Shown here in pieces: positions 1 to 64,000 of a stretch of DNA of 64,000 nt. Position 1 is the first letter of the stretch; every line of letters begins with the position of its first letter. The notes beneath the pieces are model-generated. The model made no database searches and had not been told where the DNA came from. It saw nothing but the letters and a program-made list of their open reading frames with translations. Position numbers and translations under genes: made by a program. The DNA lies in contig CASIAP010000004.1 of assembly GCA_949372645.1 (NCBI GenBank), positions 186,001-250,000 of the forward strand, read 5' to 3'. This stretch comes from Candidatus Poseidoniaceae archaeon. GTDB taxonomy: Archaea; Thermoplasmatota; Poseidoniia; Poseidoniales; Poseidoniaceae.

Positions 1-1
1 C

Positions 2-883
2 GACTTATGCCTTCCAATCATCAAGGCAAAGCGTCCGGTCTGGGATACATTCCCTGGCGCATGGTATACCATTGGCATCGATGCAGTGATGCCAAATGGA
101 CGAACCCTTCAGGTCGCTTCATGTCACCATTACCGAGATCAATGGGCCAAAGCATTCGACCTTTCATATGAGAACCTCGATGCAAAACAGCAGTTTTGCC
201 ACCAGACGACCTATGGAATGTCAGAACGTCTACTCGGCGCTGTTGTTGGTATGCATGGTGATGAAAATGGGCTCATTATGCCACCAGCTGTTGCGCCGTT
301 CCAGGTCGTCATATGCCCAATGATTCGAAAGAACTCAGATGTTGATACCGTTTCTGTCGCACAAGAGATGGCTGTAACACTCCGCAAACATGGATTGCGT
401 GTCAAAGTCGATACTCGAGATATACACGCTGGTCAAAAGTACTATGATTGGGAAATCAAAGGTGTGCCTCTCCGACTCGATGTTGGACCACGTGACATTG
501 CCCAGGGCACTGCATTCGCTGCACGAAGGACAGGTGGCAAAGAGCCAATTCAAATGGATGACTTACCGAATTCATGCCTACAAATTTTGGATGAGATTGC
601 TCAGGAGTTAAGAAAGCGATCTTCTGCCCATATGGATGATGTCATACAACCTCTTCCACCTTTCAATGAAATTGATGGGACTTGGATTATGGATGGAGAA
701 ATTGAAGATGGTAAAATCTACCAGATACCTTTCGATGGAACAGATGCACATGCCGAGGCAATTGAACGTGCGACAAGCCTGACTTTCTTGGGAGATTCTA
801 CAGAAGATTTCACTGATGAAATCCCTTGCCACATGAGTGGTAAGATGACTCGTCGTCGAATTATTCTTGCGAAGACCTATTGA
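2..883 (+). CDS. proS: Prolyl-tRNA synthetase, C-terminal part (5' end outside window)
   Basis: Class II prolyl-tRNA synthetase, which charges tRNA-Pro in the cytoplasm. The frame is open to the left edge, so the N-terminal part with motif 1 is missing. The first visible residues (VWDTFPGAWYTIGID, then MPNGR and LQVASCHHY) match the archaeal/eukaryotic-type ProRS catalytic domain leading into motif 3. These are followed by the anticodon-binding domain (FQVVICPM, residues DVGPRDIAQG) and the C-terminal zinc-type extension ending in a terminal tyrosine, which is characteristic of this subclass. An in-frame ATG at 86 is internal and not the start. The next gene lies on the opposite strand and converges on it across 64 bases. 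Confidence 0.93.
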   Translation, partial: DLCLPIIKAKRPVWDTFPGAWYTIGIDAVMPNGRTLQVASCHHYRDQWAKAFDLSYENLDAKQQFCHQTTYGMSERLLGAVVGMHGDENGLIMPPAVAPFQVVICPMIRKNSDVDTVSVAQEMAVTLRKHGLRVKVDTRDIHAGQKYYDWEIKGVPLRLDVGPRDIAQGTAFAARRTGGKEPIQMDDLPNSCLQILDEIAQELRKRSSAHMDDVIQPLPPFNEIDGTWIMDGEIEDGKIYQIPFDGTDAHAEAIERATSLTFLGDSTEDFTDEIPCHMSGKMTRRRIILAKTY

Positions 884-947
884 CACTGAATTAAAAACTT
901 GGGTCGACAACTACAAGTCTTGTGAACGAGTTAAAACAGCAAAGTAT

Positions 948-1571
948 TCATTCCATTCCAGACATATCTGAATTCATGGATTGGGTATATCCCGATTGAG
1001 GAGTCGTCGCATTGAACCACATGCTCATCTCTTGTGCACTGTCCCACAATCCAACTCGGGCAGAAAGAATGGTATTATTTTCGATGAGTAATACATGTGG
1101 AATCGAAGTGACTGACAAATTTGCAGATAACAGTGGAGCGTGTAAAAATGGACGATTTACAGAGCGATTCAGTTCTTCTTCAATCATAAGATGCCATTCG
1201 GTCATATTCGAACTGTCATTCCCAGCGTGCTTGTTGAACACGAGTAAATGATCACTCATCATAGATTGGTCAAGGGCATCAATTGTTGGCTTACAATGGG
1301 TGCACCAAGATGCAGAAAAATAGGCTACCCAACGCCCAGTATTATTAGCAGAAGAACCATTCCAGTGCGTTCCATTTTGATCAATTAAATCAAAACTTGG
1401 AAATTCACAACCAACATGCCATTCGGGTACATTATTTTCAGTACATTCTTCCATTGAACCATCCATCATGTCCATTGAATCCTCCACCATTCCCATTTCG
1501 TCACCCATACATCCAGAAAGGCTACTTAGTGAAAAAAGGAGAATGAGTGCATATGACATTTTTTTCTTCAT
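948..1571 (-). CDS. Secreted thioredoxin-fold lipoprotein
   Basis: A 207-residue protein with a basic N-terminus, a hydrophobic core and a Leu-Ser-Gly-Cys lipobox around residues 18-21, so it is probably a lipid-anchored extracellular protein. A Met/Asp-rich linker follows. A thioredoxin/TlpA-like fold comes next, with the redox motif Trp-Cys-Thr-His-Cys near residue 93 and the cis-proline signature SIPHVLLI near residue 160. The family reduces or forms disulfides outside the membrane; the partner is not known. A GGTGA motif six bases before the ATG supports the start. The gene stands alone between convergent proS and a 176-base spacer in which I see nothing further. Confidence 0.8.
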   Translation of the reverse strand: MKKKMSYALILLFSLSSLSGCMGDEMGMVEDSMDMMDGSMEECTENNVPEWHVGCEFPSFDLIDQNGTHWNGSSANNTGRWVAYFSASWCTHCKPTIDALDQSMMSDHLLVFNKHAGNDSSNMTEWHLMIEEELNRSVNRPFLHAPLLSANLSVTSIPHVLLIENNTILSARVGLWDSAQEMSMWFNATTPQSGYTQSMNSDMSGME

Positions 1572-1747
1572 TTCAATTCACCATTGGGGTAATGCTTTGT
1601 TCATGATGGCCCAATGTATCAACCTATGGTTAAGGTATTCTAGTGAGGTATTCTTTAGTTATGGTGGACACCTTTCGATGGGTTCCTTTGAATTAAATCA
1701 ATGTGCCATCAAAACAAAGCACAATCATCGAAGAGAATTCTAGAATA

Positions 1748-2596
1748 TTATGATTTTTTACTTAATCGAGGGATAAGAGCAGGAGTATTCTCTCTGTATT
1801 TTTGATATCCGGGATCATCTTCCCACTTTTCTAAAGCTCGTTTATCGAGTATGGGAATTCCACTGACTTTCGTTAAGAGAAGATAAATGAATAGGGGCGA
1901 AACCCATGCCACTCTTTCGAGACCTGTAAAGCAAGATATTCCAAAGAAGGCGATTCCAGTCCATAGAAGAATTTCCCCTAAGTAGTTCGGATGCCGAGAG
2001 TACGACCACAAACCACTGTCAATCCATTTGCCCTGATTATTTGGTTCTGTATTGAATACTGTTTTTTGTTTATCGGCTATGGCTTCAATACCAAATCCGA
2101 GTATCCATATGGTCAATCCTATACCGTCCCATATCCCTAATGGAGTTCCTGAATCTGCTTGACTATTGATGACAATAACTACGATCATTGTTAGGAAAAT
2201 CCACAGACCTTGAAGAGTCCATGGTACAAGAAATCGGATCGGCGATGTTTTGAGTTGATCAAAGCGTCCATCTTTTCCAGTTCGATGAATACGAAGATAA
2301 AGAAAACTGGACAAGCGCAAAGACCAGATAACCACAAGTAAACTGACGATTAATTCTCTTGCACTTGGAGGTTCGGACTGTGAACCCGCCCAAAGGCTGA
2401 ATCCTACGACTGTGAGATAGGTTAAGCCACCCGTTAAATCATAGAAGCGTTCAGTTTTCCCGAAAGATGCAGGTATCCATGCTATCCATTGCATACCAAT
2501 GCTAATCACTGCACAATAGAATACAGCAGAGTATCCATTCAAAACGACTGAATTATTTCCAACAGCACGAACCATCAAAAAGACAATGAGAAACAC
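1748..2596 (-). CDS. DUF1295 / steroid 5-alpha-reductase-like membrane protein
   Basis: A polytopic membrane protein of up to 282 residues. The C-terminal signature (SYSRHPNYLGEILLWTG near residues 200-216) is that of the isoprenylcysteine methyltransferase / steroid 5-alpha-reductase superfamily. The N-terminal part (ERFYDLTGGLTYL) is typical of DUF1295. Members reduce double bonds of lipids or methylate them using a cofactor bound near the RHPNY motif; the substrate here is unknown, and an archaeal lipid is only a guess. The longest frame starts at a GTG at 2596. An ATG seven codons inside (2575) is an equally good start. No operon partner is evident. Confidence 0.78.
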   Translation of the reverse strand: MFLIVFLMVRAVGNNSVVLNGYSAVFYCAVISIGMQWIAWIPASFGKTERFYDLTGGLTYLTVVGFSLWAGSQSEPPSARELIVSLLVVIWSLRLSSFLYLRIHRTGKDGRFDQLKTSPIRFLVPWTLQGLWIFLTMIVVIVINSQADSGTPLGIWDGIGLTIWILGFGIEAIADKQKTVFNTEPNNQGKWIDSGLWSYSRHPNYLGEILLWTGIAFFGISCFTGLERVAWVSPLFIYLLLTKVSGIPILDKRALEKWEDDPGYQKYRENTPALIPRLSKKS

Positions 2597-2802
2597 GGAT
2601 AGCTACAACGATTGTTGTTAGTCGCAAATCCTGACGAGTAGAATCCATTGCTATCACCTACACTAGTATCATCATATTGTTAATAATTCTGCTTAACATC
2701 TAAGCAGAGGTACCCTCGAAAAGCCCGGACTTGTAAACCACTAATTCAGCAAGTGCCAACTTATGGATTTCTCGATAAGCCCATTCATTATTCGAATGAA
2801 TC

Positions 2803-3828
2803 TCAGCGTGTAGCAAGAGTGAGGTTCTTCCACATCTCTTCAGGTACTTCCATAGCAAGGCGAAGACCACCCATAGCACCGAGGCGCACTGGGTCATCGA
2901 CGACGTGAACATTGACATCGCCCATATCGGAGAGTTTACGTTCAATCATTGCGCCAAGTCCTTTGATACCGGACCCCCCACCAGCGAGAACCATATTTCG
3001 ACGGAATTCGTCGTGGTATTCGGGGTTAGAACCTGCAATCAATTGCTTGACGTTATCGACGATTGGGTCTACAATTGCTTCACAAGCACGTTGGATACAA
3101 TCTGTAATGTCAAGATTCATTGCTTTACCTTCAATTGAAAAATCAACCATAACTGGTTCATCAGGAGAAGAATTTCCTACGAAGGAATGCTGTTCCTTCC
3201 AACGTCGAGCCATATCTTTTGTGATTTGAGCTCCACTGTATTTGGATTGAACTTCTTCGATGATCTTACGGTCAATGAAATCTCCAGCATGACCTGTGTG
3301 CATTTGGTCACCAGGTCCTGGAATAGTCCCGTAGACACGGCAAAGATCGGCTGTTCCAGCGCCAATATCAATGACGAGGGTGTGTTCAAGCATGTCCAAT
3401 GCATATGCAACAGCGAAAGGCTCAGAAATAATCATTGCAGCGTTTACTGATCCTGCTGCAGCATCAAAGATAGCCGTCTTGTCGACATAACTTGCTTCAG
3501 CTGGAGCACCAATGACTGCGACGACACGATCATAATCTTCAGGGTCTGAAAGACCAATGAGGTGGGTAATGAAGTGAGCGATGAATTCGCGGTCTTCTTG
3601 AGTATCTTTGATAACACCCAATTCCAAAGGACGGAAAAGGTTGAGAGCGAGACGATTCTTGAGGGCTTCTTCACCGAAAAGGACATCTCGCTTGAGGAAA
3701 TTACGTGCAATTGGGTCCTTAGGAGTTCCAATTACTGTGAGTTCTTCTTCTTCGTGGCTATCCGAAGATACCATGACGGAACGGAAGGTTCCTAAATCAA
3801 TTCCAATATACAATATGTCTTCTGCCAT
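2803..3828 (-). CDS. MamK-like actin-family ATPase
   Basis: A 341-residue actin-fold ATPase, probably a filament-forming cytoskeletal protein. Phosphate-1 loop GIDLGT lies at residues 9-14, phosphate-2 loop VIDIGAGTADL at about 152-162, and the adenosine loop LAGGGSG near residue 277. Several stretches recall bacterial MamK rather than MreB, crenactin or Hsp70: GTIPGPGDQ (168-175), KEQHSFVG (211-218), the ACEAI helix, and the NPEYHDEF segment before the adenosine loop. MamK positions magnetosomes, but no magnetosome gene is seen here. It lies 157 bases downstream of a zinc-ribbon gene on the same strand. The function in an archaeon is unknown; cell shape, polarity or organelle-like positioning are possible. 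Confidence 0.85.
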   Translation of the reverse strand: MAEDILYIGIDLGTFRSVMVSSDSHEEEELTVIGTPKDPIARNFLKRDVLFGEEALKNRLALNLFRPLELGVIKDTQEDREFIAHFITHLIGLSDPEDYDRVVAVIGAPAEASYVDKTAIFDAAAGSVNAAMIISEPFAVAYALDMLEHTLVIDIGAGTADLCRVYGTIPGPGDQMHTGHAGDFIDRKIIEEVQSKYSGAQITKDMARRWKEQHSFVGNSSPDEPVMVDFSIEGKAMNLDITDCIQRACEAIVDPIVDNVKQLIAGSNPEYHDEFRRNMVLAGGGSGIKGLGAMIERKLSDMGDVNVHVVDDPVRLGAMGGLRLAMEVPEEMWKNLTLATR

Positions 3829-3985
3829 AGCACTCGCCTATCCTGTCCATTGCGAACTACCTTATGAAGAATACCTCGCTTATGGGAGAGGTCATCACTG
3901 CATAAGAAGAAAAGATTCTACGAAATGGAAGAAGGATTAAACTATAGAACAGATTACCAAGAGTGGGAAATTCATTTTAGTAGGC

Positions 3986-5002
3986 TTAACACCATTCTTC
4001 ACAGCCTTGACAATACCATGCAGCATATTCTGTGTAAAGTTTTGCCATTTGTCCACAGGATGTGCATTCCTTTAGCGTGTCTTCCCCATAAATTTCCAAG
4101 ACCATTTGAACATGGTATGTGTCATCGATGCCTAATTGTTGTCTCATTGACCAAAGCAATTGATCTTCACTTGGAGATATAATTCCGTCTTCTAAAACGA
4201 GTTCAACAATATTTCGATAATCATCGAAATCTTGCAAGTTACGAGCATCAAGTATGACTCCATTCTTTTCTGCTACTATGTCTGTGCCCCCAGGATCGTC
4301 AACAAACAAGACTAAGGATTCTGCTTTAAGATCCGCATTCCGAAGTTCAAAAGAAATACGAACCCCTTCGAGAGTTGCAAAAACTAAATCCGAATTACTG
4401 TTGATTGAATTGCAAATGGAACGAGCAGTGTCTTCCGCAGAGCGCCCCTTTCGCCAGCCAAGAGGGTCATCAACGTTAAAGCAATAAAATTCAGTGCCTT
4501 TCCCAGGATACTCAAGACGGATTTCTTCACCACCATCAAATCCGTTTGCAACGACCGTTAGAGCGGCTACTTCAGTTGAAACAAGGTTATCTTCATCATC
4601 AAAACTAATCATGAGAGGTTTCCTTTCTTCTGTTGCGGTATTGAAATGACCTTGCATTCCTGACATCCATTTGTCTTCAAGGCGAGTAAGTGATTCCTCT
4701 TGACTTTTGGAAAGGTTCTTTTCAATCCCAAGAACTCCCGCTAGGCTACCGCTTTCGACCTCGCGCTTGAATTCCTCAATTTGTTGACTGTCTTGATGGT
4801 ACGTTGGGACTTCAGTAGCATTCGATTCTTCGACATAGTCGGGATCTTTCCATTCATGTTGGCAACCTACACAATTGAGATATCCATTCATGGTCGAAGG
4901 TTGGGATTCTCCACCACATCGGGGGCAATCACCACCTTCATTGAAGCCGAGATTGTCAACAGCTTCACGTCGACCCTTCCGCATGTTGCCAAATCCCGCC
5001 AT
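3986..5002 (-). CDS. Protein with zinc ribbons at both ends, function unknown
   Basis: About 338 residues; family not recognised. Near the N-terminus is a four-cysteine zinc ribbon (CPRCGG ... CVGCQHEW) and at the extreme C-terminus a second one (CTSCGQ ... CQGCEEW). Between them are an acidic, Glu-rich linker and a mixed alpha/beta region of roughly 200 residues that contains an EDGIISPSEDQLLWSMRQQLGI segment resembling a small helical domain. I start it at the ATG at 5002 (MAGFGN); the frame stays open to an ATG at 5032, but the first ten extra residues look non-coding. It lies upstream of the actin-like gene on the same strand, so a shared role is conceivable but not shown. Confidence 0.7.
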   Translation of the reverse strand: MAGFGNMRKGRREAVDNLGFNEGGDCPRCGGESQPSTMNGYLNCVGCQHEWKDPDYVEESNATEVPTYHQDSQQIEEFKREVESGSLAGVLGIEKNLSKSQEESLTRLEDKWMSGMQGHFNTATEERKPLMISFDDEDNLVSTEVAALTVVANGFDGGEEIRLEYPGKGTEFYCFNVDDPLGWRKGRSAEDTARSICNSINSNSDLVFATLEGVRISFELRNADLKAESLVLFVDDPGGTDIVAEKNGVILDARNLQDFDDYRNIVELVLEDGIISPSEDQLLWSMRQQLGIDDTYHVQMVLEIYGEDTLKECTSCGQMAKLYTEYAAWYCQGCEEWC

Positions 5003-5070
5003 ATTGTTCCCACACCCTTGCCTTTCTATCAAGGCTTTGGAGAAAATAAATGGAAAAAGTCCACGACAAA

Positions 5071-5919
5071 TTAACGCTTAGGAATCGCTTTGAGTCCATA
5101 ACGAATCATACCTTCTTGCGCGTAAATTCTTCGGACAGCGAAATGAACTGTATCTCCAATCTTCGGAGAATATTCGAGATCATCTGTGACGAGAAAAACC
5201 CCTCGAGGACCCTGTGTAAATCGAACTAAAAGAGTCTGAATGCCACCCAAAATAGGTGCGCGTAATGAAAATTCGGATGGCGCTCCAGCCGCACTGAGTT
5301 TGGTCCATGATTCAACTTGAGCCTCCGGAAGAAGCATATGCGATTCCTTAGAAATACGTAAACCATTTTCATCGAGTTGGCGTGGAGGCCAAATCATACG
5401 GTCACCTACTTTTTGAGAAGTTAGCGATAATCGGGCCACAGCTCCTTCCAGATATTGTGAAGTCGATACATATGCTCCTTGTGATACATGATGTACTTCC
5501 TGTTCAAGTCTCCATGCTTCATTCATATCTTTAAAAAAACCAGTATCGATAATTTCAACATCAGTTGGTGCTTTGAAATCATACGATTGCGCATTGCATT
5601 TAGCAACGACCAGTGTTGCTTCTTCACCACCCAAAAGGTCCCATGCCACGTCTTCAAATTTCAAATCAGCATTATGAGCCATCGAATCAGCACCCGTTGC
5701 AAGGAAGACGGTTCGAGCATCAATTGAATCCGAAAGATGGATGGATTCTATCAAATGACCTTTACTGTGCATGTATTGGATTCCCGCAATGGCCATTGTT
5801 GTCGAGTCACTGTCAGGACCATAGACGATTATATCCTCATGAATGTAAGGAGATTGTATGAACAATGACTCTTCATTCATCACAGCTAAATAGCCCTTCC
5901 AATGAAAGTAATCATCCAT
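5071..5919 (-). CDS. DUF35 OB-fold protein with degenerate thiolase-like N-terminus
   Basis: 282 residues starting at the ATG at 5919, which follows a GGGAGGGAG ribosome-binding motif. The C-terminal ~120 residues look like a DUF35 acyl-CoA-associated OB-fold (WPPRQ, then LRAPILGGIQTLLVRF, and near the end YAQEGMIRYGLK). The zinc-ribbon cysteines usually found before this fold are absent. The N-terminal ~150 residues (YGPDSDSTTMAIAGIQYM) recall the start of HMG-CoA synthase-like condensing enzymes but show no catalytic Cys/His. In archaea a thiolase, HMG-CoA synthase and DUF35 protein form a complex that channels acetoacetyl-CoA in the mevalonate pathway. Its start overlaps the thiolase stop by eight bases, so translational coupling is likely. 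Confidence 0.72.
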   Translation of the reverse strand: MDDYFHWKGYLAVMNEESLFIQSPYIHEDIIVYGPDSDSTTMAIAGIQYMHSKGHLIESIHLSDSIDARTVFLATGADSMAHNADLKFEDVAWDLLGGEEATLVVAKCNAQSYDFKAPTDVEIIDTGFFKDMNEAWRLEQEVHHVSQGAYVSTSQYLEGAVARLSLTSQKVGDRMIWPPRQLDENGLRISKESHMLLPEAQVESWTKLSAAGAPSEFSLRAPILGGIQTLLVRFTQGPRGVFLVTDDLEYSPKIGDTVHFAVRRIYAQEGMIRYGLKAIPKR

Positions 5920-7087
5920 TCCGCTCCCTCCCAAAAATGTGAACGGCGCATGTAGCACCAGAACCTCCAACATTGTGAGTCAATGCAGTTTCTGCATCCC
6001 TCACTTGTCGGGCGCCTTCTACTGTACCCCTCAACTGTTTGAAAACTTCCACTGCCTGTCCCGTTCCGGTAGCTCCAAGTGGATGGCCTTTGGATTTGAG
6101 ACCTCCACTCGGGTTGATACAAACTGAGCCTTCATTCCTGACACCTTGACCTTCACGTGCAAACACGCCACCCTGGCCTTGTTCTGCAAATCCAAGGTCT
6201 TCGGTCGCCATTAATTCCGCAATTGTAAAGCAGTCATGAACTTCAGCCAAATCGATATCATTCGCAGTCAAGCCCGCAGCAGAATAGGCAGATTTGGAGG
6301 CCTTTTGAGTCGCTATGAGTTGGGTAACCGAGGGACGGTCATGAAGTGCTAGCCGATCAGAGGCGGCGCCTGATGATTGAATCCATACAGGGTCCTCTGT
6401 GAATTGACGAGCGACATGGTCTGCAGCGAGAATTACACATGATGCACCGTCGGATGTCGGACAGCAATCATACAATGTAAGTGGATCTGCGACCATGAAT
6501 CCACTTTCAGCCTTTTCATAGGACACTTGCTTCCTAATATGCGCATCCTCATTTTCAAAACCATGCATATGGTTTTTTACGCTAATGTGTACCAAATCAT
6601 CATGAGATGAATCGTGTTCATGGAAATGCCGTCGTGCCATCAAGGCATAGGTCCCCGGAAAAGTAAGTCCTGCAAGACGTTCCCATTCTGTATCGCCAGA
6701 AACGCCAAGCCAGAAACGTTTTCGTTCTGGAGATAAATCATTCATTTTCTCGATTCCACCAGCTACTACAAGATCCGCCTGGCCACTTTTTATTGCCATC
6801 CAAGCATCACGGAGTGCAAATCCAGAAGATGCACAAGCATTTTCCACACGTCGTACTGGAATTCCATCCAATCCTGAATGTTCAGTCAATAAAGCTGCAG
6901 TGTTGCCGAGTTGTGCCCCACCAAATGCTACACTTCCAATGAAGGCCTCATCAACTTGACGTGGTTCAAAATCTTTGTCGACACTGGAAAACGCATTTTC
7001 GGCTGCCTCTGCCCACATTGCTTTGAGGCCGAGTTGGTGATTGCCAAACTTTGTTTGACCAGCACCGATAACGGCAACATCGACCAT
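5912..7087 (-). CDS. Thiolase (acetyl-CoA C-acetyltransferase type)
   Basis: 391 residues from the ATG at 7087 (MVDVAVIGAGQTKFG), which is the usual archaeal thiolase start; an upstream in-frame ATG at 7111 is less likely. The nucleophilic cysteine lies in ENACASSGFAL (about residue 82). The C-terminal His/Gly motif NPSGGLKSKGHPLGATG is intact. This resembles the archaeal SCP2-type thiolase that condenses two acetyl-CoA to acetoacetyl-CoA, the first step of the mevalonate pathway. A role in acyl-CoA degradation cannot be excluded. The DUF35 gene overlaps its stop codon, as expected for the thiolase-DUF35 complex. A dedicated HMG-CoA synthase gene is not seen in the window. Confidence 0.88.
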   Translation of the reverse strand: MVDVAVIGAGQTKFGNHQLGLKAMWAEAAENAFSSVDKDFEPRQVDEAFIGSVAFGGAQLGNTAALLTEHSGLDGIPVRRVENACASSGFALRDAWMAIKSGQADLVVAGGIEKMNDLSPERKRFWLGVSGDTEWERLAGLTFPGTYALMARRHFHEHDSSHDDLVHISVKNHMHGFENEDAHIRKQVSYEKAESGFMVADPLTLYDCCPTSDGASCVILAADHVARQFTEDPVWIQSSGAASDRLALHDRPSVTQLIATQKASKSAYSAAGLTANDIDLAEVHDCFTIAELMATEDLGFAEQGQGGVFAREGQGVRNEGSVCINPSGGLKSKGHPLGATGTGQAVEVFKQLRGTVEGARQVRDAETALTHNVGGSGATCAVHIFGRERNG

Positions 7088-7197
7088 GACATGCCCAAGA
7101 TGAACAAGCATTTGATTGAGTCGGTCGGGAAAATACAGTCATTTTTCCGTTCGAACCATCCGTAGAGTCTAAGAACACGCTCTACTCCCCCCAAAAC

Positions 7198-7893
7198 ATG
7201 CTACGACAATGTAGAGCCCACGGGCACTTCAAGGGTGCTAACTGCCCCACCTGTAACGAAGAAGGAAAATTCATCATGAGTGACCGAGAATCGAACTCTC
7301 TGGGTCGAATGCTGGCACTTGTCTTGCGACATGCTCCTGAAAAGTTTAACGTGGAAATGGACATCAATGGATGGGTCAATGGCCGAGAACTTTCGGAATC
7401 GATTTCAAAGCAACGTCGACACTATCATTGGCTCCGTGGCTGGCATTTTGCAGCAATAGCTAACGCTGATGACAAAGGACGTTACCAAGTCGAAGGTGAA
7501 ATGCTTCGTGCAACCTATGGACACTCAATTGAACTTGAACTCGACCTTCCAACAGACCAAATCCCTGAAGCGCTTTATTGGCCTTGTGAAGAAGAGCAAG
7601 TAGAGACGACTAAAGAATTAGGAATCACAACAGGAGATCGAAAGCATATCCATCTCTCCCGAAGTATCACCAATGCCATGGAAGCAGGACACGTTCGTAT
7701 TCAACGACCTGCTATTCTTGAAGTTGATACCGTTCGAGCAATCGCCGATGGACATATCATTTACCGTGCTGGGAAAACTGTCTTCCTTGTTGATGAAATG
7801 CCAGGTGAGTATCTCTACCGTATTGAAGCAGATGACCCAATTATTATGGAAATCGTCGCTCAATGGGAACTTGAAGCACAAGAAGAAGAGTGA
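7198..7893 (+). CDS. kptA: RNA 2'-phosphotransferase (Tpt1/KptA family)
   Basis: 231 residues. The KptA fold transfers an internal 2'-phosphate of RNA to NAD+, giving ADP-ribose 1'',2''-cyclic phosphate. SLGRMLALVLRHAPEKF and HLSRS (near residue 150) are family signatures carrying the catalytic Arg/His residues. The first ~25 residues hold a zinc-finger-like pattern, Cys-x2-His-Gly then Cys-x2-Cys, seen in many archaeal homologues, so I keep the ATG at 7198 rather than the one at 7276. Archaea lack the fungal tRNA ligase pathway, so the in vivo substrate is uncertain. It is divergent from the thiolase operon across 110 bases and converges on the next gene with no gap. Confidence 0.9.
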   Translation: MLRQCRAHGHFKGANCPTCNEEGKFIMSDRESNSLGRMLALVLRHAPEKFNVEMDINGWVNGRELSESISKQRRHYHWLRGWHFAAIANADDKGRYQVEGEMLRATYGHSIELELDLPTDQIPEALYWPCEEEQVETTKELGITTGDRKHIHLSRSITNAMEAGHVRIQRPAILEVDTVRAIADGHIIYRAGKTVFLVDEMPGEYLYRIEADDPIIMEIVAQWELEAQEEE

Positions 7894-8229
7894 TTACCGC
7901 TTTTCGCCACATGAGGCGCAGAAGTCGAGATCATTCTCAAGTTGATTTCCGCATCCACTGCATACTGATTGGCCTATGTTGAGTGTTTCAATTTTAGAAA
8001 CATGTTGCGGAGCGTCATCTCGAGAATTCTGTTTAACAAAGTGCAGCGGGTTGATTCCATGATCTTTAAGTTCACGGAATCTGTTTCCAAAGATTATAGC
8101 TTCTTGTATAGCAGATTCGATTTGAAGTTGACGTGATTCTCGGTCTGTACGATCACCGATTTCTTCTGATTCTTCAAGAATCGCTTGGAGATGGCGCATA
8201 AAGTCGCTCAGTGATGGACCGTCGGACAT
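7894..8229 (-). CDS. Small zinc-ribbon protein, function unknown
   Basis: 111 residues. The N-terminal two thirds is predicted mostly helical and charged (SDFMRHLQAILEESEEIG ...). The last ~25 residues form a zinc ribbon with two CxxC pairs (CSGCGNQ and CASCGEK), the common 'zinc-ribbon at C-terminus' layout. I do not recognise the helical part. The stop codon abuts the end of kptA on the other strand and the start lies 103 bases from that of isopentenyl phosphate kinase, so the promoter region must be short. Confidence 0.68.
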   Translation of the reverse strand: MSDGPSLSDFMRHLQAILEESEEIGDRTDRESRQLQIESAIQEAIIFGNRFRELKDHGINPLHFVKQNSRDDAPQHVSKIETLNIGQSVCSGCGNQLENDLDFCASCGEKR

Positions 8230-8332
8230 GTTGATGGCATCACCCAGTGGGTCATCAATGCTTGGAGTGGAAATTACCTTTTTCTTGGAAATGAAGGGGC
8301 ATCCTCATGTGCGATTTCCTCTTCGGCATACC

Positions 8333-9157
8333 ATGGGTGAGCGAGTGATTATCAAATGGGGTGGCGGCCTCATTACTGAGAAATCATCTCTTTGCACACC
8401 TGATTTGCAAGTGTTAAATCAACTCGCACAAACAGTTTCGACCTGCCTTCGACATGATGTGGATGTGGTATTGGTCCACGGAGCTGGATCATTTGGGCAT
8501 TTGCGAGCCAAGCATTGGAAATTACATGAAGGTCTCTTGGAGAATGAGGACTTTCAACCTGATGAACTGTGCTCATCACAATTCGAGGCAGTCGCTCAAG
8601 TTCGCAAGGAAATGCTTCAACTCAACCATCATGTGTGTGAAGCCTTGAGGAAAAATGAGATTACTCCAGTGATTCACCCACCACATCTGTGGGCCAAAAA
8701 TACAGGTACTGAATTCGTGGGTAATCTCGACCGGTTTTTGGAACAAAATAAGGGTCAAATTCATGTGACGTTCGGTGATGTTGTTGATGTCGAAGGCAGT
8801 CAGCAATTTGGAATTCTTTCTGGAGACGACCTTGTAGCCCGATTAGCAATTGAATTGCCTCAGGTAGAGCGATTGGTTTTTGCGATTAAGGGTGTTGATG
8901 GACTACTACGAGTACCCCCTGAGCATGCAAATACCAGTGACTTGATTGAACATTGGTCCCCAGATATTCAATTTGAAGGGACACACAAATCTGAGATCGA
9001 TGTAACTGGAGGCATCGGCCTAAAAGCCGCCCGTGGGGCTTATGTAGCATCTCATGGAATTGAAGTCATCATGGTGAATGGTGGAGTCTCAGAACGAATA
9101 CTGGGTGCTATGCTCGGCACTCCTGTCCGTGGAACGATTGTCACTGCTAAAAAGTGA
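8333..9157 (+). CDS. Isopentenyl phosphate kinase
   Basis: 274 residues of the amino acid kinase fold, starting at the ATG at 8333 (MGERVIIKWGGG); the 35 residues open upstream have no family counterpart. The phosphate-binding lysine motif IKWGGG, the HGAGSFGH motif with the IPK-specific histidine that selects isopentenyl phosphate, the SGDDLVARLA loop, KGVDGLL and DVTGGIGLKA are all present. The enzyme makes isopentenyl diphosphate from isopentenyl phosphate in the archaeal versions of the mevalonate pathway. The product feeds the fused isomerase/prenyl synthase encoded 99 bases downstream on the same strand, so these two probably form an operon. Confidence 0.93.
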   Translation: MGERVIIKWGGGLITEKSSLCTPDLQVLNQLAQTVSTCLRHDVDVVLVHGAGSFGHLRAKHWKLHEGLLENEDFQPDELCSSQFEAVAQVRKEMLQLNHHVCEALRKNEITPVIHPPHLWAKNTGTEFVGNLDRFLEQNKGQIHVTFGDVVDVEGSQQFGILSGDDLVARLAIELPQVERLVFAIKGVDGLLRVPPEHANTSDLIEHWSPDIQFEGTHKSEIDVTGGIGLKAARGAYVASHGIEVIMVNGGVSERILGAMLGTPVRGTIVTAKK

Positions 9158-9256
9158 ACTGCGTCAGTTTTGAACTACGAATTGCGATATTGCGTTCAAC
9201 ATTATTCGGAGAACCCTTCATGTAGCGAGCGCGAATCCATTGAGACTGGGGTCGAC

Positions 9257-11014
9257 ATGGTAGGTTATGGAATTCAAGATGTGCCGAACGTGGAACTCTC
9301 CATTTCTGAGCAAGATCTGCTTCACTCGATTGGTGCAAATGATGTCCAATCGGAATTGATGGCTGAAGCAATAATCTCGGTTACCGAGTCTGATGAAGTC
9401 TTAGGTCCAATCTCGAAAATCTCAGCACACCGTGACGCAGGGTCCTACCATCGAGCATTCAGTGTTCTTTTATTTGACTCCAATAAGCGTCTTCTTCTTC
9501 AACGAAGGGCAGATGACAAAGTAACGTTTCCTGGTGTTTGGGCGAATTCCTGTTGTTCTCATCCACTGCATTCAAAGGATGAGTTATCAGAGGATAATGC
9601 AATTGGTGTGAAAAATGCTGCCATTCGAAAGCTTGAGCAAGAGCTCGGTATTGCAGCATCAAACTTTTCAGTAGATGATTTCCATTTCATGACTAAAATG
9701 CGCTATTCTGCGCGAATGAACGAAACATGGATTGAACGAGAAGTCGATCACATATTGGTTGCACAAGCCGATGTGGAAGTCCATCTAAATCCAAATGAAG
9801 TGTCTGAAATTGCTTGGGTTACCTATGAGGAGCTTGAAGAATTACTGCTTGAAGAGGGACCAAAGAATGGCTCAATAGCTCCTTGGTTCAGATGTATTGC
9901 TGCACGTATTATGAATGAAGAATGGTGGAATGCAGTTGGAGATCGCACAGCATTGGCTGAACTTGCAGACGATAAGATTCATGATATGGGTGATGTGACG
10001 CATATGTTACCAGAAGCTGAAGGCGCAGGATTGGATATTTCAGTTCTTGAAGTCAAACCTCTTGTTGAGCAGCGGATCATGAACAGTTTGATGTCATCTC
10101 GACATGAACGACTCGCAGCAGCAATGACCCATTTGATTCATGGTGGTGGAAAGCGTCTTCGAGCAACATTGCCTTGGCTCGTTGGTAAAGCAGTAGGAGA
10201 TTCTCATTCTGGTATGCTTGATGTAGGAGCTGCAATTGAAACAGTACACAATTTCACCCTTGTACACGATGATATCATGGATGATGATGATGTTCGGCGA
10301 GGACGTAATGCAGTACATATTGAATTTGACCTCCCAACTGCTATTAATGCAGGTGATGCAATGTTAGCTATTGCTTTTGAACGCCTGGTTCAGGCAGAAG
10401 GATTGGAGGCCACAGATGTGGCTGCACTTGTCAATCGGATTGCTTGGATGGTTCGACGCGTCAGTGAAGGACAACAAATGGATATCGAATTTGAAGACGA
10501 ATTAGCAGTATCGGAAGAAGACTACATCGAGATGATTGAGGGGAAGACTGCGGTCATGTTCCTCACATGTGCTGAAATTGGTGCACGAATGGCAGGTGCC
10601 GACCAAGAGACCATTGAATGCATGGCAGATTGGGGACTCGCTGTCGGATTGTGTTTCCAACTAATGGATGATTTAATTGATGTTCTTTCAGACTCAGAGG
10701 TTCTCGGAAAACCCGCAGGTTCAGATGTCGCCCAAGGTAAACGTACACTCATGGTCATCCATGCGCTTGCTCAACCTGATTCCGATGACAAAACTACACT
10801 TCTTGCTGCACTGGGTAAAGGTGAAGAAGCCAGTGATGAAGCAATCGCTGCTGCATTAGAAGCACTTGGAAACTCTGGGTCCATTGATTATGCCAAACAG
10901 AGAGCAGTTGAATACCATGCAAAGGCACATGCTTGCCTTGACCGTATTCCACAGGGACCTTCTCTGCGAGCTCTAAGGGAACTTACTGATTTCCAACTCA
11001 AGCGCATCAGTTAA
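9257..11014 (+). CDS. Fusion: type I IPP isomerase + polyprenyl (GGPP-type) diphosphate synthase
   Basis: 585 residues from the ATG at 9257. Residues ~60-235 form a Nudix-fold type I isopentenyl-diphosphate isomerase: the catalytic cysteine is in NSCCSHP (97-103) and the glutamate in WIEREVDHI. Residues ~265-585 form an all-helical trans-prenyl synthase: GGGKRLRA, first Asp-rich motif DDIMDDDDVRRGR (about 338-350) and second motif FQLMDDLID (about 471). A Phe at the fifth position before the first motif fits archaeal FPP/GGPP synthases. One polypeptide thus makes DMAPP from IPP and extends it. The reading frame is continuous with no stop or shift. The fusion follows isopentenyl phosphate kinase and overlaps the convergent MOSC gene by eight bases. 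Confidence 0.93.
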   Translation: MVGYGIQDVPNVELSISEQDLLHSIGANDVQSELMAEAIISVTESDEVLGPISKISAHRDAGSYHRAFSVLLFDSNKRLLLQRRADDKVTFPGVWANSCCSHPLHSKDELSEDNAIGVKNAAIRKLEQELGIAASNFSVDDFHFMTKMRYSARMNETWIEREVDHILVAQADVEVHLNPNEVSEIAWVTYEELEELLLEEGPKNGSIAPWFRCIAARIMNEEWWNAVGDRTALAELADDKIHDMGDVTHMLPEAEGAGLDISVLEVKPLVEQRIMNSLMSSRHERLAAAMTHLIHGGGKRLRATLPWLVGKAVGDSHSGMLDVGAAIETVHNFTLVHDDIMDDDDVRRGRNAVHIEFDLPTAINAGDAMLAIAFERLVQAEGLEATDVAALVNRIAWMVRRVSEGQQMDIEFEDELAVSEEDYIEMIEGKTAVMFLTCAEIGARMAGADQETIECMADWGLAVGLCFQLMDDLIDVLSDSEVLGKPAGSDVAQGKRTLMVIHALAQPDSDDKTTLLAALGKGEEASDEAIAAALEALGNSGSIDYAKQRAVEYHAKAHACLDRIPQGPSLRALRELTDFQLKRIS

Positions 11015-11477
11015 CCGTAACGGATTCACCAGTCACAACTGTTCCTGACTGGATCACTTTCGCATACCAACGTGTTGAATGTGGATTGATTTTTGCTGAA
11101 ATTCGCTTGAATTGACCCTTCTCAAAGGATTCTTTGATTGTCCGACAAGGGGGGGCATCGGAAGTAATTTCCAAAATAACGTCACTAAAGTGAAGTTGTG
11201 TCCCAGGACGAACGTTCTCCCAAGGAACTCCACTCATCAGAACATTCTCTCCAACCGAACCAGGGAATATCGGGTGGTTTTCTTGTTGAAGTAGTCGAAG
11301 GACTTCTTCACTGAACAAACAGACGGCACGGTTTGGACCGCCGTGGTGCTTTGTATCGTTTTGTTTGTCACCTACACAGCCATTTTCAACAATGTGCAAT
11401 GTTTCCACCGAAGGCTTTGGTACGCCACCTTGGTGTGCGGCAAAAAGGCCCACAATTGAGCCTTGCATTTGAATCAC
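11007..11477 (-). CDS. MOSC domain protein
   Basis: 156 residues covering a stand-alone MOSC domain (molybdenum cofactor sulfurase C-terminal): GDKQNDTKHHGG near residues 35-46, NRAVCLFS, PGSVGENV, and the conserved cysteine in APPCRTI (about residue 113). MOSC proteins bind or transfer sulfur at that cysteine or carry molybdenum cofactor; the YiiM-like layout suggests handling of N-hydroxylated compounds, but this is only a family analogy. The start ATG overlaps the EF-2 stop codon by four bases, so it is co-transcribed with and translationally coupled to EF-2, an unexpected partnership. Confidence 0.83.
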   Translation of the reverse strand: MIQMQGSIVGLFAAHQGGVPKPSVETLHIVENGCVGDKQNDTKHHGGPNRAVCLFSEEVLRLLQQENHPIFPGSVGENVLMSGVPWENVRPGTQLHFSDVILEITSDAPPCRTIKESFEKGQFKRISAKINPHSTRWYAKVIQSGTVVTGESVTVN

Positions 11478-13681
11478 TCAGAATAGTAAGATTCTGGGTA
11501 AGGTTCAGGCTTGAGCCCCTTACGAGTGCGAATTTGAGCAACGACCTTGTCAAACAATTGAGGAGGTAGCATTTCGAATCCAAGATTTTCTGTGTTCCAA
11601 ACTGCACGGCCTTGAGAAGCAGCACGAATATCGTTAGAGAAACCGAAGGTCTCAGCAATTGGAAGAACACCGATGACTGTGGTGACTTCACCATCTGATG
11701 GCATGTCTTCGATAATTCCACGACGGTTGGTAACTTCACGTGTGACTTGACCGAGCCAGTCATTTGGTACGGAAACGAATGCTTTCTGCATAGGTTCAAG
11801 TAAAACGGTTCGAGCACGCATCATTGCGCCCTTGATTCCATTACGAACTGCTGGAATTGTCTGAGCAGGGCCACGGTGAATTGCATCCTCGTGGAGTTTT
11901 GCATCGACGAGCCGAACAAACATTCCTTGAACTGGTTCATCAGCAATTGGTCCTTTAACACAGACGCCGTTGAATGCTTCGATAATCAACTCACGTGTTT
12001 CGTGAAGACCCTGAATACCCTTGGTATCGTTCACAAGGACATTTGAACCATTAATAGCGTAAATCTTACGCATCAAATCTTTGTTCATTCCGAGTTCTCC
12101 GAACTTTCGGCCAGTTTCCTTTGCATCGTTTGGACGAATAGTCCCCGAGCCAAGATCTCCTGAGCGAAGAGCTGCGACAACTTCAGGTGTGAGTGGTTCA
12201 ATTTCAAAGAAGAATCTGTTGTGGCGGTTTGGAGATTTACCTTCAAACGCGTGCCCACGGTTGGTTCCTTGGATACCTTCACGGTAAACAACAATAGGTG
12301 GGCTAACGCTCACTTTGATGTTTTGTTCTTCTTCAATACGGTAGACGGTAATCTCCAAGTGAAGTTCACCCATTCCAGCGAGAAGTGCTTCACCGGTTTC
12401 TTGGTTTGTCGTAACTTGTAGAGAAGCATCTGCTTTTGCAAGTGAACGTAGAGCATCGATGAACTTTGGAAGGTCCTTCATACTCTTTGGCTCAACAGCA
12501 ACGGTGACCACAGGGTCGGAGTAGTGACGAATGGCTTCGAAAGGTGTGAAGTCTTTGTCACGGGAAAGTGTAACACCCGCAGCGGCTGAACGAATACCAG
12601 TAAGCGCTGCAATGTTTCCTGCAACAACCTTAGGAACTGTAATTCGGTCTCCACCGACCATCATGCTGACTTGTTGGACACGTTCTGGTTTTGCAGCACC
12701 AATGGCGTAGACTGATTCGCCTTGGGAAATAGATCCAGAATAGATACGACCTACAGCGACTTCTCCAGCGTGAGGGTCCATCCAAATCTTGGTGATCATC
12801 ATAGCGAGTTCTGCCTCTGGATCACAAGTCATCATTGCCTTTCCAATAGGAGATTCAAGGTCACCGGTCCAGATATTAGGAATACGGTATTTTTGAGCAT
12901 CAACTGGTCCAGGCAACTGAGTAACTGCCATGTCCAAAAGAACTTCGTGAACAGGGGCTTTCTCTGCCAATGTCTTCTGATCTTCATTGTTACAGTATTC
13001 GAAAATCTCAGTCATAGAAACGCCGGACTTCTTCATGTAAGGAATAGTAATTCCCCAGTTGTGGTATGCACTACCGAAAGCAACTGTTCCGTCCATAACA
13101 CTGACTTGCCAACTCTTCTTGAATTCTTCAGGAGCAAATTGAGCAATGAGGCGGTTTACTTTCTTGATGGTTTCAGTGAAACGAGCCATCATGTCTTCTG
13201 GAGTCACTTGCAACTCATTGATGAGTCGATCGACCTTGTTGATGAAAAGAACAGGCTTGACCTTTTCCTTGAGGGCTTGACGAACAACGGTCTCGGTTTG
13301 AGGCATTGGTCCTTCAACTGCACAAGCGAGAATGAAACATCCGTCGACTGCACGCATAGCACGAGTTACGTCGCCACCAAAGTCAACGTGACCTGGTGTG
13401 TCAATGAGGTTGATGAGGTAGTCTGTTTCACCAACAGCGTGAACCATTGAGGCTGATGCGGCGTTAATTGTAATTCCACGCGCTGATTCTTGTTCATCGA
13501 AATCGAGGACACGAGCAGCTCCGGCAAGTTCACTGGACATCATTCCTGCACCTGCAATGAGGTTGTCAGAAAGGGTTGTTTTCCCGTGGTCAATGTGTGC
13601 TGCGATACATAGATTACGAATCTGAGGTAAAATATGCATGACTTCTGTTGCTTTGTTAATATTGTCTTCCTTTCGGCCCAT
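11474..13681 (-). CDS. fusA: Translation elongation factor EF-2
   Basis: 735 residues, the usual archaeal EF-2 length. The GTPase drives ribosomal translocation. G1 AHIDHGKTT, G2 region RGITI, G3 DTPGH and G4 NKVD lie in the first ~145 residues. Domain IV carries the diphthamide loop HEDAIHRGPAQ, in which His602 (codon at 11876-11878) is the expected modified residue. AGGTGA four bases before the ATG and a TATA-like ACTTAAGAAC about 50 bases upstream suggest an own promoter, separate from S12-S7. A dph6 candidate for completing the diphthamide modification is at 24.8 kb. Confidence 0.97.
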   Translation of the reverse strand: MGRKEDNINKATEVMHILPQIRNLCIAAHIDHGKTTLSDNLIAGAGMMSSELAGAARVLDFDEQESARGITINAASASMVHAVGETDYLINLIDTPGHVDFGGDVTRAMRAVDGCFILACAVEGPMPQTETVVRQALKEKVKPVLFINKVDRLINELQVTPEDMMARFTETIKKVNRLIAQFAPEEFKKSWQVSVMDGTVAFGSAYHNWGITIPYMKKSGVSMTEIFEYCNNEDQKTLAEKAPVHEVLLDMAVTQLPGPVDAQKYRIPNIWTGDLESPIGKAMMTCDPEAELAMMITKIWMDPHAGEVAVGRIYSGSISQGESVYAIGAAKPERVQQVSMMVGGDRITVPKVVAGNIAALTGIRSAAAGVTLSRDKDFTPFEAIRHYSDPVVTVAVEPKSMKDLPKFIDALRSLAKADASLQVTTNQETGEALLAGMGELHLEITVYRIEEEQNIKVSVSPPIVVYREGIQGTNRGHAFEGKSPNRHNRFFFEIEPLTPEVVAALRSGDLGSGTIRPNDAKETGRKFGELGMNKDLMRKIYAINGSNVLVNDTKGIQGLHETRELIIEAFNGVCVKGPIADEPVQGMFVRLVDAKLHEDAIHRGPAQTIPAVRNGIKGAMMRARTVLLEPMQKAFVSVPNDWLGQVTREVTNRRGIIEDMPSDGEVTTVIGVLPIAETFGFSNDIRAASQGRAVWNTENLGFEMLPPQLFDKVVAQIRTRKGLKPEPYPESYYSE

Positions 13682-13725
13682 GGAATCACCTGTGACTTCT
13701 CGTCAATATCGGCCACCGGAAAGGG

Positions 13726-13735
13726 GTTCTTAAGT
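13726..13735 (-). promoter_or_regulatory. Candidate TATA box of EF-2
   Basis: Read on the minus strand the sequence is ACTTAAGAAC followed by CCC, about 50 bases before the EF-2 ATG. It resembles the S12 promoter, where TTTAAAT is followed by GGGG. A transcript starting about 25 bases downstream would have a short leader carrying AGGTGA. Assigned by eye only. Confidence 0.4.
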
Positions 13736-13829
13736 GACTCGCTACCAAGATACGAAGAGCAGCGACAGTGAACGATTCAATGCGTTCGCAAACGTCATTA
13801 AAGATCGAGATGAATACGGTGTATTCAGT

Positions 13830-14468
13830 TCAACGAGCAGAGGATGCGATTCGTTCCAATTCTTCCTTCTTAGCAACTGCGTAAGAAGTAGCATCGCCTG
13901 AACCAGCCTTTGAAAGCTCATTGATGATACAGTTGGTCAAAGTTCGCTTCGACTTATGTGTGCCTTGATGAGCGCCGATAGCAAGATTGCGAAGAGCGAC
14001 GTCGAGACGACGAGAAGGTGAAGCATCGACTGCTTTTGGCTGAGAGACTGCACCGAACTTAATTCGAGTGATTTCTTCCATTGGAGCGCCGTTGCATATT
14101 GCGTTGACAAAGACTTGCAAAGGGTTTTCGCCAGATTTTTCTGCGATCATATCGAGTGCAGCTTCAAAAGCTTTCATTGCACCTTGTTTCTTACCAGTGT
14201 AAGGACCTGAGCGCATGAGTTTGTTGATGTATCGTTCTACGACAGATAACTTTGCTTTACCAAACCAAGCGTTTGCGTGACGTCCACCGGAATGAGGAAC
14301 ACCGACGGTTGTGAGGTTAATGTAAGGTGCAAGCCCTGGATCTTTGCAGGTGATGTCAGAAACATCCCACTTTCCAAACACAAGGGTTCCGATTCCTGCA
14401 ATAGGACGGACTTCCTCGATAACGACTTCTTCTACTTCCTCTTCGACTACGGTTTCTGATTCAGACAT
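13830..14468 (-). CDS. rpsG: 30S ribosomal protein S7
   Basis: 212 residues starting at the ATG at 14468, which has GAGGTG seven bases upstream. S7 organises the 3' major domain of 16S rRNA. Family stretches include HSGGRHANAWFGK, VERYINKLMRSG, YTGKKQGAMKAFE and a C-terminal GTHKSKRTLTNCIINEL. The first ~35 residues are a Glu/Val-rich acidic extension absent from many homologues. The gene lies 11 bases downstream of S12, so the two are co-transcribed as in the str operon, and 148 bases separate it from EF-2. Confidence 0.95.
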   Translation of the reverse strand: MSESETVVEEEVEEVVIEEVRPIAGIGTLVFGKWDVSDITCKDPGLAPYINLTTVGVPHSGGRHANAWFGKAKLSVVERYINKLMRSGPYTGKKQGAMKAFEAALDMIAEKSGENPLQVFVNAICNGAPMEEITRIKFGAVSQPKAVDASPSRRLDVALRNLAIGAHQGTHKSKRTLTNCIINELSKAGSGDATSYAVAKKEELERIASSAR

Positions 14469-14479
14469 ATTCAAACACC

Positions 14480-14908
14480 TCAGCGGATAGGTTTCTCTTT
14501 TCGGCCACGGACCATTTCATTCAATGAAACGCCGTTGACTTGGATGACCTTGTAACGGACTCCAGGAATATCTCCGTATGAACGACCCATGCGTCCACCA
14601 ATACCTTCAACCATCACTTCATCGTGTTCATCAATGAAGTTGATTGCACCGTCGCCAGGAGCGAAAGCTGTGAGTTTGTTTCCATTTTTAATGAGAGAGA
14701 TTTTGACAGCTTTACGAATACCGGAGTTCGGTTGTTTCGCTTCGATACCGACTTTTTCGATGACGATACCCTTCGCTTGTGTGGAACCCGCAAGAGGATC
14801 GTGCTTTGCTCGCAACTTGAGCATACGCTTCTTATATCGACGGTCTGACCAACGAAACTTTTGACGGTCCTTGGCCATTTTAGCACCTGCGAAGAGTCCT
14901 CTACCCAT
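14480..14908 (-). CDS. rpsL: 30S ribosomal protein S12
   Basis: 142 residues from the second ATG of an ATG-ATG pair (14908; MGRGLFAG), the usual archaeal S12 start; GGTGATT lies just upstream. S12 sits in the decoding centre. The conserved decoding loop [13 protein letters not shown] and the [10 protein letters not shown] stretch near the end, where bacteria carry a modified Asp, are intact. It is the first gene of an S12-S7 pair; the RNA polymerase, L30e and NusA genes that precede S12 in many archaea are not here. UbiD-family decarboxylase is divergent from it. Confidence 0.96.
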
Positions 14909-14949
14909 CATAATCACCGCATTGAAGCACTTCGCCCACTTGAATCCCC

Positions 14950-14959
14950 TATTTAAAAC
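14950..14959 (-). promoter_or_regulatory. TATA box of the S12-S7 operon
   Basis: Minus-strand GTTTTAAATA followed by GGGG, 42-51 bases before the S12 ATG, is the clearest archaeal TATA element in the window. A start of transcription about 25 bases downstream would leave a leader of roughly 15-20 bases with GGTGA. Judged by eye; the purine-rich BRE position is GAGGGTC. Confidence 0.6.
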
Positions 14960-15032
14960 GACCCTCATGGTCAGTGTCAATGAGTTGAACAATTCTGTAG
15001 ACTGCGAGATGAAATCATCCGATAATAAGTAT

Positions 15033-15042
15033 CATTATATCC
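15033..15042 (+). promoter_or_regulatory. Candidate TATA box of the UbiD-family gene
   Basis: CATTATATCC in an AT-rich segment 46-55 bases before the ATG at 15088. It is in the 180-base divergent region shared with S12. Weak evidence, by position and composition only. Confidence 0.33.
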
Positions 15043-15087
15043 AAAAATTAAGGAATTACTACTTGTGGCTTAAACAAGGTTCAAGCG

Positions 15088-16380
15088 ATGAACCCTTGTG
15101 GCAAAGGTATGGCCTTTCGTGACCACCTCGGTGCAGCAACCGAAGAATCGAACCCCACCAGTCTTATTCATGGCATGTGGAAACACTCACGGGCGAGTAA
15201 TCATGCGCTCACATTGTTCACCGATATTCCTGAAAGTCCTGGCCATCGTGCAGCCATCAATATCCTAACACGAGACCGACTCTGTGCAGCAATAGGAATC
15301 ACCCCTGGAGAATATATCGATACACTCGGTTGGGCAATGCAAAACCCTAGCGAACCGGTAATCGTTGATGCTTCAGAAGCTGAATGTTACGACAACATGC
15401 AAGAATCTGTTGATATTACTAAACTCCCATTTCCGCATCATTGGCCTCAAGACCGTGGGCGATATTCCTCAGCAAGTGTCATTATTGCTGAAGATGATGG
15501 TATTCGTAACATGTCCTTCCATCGACAGTTCGTTCGTGACCCAAACCATTTGGTTGTCCGTTTGGTTCCAAGGCATCTACGAACAATGACGATGAATGCC
15601 CGTAAAGAAGGAAGAGAAGTAGAGATTGCTATTGTTAATGCACCTGACCCCGTTGTACTTCTTGCCGCAGCAATGTCATTTGATGATAGCATCGATGAAT
15701 TAACCATAGCAGCAGCACTTCATGAAAAGTTGTATGGAAAGCCTCTCCGATTGACTCGAATGCCAAATGGAATTCTAGCACCTGCGGATGCAGAATATGT
15801 CTTATGGGGTCGAATCACCAATGAAGATGATGATGAAGGCCCTTATGTCGACATTACTGGAACGGTTGATGATGTTAGACAAGAACCCGTTATCGAGATT
15901 GATGGCGTGATACATCGTGATGATCCAATATTTCACGCACTCATACCAGGTGAGGCTGAGCACAAGACCTTGATGGGTTTGCCTCGTGCTCCAACTATCA
16001 AAGCTGCAGTGAATGAAGTGTGTGAATGCCTCGATGTTCACATGACTGAAGGTGGGTGCGGTTGGTTAGCAGCTGTCATAAAAATTCGAAAGACGAAACA
16101 AGAAGACCCATTCAATGCTATACAAGCCGCTCTAGCAGGCCACCGGAGTATGAAGATGGTCACTATTGTTGATGAAGATGTGGACATTGGAGACCCTGTT
16201 CGTGTCGAATGGGCAATGGTGACCCGATGGCAACCGGATAAGGATACAATCATTCTCTCAAATCAAAAAGGAAGTTCATTGGACCCGTCTCGAGATACGG
16301 ATGGACTCACTTCCAAAGTTGGTTTTGATGCAACTTTACCGTGGAATGTTGACCATGATGGTTTCATGTCCGTACAATGA
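15088..16380 (+). CDS. UbiD-family decarboxylase (candidate anhydromevalonate phosphate decarboxylase)
   Basis: 430 residues of the UbiD fold, which decarboxylates unsaturated acids with prenylated FMN. Signatures seen are NMSFHRQF near residue 150, VVRLVPRHLRTM, and EIAIVNAPDPVVLLAAA (the family's IGxxP-type region). AAGGT seven bases upstream supports the start. In many archaea the UbiD homologue decarboxylates trans-anhydromevalonate 5-phosphate to isopentenyl phosphate, the substrate of isopentenyl phosphate kinase, and that kinase is encoded 7 kb away. This makes the assignment attractive but it is an inference; the aconitase X-type dehydratase and the UbiX prenyltransferase it would need are not in the window. 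Confidence 0.82.
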   Translation: MNPCGKGMAFRDHLGAATEESNPTSLIHGMWKHSRASNHALTLFTDIPESPGHRAAINILTRDRLCAAIGITPGEYIDTLGWAMQNPSEPVIVDASEAECYDNMQESVDITKLPFPHHWPQDRGRYSSASVIIAEDDGIRNMSFHRQFVRDPNHLVVRLVPRHLRTMTMNARKEGREVEIAIVNAPDPVVLLAAAMSFDDSIDELTIAAALHEKLYGKPLRLTRMPNGILAPADAEYVLWGRITNEDDDEGPYVDITGTVDDVRQEPVIEIDGVIHRDDPIFHALIPGEAEHKTLMGLPRAPTIKAAVNEVCECLDVHMTEGGCGWLAAVIKIRKTKQEDPFNAIQAALAGHRSMKMVTIVDEDVDIGDPVRVEWAMVTRWQPDKDTIILSNQKGSSLDPSRDTDGLTSKVGFDATLPWNVDHDGFMSVQ

Positions 16381-16425
16381 ACAGTACGACGAAGATATTG
16401 AATGAAGAGAGAAGGTGAGAGATAC

Positions 16426-17433
16426 ATGGTTGGGGACAGTGCAGACCTTTTGCAACATCCCCGACGAAATTTGGGAAATCGATATCGCAGTCAGGCACAA
16501 AAGTTTGCTCGACTTGCTTCGAAAGATCCAGATCGATTTGATGAGAACATGGCTTGGGCAGAACAAAATGCCCGCCAAGCACTCCTCCATGATTTTACTG
16601 ATGAGCGTAATTGGCGTTGTTTAGCAGATATCAAAGTCGTGGTTCAAGATGGACAAGGTCTCTGTGCAGTACTCGAAGACGTGTTCATCATATTGGGTCG
16701 TGATGCTGAACAGATTGACCAACTGAAAGATGTTAACTTTCTCTTGGTCGGACTTGAGTTACTAGAAGCAGCATTCAGTCGAGACCCGCTTGATCCCGAT
16801 ACATGGTGGTCGACTTTTTTGGAAGCTGATTCAATCGAGAATGATCTCAACGATTTTGCACAACGTTGCCGACGTTTAGATTTCAGTGACCAAAGAGCGA
16901 ACATCGTATATGGGCGACGTTTGGAGAGAATACGAACCGGTGGTCATGAAAATCTCTTCATTGAACTTGCACGCCACCTGTTAGCTCATCGGCCCAATAA
17001 TCATGAACTATGGATGGAATTAGGTCGCCTCTATGAACGGAGAGAAGAAATGGATGAGGCGTGGTCATGTTACGATCACGTACAGCAATTGCAGCCTCAC
17101 CAAACGGTTCGTGATTCCTTCTTAGAACGAATCACTGGGCGGCTTATGGGTGAAGAAGAGAAGCCATGGACTGCGCCAAGTATCGAAAAGCGTTCTCAAT
17201 TTTTAGAGCAAATGCTTCAACTTTCACAGCGGATTTCTTCAATGGAACAAGAAGTTGAAGCAACTATACCTGTCGAAGATGAACTGATATCGAGCCACCC
17301 TGACCTTGAACGCTTACAATCGTTAATGGATGCGGGAGATGTATCTGAAGCCTTTTTCTTAGCCCGAAGGCTTGTGTCCCAAGGTGAAGAATGGGCAGAA
17401 GAATGGGTCGCTAAGGCAAAGGATGCCTTCTGA
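16426..17433 (+). CDS. TPR-repeat protein, function unknown
   Basis: 335 residues from the ATG at 16426, preceded by GAAGGTGAGA; the frame opens at an earlier ATG (16402) that lacks such a motif. Predicted wholly helical. A recognisable tetratricopeptide unit is NNHELWMELGRLYERREEMDEAWSCYDHVQQLQP (about residues 195-228); other repeats are degenerate. No catalytic motif is visible, so a scaffolding role is likely. It follows the UbiD-family gene by 45 bases and precedes the Nudix gene by nine, suggesting one transcript. Confidence 0.7.
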   Translation: MVGDSADLLQHPRRNLGNRYRSQAQKFARLASKDPDRFDENMAWAEQNARQALLHDFTDERNWRCLADIKVVVQDGQGLCAVLEDVFIILGRDAEQIDQLKDVNFLLVGLELLEAAFSRDPLDPDTWWSTFLEADSIENDLNDFAQRCRRLDFSDQRANIVYGRRLERIRTGGHENLFIELARHLLAHRPNNHELWMELGRLYERREEMDEAWSCYDHVQQLQPHQTVRDSFLERITGRLMGEEEKPWTAPSIEKRSQFLEQMLQLSQRISSMEQEVEATIPVEDELISSHPDLERLQSLMDAGDVSEAFFLARRLVSQGEEWAEEWVAKAKDAF

Positions 17434-17442
17434 GGTGAAAAG

Positions 17443-17847
17443 ATGAGTTCGAATCAACAGCCGGTTTTTGTCTTAGCGTGGGTCACCACAAGAGAACATG
17501 GAAAACAAGTCCTCGGTGATGGAGGCAAGGTACTTTTTGTTGAACACCCAGAACGTGGCTGGGAGATACCGGGTGGACATTTAGAGGATGGAGAAACTCC
17601 TGATGAAGCGCTACTTCGTGAATTGAAAGAAGAAACTGGCCTCCAAGGAGTTATTGAAAAATGGAACACAACCTACTACCCTAAGGGATGGGTCGCACAT
17701 GTCTTTGTAGAAGCATCTGAACTACAAAGATGGAAAGTGGCTGATGAGAAAGTTTGTTCCGTCCAATGGTGGAATGAAATCCCACCTCTGAAAGAGTGGA
17801 CACGAGAAGAATTTTCTGACTTGAACCGATGGTGCTTCAATCTATAG
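17443..17847 (+). CDS. Nudix hydrolase
   Basis: 134 residues with a perfect Nudix box (G-x5-E-x7-REUxEExGU; [20 protein letters not shown]) at about residues 45-67. Members hydrolyse nucleoside diphosphates linked to other groups, such as oxidised nucleotides, with Mg2+ bound by the box glutamates. The preceding WEIPGGH and the trailing WWNEIPPL resemble the 8-oxo-dGTP/ADP-ribose group, but the substrate cannot be told. It starts nine bases after the TPR gene, with GAGGTGAAAAG overlapping that stop codon, and ends one base before the convergent superoperon. Confidence 0.87.
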
Positions 17848-17848
17848 A

Positions 17849-18913
17849 TTAAATCATGGTGAGTGTTGAAAGTCGAACATTCCATCGCGACTTCAGTTCA
17901 ACATCCTCAATACAATTCTGGACAATAGCCACAAGAATAGGATCTTCAACACCATCTGGATTCTTTAACAAGGAATCAAAGTGAGATATTTTATCAAATC
18001 GGTGAGCAAGACTGACCATTGCCCTCAAGTCCGGACGGTCACTACCAGCGTGATTCTCAGGGAGATGAGAAAAGCACCATTCAAAGACCTCATTGATATC
18101 ATCGGGATGAACTTTGACTTCACGAGCCCCTTCACCCGCGTCCCTCGGTCGGGCATTTTCCACCTGAATCTTCATTCGTTCTGCAGAATCATCGATAGCT
18201 TCGCTTGAAAAATCCAGAAATAAAGCTCCGCCTTCAATAGCCATACCAACTTGACTTGCCAGTAATGCATGCGCATGCGCATTCCAAGCATGGCGAACTG
18301 AATCAAAACTATGACCAATTGCTGCACAAATACGGCTAGCACCAAGGCGTGAGAGAGCAATGGTTTCATCAGCATGGTTTCCATTTCGTGGAATCTCGGA
18401 ATAGACTGTCAACGCCATCAGTGCCTCTCCACATGCAGTATGCAAAGCAGCCTTGTTAATCAGTGAAAGATCATGATCCCTGCTTGCAAGAGCAACTGAC
18501 TTCAAACGAGTTTCCGCCCATGTCAAATCTTCTTTTGCAGCTTCAATGTCACCTGCTTCATATTTTACTAAGCCGAGTTCCATACGTAGACGACCTTCGA
18601 GTGCTAAATCACGAGTATCTGGATGGCGGGCAACATCGAGAGCTTCTTCGATAACATTCTGAAGTCGAGTATCACCCAGCATACGTCGACGTACGAGTGA
18701 GAGGGTTGCCTTTTCCGCAGGTGAAAGTACTGTTTCAAGCAGTTCAAGCAATTCAGCAGCATCGAGAAATAAAGCAGCCTCAGCGAGGGGTAACCACGTA
18801 TTCCAGTTCATTTCTTCGCGCCAAACAGTCAATGTCGCGATATCGACGGGTCCTTGCTCTCTCCATCGTGAAATGAAATAGCCTGGAGCAGTTGGTAATT
18901 CTATTTCAGACAT
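17849..18913 (-). CDS. Helical TPR-like protein at the end of the superoperon
   Basis: 354 residues from the ATG at 18913, which has GGAGTGA six bases upstream and shares one base (TGATG) with the DHH stop codon. Predicted almost entirely helical with TPR-like pairs (e.g. around residues 110-150, EGRLRMELGLVKYEAGDIEAAKEDL). A charged linker near residue 265 leads into a last helical block. No family recognised. Coupling to the DHH phosphoesterase implies it belongs to the exosome-proteasome transcript, so a link to RNA or protein quality control is plausible but unproven. Confidence 0.68.
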   Translation of the reverse strand: MSEIELPTAPGYFISRWREQGPVDIATLTVWREEMNWNTWLPLAEAALFLDAAELLELLETVLSPAEKATLSLVRRRMLGDTRLQNVIEEALDVARHPDTRDLALEGRLRMELGLVKYEAGDIEAAKEDLTWAETRLKSVALASRDHDLSLINKAALHTACGEALMALTVYSEIPRNGNHADETIALSRLGASRICAAIGHSFDSVRHAWNAHAHALLASQVGMAIEGGALFLDFSSEAIDDSAERMKIQVENARPRDAGEGAREVKVHPDDINEVFEWCFSHLPENHAGSDRPDLRAMVSLAHRFDKISHFDSLLKNPDGVEDPILVAIVQNCIEDVELKSRWNVRLSTLTMI

Positions 18914-19914
18914 CAATTTTCACTCCTCTTAATCAAGGCCACTTGGGTAATGAATGAAGATTCAGCCGCAATTCTATCGGTTTTACCACTCCAGCCTGCA
19001 GCACCATCATGGCCGCCACCTTCGCCACCAATCTGTTGAGCAACACTGGCCATGAGTTCACCAAGATGAATTCCTTTCATCGTCGTATGTCGTGAAGCAC
19101 GTGCTGTGAGACGAGTTTGGCCATCACGGAATCTGCTGACAAGCGCTATTTCTGCCCCAGTACCAAGAAGGAGACTGGCCAAACGACCTTCAAGTGTGCC
19201 AGAATAGGTATGAACGACATTCCAAGCGCCGGATTCGATTGATTTCGCACGTTCCAAACCTCGTAACAGGCTTCCACGTTCGCTTGGAGTGGTTGTTTCA
19301 GTCTCAATGAATTCGACGAAGGCAGCATAGTCGAGATCATCACCCGTTAACAAATCCACTGCCGTTTGAAAGGCACCTTTGTCCGCATGGCGGAATCTTC
19401 CAGTATCAGTCAAAAGTCCTGCTAAAAGCATCTTTCGAACGACAAGTGAACGTGAATGAGAGGAGTGTTTGATGAGATAAGAATCAACAATTTGAGTTGT
19501 AGCTCGCACATCCCATTGCAAAAGAAGATCTTTCTCGCCTAAATCCCAATCGCAAGTTGAATGATGATCGAGAACACAAACTGGGACTCCAGTTGGGAGA
19601 GTTATTCCGACTTGACCTGGAGCTGCAGCATCGACAATAATAATGCCACCGAGTGTTTGAGGCCATACCGTTTGATGCTCAGATAATTTTCGAAAAGGTG
19701 CTTGAAGTGCTTCGACCAGTCTTTTTGCTGTTCTCCCCAAATGTAATCCACAAGCCATTAAATTGGGGTGAGCAGATGAAAGGGCGACTGCGGAGCCAAT
19801 AGTATCCATGTCACCGTTTTTTCCAGTAACAATAGGGACTGCACCCTTTGAGCATGCAGCAGTGAGCCAAGTATGAAATGACTCGATATCAGCAGAATGT
19901 TCAACAGAACTCAT
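18913..19914 (-). CDS. DHH/DHHA1 family phosphoesterase
   Basis: 333 residues. Motif I region GKNGDMDTIGSAVAL, the aspartate in GGIIIVDAAAP, the DHH-type LDHHSTCDW (about residue 117) and a C-terminal DHHA1 domain with GGEGGGHDGAAG are present, so this is a RecJ/NrnA-like nuclease or phosphodiesterase. Motif I reads GDMDTIGS instead of the more common DxDAxGS, so one metal ligand (the first Asp) appears changed to Gly. A DHH gene at this place downstream of prefoldin beta is common in archaea. ATGA overlap with prefoldin indicates coupling. Substrate unknown: short RNA, DNA or cyclic dinucleotides are all possible. Confidence 0.85.
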   Translation of the reverse strand: MSSVEHSADIESFHTWLTAACSKGAVPIVTGKNGDMDTIGSAVALSSAHPNLMACGLHLGRTAKRLVEALQAPFRKLSEHQTVWPQTLGGIIIVDAAAPGQVGITLPTGVPVCVLDHHSTCDWDLGEKDLLLQWDVRATTQIVDSYLIKHSSHSRSLVVRKMLLAGLLTDTGRFRHADKGAFQTAVDLLTGDDLDYAAFVEFIETETTTPSERGSLLRGLERAKSIESGAWNVVHTYSGTLEGRLASLLLGTGAEIALVSRFRDGQTRLTARASRHTTMKGIHLGELMASVAQQIGGEGGGHDGAAGWSGKTDRIAAESSFITQVALIKRSEN

Positions 19915-20231
19915 GCGTTTTCAGTCCCCGCAAGCATTTGTTTCAATTGGTTGTATGTTGCTAACAGTTCAGCCTCTCTTTCGGTAAAGCGATCAAGGTG
20001 CTCTTTCAAGGTAGTGAGCGTTTCTTCCAATTCCTTTAGTAATGCTTTTCGGTCTGAAACTTCAACCATTACGCCACCCATCTGCTGGTGCAAAGCAAGG
20101 TCATCAGGTTGATTTTTAACAGACTCAAGTGTCGATTCTAACTCGAGAACTTGAGCACGAAGATTGGCGAGTTGTTGACGTGCAGCTTGCACTTCATTCA
20201 CGACGACTTGGAGTTGTTCCATATTGTCCAT
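19911..20231 (-). CDS. pfdB: Prefoldin beta subunit
   Basis: 106 residues from the ATG at 20231, which follows GGTGAGAGT; an earlier frame opening at 20252 lacks support. The sequence is two long coiled-coil helices (VVNEVQAARQQL... and DRKALLKELEETLTTLKEHL) around a short beta hairpin, as expected for prefoldin. The hexameric alpha2-beta4 complex holds unfolded proteins for the thermosome. The gene sits between pcc1 and the DHH gene in the conserved archaeal order. The alpha subunit is not in the window. Confidence 0.87.
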   Translation of the reverse strand: MDNMEQLQVVVNEVQAARQQLANLRAQVLELESTLESVKNQPDDLALHQQMGGVMVEVSDRKALLKELEETLTTLKEHLDRFTEREAELLATYNQLKQMLAGTENA

Positions 20232-20248
20232 ACTCTCACCTGTTCTTC

Positions 20249-20509
20249 TCAATCGGTTTTGGTTGATGAACCCTCGGACACATCAACAAGCGAGGAAAGG
20301 ATTGAATCAACCGCCATCAGACCTCGCATTCTGGTATTCCACATGGCTCGTAAATCCTTCGATTTATGTTCATGCAGTTGAAATGTAAAACTCTCGTTGT
20401 TTGAAGACCAACTTATTTTTTCATCGGGGGTTAGCGCATCAGCAAGAGCCTTCGTATCAGCTAAAGACAATGATTGAACTGAAAGTGTGAGCGACCAAGT
20501 GGTTGCCAT
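20249..20509 (-). CDS. pcc1: KEOPS complex subunit Pcc1
   Basis: 86 residues from the ATG at 20509, which has GAGGAGTG six bases upstream. Pcc1 is the small dimerising subunit of KEOPS, which makes the t6A37 modification of ANN-decoding tRNAs. ALADALTPDEKI and KDLRAMWNTRMRGLMAVDSIL match the family pattern (a PD turn, then LRA-N-LR in the last helix). Position between L37Ae and prefoldin beta is the standard archaeal order, which strengthens a call on a short, weakly conserved protein. Confidence 0.8.
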   Translation of the reverse strand: MATTWSLTLSVQSLSLADTKALADALTPDEKISWSSNNESFTFQLHEHKSKDLRAMWNTRMRGLMAVDSILSSLVDVSEGSSTKTD

Positions 20510-20532
20510 TTGAAACACTCCTCGGAGTGTAT

Positions 20533-20892
20533 TCACTCTTCTTCAGTAATCTCGCCAGCAGCAAGAGCACGTTCGTAGTCAAGGGCTGCTTGTTGAGCAA
20601 TGAATGCCATGTCAGCAGTGGTTGCACCTTCAACTGAGCGTCGTAGAATACGGCTGTTGGTATCAGATGCCCGAGTGAATGGTTCCCATGCGCCACCTGC
20701 AAAGGTGTGACTGCACTTTCCACACGACCAGATTCCGACTGAGAGTCGCCCGACTTTGCGGTATTGGCATACTGGGCAAGTGTATTTTGCTGTCTTTTTA
20801 GCTAATGCAGCACCTGCATTACGTCGGACGGATACACCGTACCGAGCTCCGAATCGTGCTGTTGCGCCTGCTTTTTGAGTTCGTTTTGCCAA
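20533..20892 (-). CDS. rpl37ae: 50S ribosomal protein L37Ae (eL43)
   Basis: 119 residues. The N-terminal KRTQKAGATARFGARYGVSVRR and the zinc ribbon CPVCQ ... CGKC (about residues 39-60) identify eL43. The ribbon is followed by FAGGAWEP. The protein is longer than the usual 70-90 residues: the last ~45 residues are an acidic/Ala-rich helical tail (AAGEITEEE at the end). It starts immediately after the Rrp42 stop codon. RNA polymerase subunit P, which often follows L37Ae in archaea, is not encoded in the 23-base gap before pcc1. Confidence 0.93.
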   Translation of the reverse strand: MAKRTQKAGATARFGARYGVSVRRNAGAALAKKTAKYTCPVCQYRKVGRLSVGIWSCGKCSHTFAGGAWEPFTRASDTNSRILRRSVEGATTADMAFIAQQAALDYERALAAGEITEEE

Positions 20893-21681
20893 TCAGTTCC
20901 CCTCCTGGAGTGCTACGAGTTTTCGGAGTTCAGTACATCGCTGATGTGCTACTCCGAATATCTCTGCAAATTCGGCCGGCGTGAACACACCTCTTAACCC
21001 CTTTTGTAGGGAATGGAGGTGACCATTATCTCCTAGAGTGATGTGAATACGTTCATCTCCACCAAGTTCTTCCTCTTCGGAAGGGTCGTAAACATAACGC
21101 CCACCGACACGAGTAAAAGATGCCATAATAGGGGCGCCCTTGACCTTTAGTGTGTAATCTTCACCAACGTCAAAGCGTTCAGCAGGAACGATTGCAGTTC
21201 GCAAAGCAGCAATTGCTGCAAGGCCACATGCATCGAAAATATTACCGCCATCTGAGAGAACGTGGATATCGATCATGACACCCCAAACCTTCTCGCCGGG
21301 AACGATACACAAACTTTCCATGTCGATACAACCTGATTCACGGATTCCTCGGTCGACAACTCGGCCAAGTTCAATAGATTCCGGAGATGGTGGTCCTGGC
21401 TCATACTTACGATGAGCAACTGGACGCAATTCAGCACTGCACATGAGTGAGCCTTGTGCTGGGCGGTCTGGCCAAGGTGTTCGAAGCTCAAACTTGACGC
21501 CAGCGTAAACGATTGTTTTGCCCATGACGACTTTAGCGGAACCTTCTGCGTTGTAAAGACAATTGATTTCCAAATCAACTTCACGGCCTTCCCATTGCCC
21601 TCGTCCATCGAGACGGATATTATCCTCTGCGAGACGTGCGAGTTCTTGACGAAGCAATGCTGGAACGAGTTCTACCATCAC
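20893..21681 (-). CDS. rrp42: Exosome complex subunit Rrp42
   Basis: 262 residues of the RNase PH fold. The archaeal exosome core is a ring of three Rrp41-Rrp42 dimers that degrades and tails RNA 3' to 5'; Rrp42 is the non-catalytic partner that shapes the RNA path. Family stretches include RLDGRGQWEGREVDLEI, VYAGVKFELRTPWPDRP and the GGNIFDACGLAAIAAL helix. The start overlaps the Rrp41 stop codon by four bases (ATGA), giving coupled synthesis of the two subunits. Confidence 0.95.
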   Translation of the reverse strand: MMVELVPALLRQELARLAEDNIRLDGRGQWEGREVDLEINCLYNAEGSAKVVMGKTIVYAGVKFELRTPWPDRPAQGSLMCSAELRPVAHRKYEPGPPSPESIELGRVVDRGIRESGCIDMESLCIVPGEKVWGVMIDIHVLSDGGNIFDACGLAAIAALRTAIVPAERFDVGEDYTLKVKGAPIMASFTRVGGRYVYDPSEEEELGGDERIHITLGDNGHLHSLQKGLRGVFTPAEFAEIFGVAHQRCTELRKLVALQEGN

Positions 21682-22406
21682 TTCTCACCTCCTTCGTATC
21701 GGCGCTTGAGAGCATCAACCATGATGACATGAATTTCTGCTGCTGCTTTGAAATTGTATTCCATGGCGAGATTGAATTCGTCTGGAGAAAGGTCTCCATC
21801 CATTTGCAAGAAAGCCACTTCACCGGTGTTTGGCAGAATCCCAACAGGTAAATCTGCTTGACCGTAGTTATCTTCAGCTTTGTCAAGATCAAGAACGACG
21901 ATATCTTCGACTTTACCAGATGCGACACCAACGAGGAGGTCACGCATAGGTATGCCAGCATCAGCTAGAGCAACTGCTGCAGCGGTAAGGCCAGCGCAAC
22001 GTGTTCCTGCTTCAGCAGCGAGGATTTCGATTTCAACTCGTATTTTGGAACGTGGATAACGTTCGACCAAAACAACTGATTCGAGTGCTTCGGCTGTTAC
22101 CTTGGAAATTTCACGAGAACGGCGGTTGAAACCTGGTCGGATTCGGTCGCTGGTCGAGAAAGGAGCCATGTTGTATCGAACGTCGATAACAGCTCGGTCT
22201 TGGCGTTGAATCTTACGTGGATGCGCTTCCATTGGGCCATAGACTGCAGCAACTGCAACATTCAATCCCTGCGTAACCATTGCTGAACCATCTGCAGCAG
22301 GTAATATCCCCGCTTCGATAGTAACTGGTCGCATTTCGTCAAGCTTGCGTCCGTCCAGTCGAAGACCGTCGTCGCGTAATAATTTCACATCACCGTATCC
22401 AGCCAT
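21678..22406 (-). CDS. rrp41: Exosome complex catalytic subunit Rrp41
   Basis: 242 residues of the RNase PH fold, carrying the phosphorolytic site. RLDGRKLDEMRPV, the RNA/phosphate-binding stretch RPGFNRRSREISK, and ILAAEAGTRCAGLTAAAVALADAG with the catalytic Asp-bearing segment (VLDLDKAEDNYGQADLPV) are all in place. It needs Rrp42 for activity. The start codon shares one base with the Rrp4 stop codon, so rrp4-rrp41-rrp42 form a tightly coupled series. Confidence 0.96.
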   Translation of the reverse strand: MAGYGDVKLLRDDGLRLDGRKLDEMRPVTIEAGILPAADGSAMVTQGLNVAVAAVYGPMEAHPRKIQRQDRAVIDVRYNMAPFSTSDRIRPGFNRRSREISKVTAEALESVVLVERYPRSKIRVEIEILAAEAGTRCAGLTAAAVALADAGIPMRDLLVGVASGKVEDIVVLDLDKAEDNYGQADLPVGILPNTGEVAFLQMDGDLSPDEFNLAMEYNFKAAAEIHVIMVDALKRRYEGGEK

Positions 22407-23101
22407 TAAGCATCACCATTTTTTGGAGCATTATTTTCAAGAGCAGACAATTCTGCTTCGAATGTGTTTTTGTGTCCAGAAGTCTGGACTAAATCGATTG
22501 CTTGCCGAGCCCAAGCCATCCCTTCTGCATCGCCGTCAACCCAAACTCGACCGTTTTCACCAACGATGATTCGACAGTCACAGACTTCACGAAGTCGTTG
22601 AATAGTTGCGTTGCCTTCTCCACGAAGCCGTTCGATGTGAGTAATTGGAATAGAGTGAATTGAACCTTGGTTAAGACGACGTAGGCCGACACCTTTCATG
22701 GTGAGGACTACGTTGTGGCATTCATCGACTTCTTGAACACGTGCCAAGACGACATCGCCAATACCCATGTGCTGACGAGCAGCTCCGAATTCGACTTTCC
22801 ATGGAGCCAATGACATTGGTAAAAGACCTTGGAAGGGTCCATTGACATTCATGAACCAAAGATTGTTACGGACTTCAGCCACTGTGGCGACGATTAAGTC
22901 ACCAGAGCGAGGCATGTAAGCACTGTTAATTGGATCAACAGAGACCGTGTTATTGAGTTGCTTTACCCACCCGAGACGGGTAGCAATTATTGTATCGTTT
23001 TGTGCGAGTGTACCACTTCCTACGCGCATCCCGGCAGATGGCCCTATGGCCATTCCCGGGGTCACGAGGCGCAGCTCGGCGCCATTTTGACCATTGGACA
23101 T
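22406..23101 (-). CDS. rrp4: Exosome RNA-binding cap subunit Rrp4
   Basis: 231 residues from the ATG at 23101, which is preceded by GGAGAG; the frame stays open twelve codons further. The N-terminal domain (LVTPGM) is followed by an S1 domain (SGDLIVATVAEVRNNLWFMNVNG, about residues 62-130) and a KH-type domain with the GENGRVWVDG loop in place of GxxG-containing turns. Rrp4 caps the Rrp41-Rrp42 ring and feeds RNA into it. Csl4 and DnaG, the other cap proteins, are not in the window. Confidence 0.93.
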   Translation of the reverse strand: MSNGQNGAELRLVTPGMAIGPSAGMRVGSGTLAQNDTIIATRLGWVKQLNNTVSVDPINSAYMPRSGDLIVATVAEVRNNLWFMNVNGPFQGLLPMSLAPWKVEFGAARQHMGIGDVVLARVQEVDECHNVVLTMKGVGLRRLNQGSIHSIPITHIERLRGEGNATIQRLREVCDCRIIVGENGRVWVDGDAEGMAWARQAIDLVQTSGHKNTFEAELSALENNAPKNGDA

Positions 23102-23184
23102 TTCTTTCTCTCCATTTGTGGCGAATCGCCATCCCATGATAAAACCGACCCCTTGCCCTTCTAAGTAAACGCACGGACTCAGGG

Positions 23185-23871
23185 TTACAATTCCTTGAAT
23201 TCTGTATCTGAAGATTGGCGCATAAGTTTACTGACAAGAGTGTCTTTCATACCTGCAGGGATTTCAACAATTGCTGCCCAAGTTCCATTTTCCAACCATT
23301 GCTCTTTTTCCAAATAGGGCCGGAGAATTCGTGAAGCTGAACCAAATGCCGATCCAGGTACTCGAACCGCAATTCGTAGTGATTCAAAGGAGAGAGGAAT
23401 CATCGGTTTTAACAGTTCAATGGCATCTTTAACTTGGTCATCTAATCGCTTGAACGGGTCAACTGAATATCTGGACTCTTCGAGAGCCAATTCAATTCGA
23501 GTTTTCGGATGTGGACTCTTAGTTTTTGGATCGACTGCCTGAGTGTGAATCTCGTGAACAATTTGTTGACGCATTTGTTCGACTCTTGCTTTACGTTGAG
23601 ATGTGGTAAGTTGAATGCTCCCCTTCTCGAGAATTGTTTTAGCAATTTCAAAAATGTCTTGCGTTCCGAACGTCTTTTCAATCGCATCACCAGTCGGCCT
23701 TTCACCACCACGTATGTCATGAAAGACTTCATCCATAGCGAGGAAATTGTTGAGGTCGACTGATTCTGGCTTCGTTTTGAAATCCTCAACTGAATCAGGA
23801 TCGACCAACAGTTCGTAGCGCTTTCCACCTTTTTCCATCCGTGCAAGCACGGCATCATCCAAACTAACCAT
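23185..23871 (-). CDS. sdo1: Ribosome maturation protein SBDS/Sdo1
   Basis: 228 residues, the usual archaeal length. The N-terminal FYSH domain (RYELLVDPDSVEDFK, DIFEIAKTILEKGSIQLT), a central helical domain and a C-terminal ferredoxin-like domain are present. SBDS releases aIF6 from the 50S subunit together with an EF-2-like GTPase. It lies between psmA and rrp4, as in most archaeal superoperons. Confidence 0.95.
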   Translation of the reverse strand: MVSLDDAVLARMEKGGKRYELLVDPDSVEDFKTKPESVDLNNFLAMDEVFHDIRGGERPTGDAIEKTFGTQDIFEIAKTILEKGSIQLTTSQRKARVEQMRQQIVHEIHTQAVDPKTKSPHPKTRIELALEESRYSVDPFKRLDDQVKDAIELLKPMIPLSFESLRIAVRVPGSAFGSASRILRPYLEKEQWLENGTWAAIVEIPAGMKDTLVSKLMRQSSDTEFKEL

Positions 23872-23925
23872 AGTATCCCTCAGTTGTTGAGAGGAGCGAA
23901 GGCATTTGAACGTGGTTATTCAAAT

Positions 23926-24648
23926 TCATTCTTCAAGAGGCTTGAGACGGTCAATTTGCTTGTTGACTTCGGAACGGTCGAGTACACGGTATCCATCACC
24001 ATCGACAACAGTGACTTCAACCGCTTCACGGTTAAGTTCAGTGTCGTTGGCACTTCGGAGCGCTTCAAGTCCAAGTTTCATTGCTGCATTGAGGGTAAGA
24101 TCTTCCTTCCAGTTGGATTCAAAGTATTCGATGACAGTGTTGCGTCCGCTTCCGATAGCGCCTGCATGATAAGATTGGTAAGCACCACTCGGGTCGGTTT
24201 CATACAAATGAATACCGTTGTCATCAACACCACCAATAAGAAGGGCTGTTCCAAACGGACGTGAACCACCATACTGAGTGAAGGATTGTTTGAAGTCACA
24301 GAGTTTCTTGACCAAGACATCAACAGGTACACTTGCAGCATAAGTAATGCGATTCACTTGAGCATCGACTCGAGCTCGAGCAACCAATTGACGAGCATCT
24401 GCAACCAATCCTGAAGTTGCAATGCCGATGTGGTTATCGATCTTGAACATCTTTTCAATAGATTCAGGGATGATGAGACGGCTGACAATACGCTTGTCAC
24501 AGACCAAAACAACACCATCACGGAACTTTAATCCTGCAGTGGTAGTTCCACGCTTAACTGATTCTCGAGCGTATTCAACTTGGAACAATCGTCCATCTGG
24601 GCTGAATGTAGTAATTCCGTGGTCATATCCTCTTCCGCTTGGTTGCAT
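23926..24648 (-). CDS. psmA: Proteasome alpha subunit
   Basis: 240 residues from the ATG at 24648 (MQPSGRGYDHGITTFSPDG), the conserved alpha-subunit start with the YDxxxTxFSPDGRLFQVEYA signature of the gate-forming N-terminus. The frame is open upstream to 24720, but those 24 residues have no counterpart in the family. Rings of seven alpha subunits cap the beta rings of the 20S proteasome and admit substrates passed by the PAN or Cdc48 ATPase. This is the first gene of the superoperon. Beta subunits are elsewhere. Confidence 0.95.
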   Translation of the reverse strand: MQPSGRGYDHGITTFSPDGRLFQVEYARESVKRGTTTAGLKFRDGVVLVCDKRIVSRLIIPESIEKMFKIDNHIGIATSGLVADARQLVARARVDAQVNRITYAASVPVDVLVKKLCDFKQSFTQYGGSRPFGTALLIGGVDDNGIHLYETDPSGAYQSYHAGAIGSGRNTVIEYFESNWKEDLTLNAAMKLGLEALRSANDTELNREAVEVTVVDGDGYRVLDRSEVNKQIDRLKPLEE

Positions 24649-24818
24649 GTCTTCACTCTCATTGTCTCGTTCAATCGACGCTTTATGAGGATGAGGGTTC
24701 ACACGAATGAATCCCCGCACAAAGGCCGTGACATGTTGTTGATTCCGTCACCCCATTTGAACCCTCACCAAACTTCCCCTAACCCTAAACTCTTCAAACG
24801 GTGACGCTTGGGGTTATC

Positions 24819-25484
24819 ATGCGTGTCGCTGTACTCTCCTCTGGAGGCAAAGACTCCGCTGCTGCATGGTGGTGGGCGATATGTCGCGGATGGGAAGTCA
24901 CTCAGCTTGTTACCGTGAGAATAACAGGTGGAGACTCATGGATGTTTCAAGTTCCAGGGACTCACCTTGTCGAACATCAAGCAAAACTTGCAGGCGTCCA
25001 GTGGGTAGAAGTTCATTCAGAAGGCATACAAGAGGTCGAAATTTCTGATCTTGAGTCTGCATTATCACACTTAAAAATTGACGGTGTAGTCAGTGGTGCC
25101 TTACGTTCAGATTACCAAAAAAGTCGTATTGAACGGATGGCTGAACGCCTCAACATCAAAAGTTGGACCCCATTGTGGCATCAAAAAAGTGAATCTCACA
25201 TGCACGGGCTCATTGAAAATGGGTTTGAGGTCTTCATTACAGGAGTCAGTTGTGAAGGATTAGGAAAAGAATGGATTGGGAGAACACTCAATCCAGCTTC
25301 GTTAGCAGAACTTGAACAACTTGCTCAACGTTACAGATTTAATGTCGATGGAGAAGGTGGAGAATACGAAACGCTGGTTACCGCCGGACCGCATCTTCCA
25401 GGTCGTCTGCAATTAACCGGTTCAGTGAATTGGGATGGGGTTCGAGGAACTTTCGAAATCGAAAATATTCACTCGATTGCTTGA
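24819..25484 (+). CDS. dph6: Diphthine--ammonia ligase (Dph6-type ATP pyrophosphatase)
   Basis: 221 residues from the ATG at 24819 (MRVAVLSSGGKDSAAAWWWA), where SGGKDS is the PP-loop that binds ATP. The C-terminal GVSCEGLGKEWIGR and DGEGGEYETLVTAGP are specific to the Dph6/alpha-hydrolase-like group that amidates diphthine on EF-2. Its target, EF-2, is encoded at 11.5-13.7 kb. The last 16 bases overlap the end of purB on the other strand. It diverges from psmA across 170 bases in which no clear promoter stands out. Confidence 0.9.
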   Translation: MRVAVLSSGGKDSAAAWWWAICRGWEVTQLVTVRITGGDSWMFQVPGTHLVEHQAKLAGVQWVEVHSEGIQEVEISDLESALSHLKIDGVVSGALRSDYQKSRIERMAERLNIKSWTPLWHQKSESHMHGLIENGFEVFITGVSCEGLGKEWIGRTLNPASLAELEQLAQRYRFNVDGEGGEYETLVTAGPHLPGRLQLTGSVNWDGVRGTFEIENIHSIA

Positions 25485-26818
25485 CGTGCAAGAGCGACGC
25501 ATTCATCGACAATTTCACCAGAAACACCAATATGGTTTGATGGTTCAAACATTGCTTCTAATTGCTCAGCTGTGAAGGCTGCTGCAATGGCGGGGGTGCG
25601 ACTGCATACATCGATTAATTCAATATTTTTATCGACAGCCTCAAAGGATGCAGCACGAAGGATTTCATGCGCTTCATCACGAGGTATTCCATGGTCAACA
25701 AGATCAATCATCACCTTTTCAGCCATGACCAAGCCTTTCTGAGAGTGGATATTGGCAAGGCAACGGTCTGCATCAACCCACATATTTTTCAGAACATCAC
25801 GAGTTTTAGCAAGAACATCTTCACACAAAGCAGAACCATGGGAAAGCGTAAATCGTTCACTACTGGAATTCGCTAAGTCACGTTCGTGCCAAAGCAAGGC
25901 GTTTTCATAGGTAGGGATAATCATTGCACGAACGATTCGAGCAAGTCCACATGCATTCTCAGATTTAATCGGGTTCTTTTTATGAGCCATGGTCGAAGAG
26001 CCTACTTGCTTTTCAATATCAAAACCTTCACCTGCTTCTCGAAGTTCAGAACGTTGGAGGTTACGTACTTCTTGCAGAATCTTTTCACACGATGTAGCGA
26101 CATTGGAAAGCCATGACACGTATTCAATATAACGATCACGTCCAACGACTTGGGTTGTAGCCAATGGCACTCCAAGACCAAGATGAGTCAAAATCAATCG
26201 TTGCAACTCACGTGCATTCTCACCTTGAGCGGCACCTGTTCCGACTGCTCCGAGGAATTTACCGACAGAAATACGTGGAGATGCTTCATCCAAGCGAATC
26301 AACTGGCGACGAAGTTCATCCAACCAAACTGCTGCCTTCAAACCAAAGGTAATCGGCACTGCTGCTTGTCCATGAGTTCGGCCTAACATGACCGTGTCAC
26401 GTTCGCGCTCAGCAACGTCTGCACAAACTCCAATCAACAAACAAAGTTGTTCTCTCAAGAGAACAATACTGTCTCGAAGTTGAATTGCCACTGCAGTGTC
26501 AACAATATCGTTTGAAGTCGCGCCAAGATGAATACACCATCCGGCATCACCAGCAGCCTCAGCCATTGCTTTGGTCAAGGCCATGATGTCGTGTCGTGTT
26601 TCAGCCTCAATTTCAGAAACACGTTCTTTCGTAACTGAATCTGGATTTGCAATTGCTGCAACGATGTTGTAGTCTTCTTCAGTAACTCGACCAAGTTGCA
26701 TATGAGCCCAAATCAGGGCACGTTCAACCTCAAGTTGGCGCTCATGGCGTCCAACTTCGGACCATATACGTTTGAAATCTTGGCAGCCATATCGGTAATC
26801 TAGTGGGCAGAAGGCCAT
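25469..26818 (-). CDS. purB: Adenylosuccinate lyase
   Basis: 449 residues from an ATG at 26818 (MAFCPLDYRYGC), chosen because homologues begin this way; an in-frame ATG at 26866 would add 16 residues. The enzyme cleaves SAICAR and adenylosuccinate in purine synthesis. The fumarase-superfamily signature GSSTMAHKKNP lies near residue 280, the catalytic His region LGATSNDIVDTA near residue 85, and GRTHGQAAVPITFG near residue 140. No other purine gene is adjacent. Confidence 0.94.
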   Translation of the reverse strand: MAFCPLDYRYGCQDFKRIWSEVGRHERQLEVERALIWAHMQLGRVTEEDYNIVAAIANPDSVTKERVSEIEAETRHDIMALTKAMAEAAGDAGWCIHLGATSNDIVDTAVAIQLRDSIVLLREQLCLLIGVCADVAERERDTVMLGRTHGQAAVPITFGLKAAVWLDELRRQLIRLDEASPRISVGKFLGAVGTGAAQGENARELQRLILTHLGLGVPLATTQVVGRDRYIEYVSWLSNVATSCEKILQEVRNLQRSELREAGEGFDIEKQVGSSTMAHKKNPIKSENACGLARIVRAMIIPTYENALLWHERDLANSSSERFTLSHGSALCEDVLAKTRDVLKNMWVDADRCLANIHSQKGLVMAEKVMIDLVDHGIPRDEAHEILRAASFEAVDKNIELIDVCSRTPAIAAAFTAEQLEAMFEPSNHIGVSGEIVDECVALARQAIE

Positions 26819-26904
26819 ACTTGTTTCCAAACGCCACGCTACATCAACATTGCCTTTGAAATTCATGCACCTTTATGCATGCTCAAATGACTCTCATCGG
26901 GGCA

Positions 26905-27399
26905 CTAGGCTTCATCAATGACGACAGGACTCATGACTGAACGGATAAGGATGATGGCGAGAGCCGTTGAAAGTAGGAAAGCGACACCGACGTAGGGTGA
27001 AATATTGTACCACATCATCGCTAAGCCGAGTAAGGACATGTACGATACAATTTGACAAATGGCTGAAGCCATTCTCAATTTACTCAATCGTTCTTCACTC
27101 AATTCACCTTTATGCTCGAGTAAAAAAGTGTAAATCAAGAAATAAATCCCTTGAAATGGAATCGTTGCAGCAATAATAGCCAAAGCTAATTCACGAATGA
27201 ACTTAGGGTCTCTCTCCTGCTCTATGCCGTGGAAGAGCATGAAGGCAGTATTGGTACCAAGAAGAGCTGCCATGATTGTCCAGCGCTTATCTTGGGATGA
27301 TGTACGGCTTTCAACATTGACCGATGTCGCATCCATGAGCCTTACGCTATTCGCAAAGGGTTTGATGTTTCCCATTGAAGGAGACGGGTATACGGCCAT
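26905..27399 (-). CDS. Four-helix membrane protein, function unknown
   Basis: Up to 164 residues. A polar N-terminal ~40 residues is followed by about four transmembrane segments (around residues 43-56, 71-92, 112-127 and 135-152). No family is recognised. Alternative ATGs at 27375 and 27336 lie within the polar part and no start has a clear ribosome-binding motif. A further small membrane protein follows upstream on the same strand, 12 bases away. Confidence 0.6.
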   Translation of the reverse strand: MAVYPSPSMGNIKPFANSVRLMDATSVNVESRTSSQDKRWTIMAALLGTNTAFMLFHGIEQERDPKFIRELALAIIAATIPFQGIYFLIYTFLLEHKGELSEERLSKLRMASAICQIVSYMSLLGLAMMWYNISPYVGVAFLLSTALAIILIRSVMSPVVIDEA

Positions 27400-27411
27400 T
27401 CATACAAGAAT

Positions 27412-27654
27412 TCACCAGAACCAATTCTCAAAAGAAACAGTTGAAAGAACCTTGATAATCACACCGGTGACCGTTGCAACTCCAAGTAATGCCAAAAGCA
27501 TGGCAAGTGGTCCATATTGGTTGGAGTCTTCGAAGAGAGTGGCACGAATGCCATCACGCTTAATAGCATGAGAAAAAGAGTCTGCTTCAGAATAATCGGA
27601 CAAAGGACGTCGAGGAATACGTTCACCTTTCCGGACAATTAAGTCGTCGCTCAT
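27412..27654 (-). CDS. Small single-span membrane protein
   Basis: 80 residues: a basic/polar N-terminal half (RKGERIPRRPLSDYSE) and one transmembrane helix near residues 48-70, ending in an aromatic cluster (ENWFW). Likely a tail-anchored-like membrane protein with its N-terminus in the cytoplasm. Function unknown. Paired with the four-helix protein downstream on the same strand. Confidence 0.58.
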   Translation of the reverse strand: MSDDLIVRKGERIPRRPLSDYSEADSFSHAIKRDGIRATLFEDSNQYGPLAMLLALLGVATVTGVIIKVLSTVSFENWFW

Positions 27655-27702
27655 ACCAACGGGTTATGCTGGTAGGGCATGAAGGTTACTCAATAATGGG
27701 AA

Positions 27703-28335
27703 TTGGGGGTAAGTATCAATGACAAGTTTCACTCACCCCGTCCTATGGGCAGAGCACTCTTTGATGTTAGAGGGGAAAATATTCATCTTGCAGTAGAAGG
27801 GAGTATCGGTGGCACAACTCTTGGTTTGCATATAGCCACCGACGTCATTGAACGGGGTGGTCGAGTCTTGTGGGCAACACCTTTCATGCCTGATAATGTT
27901 CGTTTTGGACAGATGTTCGCCCACCTTTCTCTCGCTCATTCTTCTCGCTACCATGCTATGAATTTGGTCGGTGATTTTAATCAAGCGATGGATATTTTGA
28001 TCGATACTTCAAATTCACTTCCAAGTGTACAATTAATCGTCTTGGATGACTGGTGCGATACATCCGGGAAAATACCAGCGGATAAAATCGCAGCAGTTCA
28101 ACGACTTGCTGATACAATAAATGACGATATATGCTTACTCTTGACAAGCAAAGGGAGCATCGATGCGAGTGGTAATTCAGACCATGCAATCATAGCACGT
28201 GGAGAAAAAGCAATGCGTAAAGCGGGATTCGAGATTTGGAGATTAGAACGTCCAAAAGATGGACATCACAGAGCACTTGTACGTTCAGATGAAACTATGG
28301 AATTGAAACTCGAAGAAACTGGTTTCTTTCACTGA
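27703..28335 (+). CDS. RecA-fold (RadB/KaiC-like) protein with degenerate P-loop
   Basis: About 196-210 residues. The layout is that of a small RecA-fold ATPase: a P-loop position VEGSIGGTTLGLHIA near residues 33-46, a strand after it (GGRVLWATPF), and a Walker B-like LIVLDDW near residue 108 followed by a late strand ICLLLTSKG. The Walker A lysine is missing (GGTT where GKT is expected), so ATP binding may be lost or altered. The longest frame uses a TTG at 27703; an ATG at 27745 is the alternative. It could be a RadB-type recombination mediator relative or a regulatory remnant. Confidence 0.62.
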   Translation: MGVSINDKFHSPRPMGRALFDVRGENIHLAVEGSIGGTTLGLHIATDVIERGGRVLWATPFMPDNVRFGQMFAHLSLAHSSRYHAMNLVGDFNQAMDILIDTSNSLPSVQLIVLDDWCDTSGKIPADKIAAVQRLADTINDDICLLLTSKGSIDASGNSDHAIIARGEKAMRKAGFEIWRLERPKDGHHRALVRSDETMELKLEETGFFH

Positions 28336-28586
28336 AGATCTTCGTCGTCATCTTCGCCAAGTAATTCTGCCATTTCTTCCAAGGCTTCATCATCGGGTTC
28401 ATCAAATTGACTCGGGTTCTTAGCGCCACCCTCGAGGAGATCTTCTCCAGCAACTTTAGGAGCCAAATCATCAAGCATTGATTGACGGTTTTCACGTGCA
28501 CGCTTAGTGATAAACCACGCCATACACAATAACATGACTGCAAGGATCAGATATGCGATGCTTTTGGTCAATTCTTCACTAGCCAT
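28329..28586 (-). CDS. Small membrane protein with acidic tail
   Basis: 85 residues: one N-terminal transmembrane helix (about residues 8-26), a short basic stop-transfer segment (TKRARENR) and an acidic cytoplasmic tail that ends in Glu/Asp runs. Function unknown. The 3' end overlaps the RecA-fold gene on the other strand by seven bases. TiaS lies upstream on the same strand, 42 bases away. Confidence 0.6.
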   Translation of the reverse strand: MASEELTKSIAYLILAVMLLCMAWFITKRARENRQSMLDDLAPKVAGEDLLEGGAKNPSQFDEPDDEALEEMAELLGEDDDEDLQ

Positions 28587-28628
28587 ACCACGGTCACTCC
28601 AATCTGTGTCTTATTGATTTCCCATGAT

Positions 28629-29834
28629 TCAGGATAAATCGGTCGAATCCATCCATTCCAAGGGTCGAGCAAGATGTCTGCGTGCATCGAGAGGGGGTTG
28701 AACCCAGGAGTCATAAGGAGGGTTTCGGGTAACTGATTCCCAAGTATCTTCGGTTCGTTGTTTGCATTGAGGGCATCGGCATCCTTGACCCTTACCCATC
28801 GATTTCATTCGAACCGAGCATTCATCACACATTGGACGATGTTGATTTGGATGTGCAGAAACAACTCGTAGTTTTTCAAGATGCAACACACCGAATTCGG
28901 GTGATAAACCGTAGCCTTCAATCACATCACCTGGCTGAAGCCACTGAGCGAGTTTTTTGACAGAACCTGATTCAGCAAATGCGAGCCATTTGCCACTTTC
29001 AGTTGTGATAACAGTATTACCACGGTTCAATATTCTAACATGGGCCACGGTCCCATTTTGAGAATGGGAGAGATGATCATCGGTTGCTTGATTGGTTACA
29101 AAAACTCGCAAACCTACCGCAAATTCGGTTAATTCCGCTGCCAACAACTGGTTTCCTGCTTCGAGTGCAGAAGATGCATCACGAGCACGAACTCCAAAAA
29201 GGACTGGACATGGACCACGTGGTGAGACCAGTCCTGTACCTTTGCGAGGGTCTCTTGAAAGAAAAGTCGAAGTCATCAAATCGATCATTGCAAGTGATTG
29301 TTCACAGACATCTCGTTCATTTTGTCCATGCCGTTTTGGTTCACGCCATGCAATTGCTTCCCATGTGCATTTCTTTTGTCGCCATGCAACAGCTGCTGTT
29401 GCTCCAATTCGTCCTTGCCCACCCCAGGAATGGTCAGCTTCTGGGACTTCATCTAACTGCACTTCAGATTGAACTGCCATGGTGTAAAAGTCTTCAGCAG
29501 GTTGTTCATTCGAGAACCAAACCATTCCAGGGTCTGCCGGAGATTGCACTCGAGCGTCATGCTTCGAAGGTGAAATTCTACCCTTTGCTGGAAGGAGGTG
29601 TTCTTCCCAAAATCGTTGGAGATATTCGAGAAGTTCACCTTCATCCCCGACATGTAATTCGACTGCAACTGCGGCATTGCCACGAGTTCGATGCTGGGCA
29701 AAAGGCCATAATCGCACAAGACGGGGGGAGAGAACTGTCACCGAAGGAGGGAGACTTTCGAGCAGAAGGTGAAATGAATAGGTGGTACAACCTTCCTTCA
29801 GGCTGTCCGTGTCGTCCAATCCGAGCCATCCCAT
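28629..29834 (-). CDS. tiaS: tRNA-Ile2 agmatinylcytidine synthetase TiaS
   Basis: 401 residues. TiaS attaches agmatine to C34 of tRNA-Ile2, using ATP, so that the anticodon reads AUA; it is essential and archaea-specific. The N-terminal GLDDTDS motif, the RTRGNAAVAVEL stretch, the KGTGLVSPRG segment, an OB-fold (VAHVRILNRGNTV) and a C-terminal zinc ribbon with CxxC pairs (CDEC ... CRCPQC) are in the family order. Its start lies four bases downstream of the HAD phosphatase stop codon, so the two are likely co-transcribed. Confidence 0.93.
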   Translation of the reverse strand: MGWLGLDDTDSLKEGCTTYSFHLLLESLPPSVTVLSPRLVRLWPFAQHRTRGNAAVAVELHVGDEGELLEYLQRFWEEHLLPAKGRISPSKHDARVQSPADPGMVWFSNEQPAEDFYTMAVQSEVQLDEVPEADHSWGGQGRIGATAAVAWRQKKCTWEAIAWREPKRHGQNERDVCEQSLAMIDLMTSTFLSRDPRKGTGLVSPRGPCPVLFGVRARDASSALEAGNQLLAAELTEFAVGLRVFVTNQATDDHLSHSQNGTVAHVRILNRGNTVITTESGKWLAFAESGSVKKLAQWLQPGDVIEGYGLSPEFGVLHLEKLRVVSAHPNQHRPMCDECSVRMKSMGKGQGCRCPQCKQRTEDTWESVTRNPPYDSWVQPPLDARRHLARPLEWMDSTDLS

Positions 29835-29838
29835 GTGA

Positions 29839-30507
29839 TCACCTTACAGGATGAAAGTCATCACCTTGGTTGTCTAAGTCAAGTATTCGTTCGACTACTG
29901 GAAATATTCCAGATGCGTCATGAACTTGGAATAAGCGCAAACCTTGTGCCCATCCGGCACCCATATCACTTCCACGGTCACCAACAATACAGTCCACAGG
30001 GTTTGATGCAGTAGGCTTTTTACCCCACCAATCCACTTGACCATCACCTGGTAATAATTCAGTAACCGATTCTCCTTCTTGACAGAAAGAATCGTCACGA
30101 AGAGTACGTTCCCCGAACCTTAACATTCCGGGCATTGGTTTCCGACACATGCATCGGTCTCGATGCCGATGTGGACAAGCCAGAATCATGTCGAAATGGG
30201 CATCTTCATCCTGTTCGAGGAAAACTTGACGCATGTGATTATGAATTTCATGCAAGCGATGTTCATCCCATAATCCACGTAAAATCGGAGATTGATTTGT
30301 GACCACACAGATTCGATACCCTGCCCGGCGAAGCATTCCAACTGCTTTGGGTGCATCGCTCAGCACTACAAATTCATCAGGGCTGTTGATGTATTCCGAA
30401 CTTCCGATGTTGAGGACACCGTCTCGGTCGAGAAAAGCAATACCTCCATGGACTGGAGAGAAATCTGGCAACTTCGCTGGAGTATACTGTACAACACACC
30501 CTCGCAT
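29839..30507 (-). CDS. GmhB-type HAD phosphatase
   Basis: 222 residues from the ATG at 30507; a GTG at 30555 would add 16. HAD motifs I (FLDRDGVLN), II (VVTNQS), III (the CRKP lysine) and IV (VGDRGSDMGAG) are present. The zinc-binding loop (CPHRHRDRCMC) marks the histidinol-phosphate / heptose-bisphosphate phosphatase group (GmhB). The substrate may be D,D-heptose 1,7-bisphosphate, histidinol phosphate or a related sugar phosphate; neighbouring genes do not decide. It precedes tiaS by four bases. Confidence 0.83.
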   Translation of the reverse strand: MRGCVVQYTPAKLPDFSPVHGGIAFLDRDGVLNIGSSEYINSPDEFVVLSDAPKAVGMLRRAGYRICVVTNQSPILRGLWDEHRLHEIHNHMRQVFLEQDEDAHFDMILACPHRHRDRCMCRKPMPGMLRFGERTLRDDSFCQEGESVTELLPGDGQVDWWGKKPTASNPVDCIVGDRGSDMGAGWAQGLRLFQVHDASGIFPVVERILDLDNQGDDFHPVR

Positions 30508-30590
30508 GGTCTGGCCACACGGTCGAAGGTGAAGTGATTTTGGTCGAAAGAACACGAGTGTTGAAATGGAATCATCATGTGGAATGAACT

Positions 30591-31514
30591 ATGCTGTTCA
30601 GTTCAGAGGTGGCGTCACTTATCGGTGCTATCGGTTTGCTTGCACTTGCAGTATCGTGGCACCGTAGTCGAATGGGTGGAATTCGTTTGGCCCAGTTTGG
30701 CTGGGTTTTGGTTGGTTTGACCTTCTTCAATGATGCCTCTAAATATCTTGGTCATGATGATCCAGTACTCACTGTATTCTGTATTGCTGCATTGCCGATG
30801 GGTATTGGAATGGCATTCTGGGAACAGCGTGTTGATGATGCTAAGACTTTACGTTCTTTGATCTGGGCAAGAGGTGCAGTGGCCTATGCGGGTGGTCCTT
30901 ACTTACTCATTGCACATGTTCCTTGGCTCAATGTTCTTGCCATTTGGTTTGTTGCCAGTCAAGCAGCATTCTTCCTACGTTTCTCAGGAAATGGAGATGT
31001 GGTTTTGGGAGAGACCACAGTCAATACACTCGATGGTGAAGTTGCCTGGAGTGCATGGGAAGGCAATCGATGGTTTATGGGAGATTTTATTGGAGAATAT
31101 CCATTTCAAACGGAGCTCACCCTCAGTGATGGGACCTCAATTGGGATAAATTTTGTTTTGGCCTGTACTGCCCTTCAATCGATGGTTATCTTCATTGGAG
31201 CTATCGCCGTTCTCGATATTGACTGGAAGCGCCGATGCCGCGCACTGCTCCTCACCATACCGGTGATTCATATCCTCAACCTGTTTCGGAATGCAGGATT
31301 GATTTGGATGCACATGACCTATACCAATTGGTCCTATCTCGGGATGTCAGTGTTTGAGTTTGGTCATGCCTATGCAGCCAGAGTCGTATCCTTGGGAGCA
31401 ATGTTTTTGATGGCTCTCATTATGTTTGATATTCTACCAGAACTACATCGGCATATCGTTCGACTCTTGAGACCGTTTGGATTACTCCAAGTTAAGGACA
31501 AGAAGAAAACATAG
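30591..31514 (+). CDS. Archaeosortase
   Basis: 307 residues with about eight transmembrane helices. The exosortase/archaeosortase catalytic residues are recognisable in the last third: Cys192 in LACTALQSM, Arg233 in NLFRNAG and His259 in FEFGHAY. Archaeosortases cleave C-terminal PGF-CTERM-like signals of surface proteins and link them to membrane lipids. The 308-residue size fits ArtA. It converges with a giant surface protein gene (two-base gap), which itself ends in a transmembrane helix plus a long cytoplasmic tail and so is not an evident substrate. Confidence 0.87.
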   Translation: MLFSSEVASLIGAIGLLALAVSWHRSRMGGIRLAQFGWVLVGLTFFNDASKYLGHDDPVLTVFCIAALPMGIGMAFWEQRVDDAKTLRSLIWARGAVAYAGGPYLLIAHVPWLNVLAIWFVASQAAFFLRFSGNGDVVLGETTVNTLDGEVAWSAWEGNRWFMGDFIGEYPFQTELTLSDGTSIGINFVLACTALQSMVIFIGAIAVLDIDWKRRCRALLLTIPVIHILNLFRNAGLIWMHMTYTNWSYLGMSVFEFGHAYAARVVSLGAMFLMALIMFDILPELHRHIVRLLRPFGLLQVKDKKKT

Positions 31515-31515
31515 T

Positions 31516-34500
31516 CTACTGCTTGTTCCAAGACTGAGTAGCATCTGTTCGTGACCATTCCATTCCACTACCTGCTGGATATTCGATGACTTCTTGACCA
31601 TTGGAATCAATCATACCCATGAGTTCTAAAGGCGGTGGTTGATGAATGGGCGTGTCAAACAAGTCACTGACATCATCAAAAGTGGTTGAAGATCTTACAG
31701 GAGCAGTTTTATATTCCTCAAATGGATTCATCTGTTCAGGAATCAATTGCTGCATAGGCATGGCATCAAGAGAGGGAAGAGATTTGTCTTCCTTGCCCAT
31801 CATTTCTTCATCAAAGCCTGTCGGAGTATCAGATGAATCCCAATCACCTGAAGACTCACTGCTACCACTGCGAAGGAAGAATACGAGAACACCAATCAGC
31901 ATGACAAAGAGAATGCCACCTGCTGAATAGATGACATCATTGGCTACACTTGGTGCAAGGTCAGCATTATCGCCGACTCCATCACCATCAGTATCTTTTG
32001 ATTCATCGGGATCATTTGGGAAAGCATCTTCATCATCTGGAACACCATCATTATCGCCATCAAAAGCATCGTAGGTGGTGTCACAAATCAATGCAGCAAT
32101 CTCTATTTCCGAGGAATCAAATTGACCATCAGAATTGGTATCCATCGTAATAAATTGATAATCATTCATGTATGATCGAGAAGAAAGCAGTTCAAGAGAT
32201 ACGAGATTTGAACTCTGTAATTGTTCGAAAGTCGAGAGAAGTTCATTGCCGCAGGAGCAAACATCTTGTTCTATTTCTCGGTATTCGAGTTCACCGTCAC
32301 CGTTGAGATCGATTTGTGAGAAAGTAACGTCTTCAGCAGCAGCAACTTCAAATTCACGTAATGACACTACCCCATCTGCATCCGTATCTGTCTTCATCAG
32401 TAATTCCTTAGCGATCTCATCACACGTGATGACAATAACTGGTTTGGTTGGTTCAACTGGGTCAACTGGTGGTAAATCGGAGTATTCCCATTTTGCAACA
32501 AGCGTAACATCAGAAAAGGTTTCTTCGGAGATGAGTGTAATATTAAATCGACCATTCGAAGGCATTTGAATAATGAGAGACTGCAAAGTAGCGTCACCGT
32601 TTGACTGAACGACAATCGTCTCACTGATGATATCAACATCAGGCATTTGTCGACCTCCTGGTCTGCCGTTACCGCCTCCATTAAAATCATCACCCCAATC
32701 GATAGAAATCTGTTCACCCTCACCTTCAATAATGAGTTGACCTTGACCACCAAATGTAGTTATCTCAAGGAATTCGCCGGGTTTAACTAATTGAACGAAA
32801 AAGAACAGTTCTTCACCTTTAGGTGCTTCGATACCGGATATTTCTTCACCATTGAAGAGTTCAATCGGAGTTCCATCATAACTCCAAACGTACCGATCTT
32901 CAAATGAAGCAGTAATCATAACATTCGCAAAGATTTTCTCAGTGTATACCAAGATATACCACATCCCAGGTGTTGGGTCATTGAAACCAATGGTATCGCC
33001 TGCACCAGGACTGCCCGAAAGATAATCATAATTTGCTGCATCAGGTGCTTGTAAATATTGCATGAAAAGCGTTGCTTCGCCGTATCCTTTATCTAGTGTA
33101 ACTTCAAGACGTTCAGTGCCATTTGCCACATTGATTTTGAAATATTGATACAAACCATCGTAACCGCTTAATGGCCCGTATGCAATTCCGGGTGAGAGCT
33201 CAATAGCATCTTCAGGAGCAATATTGTCCGGAGCATAAGCGAAACTTGCCCTTATGGTATAGTCGAGTGAACGACCGAAGGTATAGGCAGTTACGTAATA
33301 CGTGCCAGGTTCAATATCATATAATGTCGCAAGTTCATCATTTCCACCACTAATACTCCAAACTGTTTTACTGTTCAGTGAAGAGGATTGTTCATCATTA
33401 TCATCTGGTTCGAAGAAGTTTCCATCAAACAAATCAAACGGGTCGGGGACAGTACTCCATGAGAGTCCGAGGTTGATGTTTCCAGTACCGCCATAGGTCT
33501 CGACAGACAAACTGGCAAGAGGTTCTGTGACGTTGATGTAATAATAGAGTACACGATCTTCAAAAGATGATTGACGGTTGGTATCAATACGTTGTCCTGT
33601 CACTGGAATGCTGTTCAGGAGTTCAGTCATGTCATCCAATGCTGGTGGAGGGTCTGCTATGACCCAAGTAAGCTGCAAGGTCAAATCTTCAATATCCTTT
33701 GAAGGGATAAGAACAATCCACCAGGTCCCTGCATCTGGCCAACTCCATTCTTCGAACAAGAAACTAAAATCAGCTACAAAATGTTCATCATGGTCCCATG
33801 CACTTGGAATAGATTCGTGTGACATATAGACGTCAACCGTTATCGGTTCTTTACCAAACTGTCCAAATGAAAACATAGTGAAATACATCTCCTTAGACAT
33901 TTCATCGATGTTACCGTAGAAGAGAAGTTGATCACCTGCTTCTGCTGCATCAATTGTGTAATCTTGGTCGTTGGATAATTCTATCGCTTGAGTGACGATC
34001 GTTCCATCTGGCATAACCCAGTCAGCACCGATGATCGTCCCGTTGCGGCTATTTTGGTCTTGAGTTACCGCTCCTTCACCTTCAGAGAAAGTCCATTCAG
34101 AAATCAATTCCAATGTTGAATTTGGTAATAGACTCGTTGCCCAAACTGAGAGGTTATCCAGCATACCTGTGAAGTAATTACAGTCACATCCAGCACCCAT
34201 ACGGCCAATGTAAAACTCATCGCATTCCTCACCAGTAGTAAAACAGTCGTTGGAGCCAAAATCACCCAGTGGAATATTGGCATCACCAGCAGAAATCATA
34301 CCTGCAGACTCACCGTTGACAAAGAATTCCCCACCCACACCGATGTTGATTGAAACTGCAACATGTGACCAACTCTTCGTTGGAATACTCGTGTTCGAAA
34401 CTGGATGCTTTGAGAGACTGTATTCAGATGCATATGAGAGGGTCGCTCCATTGAGATACATACCCCATCCATAATCACCTTTCATCATGATAAATTGTAA

Positions 34501-35142
34501 GCCCTCATTGGTGAATGGATAAATCCATGCTTCGAGATACAGTTCATCTATATCAGAGAAGTTGAAACCGGAATCATCTTCAACAACAACATGGTCACTT
34601 TCACCATTGAAACGAAGTGAAAAGTCTGCACCTTCACCAACCTCAACCACGCCATACACTGGGAAATATTGAGGATCATTTTCTAAATCGTTCCACGATG
34701 CCGGCATAATATTCCCCATGTTTGTGCTGGCAATATGGACGTAATCTTCATCTCCGCCTTCTGATGGTTGGCTGTCACCCCAGTTATTGTAGTAGAACGG
34801 AGTTCCATCATGCCACTTGTAAAATCCATCTTCATCATGGTCTGACAAGCCAATCCAAAGGTGACGTGATTGGTTGTCAAAGGAAGCAAATGTGTCAAAG
34901 AGCCATTGATTCTCTTGAGCATCATCGACTGTTGAAAGGAATCCATTGAGTCCACGGGCAGCATTCGCAGCATCTTCCCAAGAACTCGCACTGAGCAGGT
35001 GATAGGTGTGATTATTGGCTGGATTGACCGCAGTATCCAATATTTCAATACCCGTTGAATTTTCAGCTTCAACTGAGGTTAAGAGCGGAGAAAGTGAACT
35101 CAGGAAAAAAATCAAGAGTATGCCGAAAGTCTGCCCTTTCAT
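31516..35142 (-). CDS. Giant surface protein: C-type lectin, LamG, EF-hand/TSP3-like repeats
   Basis: 1208 residues. After a signal peptide (about 1-26) comes a C-type lectin-like domain (SSWEDAANAARGL, LWIGLSD, WNDLE; ~30-155). A LamG/concanavalin-like domain follows (FSLRFNGESDHVV to EWTFSEGEG; ~160-360), then several beta-rich pre-peptidase-like modules (e.g. GTYYVTAYTF). EF-hand-like calcium loops come next (DTDADGVVSLREFE, DLNGDGELEYREIE, ~935-1000), two DxDxDG repeats, one transmembrane helix (~1070-1090) and a ~115-residue cytoplasmic tail ending in GQEVIEYPAGSGMEW-like sequence. Likely a cell-surface adhesin or glycan-binding protein. No sortase signal is seen. Confidence 0.85.
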   Translation of the reverse strand: MKGQTFGILLIFFLSSLSPLLTSVEAENSTGIEILDTAVNPANNHTYHLLSASSWEDAANAARGLNGFLSTVDDAQENQWLFDTFASFDNQSRHLWIGLSDHDEDGFYKWHDGTPFYYNNWGDSQPSEGGDEDYVHIASTNMGNIMPASWNDLENDPQYFPVYGVVEVGEGADFSLRFNGESDHVVVEDDSGFNFSDIDELYLEAWIYPFTNEGLQFIMMKGDYGWGMYLNGATLSYASEYSLSKHPVSNTSIPTKSWSHVAVSINIGVGGEFFVNGESAGMISAGDANIPLGDFGSNDCFTTGEECDEFYIGRMGAGCDCNYFTGMLDNLSVWATSLLPNSTLELISEWTFSEGEGAVTQDQNSRNGTIIGADWVMPDGTIVTQAIELSNDQDYTIDAAEAGDQLLFYGNIDEMSKEMYFTMFSFGQFGKEPITVDVYMSHESIPSAWDHDEHFVADFSFLFEEWSWPDAGTWWIVLIPSKDIEDLTLQLTWVIADPPPALDDMTELLNSIPVTGQRIDTNRQSSFEDRVLYYYINVTEPLASLSVETYGGTGNINLGLSWSTVPDPFDLFDGNFFEPDDNDEQSSSLNSKTVWSISGGNDELATLYDIEPGTYYVTAYTFGRSLDYTIRASFAYAPDNIAPEDAIELSPGIAYGPLSGYDGLYQYFKINVANGTERLEVTLDKGYGEATLFMQYLQAPDAANYDYLSGSPGAGDTIGFNDPTPGMWYILVYTEKIFANVMITASFEDRYVWSYDGTPIELFNGEEISGIEAPKGEELFFFVQLVKPGEFLEITTFGGQGQLIIEGEGEQISIDWGDDFNGGGNGRPGGRQMPDVDIISETIVVQSNGDATLQSLIIQMPSNGRFNITLISEETFSDVTLVAKWEYSDLPPVDPVEPTKPVIVITCDEIAKELLMKTDTDADGVVSLREFEVAAAEDVTFSQIDLNGDGELEYREIEQDVCSCGNELLSTFEQLQSSNLVSLELLSSRSYMNDYQFITMDTNSDGQFDSSEIEIAALICDTTYDAFDGDNDGVPDDEDAFPNDPDESKDTDGDGVGDNADLAPSVANDVIYSAGGILFVMLIGVLVFFLRSGSSESSGDWDSSDTPTGFDEEMMGKEDKSLPSLDAMPMQQLIPEQMNPFEEYKTAPVRSSTTFDDVSDLFDTPIHQPPPLELMGMIDSNGQEVIEYPAGSGMEWSRTDATQSWNKQ

Positions 35143-35193
35143 ATCAAAAGGTATGCACTGTGACTTATCAATCCATTGCTATAATGTCTGAAT

Positions 35194-35202
35194 CAAATAT
35201 AT
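35194..35202 (-). promoter_or_regulatory. Candidate TATA box of the giant surface protein gene
   Basis: Minus-strand GATATATTT lies 52-60 bases before the ATG at 35142, in a 63-base spacer after the Lhr stop codon. No ribosome-binding motif precedes that ATG. Judged by eye. Confidence 0.33.
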
Positions 35203-35205
35203 CAG

Positions 35206-38200
35206 TTACTTGAGTCGTTTTCCACCAATTCTCAAATCAGTGTGAAGAGGCATTTGATGTTCCCAAGCAAATTCTTTGACAATACGCCATGCCTTTTCAG
35301 AGCCTTCATAATCCTTAATGTCGATAATATTGTTACGTGTATTGGCCTTGAATGCAGCAATTGGTTCAGCATTTTTGAACACCAAATATGCAGAACCAAA
35401 ACCAAATTTCTCTTTCAAGATGTCAGAGAAATACGGTGCAATAGGGTCACTTGGCGGCAAGACGAAATCGCGAATTGGAGGGATGTCTTGGGCCTCTTCA
35501 AGCAGATTCTTTCGACCCCAACAGACTTGATCGAGGTCTTCTATGAGGAATCCTTTGACCAATGTTTCATCTTCCTCAAACGAAGTGAGGACGGATTTAA
35601 TTTCCTCTGGCTTGAATGGAGTGCCCGCCAAACGGAGTATTTGTTTGAGAGTGATCACTGGATATTCCTTCACCAAGTTTCGCAAATATTCACGTCTTAA
35701 TTCTACTCGGTCAATATTTTTAACGAGTTTCACTGTTCGGAACCCGCCTCTAAAGTCTTGTACAATATGACCGGTACGAATTAACGGCTGAATCAGTTTT
35801 CTAAATTCAGATTGCGTCAATGCATGGCGTTCTTTGAATAAATTCGGATCGGAGTTCGAACTGAAAAAGTCGATAATGTCCCAGAGTTCATCTTCTGGGG
35901 GCTCACCACGAATCGCCAATAAATTTTGGAAATGTTCGTAAGTCGACCAAACTTGATGGCCACGAAGATTGACACCTTGATGCAAACGATTAGCACTTGC
36001 CATGCTCTTCAAGTCAACCCGATATAATTCACAGCGACCACGTAATGCGAAGTCATCACGAATTTCAGCAACATGTTTGACAGCAGCACTTTCATGTTCA
36101 AGACGCGTCTTTTGGTGAAGGTGATGATGGAAGAAAAGGGCACGTTCAGCTATTTCTCTCGGCTGAGGGTCAACAACGCCACCACGTATCATGCGTTCAC
36201 CTGCCAGCTTGAATCCAATTGATTCAAGGGCATTACGCGTCTTTTCATCCAAATCCGTAACAGGTTCACTGTTGAAATTCGACATGACGGCTACATCGAC
36301 CAATTGGTCTGCATGGTTTTCCAAAAGGACTTCAAAGGCAGTACAGAATTCTTCGAGATAAGCAGTAGGAATATGCAAGTCTTTGATGACGAGATAATCG
36401 TTTACTTTGAACATCAATACTTTCCCAATAGGGTCAATTCCTTTGAAAACAGGGAGATACCATCCTCGGTCTAGGACACTGCGCACTTCCCAAATGAATC
36501 TCGAAACATAAGGGTCAGATTGAGTTAAAATTCGTATCTGTCGGTCTTCCCTTCGTGGGCGCTGAAGGAATTCGACCTCTTCAGGCATGCAATAGAATGC
36601 TTCAGGATCTGGGACTAAAGCCATCACTTTCGCTATGCGACCTTCTTTCTCGAGATTCATGAGCGCAACGGTCAAATCTTCAAACGTGCGTGTGACATAA
36701 AACCGAAGTGTGCTTCCTTTGACTGGTCCCATTCTTCGTATGAGGTCGGTCAGGGAACTTTCAAAATCAAGAGCCTCATAGACACCATGAACTCGATGGA
36801 ATAAGGAGAGTCGGCGGCGGCGGCCAGTTACATCTTCAAATTGTTTGACAACGAGCATTTGACGTTCTAAGTTAGACATGGCGTATTTGATGTCACGTTG
36901 TAAGGCTCGATGTTCATCACCCTTCGGGAAACCTTCCATGATCTCTTGGCGGGTTACATTTTCACCAATTGGAATGCGTCGTAGCAATTCTTCCTCCATT
37001 GCCCCAATCCATGGTTCTGGTTTCAAACCGAGTAACATTGGAATCGTTTCTTTGTTCGTATAACCCATTTTATTATGCAAGAGTCGACCCATGATGATAT
37101 CTGAATCAAGTTGCATATCTTGCCAATCCTTGAATCGGAAATCATTGACACGATACAAGAGTTCTTGCTGCTTTTGGAACAAGACGTGAGAGTCAAAGGC
37201 GGCAAACCCATCATCATACATCTTGAAGGTCTTATCGAAAACAAGGTTTTGCACCCATCGATATTCAACGACATCTTCCGAGCCATCGATTAAACGATGC
37301 TCGTCAATCTTGAGAATATATTCAGCGTCATCTGTCTGTTTATAGAAACCAACCGATAATACATTGCGAGTTTCAAGTTCCATTAAAATGCGATCAACCA
37401 TTTTACGAGGGAAGGGTAAACGTTGTCCAAGAACATCTCCTGTTTGTGGACCTTCACTTCCAAGCATTTCGATAATTTTCACACGCAAAGCTTCGTGTGG
37501 GTCGCCCAGTTCTTTCTCTTCCCAGGCAGTTGGAATACGACCATCGAATTCAGTTGCGACTTTGTAGGATAGACCGCTGATGTGAAGTTCTCGTAAGTCA
37601 TCAACTTCACCGCCACCATTGACTGAAAGACAACCGAGAGTCCCGTGTATTTCAGCCATGAAAGAACTGAACCATTTCCCATCCAACTCTCCAGCACCGG
37701 TGCCTTCAAGCTTCGTGATCTTACCTTGTTGGCAAAGAACCTCAACCCACTCTCGTAAAAGGTCCATCTCGATATCCTGAAGCTTATCATTATACAATGG
37801 ATTTTGGAACGATGAATCAAGCCCACCACCGTGCGACATCAGTGTAAACAACTGCTGCGCATTTTCAGGAATTGGGGCTTTATCGAGATAGAACTTTGAA
37901 AGTTGTTCACCCGTCAGTTCAGTAGCAAGACTGCGAGTTCCTAAAAGACGGCGAAGCACTTCTGGGTCGATATCTTTGACTAAGAAGGCTCGAGTCTTCA
38001 TAGCCATTAAATCCTCAAAGGCGGACATAAACAAAGACATTCCAAGTCGAGATGGAACAGTGACTTTGTTGTGAACGATACGTGCATCACCCGTAACGCA
38101 CAAATTCAAGAATTGTTGCAAACTCTTCATGTCAATATCACCAAACATGATTTCGTTTTTTGCCTCACGCATCAAGAGACTGTCATCGATTGTGCGATGC

Positions 38201-40488
38201 TTATTGAGCAATGCATCTGCACGTTGTTGAAATTGCTGAGGACTAATCTCTTCAGAACCAATTCGTTTTGGAATAATCATCGAACGTCCAGAAACTTCAC
38301 GGAAACGTTTTGCAAAGATTTGTGTATTGACAATATAGCGTTCAATAACTTCGGTGTGGTCATTATCTCTGAACGCCTTATACATTTGTTCAGGGTCAAC
38401 TTCTTCAGATGTTCGAATCAATAATCCATTTTCATCAAAAGATAATTCAATGACTGCAATATTGTTCGATTCAGCCAACCCTGCCATGAAATAACCAAGC
38501 GCGGTGTTGAAGCCTCTACCCCTACATGTGGTGATCATGTAGGTTGGATGGCCTCCGGAAATGACTTGTTCGACCAAAATACGGTTTGGATCTGGAACCT
38601 GGAATGAATCGATGGAATGTTCTTCAAGATGACGAGCAATGGCATTGGCCACACCAGAGGAAAGACCGTAAGCATCACGTAGCAAAATTCGTGGGTCTTG
38701 CTCACGGCGTAAGGCCACAATACAATGGCCAATGAGGCTCAAAAGGGCGTTCGAAAGTTCACGTGAACGTGAACGTGCTTCACCTGACCAAGAAGGAACT
38801 GTTGGTCGATGCCCAGTCACTGATGCAACGTTCACGCGGGTGCCTTGGATATTGGTGACACGGTAGGTCGAACCTCCGAGTAAAATAACATCGCCACCTC
38901 GAAGATTCGACACAAAGGAGCCTGATAATTGGCCCAGAATAGAACCTTCAGCATTGAACACCAAATAGGAATTGTCTGGAGCGATGGTTCCAATGTTCGT
39001 GTAATAAATCATACGAGAATATCCACGCTTTCCATAAATGTTTTCTTCCCAGTCCACCCATATTCGACGTTCATCTTCAAGCATGTCAAGAACTTCAATG
39101 AAATCGTCGTATTTGAAATTACGATACGACCATGCATTGACAATGACTTCGTATGCCTCATCGATGTCCAAATCATTGATGATGACAAGTCCAATCATAA
39201 ATTGAGCAACAACATCCAGACAATTCTCTGGGAAATCAAGTCGGTCCATCTCACCTGTTTGAATCGCTGCCTGAAGGGCTGCAAGTTCAATCAAGTCATC
39301 AACACTCGAAGGTAAGAAACGTGCGCGAGGAATTCCACCAACGTGGTGACCTGCACGACCAATTCGTTGTAAGGCCGTTGCAATATCACCAGGGCTACCA
39401 ATTTGAAGGACTAAATCTACCGAACCAATATCGATTCCCATTTCAAGAGAAGAGGAAGTAACAACTGCCCGTAAATGGCCATGTTTCAATTGTTTTTCAA
39501 CATCTAAACGGATTTTCTTATCCATTGAACCGTGGTGACCTGCGACCAAATCACCGAGATAAGGTCGTAATTTGAGAACAATGTTCTCCGTCATTTTACG
39601 GGTATTGGCGAAAACCAAGGTGGTATTATGGGCTGCAATTAAATCTGCAATGGCTTCGACGTTCTTCTCGAAAATCTTGAGAACGGAGAGATCACTGAAC
39701 TTTGGATCTGTAAGCAGAATATCCAAATCCAGTTCTCTGGAACCTGAGATTTTGGCAATACAAACTCGAGTATTATCGCCTCGACTTTCACGGTCATCGC
39801 TTGAGACTAAATATTCAGCCACTGTTTCAAGCGGTTCCATCGTTGCTGAAATTCCAATTCGCTGAACTGGACGAGTGAGTAAGGTGTCCAAATACGAGAG
39901 AGTCAATGCAAGGTGGACGCCACGTTTACTTGGAACTAAGGAATGCAATTCGTCAATAATCATGTATTCAACTTCACTGACAATGGGTTGGAATCGAGGA
40001 GAAGTGATGGCAATAGCGAGGCTTTCAGGAGTGGTGATGAGAATATGAGGAGGCTTTCGAAGCATCTTTTGACGCTCAGATTGTGGAGTGTCACCCGTTC
40101 TCAATCCGACACGGATTTCTTGAGCACGACTCGGCAAATAGGATTCTGAAATTTCGGTAAGTGGACCAATCAAGTTTCTTTGAATATCATTTGCGAGTGC
40201 CTTAATAGGAGAAATGTAAACGCAGTAGACTCTTTTTTCTAATGTATTATCCAAAGCTCGACGCACTAATTGATCGATAATAGAGAGAAAGGCGGTCAGT
40301 GTCTTACCGGAACCAGTCGGTGAACAAAGGAGAAGATGTTCATGGTTGATAATAGCTGGAATTGCTAACTTTTGAGGTTCGGTAAAGTCGGGGAATTTAT
40401 CCTTAAACCAGTTCCGAACAGGAGGACAGAGCATCTCTAAGAGTTCCTCAGTTTCCAGAGGATTGTCTAAGTAGTGAATATCTGCCAT
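35206..40488 (-). CDS. lhr: Lhr-family ATP-dependent helicase, very long form
   Basis: 1760 residues. Superfamily 2 helicase core: Q-motif-like FTEPQKLAIPAI, Walker A CSPTGSGKT (55-63), motif Ia SPIKALAND, DELH box (179-182), SAT (about 213-215) and motif VI QRIGRAGHH near 385. The Lhr winged-helix and Lhr-specific domains follow to about residue 900. The last ~850 residues form a long C-terminal region with further winged-helix-like and beta segments, as in the long bacterial Lhr (about 1540 residues) but longer still. Lhr unwinds DNA and RNA-DNA hybrids 3' to 5' and is linked to repair. The reading frame is uninterrupted. It stands alone. Confidence 0.93.
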   Translation of the reverse strand: MADIHYLDNPLETEELLEMLCPPVRNWFKDKFPDFTEPQKLAIPAIINHEHLLLCSPTGSGKTLTAFLSIIDQLVRRALDNTLEKRVYCVYISPIKALANDIQRNLIGPLTEISESYLPSRAQEIRVGLRTGDTPQSERQKMLRKPPHILITTPESLAIAITSPRFQPIVSEVEYMIIDELHSLVPSKRGVHLALTLSYLDTLLTRPVQRIGISATMEPLETVAEYLVSSDDRESRGDNTRVCIAKISGSRELDLDILLTDPKFSDLSVLKIFEKNVEAIADLIAAHNTTLVFANTRKMTENIVLKLRPYLGDLVAGHHGSMDKKIRLDVEKQLKHGHLRAVVTSSSLEMGIDIGSVDLVLQIGSPGDIATALQRIGRAGHHVGGIPRARFLPSSVDDLIELAALQAAIQTGEMDRLDFPENCLDVVAQFMIGLVIINDLDIDEAYEVIVNAWSYRNFKYDDFIEVLDMLEDERRIWVDWEENIYGKRGYSRMIYYTNIGTIAPDNSYLVFNAEGSILGQLSGSFVSNLRGGDVILLGGSTYRVTNIQGTRVNVASVTGHRPTVPSWSGEARSRSRELSNALLSLIGHCIVALRREQDPRILLRDAYGLSSGVANAIARHLEEHSIDSFQVPDPNRILVEQVISGGHPTYMITTCRGRGFNTALGYFMAGLAESNNIAVIELSFDENGLLIRTSEEVDPEQMYKAFRDNDHTEVIERYIVNTQIFAKRFREVSGRSMIIPKRIGSEEISPQQFQQRADALLNKHRTIDDSLLMREAKNEIMFGDIDMKSLQQFLNLCVTGDARIVHNKVTVPSRLGMSLFMSAFEDLMAMKTRAFLVKDIDPEVLRRLLGTRSLATELTGEQLSKFYLDKAPIPENAQQLFTLMSHGGGLDSSFQNPLYNDKLQDIEMDLLREWVEVLCQQGKITKLEGTGAGELDGKWFSSFMAEIHGTLGCLSVNGGGEVDDLRELHISGLSYKVATEFDGRIPTAWEEKELGDPHEALRVKIIEMLGSEGPQTGDVLGQRLPFPRKMVDRILMELETRNVLSVGFYKQTDDAEYILKIDEHRLIDGSEDVVEYRWVQNLVFDKTFKMYDDGFAAFDSHVLFQKQQELLYRVNDFRFKDWQDMQLDSDIIMGRLLHNKMGYTNKETIPMLLGLKPEPWIGAMEEELLRRIPIGENVTRQEIMEGFPKGDEHRALQRDIKYAMSNLERQMLVVKQFEDVTGRRRRLSLFHRVHGVYEALDFESSLTDLIRRMGPVKGSTLRFYVTRTFEDLTVALMNLEKEGRIAKVMALVPDPEAFYCMPEEVEFLQRPRREDRQIRILTQSDPYVSRFIWEVRSVLDRGWYLPVFKGIDPIGKVLMFKVNDYLVIKDLHIPTAYLEEFCTAFEVLLENHADQLVDVAVMSNFNSEPVTDLDEKTRNALESIGFKLAGERMIRGGVVDPQPREIAERALFFHHHLHQKTRLEHESAAVKHVAEIRDDFALRGRCELYRVDLKSMASANRLHQGVNLRGHQVWSTYEHFQNLLAIRGEPPEDELWDIIDFFSSNSDPNLFKERHALTQSEFRKLIQPLIRTGHIVQDFRGGFRTVKLVKNIDRVELRREYLRNLVKEYPVITLKQILRLAGTPFKPEEIKSVLTSFEEDETLVKGFLIEDLDQVCWGRKNLLEEAQDIPPIRDFVLPPSDPIAPYFSDILKEKFGFGSAYLVFKNAEPIAAFKANTRNNIIDIKDYEGSEKAWRIVKEFAWEHQMPLHTDLRIGGKRLK

Positions 40489-40570
40489 TTATTTTCAACA
40501 GTCCCGTGGTTCTCATTCGTATGCAAGGAGTAAATCAAGGTGCCGATTGAAAGGGTAAACCTGTGTCAAT

Positions 40571-40885
40571 TTATGCCCAACCAATTCCACCCTTTTTCCA
40601 TCGATTTACCGGTTCTGTTTCAGGCGCCGTTGGCATCAATAAAAGAACCGACTGCGAGGCATCTAGGGGTACTTGAATCTCATGTAAAGCACCGGTCGGG
40701 CACGACCCAATGCACGAAAGACAGCCGACACACTGAGATGCGACAACAATTACAGGACGTTTTTTGTGAGTGCGTGATTCGGGGTTGCTTGAAAGAGGTA
40801 AAAGCGCCTCGAATGGACAATGCGAAATACACAAATCACAACCGGTACAATCCGGTTCAGTGATAGCGACCATTGATTGCCCCAT
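40571..40885 (-). CDS. 2[4Fe-4S] ferredoxin
   Basis: 104 residues. Two cluster motifs, CTGCDLCISHCP (about 14-25) and CVGCLSCIGSCP (about 52-63), each followed by a Pro, bind two [4Fe-4S] clusters; electron carrier in the cytoplasm. The linker between the motifs is long (about 28 residues) and basic, and the C-terminal tail of ~40 residues is unusual for a bacterial-type ferredoxin. Start at 40885 or the ATG four codons inside (40873). Its redox partner is not evident; the divergent neighbour is glycyl-tRNA synthetase. Confidence 0.87.
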   Translation of the reverse strand: MGQSMVAITEPDCTGCDLCISHCPFEALLPLSSNPESRTHKKRPVIVVASQCVGCLSCIGSCPTGALHEIQVPLDASQSVLLLMPTAPETEPVNRWKKGGIGWA

Positions 40886-40993
40886 GGGAGGTCATTATTG
40901 GCGGTCACTCTTAACGCTACGCTTGGACAGTTTTCTGTTTGAAGAACGGTGAGGTTGAAAGGCCAGTTCTTCTACCGGTGTTTAGGTGTGGCA

Positions 40994-42664
40994 ATGACAG
41001 AACTTGATACGAGCCGATTGGAACGTTTGTCAGGTGTGCTCAAACGGAGAGGAGTTTTACTTCCAGCCTTTGAGATCCACGGTGGGGCTAAAGGTTTGTA
41101 TGACTTCGGCCCAGTCGGTGGACGACTCCGCAATAAAGTGAACCAAACATGGCTTAATCACTGGCTTTCTCTCGGAAATATTGTTGAGATTTCTTGTCCA
41201 ACTGTAACCCCTTACGCTGTTCTTGAGGCATCAGGCCACGTCGGTGAATTTTCTGACTTCATGACCGTCTGTGGTTCTTGTGAAGAAGCAAGCCGTGCTG
41301 ATACACTGCTCGAATCATTTCATTCAAACCCTGATTCATTGACCAAAGATGAACTGCAATCACTGCTCAATCTGTCACAGCCGCCTTGCCCAGCATGCCA
41401 AGCGGTAGAATGGACTGAAATTACTGCTCAAAACTTGATGTTTAACACCACCATTGGTGCAGGTTCTTCAGGGCGTCCGGGATTCCTTCGCCCTGAAACG
41501 GCACAAGGGATGTTCACATCGTTCCCGGCATTGTATCGTCACAATCGTGAACGGCTCCCCTTTGGTGCGATCCAGGTGGGTAAGGGCTACAGAAATGAAA
41601 TATCACCTCGCCAAGGCATGATTCGTTTGCGTGAATTTAACATGGCTGAACTTGAATATTTCATCAACCCTCATGAAGATCCTGCACATGACTTCACACC
41701 CTGGAGTGAACAACAAATTACACTTATTGCAGATGGTCAAGGCGAAATTCAGATGAGTTTCAAAGAGGCTGTTGAACAGAAAGTCATTCGCCATGCTACG
41801 GTCGGATACTTCATGGCTCAAACATTTGACTTTTTAACTCAAGTTGGAATCGATACGCAACGGCTCAGGTTTCGCCAACATGAAGCAGATGAAATGGCCC
41901 ATTATGCCTCCGATTGTTGGGATGCAGAAATACATGGTTCCTATGGATGGGTGGAATGTGTTGGTATTGCCCATCGGGGATGTTACGACCTTGAGTCTCA
42001 CGAAAAAGCGACTGGTAAGTCACTCCGTGCTCGACGTGAATTTTCACAACCACAAGTCATCGAAATCGATGGATGGACGACTGACGGTGCAAAAGCTGGA
42101 CCTGCATTCCGAGCATTGGCAGGTGCAGTCAAGGTTGCAGTTGAAGGATTACCCGCAGCAGCCACTTTCCCACAGCCCTTAACCCTCGAAAGTGGAGAAC
42201 AAGTTACGGTTGAATCCGAGCATGTCAAACGAAACCAACGTACTGAAACTATCACTGGTGAATGGTATATTCCTCATGTTGTTGAACCGGCATTTGGTAT
42301 TGACCGAATCATTTGGCACATCCTTGACCATGCTTATGACGAAACTGGAAAGGATGGAGAAGATTACACCATCATGCGATTGAGTGAACAAGTTGCTCCG
42401 GTCGATTATTGCGTCTTCCCGCTGTTTGAAAAGGATGGAATGGGAGAACTGGCTTTATCGATTCACAGAACATTATGTGCAAAGCAGAACATTGTCTCCA
42501 TGTATGACAGCAGTGGTTCCATTGGCCGACGCTATGCTCGAGCTGATGAAATAGGTGTTCCAAAATGTATAACTGTCGACCACCAATCACTTGAAGACCA
42601 AACCGTAACCATTCGGGACAGAGATTCTGGTGAACAACACCGCGTTCAAATCGATTCTTTGTAA
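40994..42664 (+). CDS. glyS: Glycyl-tRNA synthetase
   Basis: 556 residues from the ATG at 40994, which has AGGTG five bases upstream; the longer frame to 40949 is not needed. Class II, dimeric, archaeal/eukaryotic-type GlyRS: LYDFGPVG near residue 35, a CxxC zinc-like insertion (CGSCEEA ... CPACQ), motif 2 (RPETAQGMF ... FGAIQVGKGYRNEISPRQG) and motif 3 (PAFGIDRIIWHIL). The C-terminal anticodon-binding domain ends with TVTIRDRDSGEQHRV. Its end lies close before rfcL (70 bases), so joint transcription is possible. Confidence 0.95.
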   Translation: MTELDTSRLERLSGVLKRRGVLLPAFEIHGGAKGLYDFGPVGGRLRNKVNQTWLNHWLSLGNIVEISCPTVTPYAVLEASGHVGEFSDFMTVCGSCEEASRADTLLESFHSNPDSLTKDELQSLLNLSQPPCPACQAVEWTEITAQNLMFNTTIGAGSSGRPGFLRPETAQGMFTSFPALYRHNRERLPFGAIQVGKGYRNEISPRQGMIRLREFNMAELEYFINPHEDPAHDFTPWSEQQITLIADGQGEIQMSFKEAVEQKVIRHATVGYFMAQTFDFLTQVGIDTQRLRFRQHEADEMAHYASDCWDAEIHGSYGWVECVGIAHRGCYDLESHEKATGKSLRARREFSQPQVIEIDGWTTDGAKAGPAFRALAGAVKVAVEGLPAAATFPQPLTLESGEQVTVESEHVKRNQRTETITGEWYIPHVVEPAFGIDRIIWHILDHAYDETGKDGEDYTIMRLSEQVAPVDYCVFPLFEKDGMGELALSIHRTLCAKQNIVSMYDSSGSIGRRYARADEIGVPKCITVDHQSLEDQTVTIRDRDSGEQHRVQIDSL

Positions 42665-42734
42665 TGCACCTTTTCTGAAGCGAATGGTGAAATCACCACT
42701 GAAGGTTGAAGAACCCTCGGAAAATTGTCGAACC

Positions 42735-44276
42735 ATGGCTGGTGTTACCGATTGGACCGAGCGGCACCGCCCCTCGTCTGAACGCCAGTTAGAAGGGAAT
42801 GAAGTTCAACGACGGAAAATTCGTGCTTGGTTGGATGAATGGAAGAACGGGAAGCCCCGAAAGAAGGCACTCCTTTTGGTTGGACCGCCAGGTGTTGGAA
42901 AAACTTCGGTTGCACGTGCGATTGCACAAGACATGGGTTGGAATGTCATCGAACTCAATGCCTCAGATGCACGCAACGCCGCAGCCATTCGAAAAGTGGC
43001 AACTCACGGCTCGACCCATCGTTCACTGTTTCACAATCCTGATGATAAGAAACAACGAACCTTGGTATTACTCGATGAAGTCGATCACCTCTCAGGTGGT
43101 CTGATGGCTGTAAGTCAGAATCGCATTGAAAAGGCCATGCAAGGTGAGGATGAGAAGGGAAAGGATGTTTCATTGAAGGGAGATTCAGGTGGGAAAGCAG
43201 AGTTGCTTAACCTTCTTGCTGAAACCCGTCAACCCGTCATTCTAGCCTGTAACGAAATCATGGGCTTATGGGGAAGAGGTTCGTCATGGAGTTCGACCCG
43301 TGACCGATTCACAAAGCACCTCCTTACAATTACTTTTGATCGTGCCAGTGATGAAGCTTTACGACGTATTGCACGTCGAGTTTTGCGTGAAGAACATCTC
43401 GAATTTGAAGATTCAGCTATTGAAGCTCTAGTCGATAACAACCCTGGTGATTTACGTGCCCTCGTTCGTGATTTGCAAGTTCTTTCATCAACGTCGTCTG
43501 GAACGCTTACCGAAGAAATGGTTGAGAGCCAAGCGCACGCTGGCCGCCGTGATACTTCTGAAGGAGTGTTTCCCGGTTTGGATAAATTATACCGCTCCAT
43601 CGAGGCTGAAGAAGCAGTTAGTATCGGCCGGTCTATAGAAAAATCACCCCCGGATATGATTAACTGGATCCATTGGAATAATGCCTCCCTATTCCCAAAA
43701 GTGGGCTCCATTGCCCGTGGGAATCAAAGTCTTTCCATGGCTTCTAAAATGTATATGGGACAATTCAGAAGCACAGCTCACCGTTCATGGTATTGGAGCG
43801 GACAACTCGCAAGTCTTTCTGCCTCAGTCACAAATAAAGTGCCCTTCACGGGTCGTATTTATCCATCCTACCCAAATTTCCTACGTCGTCAATCTGCTCG
43901 AACACGACCTTCGATCATCAAACGTATGGGGAGTTATTCGGGAATGAGTAAGTCTTCATTACGAGAGGAAATCCTCCCACTCCTCTCAGCTATGCTCAAG
44001 GATTCACCTCTACTTGGCGACTCAGAAAACTTCGCTTTGTCCCTCTCGTATGGTTTTACGGGTGAGGAGCATGCATCACTTGCTGGCCTTCCACTTTCAC
44101 GTAAAGCCACAAAACAACTCATTGCAAAATATGATGCAGCCTATGAAGAGAAATTGAGTAAGAAAACATTTGAACCGTTGAAAGTTGAGGAAGCCGTATC
44201 AGAACATCAGCCAGTCACTGAAGAAAAAGAGGAAGATGATGCAGGTTCGGCAAATGGTCAAATGAAATTATTTTGA
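42735..44276 (+). CDS. rfcL: Replication factor C large subunit
   Basis: 513 residues from the ATG at 42735 (MAGVTDWTERHRP). Clamp-loader AAA+ ATPase subunit: Walker A VGPPGVGKTS (about 51-60), Walker B LVLLDEVDHL and sensor 2/lid region NNPGDLRALVRDLQ. The C-terminal domain follows. The protein ends in QMKLF, matching the QxxLF core of a PCNA-interacting (PIP) motif at the very C-terminus, as in other archaeal RfcL. It loads PCNA together with RfcS, which is not in the window. It converges with trkH with one base between stops. Confidence 0.95.
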   Translation: MAGVTDWTERHRPSSERQLEGNEVQRRKIRAWLDEWKNGKPRKKALLLVGPPGVGKTSVARAIAQDMGWNVIELNASDARNAAAIRKVATHGSTHRSLFHNPDDKKQRTLVLLDEVDHLSGGLMAVSQNRIEKAMQGEDEKGKDVSLKGDSGGKAELLNLLAETRQPVILACNEIMGLWGRGSSWSSTRDRFTKHLLTITFDRASDEALRRIARRVLREEHLEFEDSAIEALVDNNPGDLRALVRDLQVLSSTSSGTLTEEMVESQAHAGRRDTSEGVFPGLDKLYRSIEAEEAVSIGRSIEKSPPDMINWIHWNNASLFPKVGSIARGNQSLSMASKMYMGQFRSTAHRSWYWSGQLASLSASVTNKVPFTGRIYPSYPNFLRRQSARTRPSIIKRMGSYSGMSKSSLREEILPLLSAMLKDSPLLGDSENFALSLSYGFTGEEHASLAGLPLSRKATKQLIAKYDAAYEEKLSKKTFEPLKVEEAVSEHQPVTEEKEEDDAGSANGQMKLF

Positions 44277-44277
44277 A

Positions 44278-45915
44278 TCATTCAGGTTTTTTCTTTTCGT
44301 CTTTATCTTCCATTAATCGTCGGAAAAGAGCAATTGCTGCACGGTCAGTTTGAACACGCTTTTCTCTACGCCACGTTCGTGGATGCATTAGAATAACTGC
44401 AGTCAAAAGTTCAAGACGTCCAAACCACATCAAAATGGATGTGGTCAATAAAGCACCGGAATTCATACCCGACCATGTGTTACTCGGCCCATAATCTCCC
44501 AGGGCAGGACCAGTATTTCCAAGTGAAGAGGCCACTAAAGTAGTAATGCTTTCAAAAGAATCACCAGGCATGAAAATCGCTAAGATAATACTCGATATTC
44601 CAAACAACCCAACCCAAACAATCAACATCCCAACAATAAGGCCAATCTGATTCTGTTCAACAACTTCGCCGTTCATTCGAATCTGCTCTATCTTTCGAGG
44701 CTGAGCAATTCGTACTAATTCCCTCATGGCCACTTTGAAAGCAAGTGTCACTCGGAGTAATTTCAAACCACCAGCTGTTGAACCAGCACTGGCACCTACA
44801 ACCATCAGTATGAAGATAATGAGATGCGTTACTAATGGCCAAGATGCATCCATGTAGTCGGTCGAAGTATATCCCGTGCTGGTACCAAACGATACGACTT
44901 GGAACATACTGTCCCGAAGCGCCCTACCCGCTGAAGTTCCAGAAGCTAACAGAGCACCGAACACTGCAAGAATACCAACCGTGATATAGACCACATAATT
45001 TCGAAATTCTTCATCACCAAACGCCCTCTTGAAATCTCCATCACGAATGAACCAAAGAAGCGTAAAATTAACACCTGCCAAGAACATAAAAATGATAATG
45101 ATCGATTCGACTAAGAATGAATCATAGAACCCAATACTTCCATCACGCGTTGAAAAACCTCCAGATGGCATGGTTGTCAAAGCATGGTTGAATGAATCAA
45201 ACAGATCCATCGCACCTGATAAGTAGAGCAGTAAGAACTCCAAGAGGGTAAGAAATATGTATAATCCCCACAACGCAAATGCAGTTTGTTTCAACTTCGG
45301 CCGAAGTCGGGAGAGTGAGGGACCTGTTAATTCTGCACGAGCGAGGGCCATCCCCCCACCAATGACACGTGAGAGAATCATCATTCCAAGCATGATAATT
45401 CCCATACCACCAAACCACTGTGTAAGTGATCGCCAAATGAGGAGGCCACGTGGCTGTGCATTGATACAATCAATCGTTGTCCCAGGTATGCAATTTGGGC
45501 TCATGTTATGGGAGATTACCGTGGCCCCAGTCGTGGTAAAACCAGACATTGATTCAAACCATGAATTCACTGCACCCCGAGCAATATCAGCCATGGAAGC
45601 ATCAGGCGTGAAAGGGCCAACAAACACACCACCAAGCCAAAAGGGTAGTGAGCCAATGAAAACAGCCATTGGCCAAACGAGAGCTACAGCAGCAAAAGCC
45701 TCCCGATCTCGTAGGCGCTCAGAAGTATCTGTACGCGTCCAAACACTGAGCATTAAGATGCCAATGGTCGGTGAAAGAAGTGCTGGTAATGCAAAGGCCG
45801 AAAAGGCCATTTCAAGATCATCAAGCCACCATGTAATGAAACCACACAGTATTAATGGCAAGGTTAACGCAATCAGCGTCCAACCGAGGATAAGAGAAAG
45901 AACATCGAAACGCAT
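44278..45915 (-). CDS. trkH: Trk-type potassium uptake membrane subunit
   Basis: 545 residues from the ATG at 45915 (MRFDVLSLILGW). Polytopic potassium channel-like protein with four selectivity-filter loops: SGFTTTGATV (about 145), MPSGGFSTRDG, SFGTSTGYTSTD and SLGNTGPALGD. These are the Gly-containing signatures of TrkH/KtrB. It moves K+ (or Na+) into the cell under control of the TrkA gating ring. The start lies three bases past the trkA stop on the same strand, so the two are co-translated. Confidence 0.93.
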   Translation of the reverse strand: MRFDVLSLILGWTLIALTLPLILCGFITWWLDDLEMAFSAFALPALLSPTIGILMLSVWTRTDTSERLRDREAFAAVALVWPMAVFIGSLPFWLGGVFVGPFTPDASMADIARGAVNSWFESMSGFTTTGATVISHNMSPNCIPGTTIDCINAQPRGLLIWRSLTQWFGGMGIIMLGMMILSRVIGGGMALARAELTGPSLSRLRPKLKQTAFALWGLYIFLTLLEFLLLYLSGAMDLFDSFNHALTTMPSGGFSTRDGSIGFYDSFLVESIIIIFMFLAGVNFTLLWFIRDGDFKRAFGDEEFRNYVVYITVGILAVFGALLASGTSAGRALRDSMFQVVSFGTSTGYTSTDYMDASWPLVTHLIIFILMVVGASAGSTAGGLKLLRVTLAFKVAMRELVRIAQPRKIEQIRMNGEVVEQNQIGLIVGMLIVWVGLFGISSIILAIFMPGDSFESITTLVASSLGNTGPALGDYGPSNTWSGMNSGALLTTSILMWFGRLELLTAVILMHPRTWRREKRVQTDRAAIALFRRLMEDKDEKKKPE

Positions 45916-45917
45916 AC

Positions 45918-47336
45918 TCACACCTTGAACCGTTTTTCGAGTTCTACAACACGCTCTGGACTGCAAAAGATGATCAATCGATCTTCTTCAAGCAAAGTTT
46001 TGTCCGGAGAAGGTCGTAGTGATTCCCAAATACCGTTCGTGTTTCGACGTTGAATAAAGGCGATTCTCATCCATTCAGGGAACCCAGCCTCGAGAACTCG
46101 TTTTCCTGCAAATTTAGAATTCTTTGAGACAAGCATACTGACTCCAATAATGTTCGGAATATTGGATAAGATGGCATAACCACCTGCAGTTTTTGTATGA
46201 ATCTGGGCCAACATATTGTCAACAGCAACTCGCTTACGATCAACAGCGAATGTGATTCCCATTCTTTGTGTGACTTTCACTAAGTCTGCATCATAGAGAA
46301 GTAAACCGGTTCGCTGAACTCCCATATCACTGGCAAGTAAAGCAGCAGCGATACTGGCCAAATCATCCTCAAGTGCAGCAATAGCAATGTGGTGCTCCGA
46401 AATTCCAATTTCTGTGAGAATATCTCTGTCCAAATGGTCACCATGTATGACTTCAAGCATAGGATGCGAACCAATATCAGTGCCAGACAATGTATTGGCA
46501 ACTTGTAAATCCCGTTCGATAACAGTCACCGAAGCTCCTGCATCCAACCAATCAGCTGCAATACGTTGACCGATTCGATTGGCCCCAATGACTGCAACTT
46601 TCGGCTGAGTTGGGAAATCTGTTGCTTCATGTCCAAAAATATTCAGAATTCGATTAAAGCTTGAAAGGCCTGTTGTCGCAATCGCAATACGGTCATTCGG
46701 CATGAGCATGAAATCACCATCGGGCACCAAGGTCTTCTCACCTTCACGTTTTAGACCTACAATTAACGGGATTCCCCCTTCGATCGTTTTACTTGCATCA
46801 CGGAGGCTTTGGAATACCACTTGGGTAGCTTTTGCCGTCACATCCAATTCGATGATAAACGCATCATGGCCAAATGGGATGACTTCTTCGATAGCGGCCG
46901 AGCGTAAGCCTGAATGGAGGCGGCGAATAGCGCCTTCAAGAGGGTTGACAACATGCTGAACCTTTGCCCATTCCTGTAGCTTGCCTTCATCCTGTTCGTG
47001 AATATAATTCATGTTTCGAACACGGCAGATGGAGAGAAGTGGTTTTGCTTTTGGACCACTTTGTTCATTGTGAGCATGATGGGCAAGAGCGCAAGCAAGA
47101 AGGTTACGTTCATCAGAATCTGTGGCAGCAACAAATACTTCAGCTTCGCCGATCCCTGCTTCATACAGTTTTTCACGTGTCGTCAAATCACCATGAATGA
47201 CCAATACGTCGAGATTTTGAGCATTCTTAACTGCACGTGAATCTGAATCTACAAGAACGACATCCATGTCTTCAGCACGCAGTGCACGTGCCATGTCAGT
47301 TCCAACTCGACCTGCACCGCCAATAATAATTCTCAT
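45918..47336 (-). CDS. trkA: Trk potassium regulatory subunit with two RCK repeats
   Basis: 472 residues from the ATG at 47336, which has GGTGA six bases upstream. Two Rossmann RCK-N domains (MRIIIGGAGRVG at residue 1 and KVAVIGANRIG near 228), each followed by an RCK-C domain, give the double-length TrkA form that binds NAD(H)/ATP and gates TrkH. The second Rossmann loop GANRIG departs from GxGxxG and may not bind dinucleotide equally well. It sits between a transglutaminase-like gene and trkH on one strand. Confidence 0.93.
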   Translation of the reverse strand: MRIIIGGAGRVGTDMARALRAEDMDVVLVDSDSRAVKNAQNLDVLVIHGDLTTREKLYEAGIGEAEVFVAATDSDERNLLACALAHHAHNEQSGPKAKPLLSICRVRNMNYIHEQDEGKLQEWAKVQHVVNPLEGAIRRLHSGLRSAAIEEVIPFGHDAFIIELDVTAKATQVVFQSLRDASKTIEGGIPLIVGLKREGEKTLVPDGDFMLMPNDRIAIATTGLSSFNRILNIFGHEATDFPTQPKVAVIGANRIGQRIAADWLDAGASVTVIERDLQVANTLSGTDIGSHPMLEVIHGDHLDRDILTEIGISEHHIAIAALEDDLASIAAALLASDMGVQRTGLLLYDADLVKVTQRMGITFAVDRKRVAVDNMLAQIHTKTAGGYAILSNIPNIIGVSMLVSKNSKFAGKRVLEAGFPEWMRIAFIQRRNTNGIWESLRPSPDKTLLEEDRLIIFCSPERVVELEKRFKV

Positions 47337-47341
47337 ACGTA

Positions 47342-48973
47342 TCACCGTAAATTTTCTGCTAAGATCTTAACTTGGAATAGTCCACCGTTTGTATCAACTT
47401 CACCAAACGTTGTATACTCTGGTTGGATGCGTACAACTTGACTTGAAGAAACAGTAGCTGGAGAGTAATAATTGTTCAAGAGAGTACCCGTCGGGTCAGG
47501 CTCTTCAATCCAGGAGATATATGCATTAGGAGTGTGTAATAACCATTTATTATTGACAACATCGACAGATGCCTCGACATAACATGAATCCAATTCAATA
47601 TTTCGATCATTGCACCATGAGTCACTCATAGGGAGTAAAATGTAACCCCAAGCGTGCCCTTCCCAACTTTTATAATCGCTATCAGCTAATGCACCAAATA
47701 CATACCAACCGGGAAGGCCTTTTACTCTTAACAGAGATAAGAAGGCATTGGTTTGTTCGTCACAATCTCCCGTAGAATCTTCAAGGCATAGTGGACCACT
47801 TCTCGCAATCACTGGTGCAAACTTATCGTATTCGACATGCTTTTCCAAGTAATCAAACGCCGCCCGTGAAAATGCATATGCATTATCTCGGAGACCTTCA
47901 GGTAAACTCGCAGAAATTTGTTCAGCAGTTTCATTAACAATCGCCTCTTGAGAATTAATCGCATACCCGTAATCGACATCAAGTCCAGCCCCCTTGTCGT
48001 ATCGGACTCCACGGTCATACCATTTGGGATTCGTGAAATCTCGGAATTTTTGACCAGCGCCGCGGTTTTCTACATCACTGAAAGTACCGCTATTATCAAC
48101 ATTAATCCCTTCAGCTGTTCCTGCAACTCGAGAGTCAACTCGACTAGCATCCCACCATGAATAAGAGGTGCTGGTAATGGTAACTTCAAAGACATAAATT
48201 ACGGCTTCACCTGGTTGAAGATCGAACATCATCTTGACACAATTTCCAACTTGGCATGAATGATTATCCCCACCGTAGCCTGGCCACCAGATTGAGTGTC
48301 CTTTTGTAGAGTTGATTTTATTTTCGTAACTAAGGCGGGTGCCATCGATTGGAATCGAAAATGTCTCGACATTACATGCCGAATTACCACACATTGTTCC
48401 ATCTGAAAAGTGAACATTAACCGAATGTATTTTCTGAATAGTATCAGTTAGGCTCGGCATTTCCCCGTCGGTAAACAGGAAATCGTTCGCACTGTTATGA
48501 AGTGATTGAACATCTGATGGAATCACGATATCCTCATTCACCCATCCATTTGAATTCGAATTCTGAACTGCAATGGATCGTGCAATGGTAAAAGTTGCTT
48601 CATTCGGATAGAGATGGGAATCCGCAAATGTACCCAACACATATTCCTGGATACCGGGAGCCCATTTCTCAAATAAGTTCTCTCGAACTTGAGGCGAAAG
48701 CATGATGAAAGCGACCAAAAACAGGAGCACCAAATGTCGTGTTCGGTTTCGCCGATTTTTCATGAGATTAACGGAACGTCCGGTGTGAGATTGCACCACA
48801 CCTCCTTTCGTTGGTTTTTTGGTCATTTTGTAGGATGTTTCAATGCCACCCTTGTTGAATTGTTGCTCCATAGCAAATTTATTCGAACGGATATTTGCCA
48901 AAATTCTACCGCAACTGTAGCAAATTGTGTCACCCGTGTAGGTGACGCTTTGGCAATAGGGGCAGGAACCCAT
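47342..48973 (-). CDS. Zinc-ribbon, membrane-anchored transglutaminase-like protein
   Basis: 543 residues. An N-terminal zinc ribbon (CPYCQS ... CYSCG, residues 4-22) and a basic linker lie before one transmembrane helix (~82-100). The remaining ~440 residues are then outside. Near residue 375-480 a transglutaminase-like domain shows Cys in GDCDEQTNAFLSLL, His in WEGHAWGYILL and Asp in EASVDVV, the catalytic triad in the usual order. Such domains act as proteases or amidases, or crosslink. The stop codon overlaps the trkA start region (six bases apart), so it belongs to the trk transcript. Target unknown. Confidence 0.78.
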   Translation of the reverse strand: MGSCPYCQSVTYTGDTICYSCGRILANIRSNKFAMEQQFNKGGIETSYKMTKKPTKGGVVQSHTGRSVNLMKNRRNRTRHLVLLFLVAFIMLSPQVRENLFEKWAPGIQEYVLGTFADSHLYPNEATFTIARSIAVQNSNSNGWVNEDIVIPSDVQSLHNSANDFLFTDGEMPSLTDTIQKIHSVNVHFSDGTMCGNSACNVETFSIPIDGTRLSYENKINSTKGHSIWWPGYGGDNHSCQVGNCVKMMFDLQPGEAVIYVFEVTITSTSYSWWDASRVDSRVAGTAEGINVDNSGTFSDVENRGAGQKFRDFTNPKWYDRGVRYDKGAGLDVDYGYAINSQEAIVNETAEQISASLPEGLRDNAYAFSRAAFDYLEKHVEYDKFAPVIARSGPLCLEDSTGDCDEQTNAFLSLLRVKGLPGWYVFGALADSDYKSWEGHAWGYILLPMSDSWCNDRNIELDSCYVEASVDVVNNKWLLHTPNAYISWIEEPDPTGTLLNNYYSPATVSSSQVVRIQPEYTTFGEVDTNGGLFQVKILAENLR

Positions 48974-49093
48974 ATCGATTTGGTTGCGCCGGCGTTGTAT
49001 AACCGTTGCGTGCGGAACACCCCGATAATGCTTATTTGTAATGTCGGTGATATTGGGACGTAATCATAGCACTAAGCACAAGTGAGTATTAGC

Positions 49094-49993
49094 TTACTCG
49101 GATTCAGTCGAATTAACCTCGCCATCAGCATCCCATACGGACGCATCATCTGAAGAAGAATCACCAATATCACCCATGACCACTGAATCTTCTGAGCCTT
49201 GTTCACGTGCATTCCGGGCCCAAATCTTTCGAAGTCTTTTCTTACCTTCCTTTGGAATGGACTCCCAGATCCATGCTTCAGAAGTCCGATTAAAAATGAG
49301 CGTCGCTGGAATAATGAAAAGCCAAGCAGAAACATTAACCAAAGCAAAAGCAAACATAACGATATATGCACAGCGCCAAAAAGTTCCTCGCAGAACAGAA
49401 CCCCAGCGCTTACCATGGAGCATCAGGTGTCCTTGGAACGAAGAGATGAGGGCTTCGCACCGAGGGCCGAAAAGAGCTAAACACGCGATAGTAACGACTA
49501 AACGAATGTTAAATTCAAACGTTTCTAGAATTCGAAGGATGAACACCATTGACAGCATTCCGCCCATCGCCAGACCCAATGCCCAACCGCTTGTTGGTTG
49601 AGAGCTGCCTTTCCGCACACGATTCCGTCGAAGAAGCAGGTGAACTGCAACCGATGCCAAAAGACAAAGTAACAGCAAGTTGAGTGGATTGACTACAGGT
49701 GCTTGATTGTCTGATACCATCGCAAGATAGGGTACTACAATGAAATTATGAGTTAACGAACCATAAAACCCTCCGATGAGGATACCCCAGAATACATTAC
49801 TCCAAGCGGTCGGAAGGTCATAGAAACCGGAATACCGTGTCATGACTCCCCTCCAGCCAAGCGTCATGCCAACCAAGGCAGACACGCTCGCTAGCTGGAA
49901 CAAGAGGAAGGTCGATGCCATGAACTGCGGGCTGTGTATTCCTTCATCAAGTCGTTGCATCATTGGGAGCGAGGCGGGGGATTCAAAGACCAT
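49094..49993 (-). CDS. Polytopic membrane protein with acidic tail, function unknown
   Basis: 299 residues from the ATG at 49993; the frame opens eight codons earlier. About six transmembrane segments, a Ser/Asp-rich acidic C-terminal tail (residues ~262-299, DSSSDDASVWDADGEVNSTESE-like). No family recognised. Divergent from get3 with only 17 bases between the start codons, so any promoter must lie inside one of the coding regions. A 120-base spacer separates it from the transglutaminase-like gene downstream on the same strand. Confidence 0.68.
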   Translation of the reverse strand: MVFESPASLPMMQRLDEGIHSPQFMASTFLLFQLASVSALVGMTLGWRGVMTRYSGFYDLPTAWSNVFWGILIGGFYGSLTHNFIVVPYLAMVSDNQAPVVNPLNLLLLCLLASVAVHLLLRRNRVRKGSSQPTSGWALGLAMGGMLSMVFILRILETFEFNIRLVVTIACLALFGPRCEALISSFQGHLMLHGKRWGSVLRGTFWRCAYIVMFAFALVNVSAWLFIIPATLIFNRTSEAWIWESIPKEGKKRLRKIWARNAREQGSEDSVVMGDIGDSSSDDASVWDADGEVNSTESE

Positions 49994-50010
49994 CACACAT
50001 TCGACAAGCC

Positions 50011-51270
50011 ATGGCACGACTTTTGTTGTTTGGTGGGAAAGGCGGCGTTGGCAAAACTACAACCTCTGCAGCAACTGCAGTCTGGCTTGCAGATTCAGGA
50101 CTCCGAGTGCTACTCGTATCCAGTGACCCTGCCCACTCAACTTCGGATTCGCTTGGAGTGGAGATCGGTTCAGAACCGACACCAATCGAAGGCGTTGATG
50201 GTCTCTTTGGACTTGAGATGGATCCCGAATCCAAAATATCCTCAGTGCTACCAAAGCTTGGTGACATGATGAATAACATGGGTTCCGGTGGTGGTATGGG
50301 TGGCTTGGGAAGTCTCAGCATGATGCTTGACCCAAATGCAAAACAGGAAATAGAAGAGATGCGCTCGGAAGTTCAAACGTCTGATATGGTGATACCTGGT
50401 CTTGATGAAGCGCTTGCTTTTGATGAACTGTTACGCCATGTTGAAGACCCAACATGGGATGTTATTGTGTTTGACACTGCACCGACAGGCCATACCCTTC
50501 GATTCCTCTCTCTTCCAGAACTGATTGAGTCATGGTCGGACCGACTTATTCGCATGATGAGAGTTTCAGGTGGAATTCGATCAATGATTTTTGGTCGGAA
50601 AGAAAGTGAATCAATGAAAGAAGAATTAGAACGCTTCCGGCGCCGTGTACTCCATGTCCGCCGTGTTCTTTCCAATGAAGAGATTACCTCTTTTACACTG
50701 GTCACCATTCCAGAACGTATGGGTATCAATGAAACCCTACGTGCACATAAATCGCTCAGTGAATACAAGTTACCGGTTCCCAATTGCTTGGTCAATCGAC
50801 TCACTCCTGAGTTTGAGCATCCATTCTTATTGAATCGACGTAAAGCCGAACTCGAACGTATTGAAGAATTGAAGAGTCAGCTCGAGAACGTTGAAATCGC
50901 AACAATGGAATTAATGGACACCGAAGTTGTCGGCCTCGATCGTTTACGAGATGTTGGAGTCCGTCTGTATGGAGAAGTCTCTCAAATTGACGACTCACTT
51001 GGTCCACACCCGATTGGAAAAGCACTTCAACATTCTATACACCGTGGCATGAAAAGAGAAATCATCGGTGATATTGAACGAATATTTTTACATTATCCAG
51101 GTATTCACCGTGACGAACTCTCACTTCGAAGCAATGAAGGTATTCTCTATGTTGGCCTCAATGGAAGAGAACGTGAAGTTCAAACTCAAGTTCCGACCAA
51201 AGCCAGTCGTGTGAAAGCGAAGTTGGAAAATGATGTTCTTCGGCTTGATATCCCGTTGACTGAAGAGTGA
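50011..51270 (+). CDS. Get3/ArsA-family ATPase
   Basis: 419 residues from the ATG at 50011 (MARLLLFGGKGGVGKTT), where GGKGGVGKTT is the deviant Walker A loop with the signature lysine. Switch I DPAHSTSDSLG, and DTAPTGHTLRFL (A-loop/switch II) are intact. A methionine/glycine-rich insertion (about residues 86-110, DMMNNMGSGGGMGG) sits where Get3 forms its hydrophobic client-binding groove. Archaeal Get3 is expected to target tail-anchored membrane proteins. No zinc CxxC is seen. An arsenite-pump ATPase role is less likely, with no arsenic genes nearby. SRP54 follows 54 bases downstream. Confidence 0.87.
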   Translation: MARLLLFGGKGGVGKTTTSAATAVWLADSGLRVLLVSSDPAHSTSDSLGVEIGSEPTPIEGVDGLFGLEMDPESKISSVLPKLGDMMNNMGSGGGMGGLGSLSMMLDPNAKQEIEEMRSEVQTSDMVIPGLDEALAFDELLRHVEDPTWDVIVFDTAPTGHTLRFLSLPELIESWSDRLIRMMRVSGGIRSMIFGRKESESMKEELERFRRRVLHVRRVLSNEEITSFTLVTIPERMGINETLRAHKSLSEYKLPVPNCLVNRLTPEFEHPFLLNRRKAELERIEELKSQLENVEIATMELMDTEVVGLDRLRDVGVRLYGEVSQIDDSLGPHPIGKALQHSIHRGMKREIIGDIERIFLHYPGIHRDELSLRSNEGILYVGLNGREREVQTQVPTKASRVKAKLENDVLRLDIPLTEE

Positions 51271-51324
51271 AAAACCATGCCCTTCAATGGGTGGATTGAA
51301 ATGGGAAAACCAACACGCTAGGCC

Positions 51325-52695
51325 ATGGCACTCGAAGGTCTCTCAAAGGGTATTTTCCGCTCCCTTGGGTTGCTTAAGAATAAACGAAAATTGGATGAGG
51401 AAGAGCTTCGGGAGATGACTCGTAGCCTGCGCCGAGCACTACAAGAAGCGGATTTCAACGTTCGACAAACAAAAGAATTGGTTGAGAAACTCGAGGCACG
51501 ACTTCGAGAAGAGGAGCCTCGTCCAGGGATCACTTTGCAAACTCATGCCATGAATATCCTCTATACTGAGTTAGTTCGAATGCTAGGCCCAGCCCATGAA
51601 TTCCAGCCCCATGGCGCAACTCTACTTCTTGTTGGACTGTATGGACAAGGGAAAACCACGACCACTGCCAAATTGGCAGAATGGTATCGACGCAAGCACG
51701 GACTTCGAGTTGCAGTGATTGAAGCTGACGTACACCGGCCTGGGGCCTATGCGCAGTTGACACAATTGTTGGAAGATTCTACGGTTCAAGTCTATGGTGA
51801 ACCTGATACAAAAGATGCTCCAACTATTGTCCGGAATGGGCTTGCAGCGTGTGCAGCTGCAGACCTGGTCATCGTCGATACTGCAGGACGGCACCAACTT
51901 GACCAAGATTTAGTTGATGAATTGGAACAGATTTCTTCGATAACACGGGCCAGTGAACGTTGGCTTGTCATCGATGCTCAAGTTGGACAAGCTGCCGGTC
52001 CAGTAGCTGCATCGTTCCATTCACTTGCTGGAGTTACTGGTATTGTCATCACGAAACTCGATGGAACGGCAAGAGGAGGCGGTGCATTATCTGCAGTGGC
52101 AGCAACTGGAGCTCCAATTGTTCACATCGGAACAGGAGAGAATGTCCCCGATTTAGAAAAATTCGAATCAGACCGATTCATTTCTCGGCTTTTGGGAATG
52201 GGTGACATTCAGGGCCTGATTGATCTTGCTCCTGATGACATGGATGAAGAAGAAGCCATGCGCCTCACACAACGCTTGATGAGTGGAAGATTCACACTTA
52301 ACGACATGTACAAACAAATGGAAATGATGGCCAAAGTCGGTACCATTGACAAACTCATGTCCTTCCTCCCTGGAAGTATGCTTGGAGGAATGGGTGCAAT
52401 GTCAAAAAGTCAAAAAGCAGCCATGCAAGGTAACTTAGACAGATACCGAACCATCATGGACAGCATGACGGCTTGGGAAAAGAATGAACCTGCCAAAATC
52501 AAAGCCGACAGAATCCGTCGAGTCGCTCGAGGTTCTGGTGTTCGAGAAAAAGATGTTCGAGAACTTATCGCCCAATGGAACCGTTCACGTAAGATGATGA
52601 AAGGCATGGGCGGCAATAGAAAACTCAACAAGCAAATGCGGAAAATGATGAAAGATGGAGATATGGATATGGACCCTTCATCATTTGGAATGTAA
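51325..52695 (+). CDS. srp54: Signal recognition particle GTPase SRP54
   Basis: 456 residues. N domain (helical bundle), G domain with G1 GLYGQGKTTTTAKLA (about 108-122), EADVHRPGAYAQL, G3 DTAGRHQ, G4 TKLDGTARGGGAL, and a methionine-rich M domain (about 330-456; MMKGMGGNRKLNKQMRKMM). It binds 7S RNA and signal peptides and docks to FtsY. G1 has Gln where Ser is usual. Get3 lies directly upstream, so both ATP/GTP-driven targeting factors may be on one transcript. The 7S RNA gene was not found in the window. Confidence 0.95.
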   Translation: MALEGLSKGIFRSLGLLKNKRKLDEEELREMTRSLRRALQEADFNVRQTKELVEKLEARLREEEPRPGITLQTHAMNILYTELVRMLGPAHEFQPHGATLLLVGLYGQGKTTTTAKLAEWYRRKHGLRVAVIEADVHRPGAYAQLTQLLEDSTVQVYGEPDTKDAPTIVRNGLAACAAADLVIVDTAGRHQLDQDLVDELEQISSITRASERWLVIDAQVGQAAGPVAASFHSLAGVTGIVITKLDGTARGGGALSAVAATGAPIVHIGTGENVPDLEKFESDRFISRLLGMGDIQGLIDLAPDDMDEEEAMRLTQRLMSGRFTLNDMYKQMEMMAKVGTIDKLMSFLPGSMLGGMGAMSKSQKAAMQGNLDRYRTIMDSMTAWEKNEPAKIKADRIRRVARGSGVREKDVRELIAQWNRSRKMMKGMGGNRKLNKQMRKMMKDGDMDMDPSSFGM

Positions 52696-52732
52696 GGCGA
52701 ACTGCTTTCAACTTACAACCCATAGCCCGCAT

Positions 52733-55459
52733 GTGCGCAAGGTTGTCTTCTTCCTCATTTCACTGATGGTGCTGCAAAGCACCACGACGATGGTTGAGGC
52801 ACAAGGCAGGGCTGCAAGTACAACTCTCACTGTTGACAAGTATGATTGGTTATCGAATGAAACAGTCTTTGTTACCGTTGACATCACCAATGCACCCTAC
52901 TCGGTCGAACTTTTGGGCCAGTGGACTTTACTCGATGAAGACAATGTAGCCCTACTTACGGGAACGCATACGTTTCAGGCCAGTGGTACGGTCACCTCGT
53001 TTGATATCATGCTGAAAGAGTTTTACAATGGTGCTCATTTCTATTTGTTCGAAATGGAAATCCGTGATGCATCAAATAACCTCATCAACAGTGAAAGCCA
53101 ACCGTTCATGGTGTTTGAGAATGCTCAATTTCCGACGATTTCTAATCTCCTCGTCTTTGGTGATTCTTTGAGCGATATGGGAAATGGTAAAAATTCAATA
53201 CTCGATGTTCCTGACGTCCCACCTTACTGGCAAGGTCGATTTTCAAACGGTCAAGTATGGCTCGAATACATGTCTGAGGCCTATGGAGTTACGACGACCA
53301 TCGGTTCAAGTACTGCGGCAGGTGATAACCGTGCATTTGGTGGTTCACAGACCGGTCAAGGCTATTCGTATCTCTTGCTGCCCAATGTAGGAACCCAAAT
53401 CAGTAACTATTTGTCGAATGTTCAGACAACCATCCCCTCAGACACAGTTGTTTCTTTGTGGTCAGGAGGTAATGATTTCCTCTATGGAACTGCCAATGCA
53501 AATACAATCGTAACCAATATGGAATCTCACATTCGTCAACTCGAAGGTGCAGGAGCAACTGAATTCATCATCCCAAACCTCCCGCCTTTGGAAAAAACTC
53601 CTGAAGTGATGAGTTGGAGTCAGAGCAGACAAAATACCGTCGCATCTGAAGTGGTGCTCTACAACCAAAAACTCACCACATTGGCTGGTGACTTGAGGGT
53701 CGAGTTAGGAATTACGATCCATTTCATTGATGCTTGGTCTATCTTCAATGATATCTTACAAAATAAAGAAGCCCTTGGACTCACCAACGTCAACGATGCT
53801 GCGTGCTCCGGTGGAATCTCTCTCCTACCCCTGCCGATTTGCAGCAGTGGAGACACTGTTGTATCAAACGTTGACGAGTACCTTTTCTTTGACAAAGCGC
53901 ACCCAACGCGTGTCATGCATCGGTTCATTGGAAGATATGCGGTCGAGGGTATTGGAGAGCCAGATACTGATGGAGATGGAGTCATCAACCTCTACGATAC
54001 CTGTTCATGGACTGCTGCTGAAGCAGTAACCAATCTCACTGGTTGCTCTTGGGAACAACAAGACGATGACCAAGATGGAATCGTCAATCTCGTCGATACA
54101 TGTCCGGGGACAACATTTGGTTCTTCTGTTGATGCAGTTGGATGCTCAGCCGAACAGCGAGATTCGGACGATGATGGTATCAATGATGCAATCGATCCTT
54201 GCCCTTTTTCTCAATCAACATTCGACCATGATACTGATGGATGCAGTGATGAAGTCGACCTCGATGATGATAACGATGGAGTTGAGGATGAAGAGGACAA
54301 TTGTCCTAAAGGCATAATTGGCATTCATGCTTATGATTTAGACGGTGATGGATGCCATGATATCGAAGATGAAGATATGGATGGAGATGGCTTATCCAAC
54401 GCTGATGAAGCAGCCATTGGAACCGATAAAAGAATCGCCGATAGCGATGGAGATTTGGTTCACGATGGAGACGATGCGTTTCCATTAGACATCAATGAGT
54501 GGGCCGACAGCGATGGAGATGGATGTGGCGACAATTCTGACCTTTTCCCTAATAATGCATTGGATTGTACCGATGTTGATGGAGATGGAGTAGGGGATAA
54601 TGCTGATGTATTTCCAATCGACAGTACCGAATGGGCAGATTCGGACACTGATGGTTACGGTGATAACAAAGATGACTGCCCTCTCATCGAAGGCTATTCA
54701 CTCATCCCTCTGGGATGTATCGACAGTGATTCCGACGGCTTTGGAGACCTCATTGATGCCTTCCCTCTCGATGAAAATGAGTGGAGTGACAGAGATAACG
54801 ATTCTGTTGGAGATTTTACAGACCTCTTCCCTGATGATGGAAGTGACTGGGCAGACAGAGATAACGATACATATGGCGATAACCGAGATTTCTTCCCCTT
54901 TGATACAACTGAGTGGAATGATACTGATGGCGATGGGGTAGGAGATAACTCAGATGTTTTCCCGAACGATGCAACTGAATGGTACGATACCGATCAAGAT
55001 GGATGTGGCGATAACATTGACGTATGGCCGAATGATTCACTCGAATGCTATGACCAAGATTTTGATGGGGTAGGCGATAATGCTGACGCATTCCCGCAAA
55101 GTGCCTTTGAGTGGCTCGATTCAGATGGTGATGGGATGGGGGATAATTCAGACTTATTCCCATTTGATTCTGAAGCTCAATACGATTCAGATGGTGATGG
55201 AATCGCCAATGCCCATGACCCCTTTCCTGAAAATTCGAACATGGATTCATGGTTTGATTTGATACTTCGATTGATCATTTTATCAGGTGTCATCTTTGGA
55301 GCTGTGAGCCTTTTCCAGAGATACAAGCACTTACCATCTGATGAAATGAAATGGGAAGAGTATGGTGATGATACTCAACGCTTAATAGAAATCGAAGAAA
55401 TGGAATCCCAGCGTCCGAGTGGTCCGCCTTCAGCAGATTCATTCCAATTCAAAGACTAA
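52733..55459 (+). CDS. Secreted GDSL-type esterase/lipase with thrombospondin type 3 repeats
   Basis: 908 residues if translation starts at the GTG at 52733, which gives a proper signal peptide (MRKVVFFLISL...VEAQG); the frame continues upstream into srp54. Residues ~30-125 are a beta domain. An SGNH/GDSL hydrolase follows (~130-400): FGDSLSDMG with the nucleophile Ser, SGGNDF, and DKAHPTRVMHRF with the Asp-His pair. From ~405 to ~860 there are at least a dozen DxDxDG calcium-type repeats. A transmembrane helix (~868-888) and a ~50-residue acidic cytoplasmic tail end the protein. Likely a cell-attached ester hydrolase acting on lipids or glycans outside. Confidence 0.88.
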   Translation: MRKVVFFLISLMVLQSTTTMVEAQGRAASTTLTVDKYDWLSNETVFVTVDITNAPYSVELLGQWTLLDEDNVALLTGTHTFQASGTVTSFDIMLKEFYNGAHFYLFEMEIRDASNNLINSESQPFMVFENAQFPTISNLLVFGDSLSDMGNGKNSILDVPDVPPYWQGRFSNGQVWLEYMSEAYGVTTTIGSSTAAGDNRAFGGSQTGQGYSYLLLPNVGTQISNYLSNVQTTIPSDTVVSLWSGGNDFLYGTANANTIVTNMESHIRQLEGAGATEFIIPNLPPLEKTPEVMSWSQSRQNTVASEVVLYNQKLTTLAGDLRVELGITIHFIDAWSIFNDILQNKEALGLTNVNDAACSGGISLLPLPICSSGDTVVSNVDEYLFFDKAHPTRVMHRFIGRYAVEGIGEPDTDGDGVINLYDTCSWTAAEAVTNLTGCSWEQQDDDQDGIVNLVDTCPGTTFGSSVDAVGCSAEQRDSDDDGINDAIDPCPFSQSTFDHDTDGCSDEVDLDDDNDGVEDEEDNCPKGIIGIHAYDLDGDGCHDIEDEDMDGDGLSNADEAAIGTDKRIADSDGDLVHDGDDAFPLDINEWADSDGDGCGDNSDLFPNNALDCTDVDGDGVGDNADVFPIDSTEWADSDTDGYGDNKDDCPLIEGYSLIPLGCIDSDSDGFGDLIDAFPLDENEWSDRDNDSVGDFTDLFPDDGSDWADRDNDTYGDNRDFFPFDTTEWNDTDGDGVGDNSDVFPNDATEWYDTDQDGCGDNIDVWPNDSLECYDQDFDGVGDNADAFPQSAFEWLDSDGDGMGDNSDLFPFDSEAQYDSDGDGIANAHDPFPENSNMDSWFDLILRLIILSGVIFGAVSLFQRYKHLPSDEMKWEEYGDDTQRLIEIEEMESQRPSGPPSADSFQFKD
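53955..55230 (+). repeat. Tandem DxDxDG-coding repeat array (TSP3-type)
   Basis: Direct, imperfect repeats of about 39-60 bases that encode Asp-rich units such as DTDGDGVGDNSDVFPND within the GDSL protein. The core GATGG(A/G)GATGG recurs over roughly 1.3 kb. These are coding repeats, likely to expand or shrink by recombination; no separate function is implied. Confidence 0.8.
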
Positions 55460-55462
55460 ACG

Positions 55463-56086
55463 TTACTCTTCTTCATACTTTGAAGCGAGTTCAGAATTCA
55501 CTAACGACAATTCACAGTAAGGACAGTTATCTTTTGAATTCAAAAGATCCGGACGAATAGCAAGTACGGCCATACAATGAGGGCATGCTGCTAACATCTC
55601 ACCGGGCTCTAACTCGATACCCGGTATTTGTTCAATGCGATCAAAATATGCATTTTTGTAACTCGGATGGAAATGAGAGAGTGAGCGGCGGAACGAGCCA
55701 AACATTGCCCATACAAACAGGAAAACCCAAAGAAGAGATGAGACTGCTCCAGTGAGCAGAGTGATAAGAGCAAAAATCGCATTAATCGCAAAGAAAGCAC
55801 CTGCCAGTCCAATAACTGCTGCTCCAACCCAATAGACCATTGGATGCCGGTTGCGATATGCAAGCCAATTGATCATCAATAATGCGGCTAGAACCCCCAT
55901 CACACTTGTTTGAGTGCTGTTAGAAAAGCCTGACACGAGTTGTGAAACGATAAGTAAAATAATCAAACTGTCGACGAACAGAATAAAAGAAATCCCCTTG
56001 TGTAATCGAAGGAATGGGTTCGACATGTTGACGATTGAATGCGGCTTCATCCCGGCAATGACCATCTCGTCTGCTCGGCCTGCCAT
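55463..56086 (-). CDS. Membrane protein with C-terminal zinc ribbon
   Basis: 207 residues with a short polar N-terminus, about three to four transmembrane segments (~30-50, 60-76, 85-105, 110-130) and a cytoplasmic C-terminal ~70 residues holding a zinc ribbon (CPHCMAV ... CPYCELS). No family recognised. ATGs at residues 8 and 13 are alternatives; the start has no strong ribosome-binding motif. The neighbours are on the other strand, so it appears monocistronic. Confidence 0.65.
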   Translation of the reverse strand: MAGRADEMVIAGMKPHSIVNMSNPFLRLHKGISFILFVDSLIILLIVSQLVSGFSNSTQTSVMGVLAALLMINWLAYRNRHPMVYWVGAAVIGLAGAFFAINAIFALITLLTGAVSSLLWVFLFVWAMFGSFRRSLSHFHPSYKNAYFDRIEQIPGIELEPGEMLAACPHCMAVLAIRPDLLNSKDNCPYCELSLVNSELASKYEEE

Positions 56087-56143
56087 GGTGAATCCTACTG
56101 CTCATGGTGTTTGAGCATTGCTCGACGTTGAGAGAAGAACTCA

Positions 56144-57379
56144 ATGGAAGAAGTCATGATGGAGACCATTCTCCCACTACTCATGGGGATTCGTGATACC
56201 GATGTCAACATGCGGGGCGACAGCCTTGCTGGACAAACGGTCTTACTGGGTGTGTCGGGTGGAATTGCTGCTGTCGATACCATTCGTTTAGCACGGGAAT
56301 TACGTCGCCATGGAGCGGAGGTACGAGTCGCATTAACGCATTCAGCCCAACGAATCATCACACCACTCGCTGTTGAGTGGGCTACACAAGGCGAAGTCAT
56401 TACCGATTGGGATGGAAACATGGAAGTTCTCGATGAAGTTGATGGAATCTTAGTTGCTCCAGCCACTCGTGATACGATGGCAAGCTATGTTCATGGGTTG
56501 CAACATGGACCTTTGATGATGGCACTCAGTGTCGCACGTAGTCGTGATTGTCCAGTCATGATGATTCCGAGCATGCACTTGGATTTGGCCAAAGACCCGG
56601 TAACTGACGATATTGTCGAAGAAGTTCGAAAGCATGGAATCCATGTCTACTGGGGTGAAGAAGATGAAGGAAAAAGAAAAACACCTCATCATGAAGAAGT
56701 TGTTGCACGCTTCGCACATCACATGAATTGCGGAAAGTCGAACCGAAAAGATGTCGTTGTCACCTTGGGAGCCACTCGCTCTGCCATCGATGATATTCGC
56801 TATATCCAGAATACCAGTTCAGGAGCAACTGGTTTTTCGATTGCAGATGATCTGTACCGCCATGGTCACGATGTGACATGTGTAGTTGGTGTAACTTCAG
56901 TCCCAGCACTGAAATGGCTACCACTGATACTCAAAGTTCCAGAGCCCAATGCCATGCTCAAAGAATTACAAGTTTTAGCGAAGGATACCATTGATGCCTG
57001 GATTCATACTGCTGCAGTACTGGATTACCTGGTTGAGAAACCAGCTGAAGGGAAAATCGCCAGCCAACAAGGAACACTCAATGTCGAACTCATCGAAGGT
57101 GCCAAGCATATTGAAGCACTCAAAGAATCCTGTCAAAATGCAGTTCGAATCGGATTCAAACTCGAATCTGGCATCAAACAGAAAGATTTGATTTACCGTG
57201 CAACTGCACAAATCGAAAAAGCAGGAATGACTGCAGTGGTCGCCAATCGACTCGAAGACCTTGATGATGAAAACAAACCAAGAGGCTATTTGGTCGATTC
57301 ACTCGGAAGTCACTTCGTTTTGGAGAATACTCAAAAGATGTGTGAAGCGATTCGCACGTTTGTCGAACGAGGCATCTGA
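56144..57379 (+). CDS. coaBC: CoaBC-like protein; decarboxylase half appears degenerate
   Basis: 411 residues with the CoaBC (Dfp) two-domain layout. The N-terminal flavoprotein fold (GVSGGIAAVDTIRLA, LVAPATRDTMA) is recognisable, but three CoaC signatures are changed: Asn92 stands where the catalytic His of the HIxLxxxAD region should be, PSMH (142-145) replaces PxMN, and the ACGxxGxGR loop is not visible (GEEDEG instead). The C-terminal CoaB domain (from about 203) keeps TLGATRSAIDDIRYIQNTSSG, the AAVLDY and GKIAS stretches, so 4'-phosphopantothenate ligase activity looks possible. Product assignment by alignment from memory. Confidence 0.8.
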   Translation: MEEVMMETILPLLMGIRDTDVNMRGDSLAGQTVLLGVSGGIAAVDTIRLARELRRHGAEVRVALTHSAQRIITPLAVEWATQGEVITDWDGNMEVLDEVDGILVAPATRDTMASYVHGLQHGPLMMALSVARSRDCPVMMIPSMHLDLAKDPVTDDIVEEVRKHGIHVYWGEEDEGKRKTPHHEEVVARFAHHMNCGKSNRKDVVVTLGATRSAIDDIRYIQNTSSGATGFSIADDLYRHGHDVTCVVGVTSVPALKWLPLILKVPEPNAMLKELQVLAKDTIDAWIHTAAVLDYLVEKPAEGKIASQQGTLNVELIEGAKHIEALKESCQNAVRIGFKLESGIKQKDLIYRATAQIEKAGMTAVVANRLEDLDDENKPRGYLVDSLGSHFVLENTQKMCEAIRTFVERGI

Positions 57380-57388
57380 GGGAAAACC

Positions 57389-58054
57389 ATGCGCCGTTTT
57401 GCAATTATAGGACATCGTGCGATGTCAGAGGGGAAATTACCACTCAATGACATGGCCGGTGGTGCTGGAAGAATGGATGTACTTGTACGTGCATTGATGG
57501 CTGGTCTCTTGACAAGTCATGGAATACGCCATGACACTGAAGTTATCCTCCACCTAATGGGAGGACCTGGGCCCTCACGACGAATCAAATTTGTTGGTTC
57601 ATTACTCAAGGGAGTTCATGCAGAAGAGCGTGCTGTAGGAGGACAAATTGGGAAAATCCTCAACCTACCAACACCTGCACGTGGCCATTGGACAGAGCGT
57701 TCCCATGGAATCTTTGATAGTGGAGGCGATATCACTCACACCTTGAATGAATGGAAAGGCATTGAAATCGTTTGTCTCGATGCTGCTGCACCTCGACTCT
57801 GGCAGGCAGATGAACCACTTCCAATAGAAGGGAAAGCTCATTCGAATTCTGAAGGCGAACACGGTAATTTCACAATCACAGGACTTGATATTGGATTTAT
57901 TCTAAGTGATGACAAACCATTATCCGAAGAAGTACCAAAAGAAAACATGGTGATGCGATCGCTTGGAGACACGTGGCTGCAAGGTCACATGGCTATTGGA
58001 GTGTGCCATTTTTTGCTCGATCAAGGTGTTTGTCTCAACCTGGTTCAATCGTAA
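57389..58054 (+). CDS. trmY: tRNA (pseudouridine(54)-N1)-methyltransferase
   Basis: 221 residues of the SPOUT class. RRFAIIGHRA, LNDMAGGAGRMDVLVRALMAGLLTSHGIR and a C-terminal SLGDTWLQGHMAIGVCHFLLDQ match TrmY, which methylates N1 of pseudouridine 54 in archaeal tRNAs with SAM. GAGGG six bases before the ATG supports the start. It lies nine bases after coaBC on the same strand and overlaps the 3' end of surE on the other strand by ten bases. Confidence 0.9.
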   Translation: MRRFAIIGHRAMSEGKLPLNDMAGGAGRMDVLVRALMAGLLTSHGIRHDTEVILHLMGGPGPSRRIKFVGSLLKGVHAEERAVGGQIGKILNLPTPARGHWTERSHGIFDSGGDITHTLNEWKGIEIVCLDAAAPRLWQADEPLPIEGKAHSNSEGEHGNFTITGLDIGFILSDDKPLSEEVPKENMVMRSLGDTWLQGHMAIGVCHFLLDQGVCLNLVQS

Positions 58055-59034
58055 AGCCAAGCAGGGTAACCGCCTTCACAAGACTGTAAGGCCCATGTCA
58101 AGAGTCGGTCATCAAGAGCGAGTGGGTGAGTCTGTGGCCAAACGGGTAAGCATGAAACGCTGGCCTTTCCTTTTGCCACCACATCACAGTCACTTTGGTC
58201 AACTTCAGAATGATCGATTGATGCTGCCCCAATGGTAAAGGTCGCCGCTTCATCAGACTCTATAGAACTAAATGACACTGCGTCTCGATACCATCGCATA
58301 CCAAGTCGAGTCGTTGCCACCTTCCCATCCCATCCAGGTGGAACGTTAAGATTCAACATTAATTCACCCTGTTGGAAAGCAGTTCGAAGGGCTGATTCCG
58401 GGTCCTGTTCCCATGCAGGATGTTCAGGGACCTCAGGCCAACGACTCAAATGGGTAGCCGATAAATCAACTTCAGGCCTTCTCAGGTTCATTGGCTCATT
58501 CGGGAGAACACGAAGAGCGACTTCGATCAGTTCGACCGTTGCTCGAATCGCATCTTCCATCCCCTCGAGTTCGAAGGAAGTGAATGAAGAGGCAATGGCT
58601 GGCATTCCGTACAAACCTGCTTCACGGGCAGCACCCATCGTACCGCTGTGATATGAATCCTGAGACATGTTTGGACCAAGGTTGACTCCAGACACAACAA
58701 GTCGTGGACGAATTCCAGGGACCACGTGCTCTAACCCACCATCAAGAGCGACGATCATGGTGTCACAAGGAGTTCCTTGCAGTTCAAACAATTTTACTCC
58801 TGCCTTCTCGGTGTCTAATTCCCATGTGCCGACCAAATCATCTCGTGGTCGAAGTTCCATTGGTGTGCCCAAGTTAATTCGCATTCCTGCGGCAGAATTA
58901 TTCTCATGTGGTGCAAAAGCTACCACGCTGTGACCGGCATTATTCAGGGCTTGAACCAGTAATCGAAAGCCTGGTGCCTCGATGCCATCATCGTTAGTAA
59001 GTAAAAGCCAACCTTGTTGTTCCGTTGATGACAT
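58045..59034 (-). CDS. surE: 5'/3'-nucleotidase SurE
   Basis: 329 residues. The first ~190 residues carry the SurE signature LLLTNDDGIEAPGF (Asp pair binding metal), APHENNSAAGM, and SGVNLGPNMSQDSYHSGTMGAAREA. The protein is about 60-70 residues longer than usual, with a C-terminal region (VNVPPGWDG ... RWYRDAVSF still typical, then an extra tail). It dephosphorylates nucleoside monophosphates. The DMT transporter gene is upstream on the same strand, nine bases away. Confidence 0.92.
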   Translation of the reverse strand: MSSTEQQGWLLLTNDDGIEAPGFRLLVQALNNAGHSVVAFAPHENNSAAGMRINLGTPMELRPRDDLVGTWELDTEKAGVKLFELQGTPCDTMIVALDGGLEHVVPGIRPRLVVSGVNLGPNMSQDSYHSGTMGAAREAGLYGMPAIASSFTSFELEGMEDAIRATVELIEVALRVLPNEPMNLRRPEVDLSATHLSRWPEVPEHPAWEQDPESALRTAFQQGELMLNLNVPPGWDGKVATTRLGMRWYRDAVSFSSIESDEAATFTIGAASIDHSEVDQSDCDVVAKGKASVSCLPVWPQTHPLALDDRLLTWALQSCEGGYPAWLYD

Positions 59035-59043
59035 GATGACGCC

Positions 59044-60039
59044 TCATTCTTCCCCGGTTGGCGGGTGTGTTTCATTGTTCGTATTGTCGCTATCAATCCC
59101 GCCATAGATGACCAAGAGGACACCAACCACCAGAATTGGACCACCGAACCATGTCCATTGTCCAGGAACTCCACTTCCAAAGAATGCCCAGCCAATCAGA
59201 GAACCCAGTAAAGGTTCCAGAGTGACACTGGTTGAAATCACAAGTGGAGAGATGTATCTCAAACAGGTATTGAGGCCTGTATGGCCAAGTAGACCTGCGA
59301 TTAAGGCCAGAGCCAAAAACCATGGGAAGTATTCAGCATCGGTCCATCCAATGATGCCCAATGACGAAAATTCGGGCTCAAAAGCCCATGATGCCGGAAT
59401 GAGAAGGAGTGAAGCAAAGAGAGTCACTGGGAATGCATACAGGAAAATCGGCATCCATTCACGGAGTACTCTGCCACTGATGATGTAGCCAACAACAAAG
59501 ATTGCTCCAAAGAAAGCGAGTGCATCACCCCAAATCGTAACAGTGTGGCCACCTTGTTGATGCCCTTGGTCAAGGAGTGTGATGGCAGCACCTGAAAACC
59601 CAACCAATGCGCCGAGAACTTCAAGACGATTGGGTTGACGATGACCAACGAAAAAGGCAGCAAGAAGCCCCATTCCAACAATGATGATGAGTGGATGTGC
59701 GGTTACAAAGAGCAGTGAATGTGTCAATGAGGTTGCATCCAAACTCGCAACCCAGGAACCAAAATGCAAGGCCAGTGCAGTTCCACTGGCCAAAATGATG
59801 AGAACTGTTTTCCGCTCAAACATTCTTACCTTAATCGAATGATTTTGTTGGCGCCATTGATAAACAAAGAACGGCGCAAGAACCAGAGAAGTAAGTTGCA
59901 AGCGCCAAGATGCACGCAGAAGCGGGGGAACCGTGTCGACATGCTGGAAGAGGGCACCTGCACTGGAAACGCCACAAACAGCTGCTACGAGTAAGCCCCA
60001 TACCCAGAACGGGGTCTTGGGTGGTTCCATACAAGTCAC
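59044..60039 (-). CDS. DMT-family (EamA) transporter
   Basis: 331 residues with ten predicted transmembrane helices in two five-helix EamA repeats (the LEVLGALVGFSGAAITLLD stretch and the second-repeat TSVTLEPLLGSLIGWAFF typical of the family). Small-molecule exporter or importer; substrate unknown. An ATG three codons inside (60030) is an alternative start. Its start lies two bases downstream of the OPT stop codon, so OPT, DMT and surE may share a transcript. Confidence 0.85.
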   Translation of the reverse strand: MTCMEPPKTPFWVWGLLVAAVCGVSSAGALFQHVDTVPPLLRASWRLQLTSLVLAPFFVYQWRQQNHSIKVRMFERKTVLIILASGTALALHFGSWVASLDATSLTHSLLFVTAHPLIIIVGMGLLAAFFVGHRQPNRLEVLGALVGFSGAAITLLDQGHQQGGHTVTIWGDALAFFGAIFVVGYIISGRVLREWMPIFLYAFPVTLFASLLLIPASWAFEPEFSSLGIIGWTDAEYFPWFLALALIAGLLGHTGLNTCLRYISPLVISTSVTLEPLLGSLIGWAFFGSGVPGQWTWFGGPILVVGVLLVIYGGIDSDNTNNETHPPTGEE

Positions 60040-60041
60040 GC

Positions 60042-62357
60042 TCAGTTTTCGAGCTCGGCGTCAACGGAGTCTCCACCGATAACACCAGCACGTTTGAACA
60101 ACAAGTAGATTCCACCACCAATCAAGACATTGAGTCCTATGAATCCGCCCATTCGTGTGAAATACCAGGTTGTACTGTCTGGATCCTTTACCAATGTGTC
60201 CACAAAGGAGAGAATACTCGATTCAGTGCCAAAGAATGCTTCACCTGTGAGCAGTCCTGCTGCAACCATAAACGTGCTCAATAACAGAAGAGCACGTTGC
60301 TTTTCAGCGATTGTTGCCCCTTCCTTTTCTTTGATAGCCTCAATCTTAGGACGAAGACGCTTATCTTCCCACTTGTCACGAGAATAACCGCCAATTAGCA
60401 TTGGCAAAGTATGTGGAATGTCGAGATACATTCCAAGTCCAAACGAAGTACCCATCCCAGTGCCCCATTCGACAAACATTCCAAGAAGGAATCCAAGTGC
60501 CAGCAAATACAGGTCACCTTGACCTTCAGCAAAAATCACTGAGAATGTAGCAAAGGCGTTGGCTTGAGGTGCCATCAAATCAATGGTTCCATCAGCGAGT
60601 TGCTTGGAGAGGAAGATAGCCACACCAGCACCGATAATAGCACCAGGAATGACGCCCATGATGTTTCCTTTGGAGATGTGGTAAGGACGGTTACCGATGT
60701 AGAGGCTGTTCTTGTAATCACCAATAACAGTACCCGACATTGAGATGGCTGAACCAAAGACCGTCGTTCCGACCAGTCCCAGAAGCACTGCATCTTGAGT
60801 ATCGAGTTGAAGGAGGTCTTGCGCATTTAAGAATACGCCCAACAACATCAAAAGAACAATGAATGAAGTTCCTGAAACCGGTTCAATTCCTGTTTCACCC
60901 ATGACTCGAACAGCAATGGCACCGAGCAAAAAGGTCGTCATAATCAGGACGGTTGCAAATACAAGTGAGGCGAGAACTGAGAAACCACCGACAGTGAAGA
61001 TGAGAATCATAGCGAGGAAAGTAATACCCATAAAGATAGGAATATGTTTGAGTGGCCATTCATACCAGCCTTTCCCTTCCATGTATTCTTGGCTCCCCTC
61101 ACCCTTGAATGCAGCACCGATGTCTGCAAAAATGTTGACGAAAGTCTTCCACATCTTTGCTAATCCAAACATCCCACCACCGACAATTGAACCAATAGCA
61201 ATGGTTCGCACGGATTTACTGAAAGCAATCATTTGCAAGGATGCAGAGCCACCTGCAGCATATTCTTGAATCGGTATACTCGCTTGTTGGGTTGCATCAT
61301 AGATTGGGAAATTGAAGTAAACGACCAAAGGCACCAAAAAGAACCAGCCGACAAGAGTCCCCAGATTGACAAGGAAAGCAACTCGAGTTTTCATAAACCA
61401 CCCAATGGCAAACATCGAGGGTGTGAGGGCAACGCCGATATAGGTGTAAGCAAAGGGATTCCAAGCAGTCTCGGCAGACCAATGGGTATAATTGAGGGAC
61501 ACACCATCTTCAATACCGCTCGGTTGGTGGATCTTTCCGTTTGAATAAAAGGTGGCAAGTCCATAATCACCAATGTGGCCAGACTCCGCCAAGAAGTCAA
61601 GAAGAGCCATTTTCTTACCATCAATCCAAACCAAGGGGTATTCAACGAGGAACAAGACACCCATCGTGATGGTCGTCCACCATCCAATGGTTTTGAGCGA
61701 TGCACGAGCATGCTCAACAGCTCCTGTATTGACATCAGATGCGATATCCAGCATCTTGAGGGTTGCTTCAAAACCAGGCAATGGCAGAGGGTCTTCAACC
61801 AACCATACCCGTCTGAAGATGATGAAATACATGATTCCAAGGAATCCTGCAAACATACTGGCTACAATTCCAACAAAGGCCAAATTAAAGGTATCAGCAT
61901 TGGTAATCAGTGGACCATCGGCTAAGAAATAGCGTGGGTCTGAGGCCAAGAGAAAAATTGCTGGGAAGGTGAAAATAAAACCTGTCGAAGCATGTGTAGC
62001 ACCGGTCGTAGCAGAGGTTGCAATGTTGACTTCGGAAGGTGACCATTTGAGAGCCATACCCAAGAGGTAGGCGATATACCATGCAGCCGAGATGGCCAAT
62101 CCTAATTTGAGTCCAATATAGGCAGTTACGCCAGAAAATATTGCTCCAATCGCAATACCGTAGATGACTTTCGGTGTGCTCCAATGTGAAACTTCGAACG
62201 ATTCTTGGACGTTCTTTTCTTCCAAATATTGCTCAAGAACACCAGTGTTGAGATTGTTGTACATATCGTCATCAAGCCAGGTAAGTGTACCCTTTTCTAT
62301 TGCTTTGAGACCTTGAGGAGTGACTGGTTGTCGGTATGCAGATTTTTCAACACCCAT
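60042..62357 (-). CDS. OPT-family oligopeptide/metal transporter
   Basis: 771 residues from the ATG at 62357, chosen because GGGAGTGA lies five bases upstream; a TTG at 62447 opens the same frame 30 residues earlier but lacks such a motif. About 14-16 transmembrane helices; the GATHASTGF-type loop near residue ~117 and ETGIEPVSGTSF match the OPT superfamily, which takes up peptides or metal-siderophore complexes with protons. A soluble N-terminal segment of about 60 residues precedes the first helix. Confidence 0.87.
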   Translation of the reverse strand: MGVEKSAYRQPVTPQGLKAIEKGTLTWLDDDMYNNLNTGVLEQYLEEKNVQESFEVSHWSTPKVIYGIAIGAIFSGVTAYIGLKLGLAISAAWYIAYLLGMALKWSPSEVNIATSATTGATHASTGFIFTFPAIFLLASDPRYFLADGPLITNADTFNLAFVGIVASMFAGFLGIMYFIIFRRVWLVEDPLPLPGFEATLKMLDIASDVNTGAVEHARASLKTIGWWTTITMGVLFLVEYPLVWIDGKKMALLDFLAESGHIGDYGLATFYSNGKIHQPSGIEDGVSLNYTHWSAETAWNPFAYTYIGVALTPSMFAIGWFMKTRVAFLVNLGTLVGWFFLVPLVVYFNFPIYDATQQASIPIQEYAAGGSASLQMIAFSKSVRTIAIGSIVGGGMFGLAKMWKTFVNIFADIGAAFKGEGSQEYMEGKGWYEWPLKHIPIFMGITFLAMILIFTVGGFSVLASLVFATVLIMTTFLLGAIAVRVMGETGIEPVSGTSFIVLLMLLGVFLNAQDLLQLDTQDAVLLGLVGTTVFGSAISMSGTVIGDYKNSLYIGNRPYHISKGNIMGVIPGAIIGAGVAIFLSKQLADGTIDLMAPQANAFATFSVIFAEGQGDLYLLALGFLLGMFVEWGTGMGTSFGLGMYLDIPHTLPMLIGGYSRDKWEDKRLRPKIEAIKEKEGATIAEKQRALLLLSTFMVAAGLLTGEAFFGTESSILSFVDTLVKDPDSTTWYFTRMGGFIGLNVLIGGGIYLLFKRAGVIGGDSVDAELEN

Positions 62358-62457
62358 TGATTTCACTCCCGCATACGCTACGCGTACATGCTGAGGTGGA
62401 GCAATCCGTTTGAATAGGTTGCTGTTGTTTGCGACTGTTTCAGCCAAGGTTCAATGT

Positions 62458-63180
62458 TTAGGATTCTTCTCGAGACGAAGAACTCTGAAGAAGAACTGCT
62501 GGTAAACCGCCCCATACTTCACCAGCAGGAATCGAACGATATTTTGGGACCAAAGCATTACTCGCAACAACTGCACTCTCACCGAGGGTAACGCCTGGTT
62601 GTACAGTGGCACCAGTGCCGAGTAAGGAGCCTTGCTTTAGATGGATAGGTGCGAAGACCATTTGACCCCTTTCAACCAAGTGGGCGTTGAAAATTGCACC
62701 ACCGCCAACAACACAGTCATCATCGATACGAATGAGTCCAGGATCGTTTAATCGAAACGTATTGATTTGAGTGTTTTTACCAATTTTAGCACCGCATACT
62801 CGGAAATATGCATTAGCAAAGAAGGAGGGTACGAAGTGTTGCAGTAAAGGTCGAGTCGAACGCAAAATCTGGCCACAGAAAGCCCAGCGTAAGGTCGTGA
62901 ATGATTTTAAAGGCACAACAGTTTTCTCCTTAATTCGAACATGGAGAACGAATTGCAACACTGCCGAAAATGTCAGAAGAGAGAGTGTATAAACAACAAA
63001 CGAACTTGAAAGAACAATCCCGGTGAACAGAGCTTGTGCCCATTGGTGTTCAAAAGACGTTAACCCATTCATCCAATCATAAAAGACAATTGTTGGTGCA
63101 AGTGGAACACCCCATAAAACAATCATGACCAGTAATACGACCACTGAGCCAAATGTTTGTAGGAATTTGAATGACTTCAT
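62458..63180 (-). CDS. Membrane-attached hexapeptide-repeat acyltransferase-like protein
   Basis: 240 residues. Two transmembrane helices at the N-terminus (about 10-30 and 48-75) are followed by a left-handed beta-helix of hexapeptide repeats (~130-220: GAKIGKNTQINTF, DDDCVVGGGAIF, GSLLGTGATVQPGVTLGESAVV). Hexapeptide acyltransferases use acyl-CoA or acyl carrier protein to modify sugars; the Pls-type non-ribosomal-synthetase-linked group resembles this layout. The acceptor is unknown; no sugar pathway genes are adjacent. It lies upstream of the OPT gene on the same strand. Confidence 0.78.
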   Translation of the reverse strand: MKSFKFLQTFGSVVVLLVMIVLWGVPLAPTIVFYDWMNGLTSFEHQWAQALFTGIVLSSSFVVYTLSLLTFSAVLQFVLHVRIKEKTVVPLKSFTTLRWAFCGQILRSTRPLLQHFVPSFFANAYFRVCGAKIGKNTQINTFRLNDPGLIRIDDDCVVGGGAIFNAHLVERGQMVFAPIHLKQGSLLGTGATVQPGVTLGESAVVASNALVPKYRSIPAGEVWGGLPAVLLQSSSSREES

Positions 63181-63249
63181 ATCAATTACCCCTTCGTTTG
63201 TGAGATGGTGTTCAACTCGACAAATCCCCGTTCATGAACAATTCGTGGC

Positions 63250-64000
63250 TCACTTTGTGGGCTCCGAATCGAAATGATGAATGTTCTCTCGAGCAATTCG
63301 GTCTTCTTCAGCTGCAACACGTATTCCTTCTTCCAGGTCGACTTTACTCGTGAGGTAGGTACCCAAGAGAATAACGATCGTGATGGTTAAAATCGCAACA
63401 CGACTGTCGAAGGTTGTGCTTGCAATACCATAGAGGAACGTACCAATCATAGCCGCAGATTTGCCAAGGAAGCCAAAGAAGCCAAAGAATTCAGATGTCC
63501 GTGTTTCTGGAATGAGCATTGAGAACATGGAACGTGCCTGCGCTCCTGCAGCACCCATTGCAACTCCAACAAAGAGACCAAGGATGATCCATTGAAGTGA
63601 AACGGAAATTCCGAATGGGGCCCATACCTTATCACGCATGAAGTCTGCATATCCATCAACGGGACCACCCTGGTCCACCATAGTCGGATGCTGGGCACCA
63701 ACTTCTGCTTGGCCATCTTGTGGACCGTCAATAAACACAATCGAGAATCGATGGTCTTCAGCGCCTTCGAAATTAGCCACAATTTCCGCAGCATCATCTG
63801 CGTTAATGGTCTTGGCTACATCTTCGTCCTCTGTTGCTTTATCAGCCAACATGGAACCACCAATCAGTCCAATCATTACAACAAGCATAATGAGAACTGC
63901 ACCTTTGAAGCCCATTTCCAGACCTTGTATGTAAACCATAGCGCCACCAAGCAAACCAAGCATCACAAGGATGAAAAGGCACACGAGTAGACCGGTGCCA
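63250..64000 (-). CDS. UMF1/Atg22-like MFS transporter, C-terminal part (5' end outside window)
   Basis: The frame is open past the right edge, so the N-terminal half is missing; a GTG at 63982-63984 is not taken as the start. About 250 residues visible with seven or so transmembrane helices. AAGAQARSMFSMLIPETRTSEFFGFFGF is the signature of the UMF1 / Atg22 branch of the major facilitator superfamily (amino-acid or unknown-substrate efflux). A hydrophilic loop of ~80 residues (DKATEDEDVAKT ... GYADFM) separates helix groups and looks extended compared with the family. Substrate unknown. Confidence 0.78.
   Translation of the reverse strand, partial: GTGLLVCLFILVMLGLLGGAMVYIQGLEMGFKGAVLIMLVVMIGLIGGSMLADKATEDEDVAKTINADDAAEIVANFEGAEDHRFSIVFIDGPQDGQAEVGAQHPTMVDQGGPVDGYADFMRDKVWAPFGISVSLQWIILGLFVGVAMGAAGAQARSMFSMLIPETRTSEFFGFFGFLGKSAAMIGTFLYGIASTTFDSRVAILTITIVILLGTYLTSKVDLEEGIRVAAEEDRIARENIHHFDSEPTK

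Follow-up and report, generated by a model that had tools for sequence, protein, structure and literature searches.

MamK, the actin of magnetosome alignment, and its relative BeeR of the Verrucomicrobiota are both proven filament formers, and BeeR, which occurs outside magnetotaxis, assembles ATP filaments of unknown function (PMC11929497). A second actin, Mad28, occurs beside MamK in magnetotactic bacteria, where MamK also acts together with coiled-coil proteins (PMC12748827). On the archaeal side, salactin of Halobacterium has been reported as an actin most closely related to MamK (PMC10746226). Here we describe two ancient MamK-like paralogs, A and B, conserved in one archaeal order, each with its own conserved partner genes. 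We infer that the order is the Poseidoniales (Marine Group II), and that its families f1 and f2 are MGIIa and MGIIb, respectively (cf. PMC6461757, PMC6336850, PMC6864105). A literature search returned no account of this gene, or of an actin cytoskeleton, in Poseidoniales.

Family, fold and nucleotide site of paralog A

The window, that is the whole stretch of 64,000 nucleotides analysed here, belongs to a genome of 1.8 Mb in 17 contigs, 84% complete. Paralog A is encoded at 2803-3828 on the minus strand, as an ORF of 341 aa with an ATG start; this confirms the ORF of a preliminary description of the same DNA, which stated no strand. The motifs on which that description had based a resemblance to MamK are also there: KEQHSFVG occupies residues 211-218, NPEYHDEF follows ACEAI, and GTIPGPGDQ lies at residues 167-175, its start having been given one position too far (168-175). 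The residues equivalent to MamK E143 and D161 are conserved, as are the phosphate and adenosine motifs, and both A and B keep all motifs of the nucleotide site.

Profile, PDB and fold comparisons gave the same best match. With the NCBIfam profiles, A scored 362 bits against MamK (NF040964, E 2.3e-108), 214 against BeeR (NF053558), 87 against MreB and 68 against salactin, the curated cutoffs being 400, 530, 293 and, for the salactin equivalog, 400 bits. The broader Pfam models MreB_Mbl (88 bits, cutoff 27) and Salactin (59 bits, cutoff 27) were passed, and the archaeal model MreB-like_C, with 17.8 bits, stayed below its cutoff of 27.8. A PDB sequence search with A matched chains of MamK (E 5.6e-75), BeeR (6.2e-45), MreB (3.6e-12) and Hsp70 (1.2e-4), and neither a crenactin nor a ParM chain up to E 1; the closest solved chain is MamK, at about 39% identity. 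The structural model proposed in the preliminary description was built with AlphaFold from 37 sequences (pLDDT 89.7, pTM 0.86); when it was searched with Foldseek, the MamK filament structure 5ljv was the best match (TM 0.90/0.95), followed by BeeR and MreB.

A tree had been proposed as well, and a maximum-likelihood tree of 79 proteins was calculated with MamK and MreB rows, the proposed crenactin, Ta0583 and ParM rows being left out. A and B were each recovered as a clade (100/100 in both cases) and joined together at 99/99, within a MamK-like group that has 99/97 support without BeeR. The magnetosome-type MamK proteins, assigned as such by identity and host name, formed a separate clade (100/98), the MamK-like actins of Halobacteriota another (100/100), and most other bacterial MamK-like genes fell in a further group. 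BeeR, salactin (100/100) and MreB (100/99) lay outside. For the deep branches, the AU test allows both a single archaeal clade (p 0.37) and a grouping of the A/B clade with magnetosome-type MamK (p 0.24).

Several lines of evidence thus place A in the broad MamK-like family, since it has an actin fold and an intact nucleotide site and resembles MamK and related actins more than it does MreB, Hsp70 or salactin. The preliminary description was right in setting the protein nearer to MamK than to MreB or Hsp70, and crenactin, which it had also named, was unmatched; a position within the Hsp70/MreB-like or crenactin groups, its contrary outcome, was not found, because profile, tree and fold favour MamK. 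Its label "MamK-like" stands at the level of the family, but A is no ortholog of MamK: A and its paralog B make up a clade of their own, restricted to a single archaeal order, and A lies outside the magnetosome-type clade in the best tree and scores below the MamK cutoff, which no member of the order reached. A shares with MamK (5ljv, 5ljw, 5jyg) the fold, the nucleotide site and the length; it differs in having no mam genes nearby and other partners, described below. BeeR (8r2n), the second-best profile and fold, is likewise MamK-related and free of magnetotaxis, but A falls well short of the BeeR cutoff and lacks the disordered N-terminal extension of 30-50 residues. Salactin, in spite of the relationship reported for it, matched A with only 59 to 68 bits and lies far outside the MamK-like group. 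Since A matches MamK and BeeR by profile, PDB search and fold, and both of these form filaments (PMC11929497), A is very probably a filament-forming, ATP-binding actin of the MamK-like family.

Two loci and their joint distribution

Paralog B lies on another contig, C10, of the same genome. Both genes were found throughout family f1 and, within family f2, in genera g5, g7, g9 and g21; they were probably already present in the ancestor of the order. Elsewhere in the phylum sample there was one clear MamK-like match (G133, 435 bits) and a much weaker one (G292, E 6e-22). Contamination was considered as the origin of the former and rejected: genes for RNA polymerase and Kae1 of archaeal type lie on its contig (locus L135), and for this reason it was treated as archaeal.

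Directly upstream of A, on the same strand, lies c1 (3986-5032, minus strand), a 348-aa ORF for which the ATG at about 5002 (MAGFG...) is the probable conserved start. The order c1 then actin held in 18 of the 18 loci measured, with gaps of 9-158 nt, even where the flanks are rearranged (L065). The zinc ribbons at both ends of this neighbour, seen in the preliminary description, were recovered as CxxC...CxxC sets; of 18 orthologs, 17 keep the N-terminal set and all 18 the C-terminal one. Between them lie a central beta domain and, near the C-terminus, a TerB-like helical domain, weakly supported by Pfam; the best Foldseek match of the beta domain was flagellin 4nx9 (E 7e-5), only a lead, given the poor superposition. 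Apart from the zinc-ribbon matches, no DNA-binding domain was recognised in c1. The observation that no mam-type gene lies near A also held among its neighbours in the window. Further upstream, the uncharacterised c24 (5071-5973, minus strand) was found in 9 examined loci, all of family f1, and is missing where the c1-actin pair is kept; we do not count it as core. Also outside the system is c6 (7198-7893, plus strand), which has the same neighbours in actin-positive and actin-negative genomes and serves as a flanking marker of the empty site. Beyond it, a long ORF at 9170-11014 reads by eye as a Nudix-type isopentenyl diphosphate isomerase joined to a polyprenyl diphosphate synthase; it adjoins a probable isopentenyl phosphate kinase (8228-9157), and this pair is conserved in most A loci.

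Locus B has partners of its own, in the order c2, actin B, c3 in nearly all of 19 loci (c3 is missing beside the actin in L082, and the genes are spaced more widely in two loci). The first, c2, is a subtilase (PF00082) with a C-terminal hydrophobic, transmembrane stretch that leaves a short tail behind it; most members have another hydrophobic stretch at the N-terminus. For c3 no confident Pfam family was found; about 60% of its length scores as coiled coil with a simple heptad measure of our own, and only 3.6% of other genes reach even 30%.

In family f2 the actins come and go together with c1 and c3. All ten actin-positive genomes have c1 (cut by a contig end in one) and a full-length c3, and none of the 20 actin-negative genomes has a full-length copy of either. 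At the empty A site, the flanks c6, c11, sometimes c19, then c13 stand together without c1 and actin in 4 of the 5 loci examined, the fifth being rearranged. At the empty B site, only an N-terminal piece of c3, 155-164 aa long, lies between c16 and c8 in 3 of the 4 loci examined (L240:9125-9592, L241, L243:9739-10224); in the fourth, the piece was matched in the genome search and missed by the ORF scan. The retention of this half suggests that it has a separate role. Because two unlinked cassettes are missing together, they suggest one function for A and B. The joint absence may also stem from one or few losses in small-genome lineages, that is, from general genome reduction. A role in division was considered and judged improbable: FtsZ-family genes are present in actin-positive and actin-negative genomes alike, so that the actins are unlikely to be needed for it. 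Beside two strong FtsZ-type matches, a third, weaker tubulin-family match was noted (G000:C2:130820-131281 and equivalents) in five of six genomes tested.

MamK-like actins away from magnetosomes

A scan of genome contigs gave 495 encoded relatives. The best 80 of these 495 include Magnetospirillum, Magnetococcales, Nitrospirae, Desulfobulbaceae, Latescibacterota, Gemmatimonadetes, Planctomycetota and Acidobacteria and, among Archaea, Methanoperedens, a Thermoplasmata archaeon and an uncultured archaeon; in a sample of Halobacteriota, 12 of 247 genomes gave matches above 180 bits. MamK-like actins away from magnetosomes are therefore common, being found in many bacteria that do not belong to the known magnetotactic groups and in at least three other archaeal groups; the description of BeeR makes the same point for Verrucomicrobiota (PMC11929497). 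No homologs of c1 or c3 were found in the distant MamK-like loci searched for partners, and c2 had weak matches in three bacterial loci.

The partners of these relatives recall locus B in kind. In 24 loci among the best 80 of 495 (L128-L133, L136, L137, L139-L142, L144, L145, L147, L148, L150, L151, L155, L156, L158, L159, L161, L162), a homologous protein precedes the bacterial MamK-like actin; the two of these proteins that were checked proved to be N-acetylmuramoyl-L-alanine amidases (Amidase_3, E about 1e-43), and by eye they have a hydrophobic segment at the N-terminus. This pairing hints that the actin and an envelope hydrolase act together, and is like locus B in that a MamK-like actin adjoins the gene of a membrane-anchored envelope hydrolase, although the enzyme is a peptidoglycan amidase rather than a subtilase, the actins belong to another clade and neither c1 nor c3 is present. 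In Methanoperedens, other Halobacteriota and Thermoplasmata SG225.bin14, the MamK-like actin is followed, as B is, by a protein with coiled-coil stretches; these actins form separate clades, and the partner is not homologous to c3 and carries an ArlD/E domain in some cases. One set of Halobacteriota loci (L209-L217) encodes an actin with the degenerate nucleotide motifs GxDAGMFK, DIGLNRTE and GGTS, possibly non-hydrolysing, followed by a long coiled-coil protein with a 4-nt overlap in those read. The magnetotactic bacteria, with two actins and coiled-coil partners, offer a further likeness to A, B and c3.

A possible envelope scaffold and its alternatives

The conserved partner genes of the two actins, and their shared presence and absence across relatives, make it probable that they provide an internal scaffold for a cargo other than magnets. 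More specifically, and with a confidence that stops short of an even chance, we favour A and B with their partners as one dispensable cytoplasmic scaffold positioning a cargo linked to the envelope. A would work with c1 as its adaptor, and B with the coiled-coil c3 and the membrane-anchored subtilase c2, which could tie the B filament to the cell envelope; the two filaments would function together, and the cargo would be the envelope, possibly the c2 protease itself. Gene neighbourhood is no proof that A or B touches c1, c2 or c3, and it is only by its distribution with B that A would enter an envelope scaffold, because c1 has no obvious membrane link.

Other assignments of the filament can be weighed against the same data. 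That it positions the archaellum or its polar cap, as part of a motility or adhesion apparatus, appears unlikely to us, even if the gene 0 nt downstream of the Methanoperedens actin encodes a protein with an ArlD/E domain (PF04659, E about 5e-17), as does the gene downstream of the actin in L207, and most of the f1 genomes tested encode archaellins as well as actins. At its archaellum locus this order also has a small protein with the TerB-like domain of c1, but the domain is present in other proteins of these genomes too. Moreover, g7 and g21 hold both actins and gave no archaellin or ArlJ match, while g4 has archaellin and ArlJ and no actin; since some genera have one without the other, an obligate link was rejected, and the archaellum, though perhaps a cargo in certain archaea, is not a required one in this order. 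As for the archaellum-locus protein itself, it is about 145 aa long (L244:12227-12664, L245:12541-12975, L248:4442-4882) and is followed by the gene of a second protein, this one very large (about 1600 aa). A DNA-segregating actin of the ParM kind, for which c1 would be the DNA-binding adaptor through its zinc ribbons, is less credible still. Segregation actins usually lie beside such an adaptor, and A does adjoin a conserved zinc-ribbon protein; yet c1 offers nothing else recognisable for binding DNA, no ParM-type Pfam model was listed for A, B reached 12.7 bits against a cutoff of 27.4, and the actin-negative relatives make the actin dispensable.

The assumption of polymerisation has its own alternative, namely that A and B act as ATPase switches without polymerising, or that A is regulatory and only B polymerises. 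In most A sequences an Asp occupies the position of A278D, the substitution that blocks polymerisation of MamK (PDB title, 5ljw), and the archaeal relatives L209-L217 have degenerate nucleotide motifs. The residue at that position, however, differs among magnetosome-type MamK proteins, and most MreB rows have Asp there; it is not diagnostic and was dropped as a test of polymerisation. A and B retain the complete nucleotide site; we regard switches of this kind as improbable. Least credible of all, and very close to dismissal, is a true MamK aligning magnetosome-like organelles in this archaeon. The closest solved relative of A is indeed a magnetosome MamK, and the AU test tolerates the grouping of the two clades, but the best tree keeps them well apart, no mam genes stand among the neighbours of A, and no homologs of c1 or c3 were found near the magnetosome-type loci retrieved.

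The envelope scaffold could be extended to a wider, and doubtful, picture. A with c1 and B with c3 would form a two-filament cytoskeleton anchoring the membrane subtilase from inside, as a single branch of a broader archaeal actin-plus-coiled-coil system that parallels the bacterial MamK-like actins with their membrane amidases; magnetosome MamK would then be a specialised offshoot of a general family positioning envelope hydrolases or organelles.

If the order is indeed the Poseidoniales, its members are among the most abundant Archaea in surface oceans. In them, MamK-like actins are separated from magnetosomes and can be assigned concrete partner genes. It thereby becomes testable whether an older positioning system common to Archaea and Bacteria was co-opted for magnetosome alignment.
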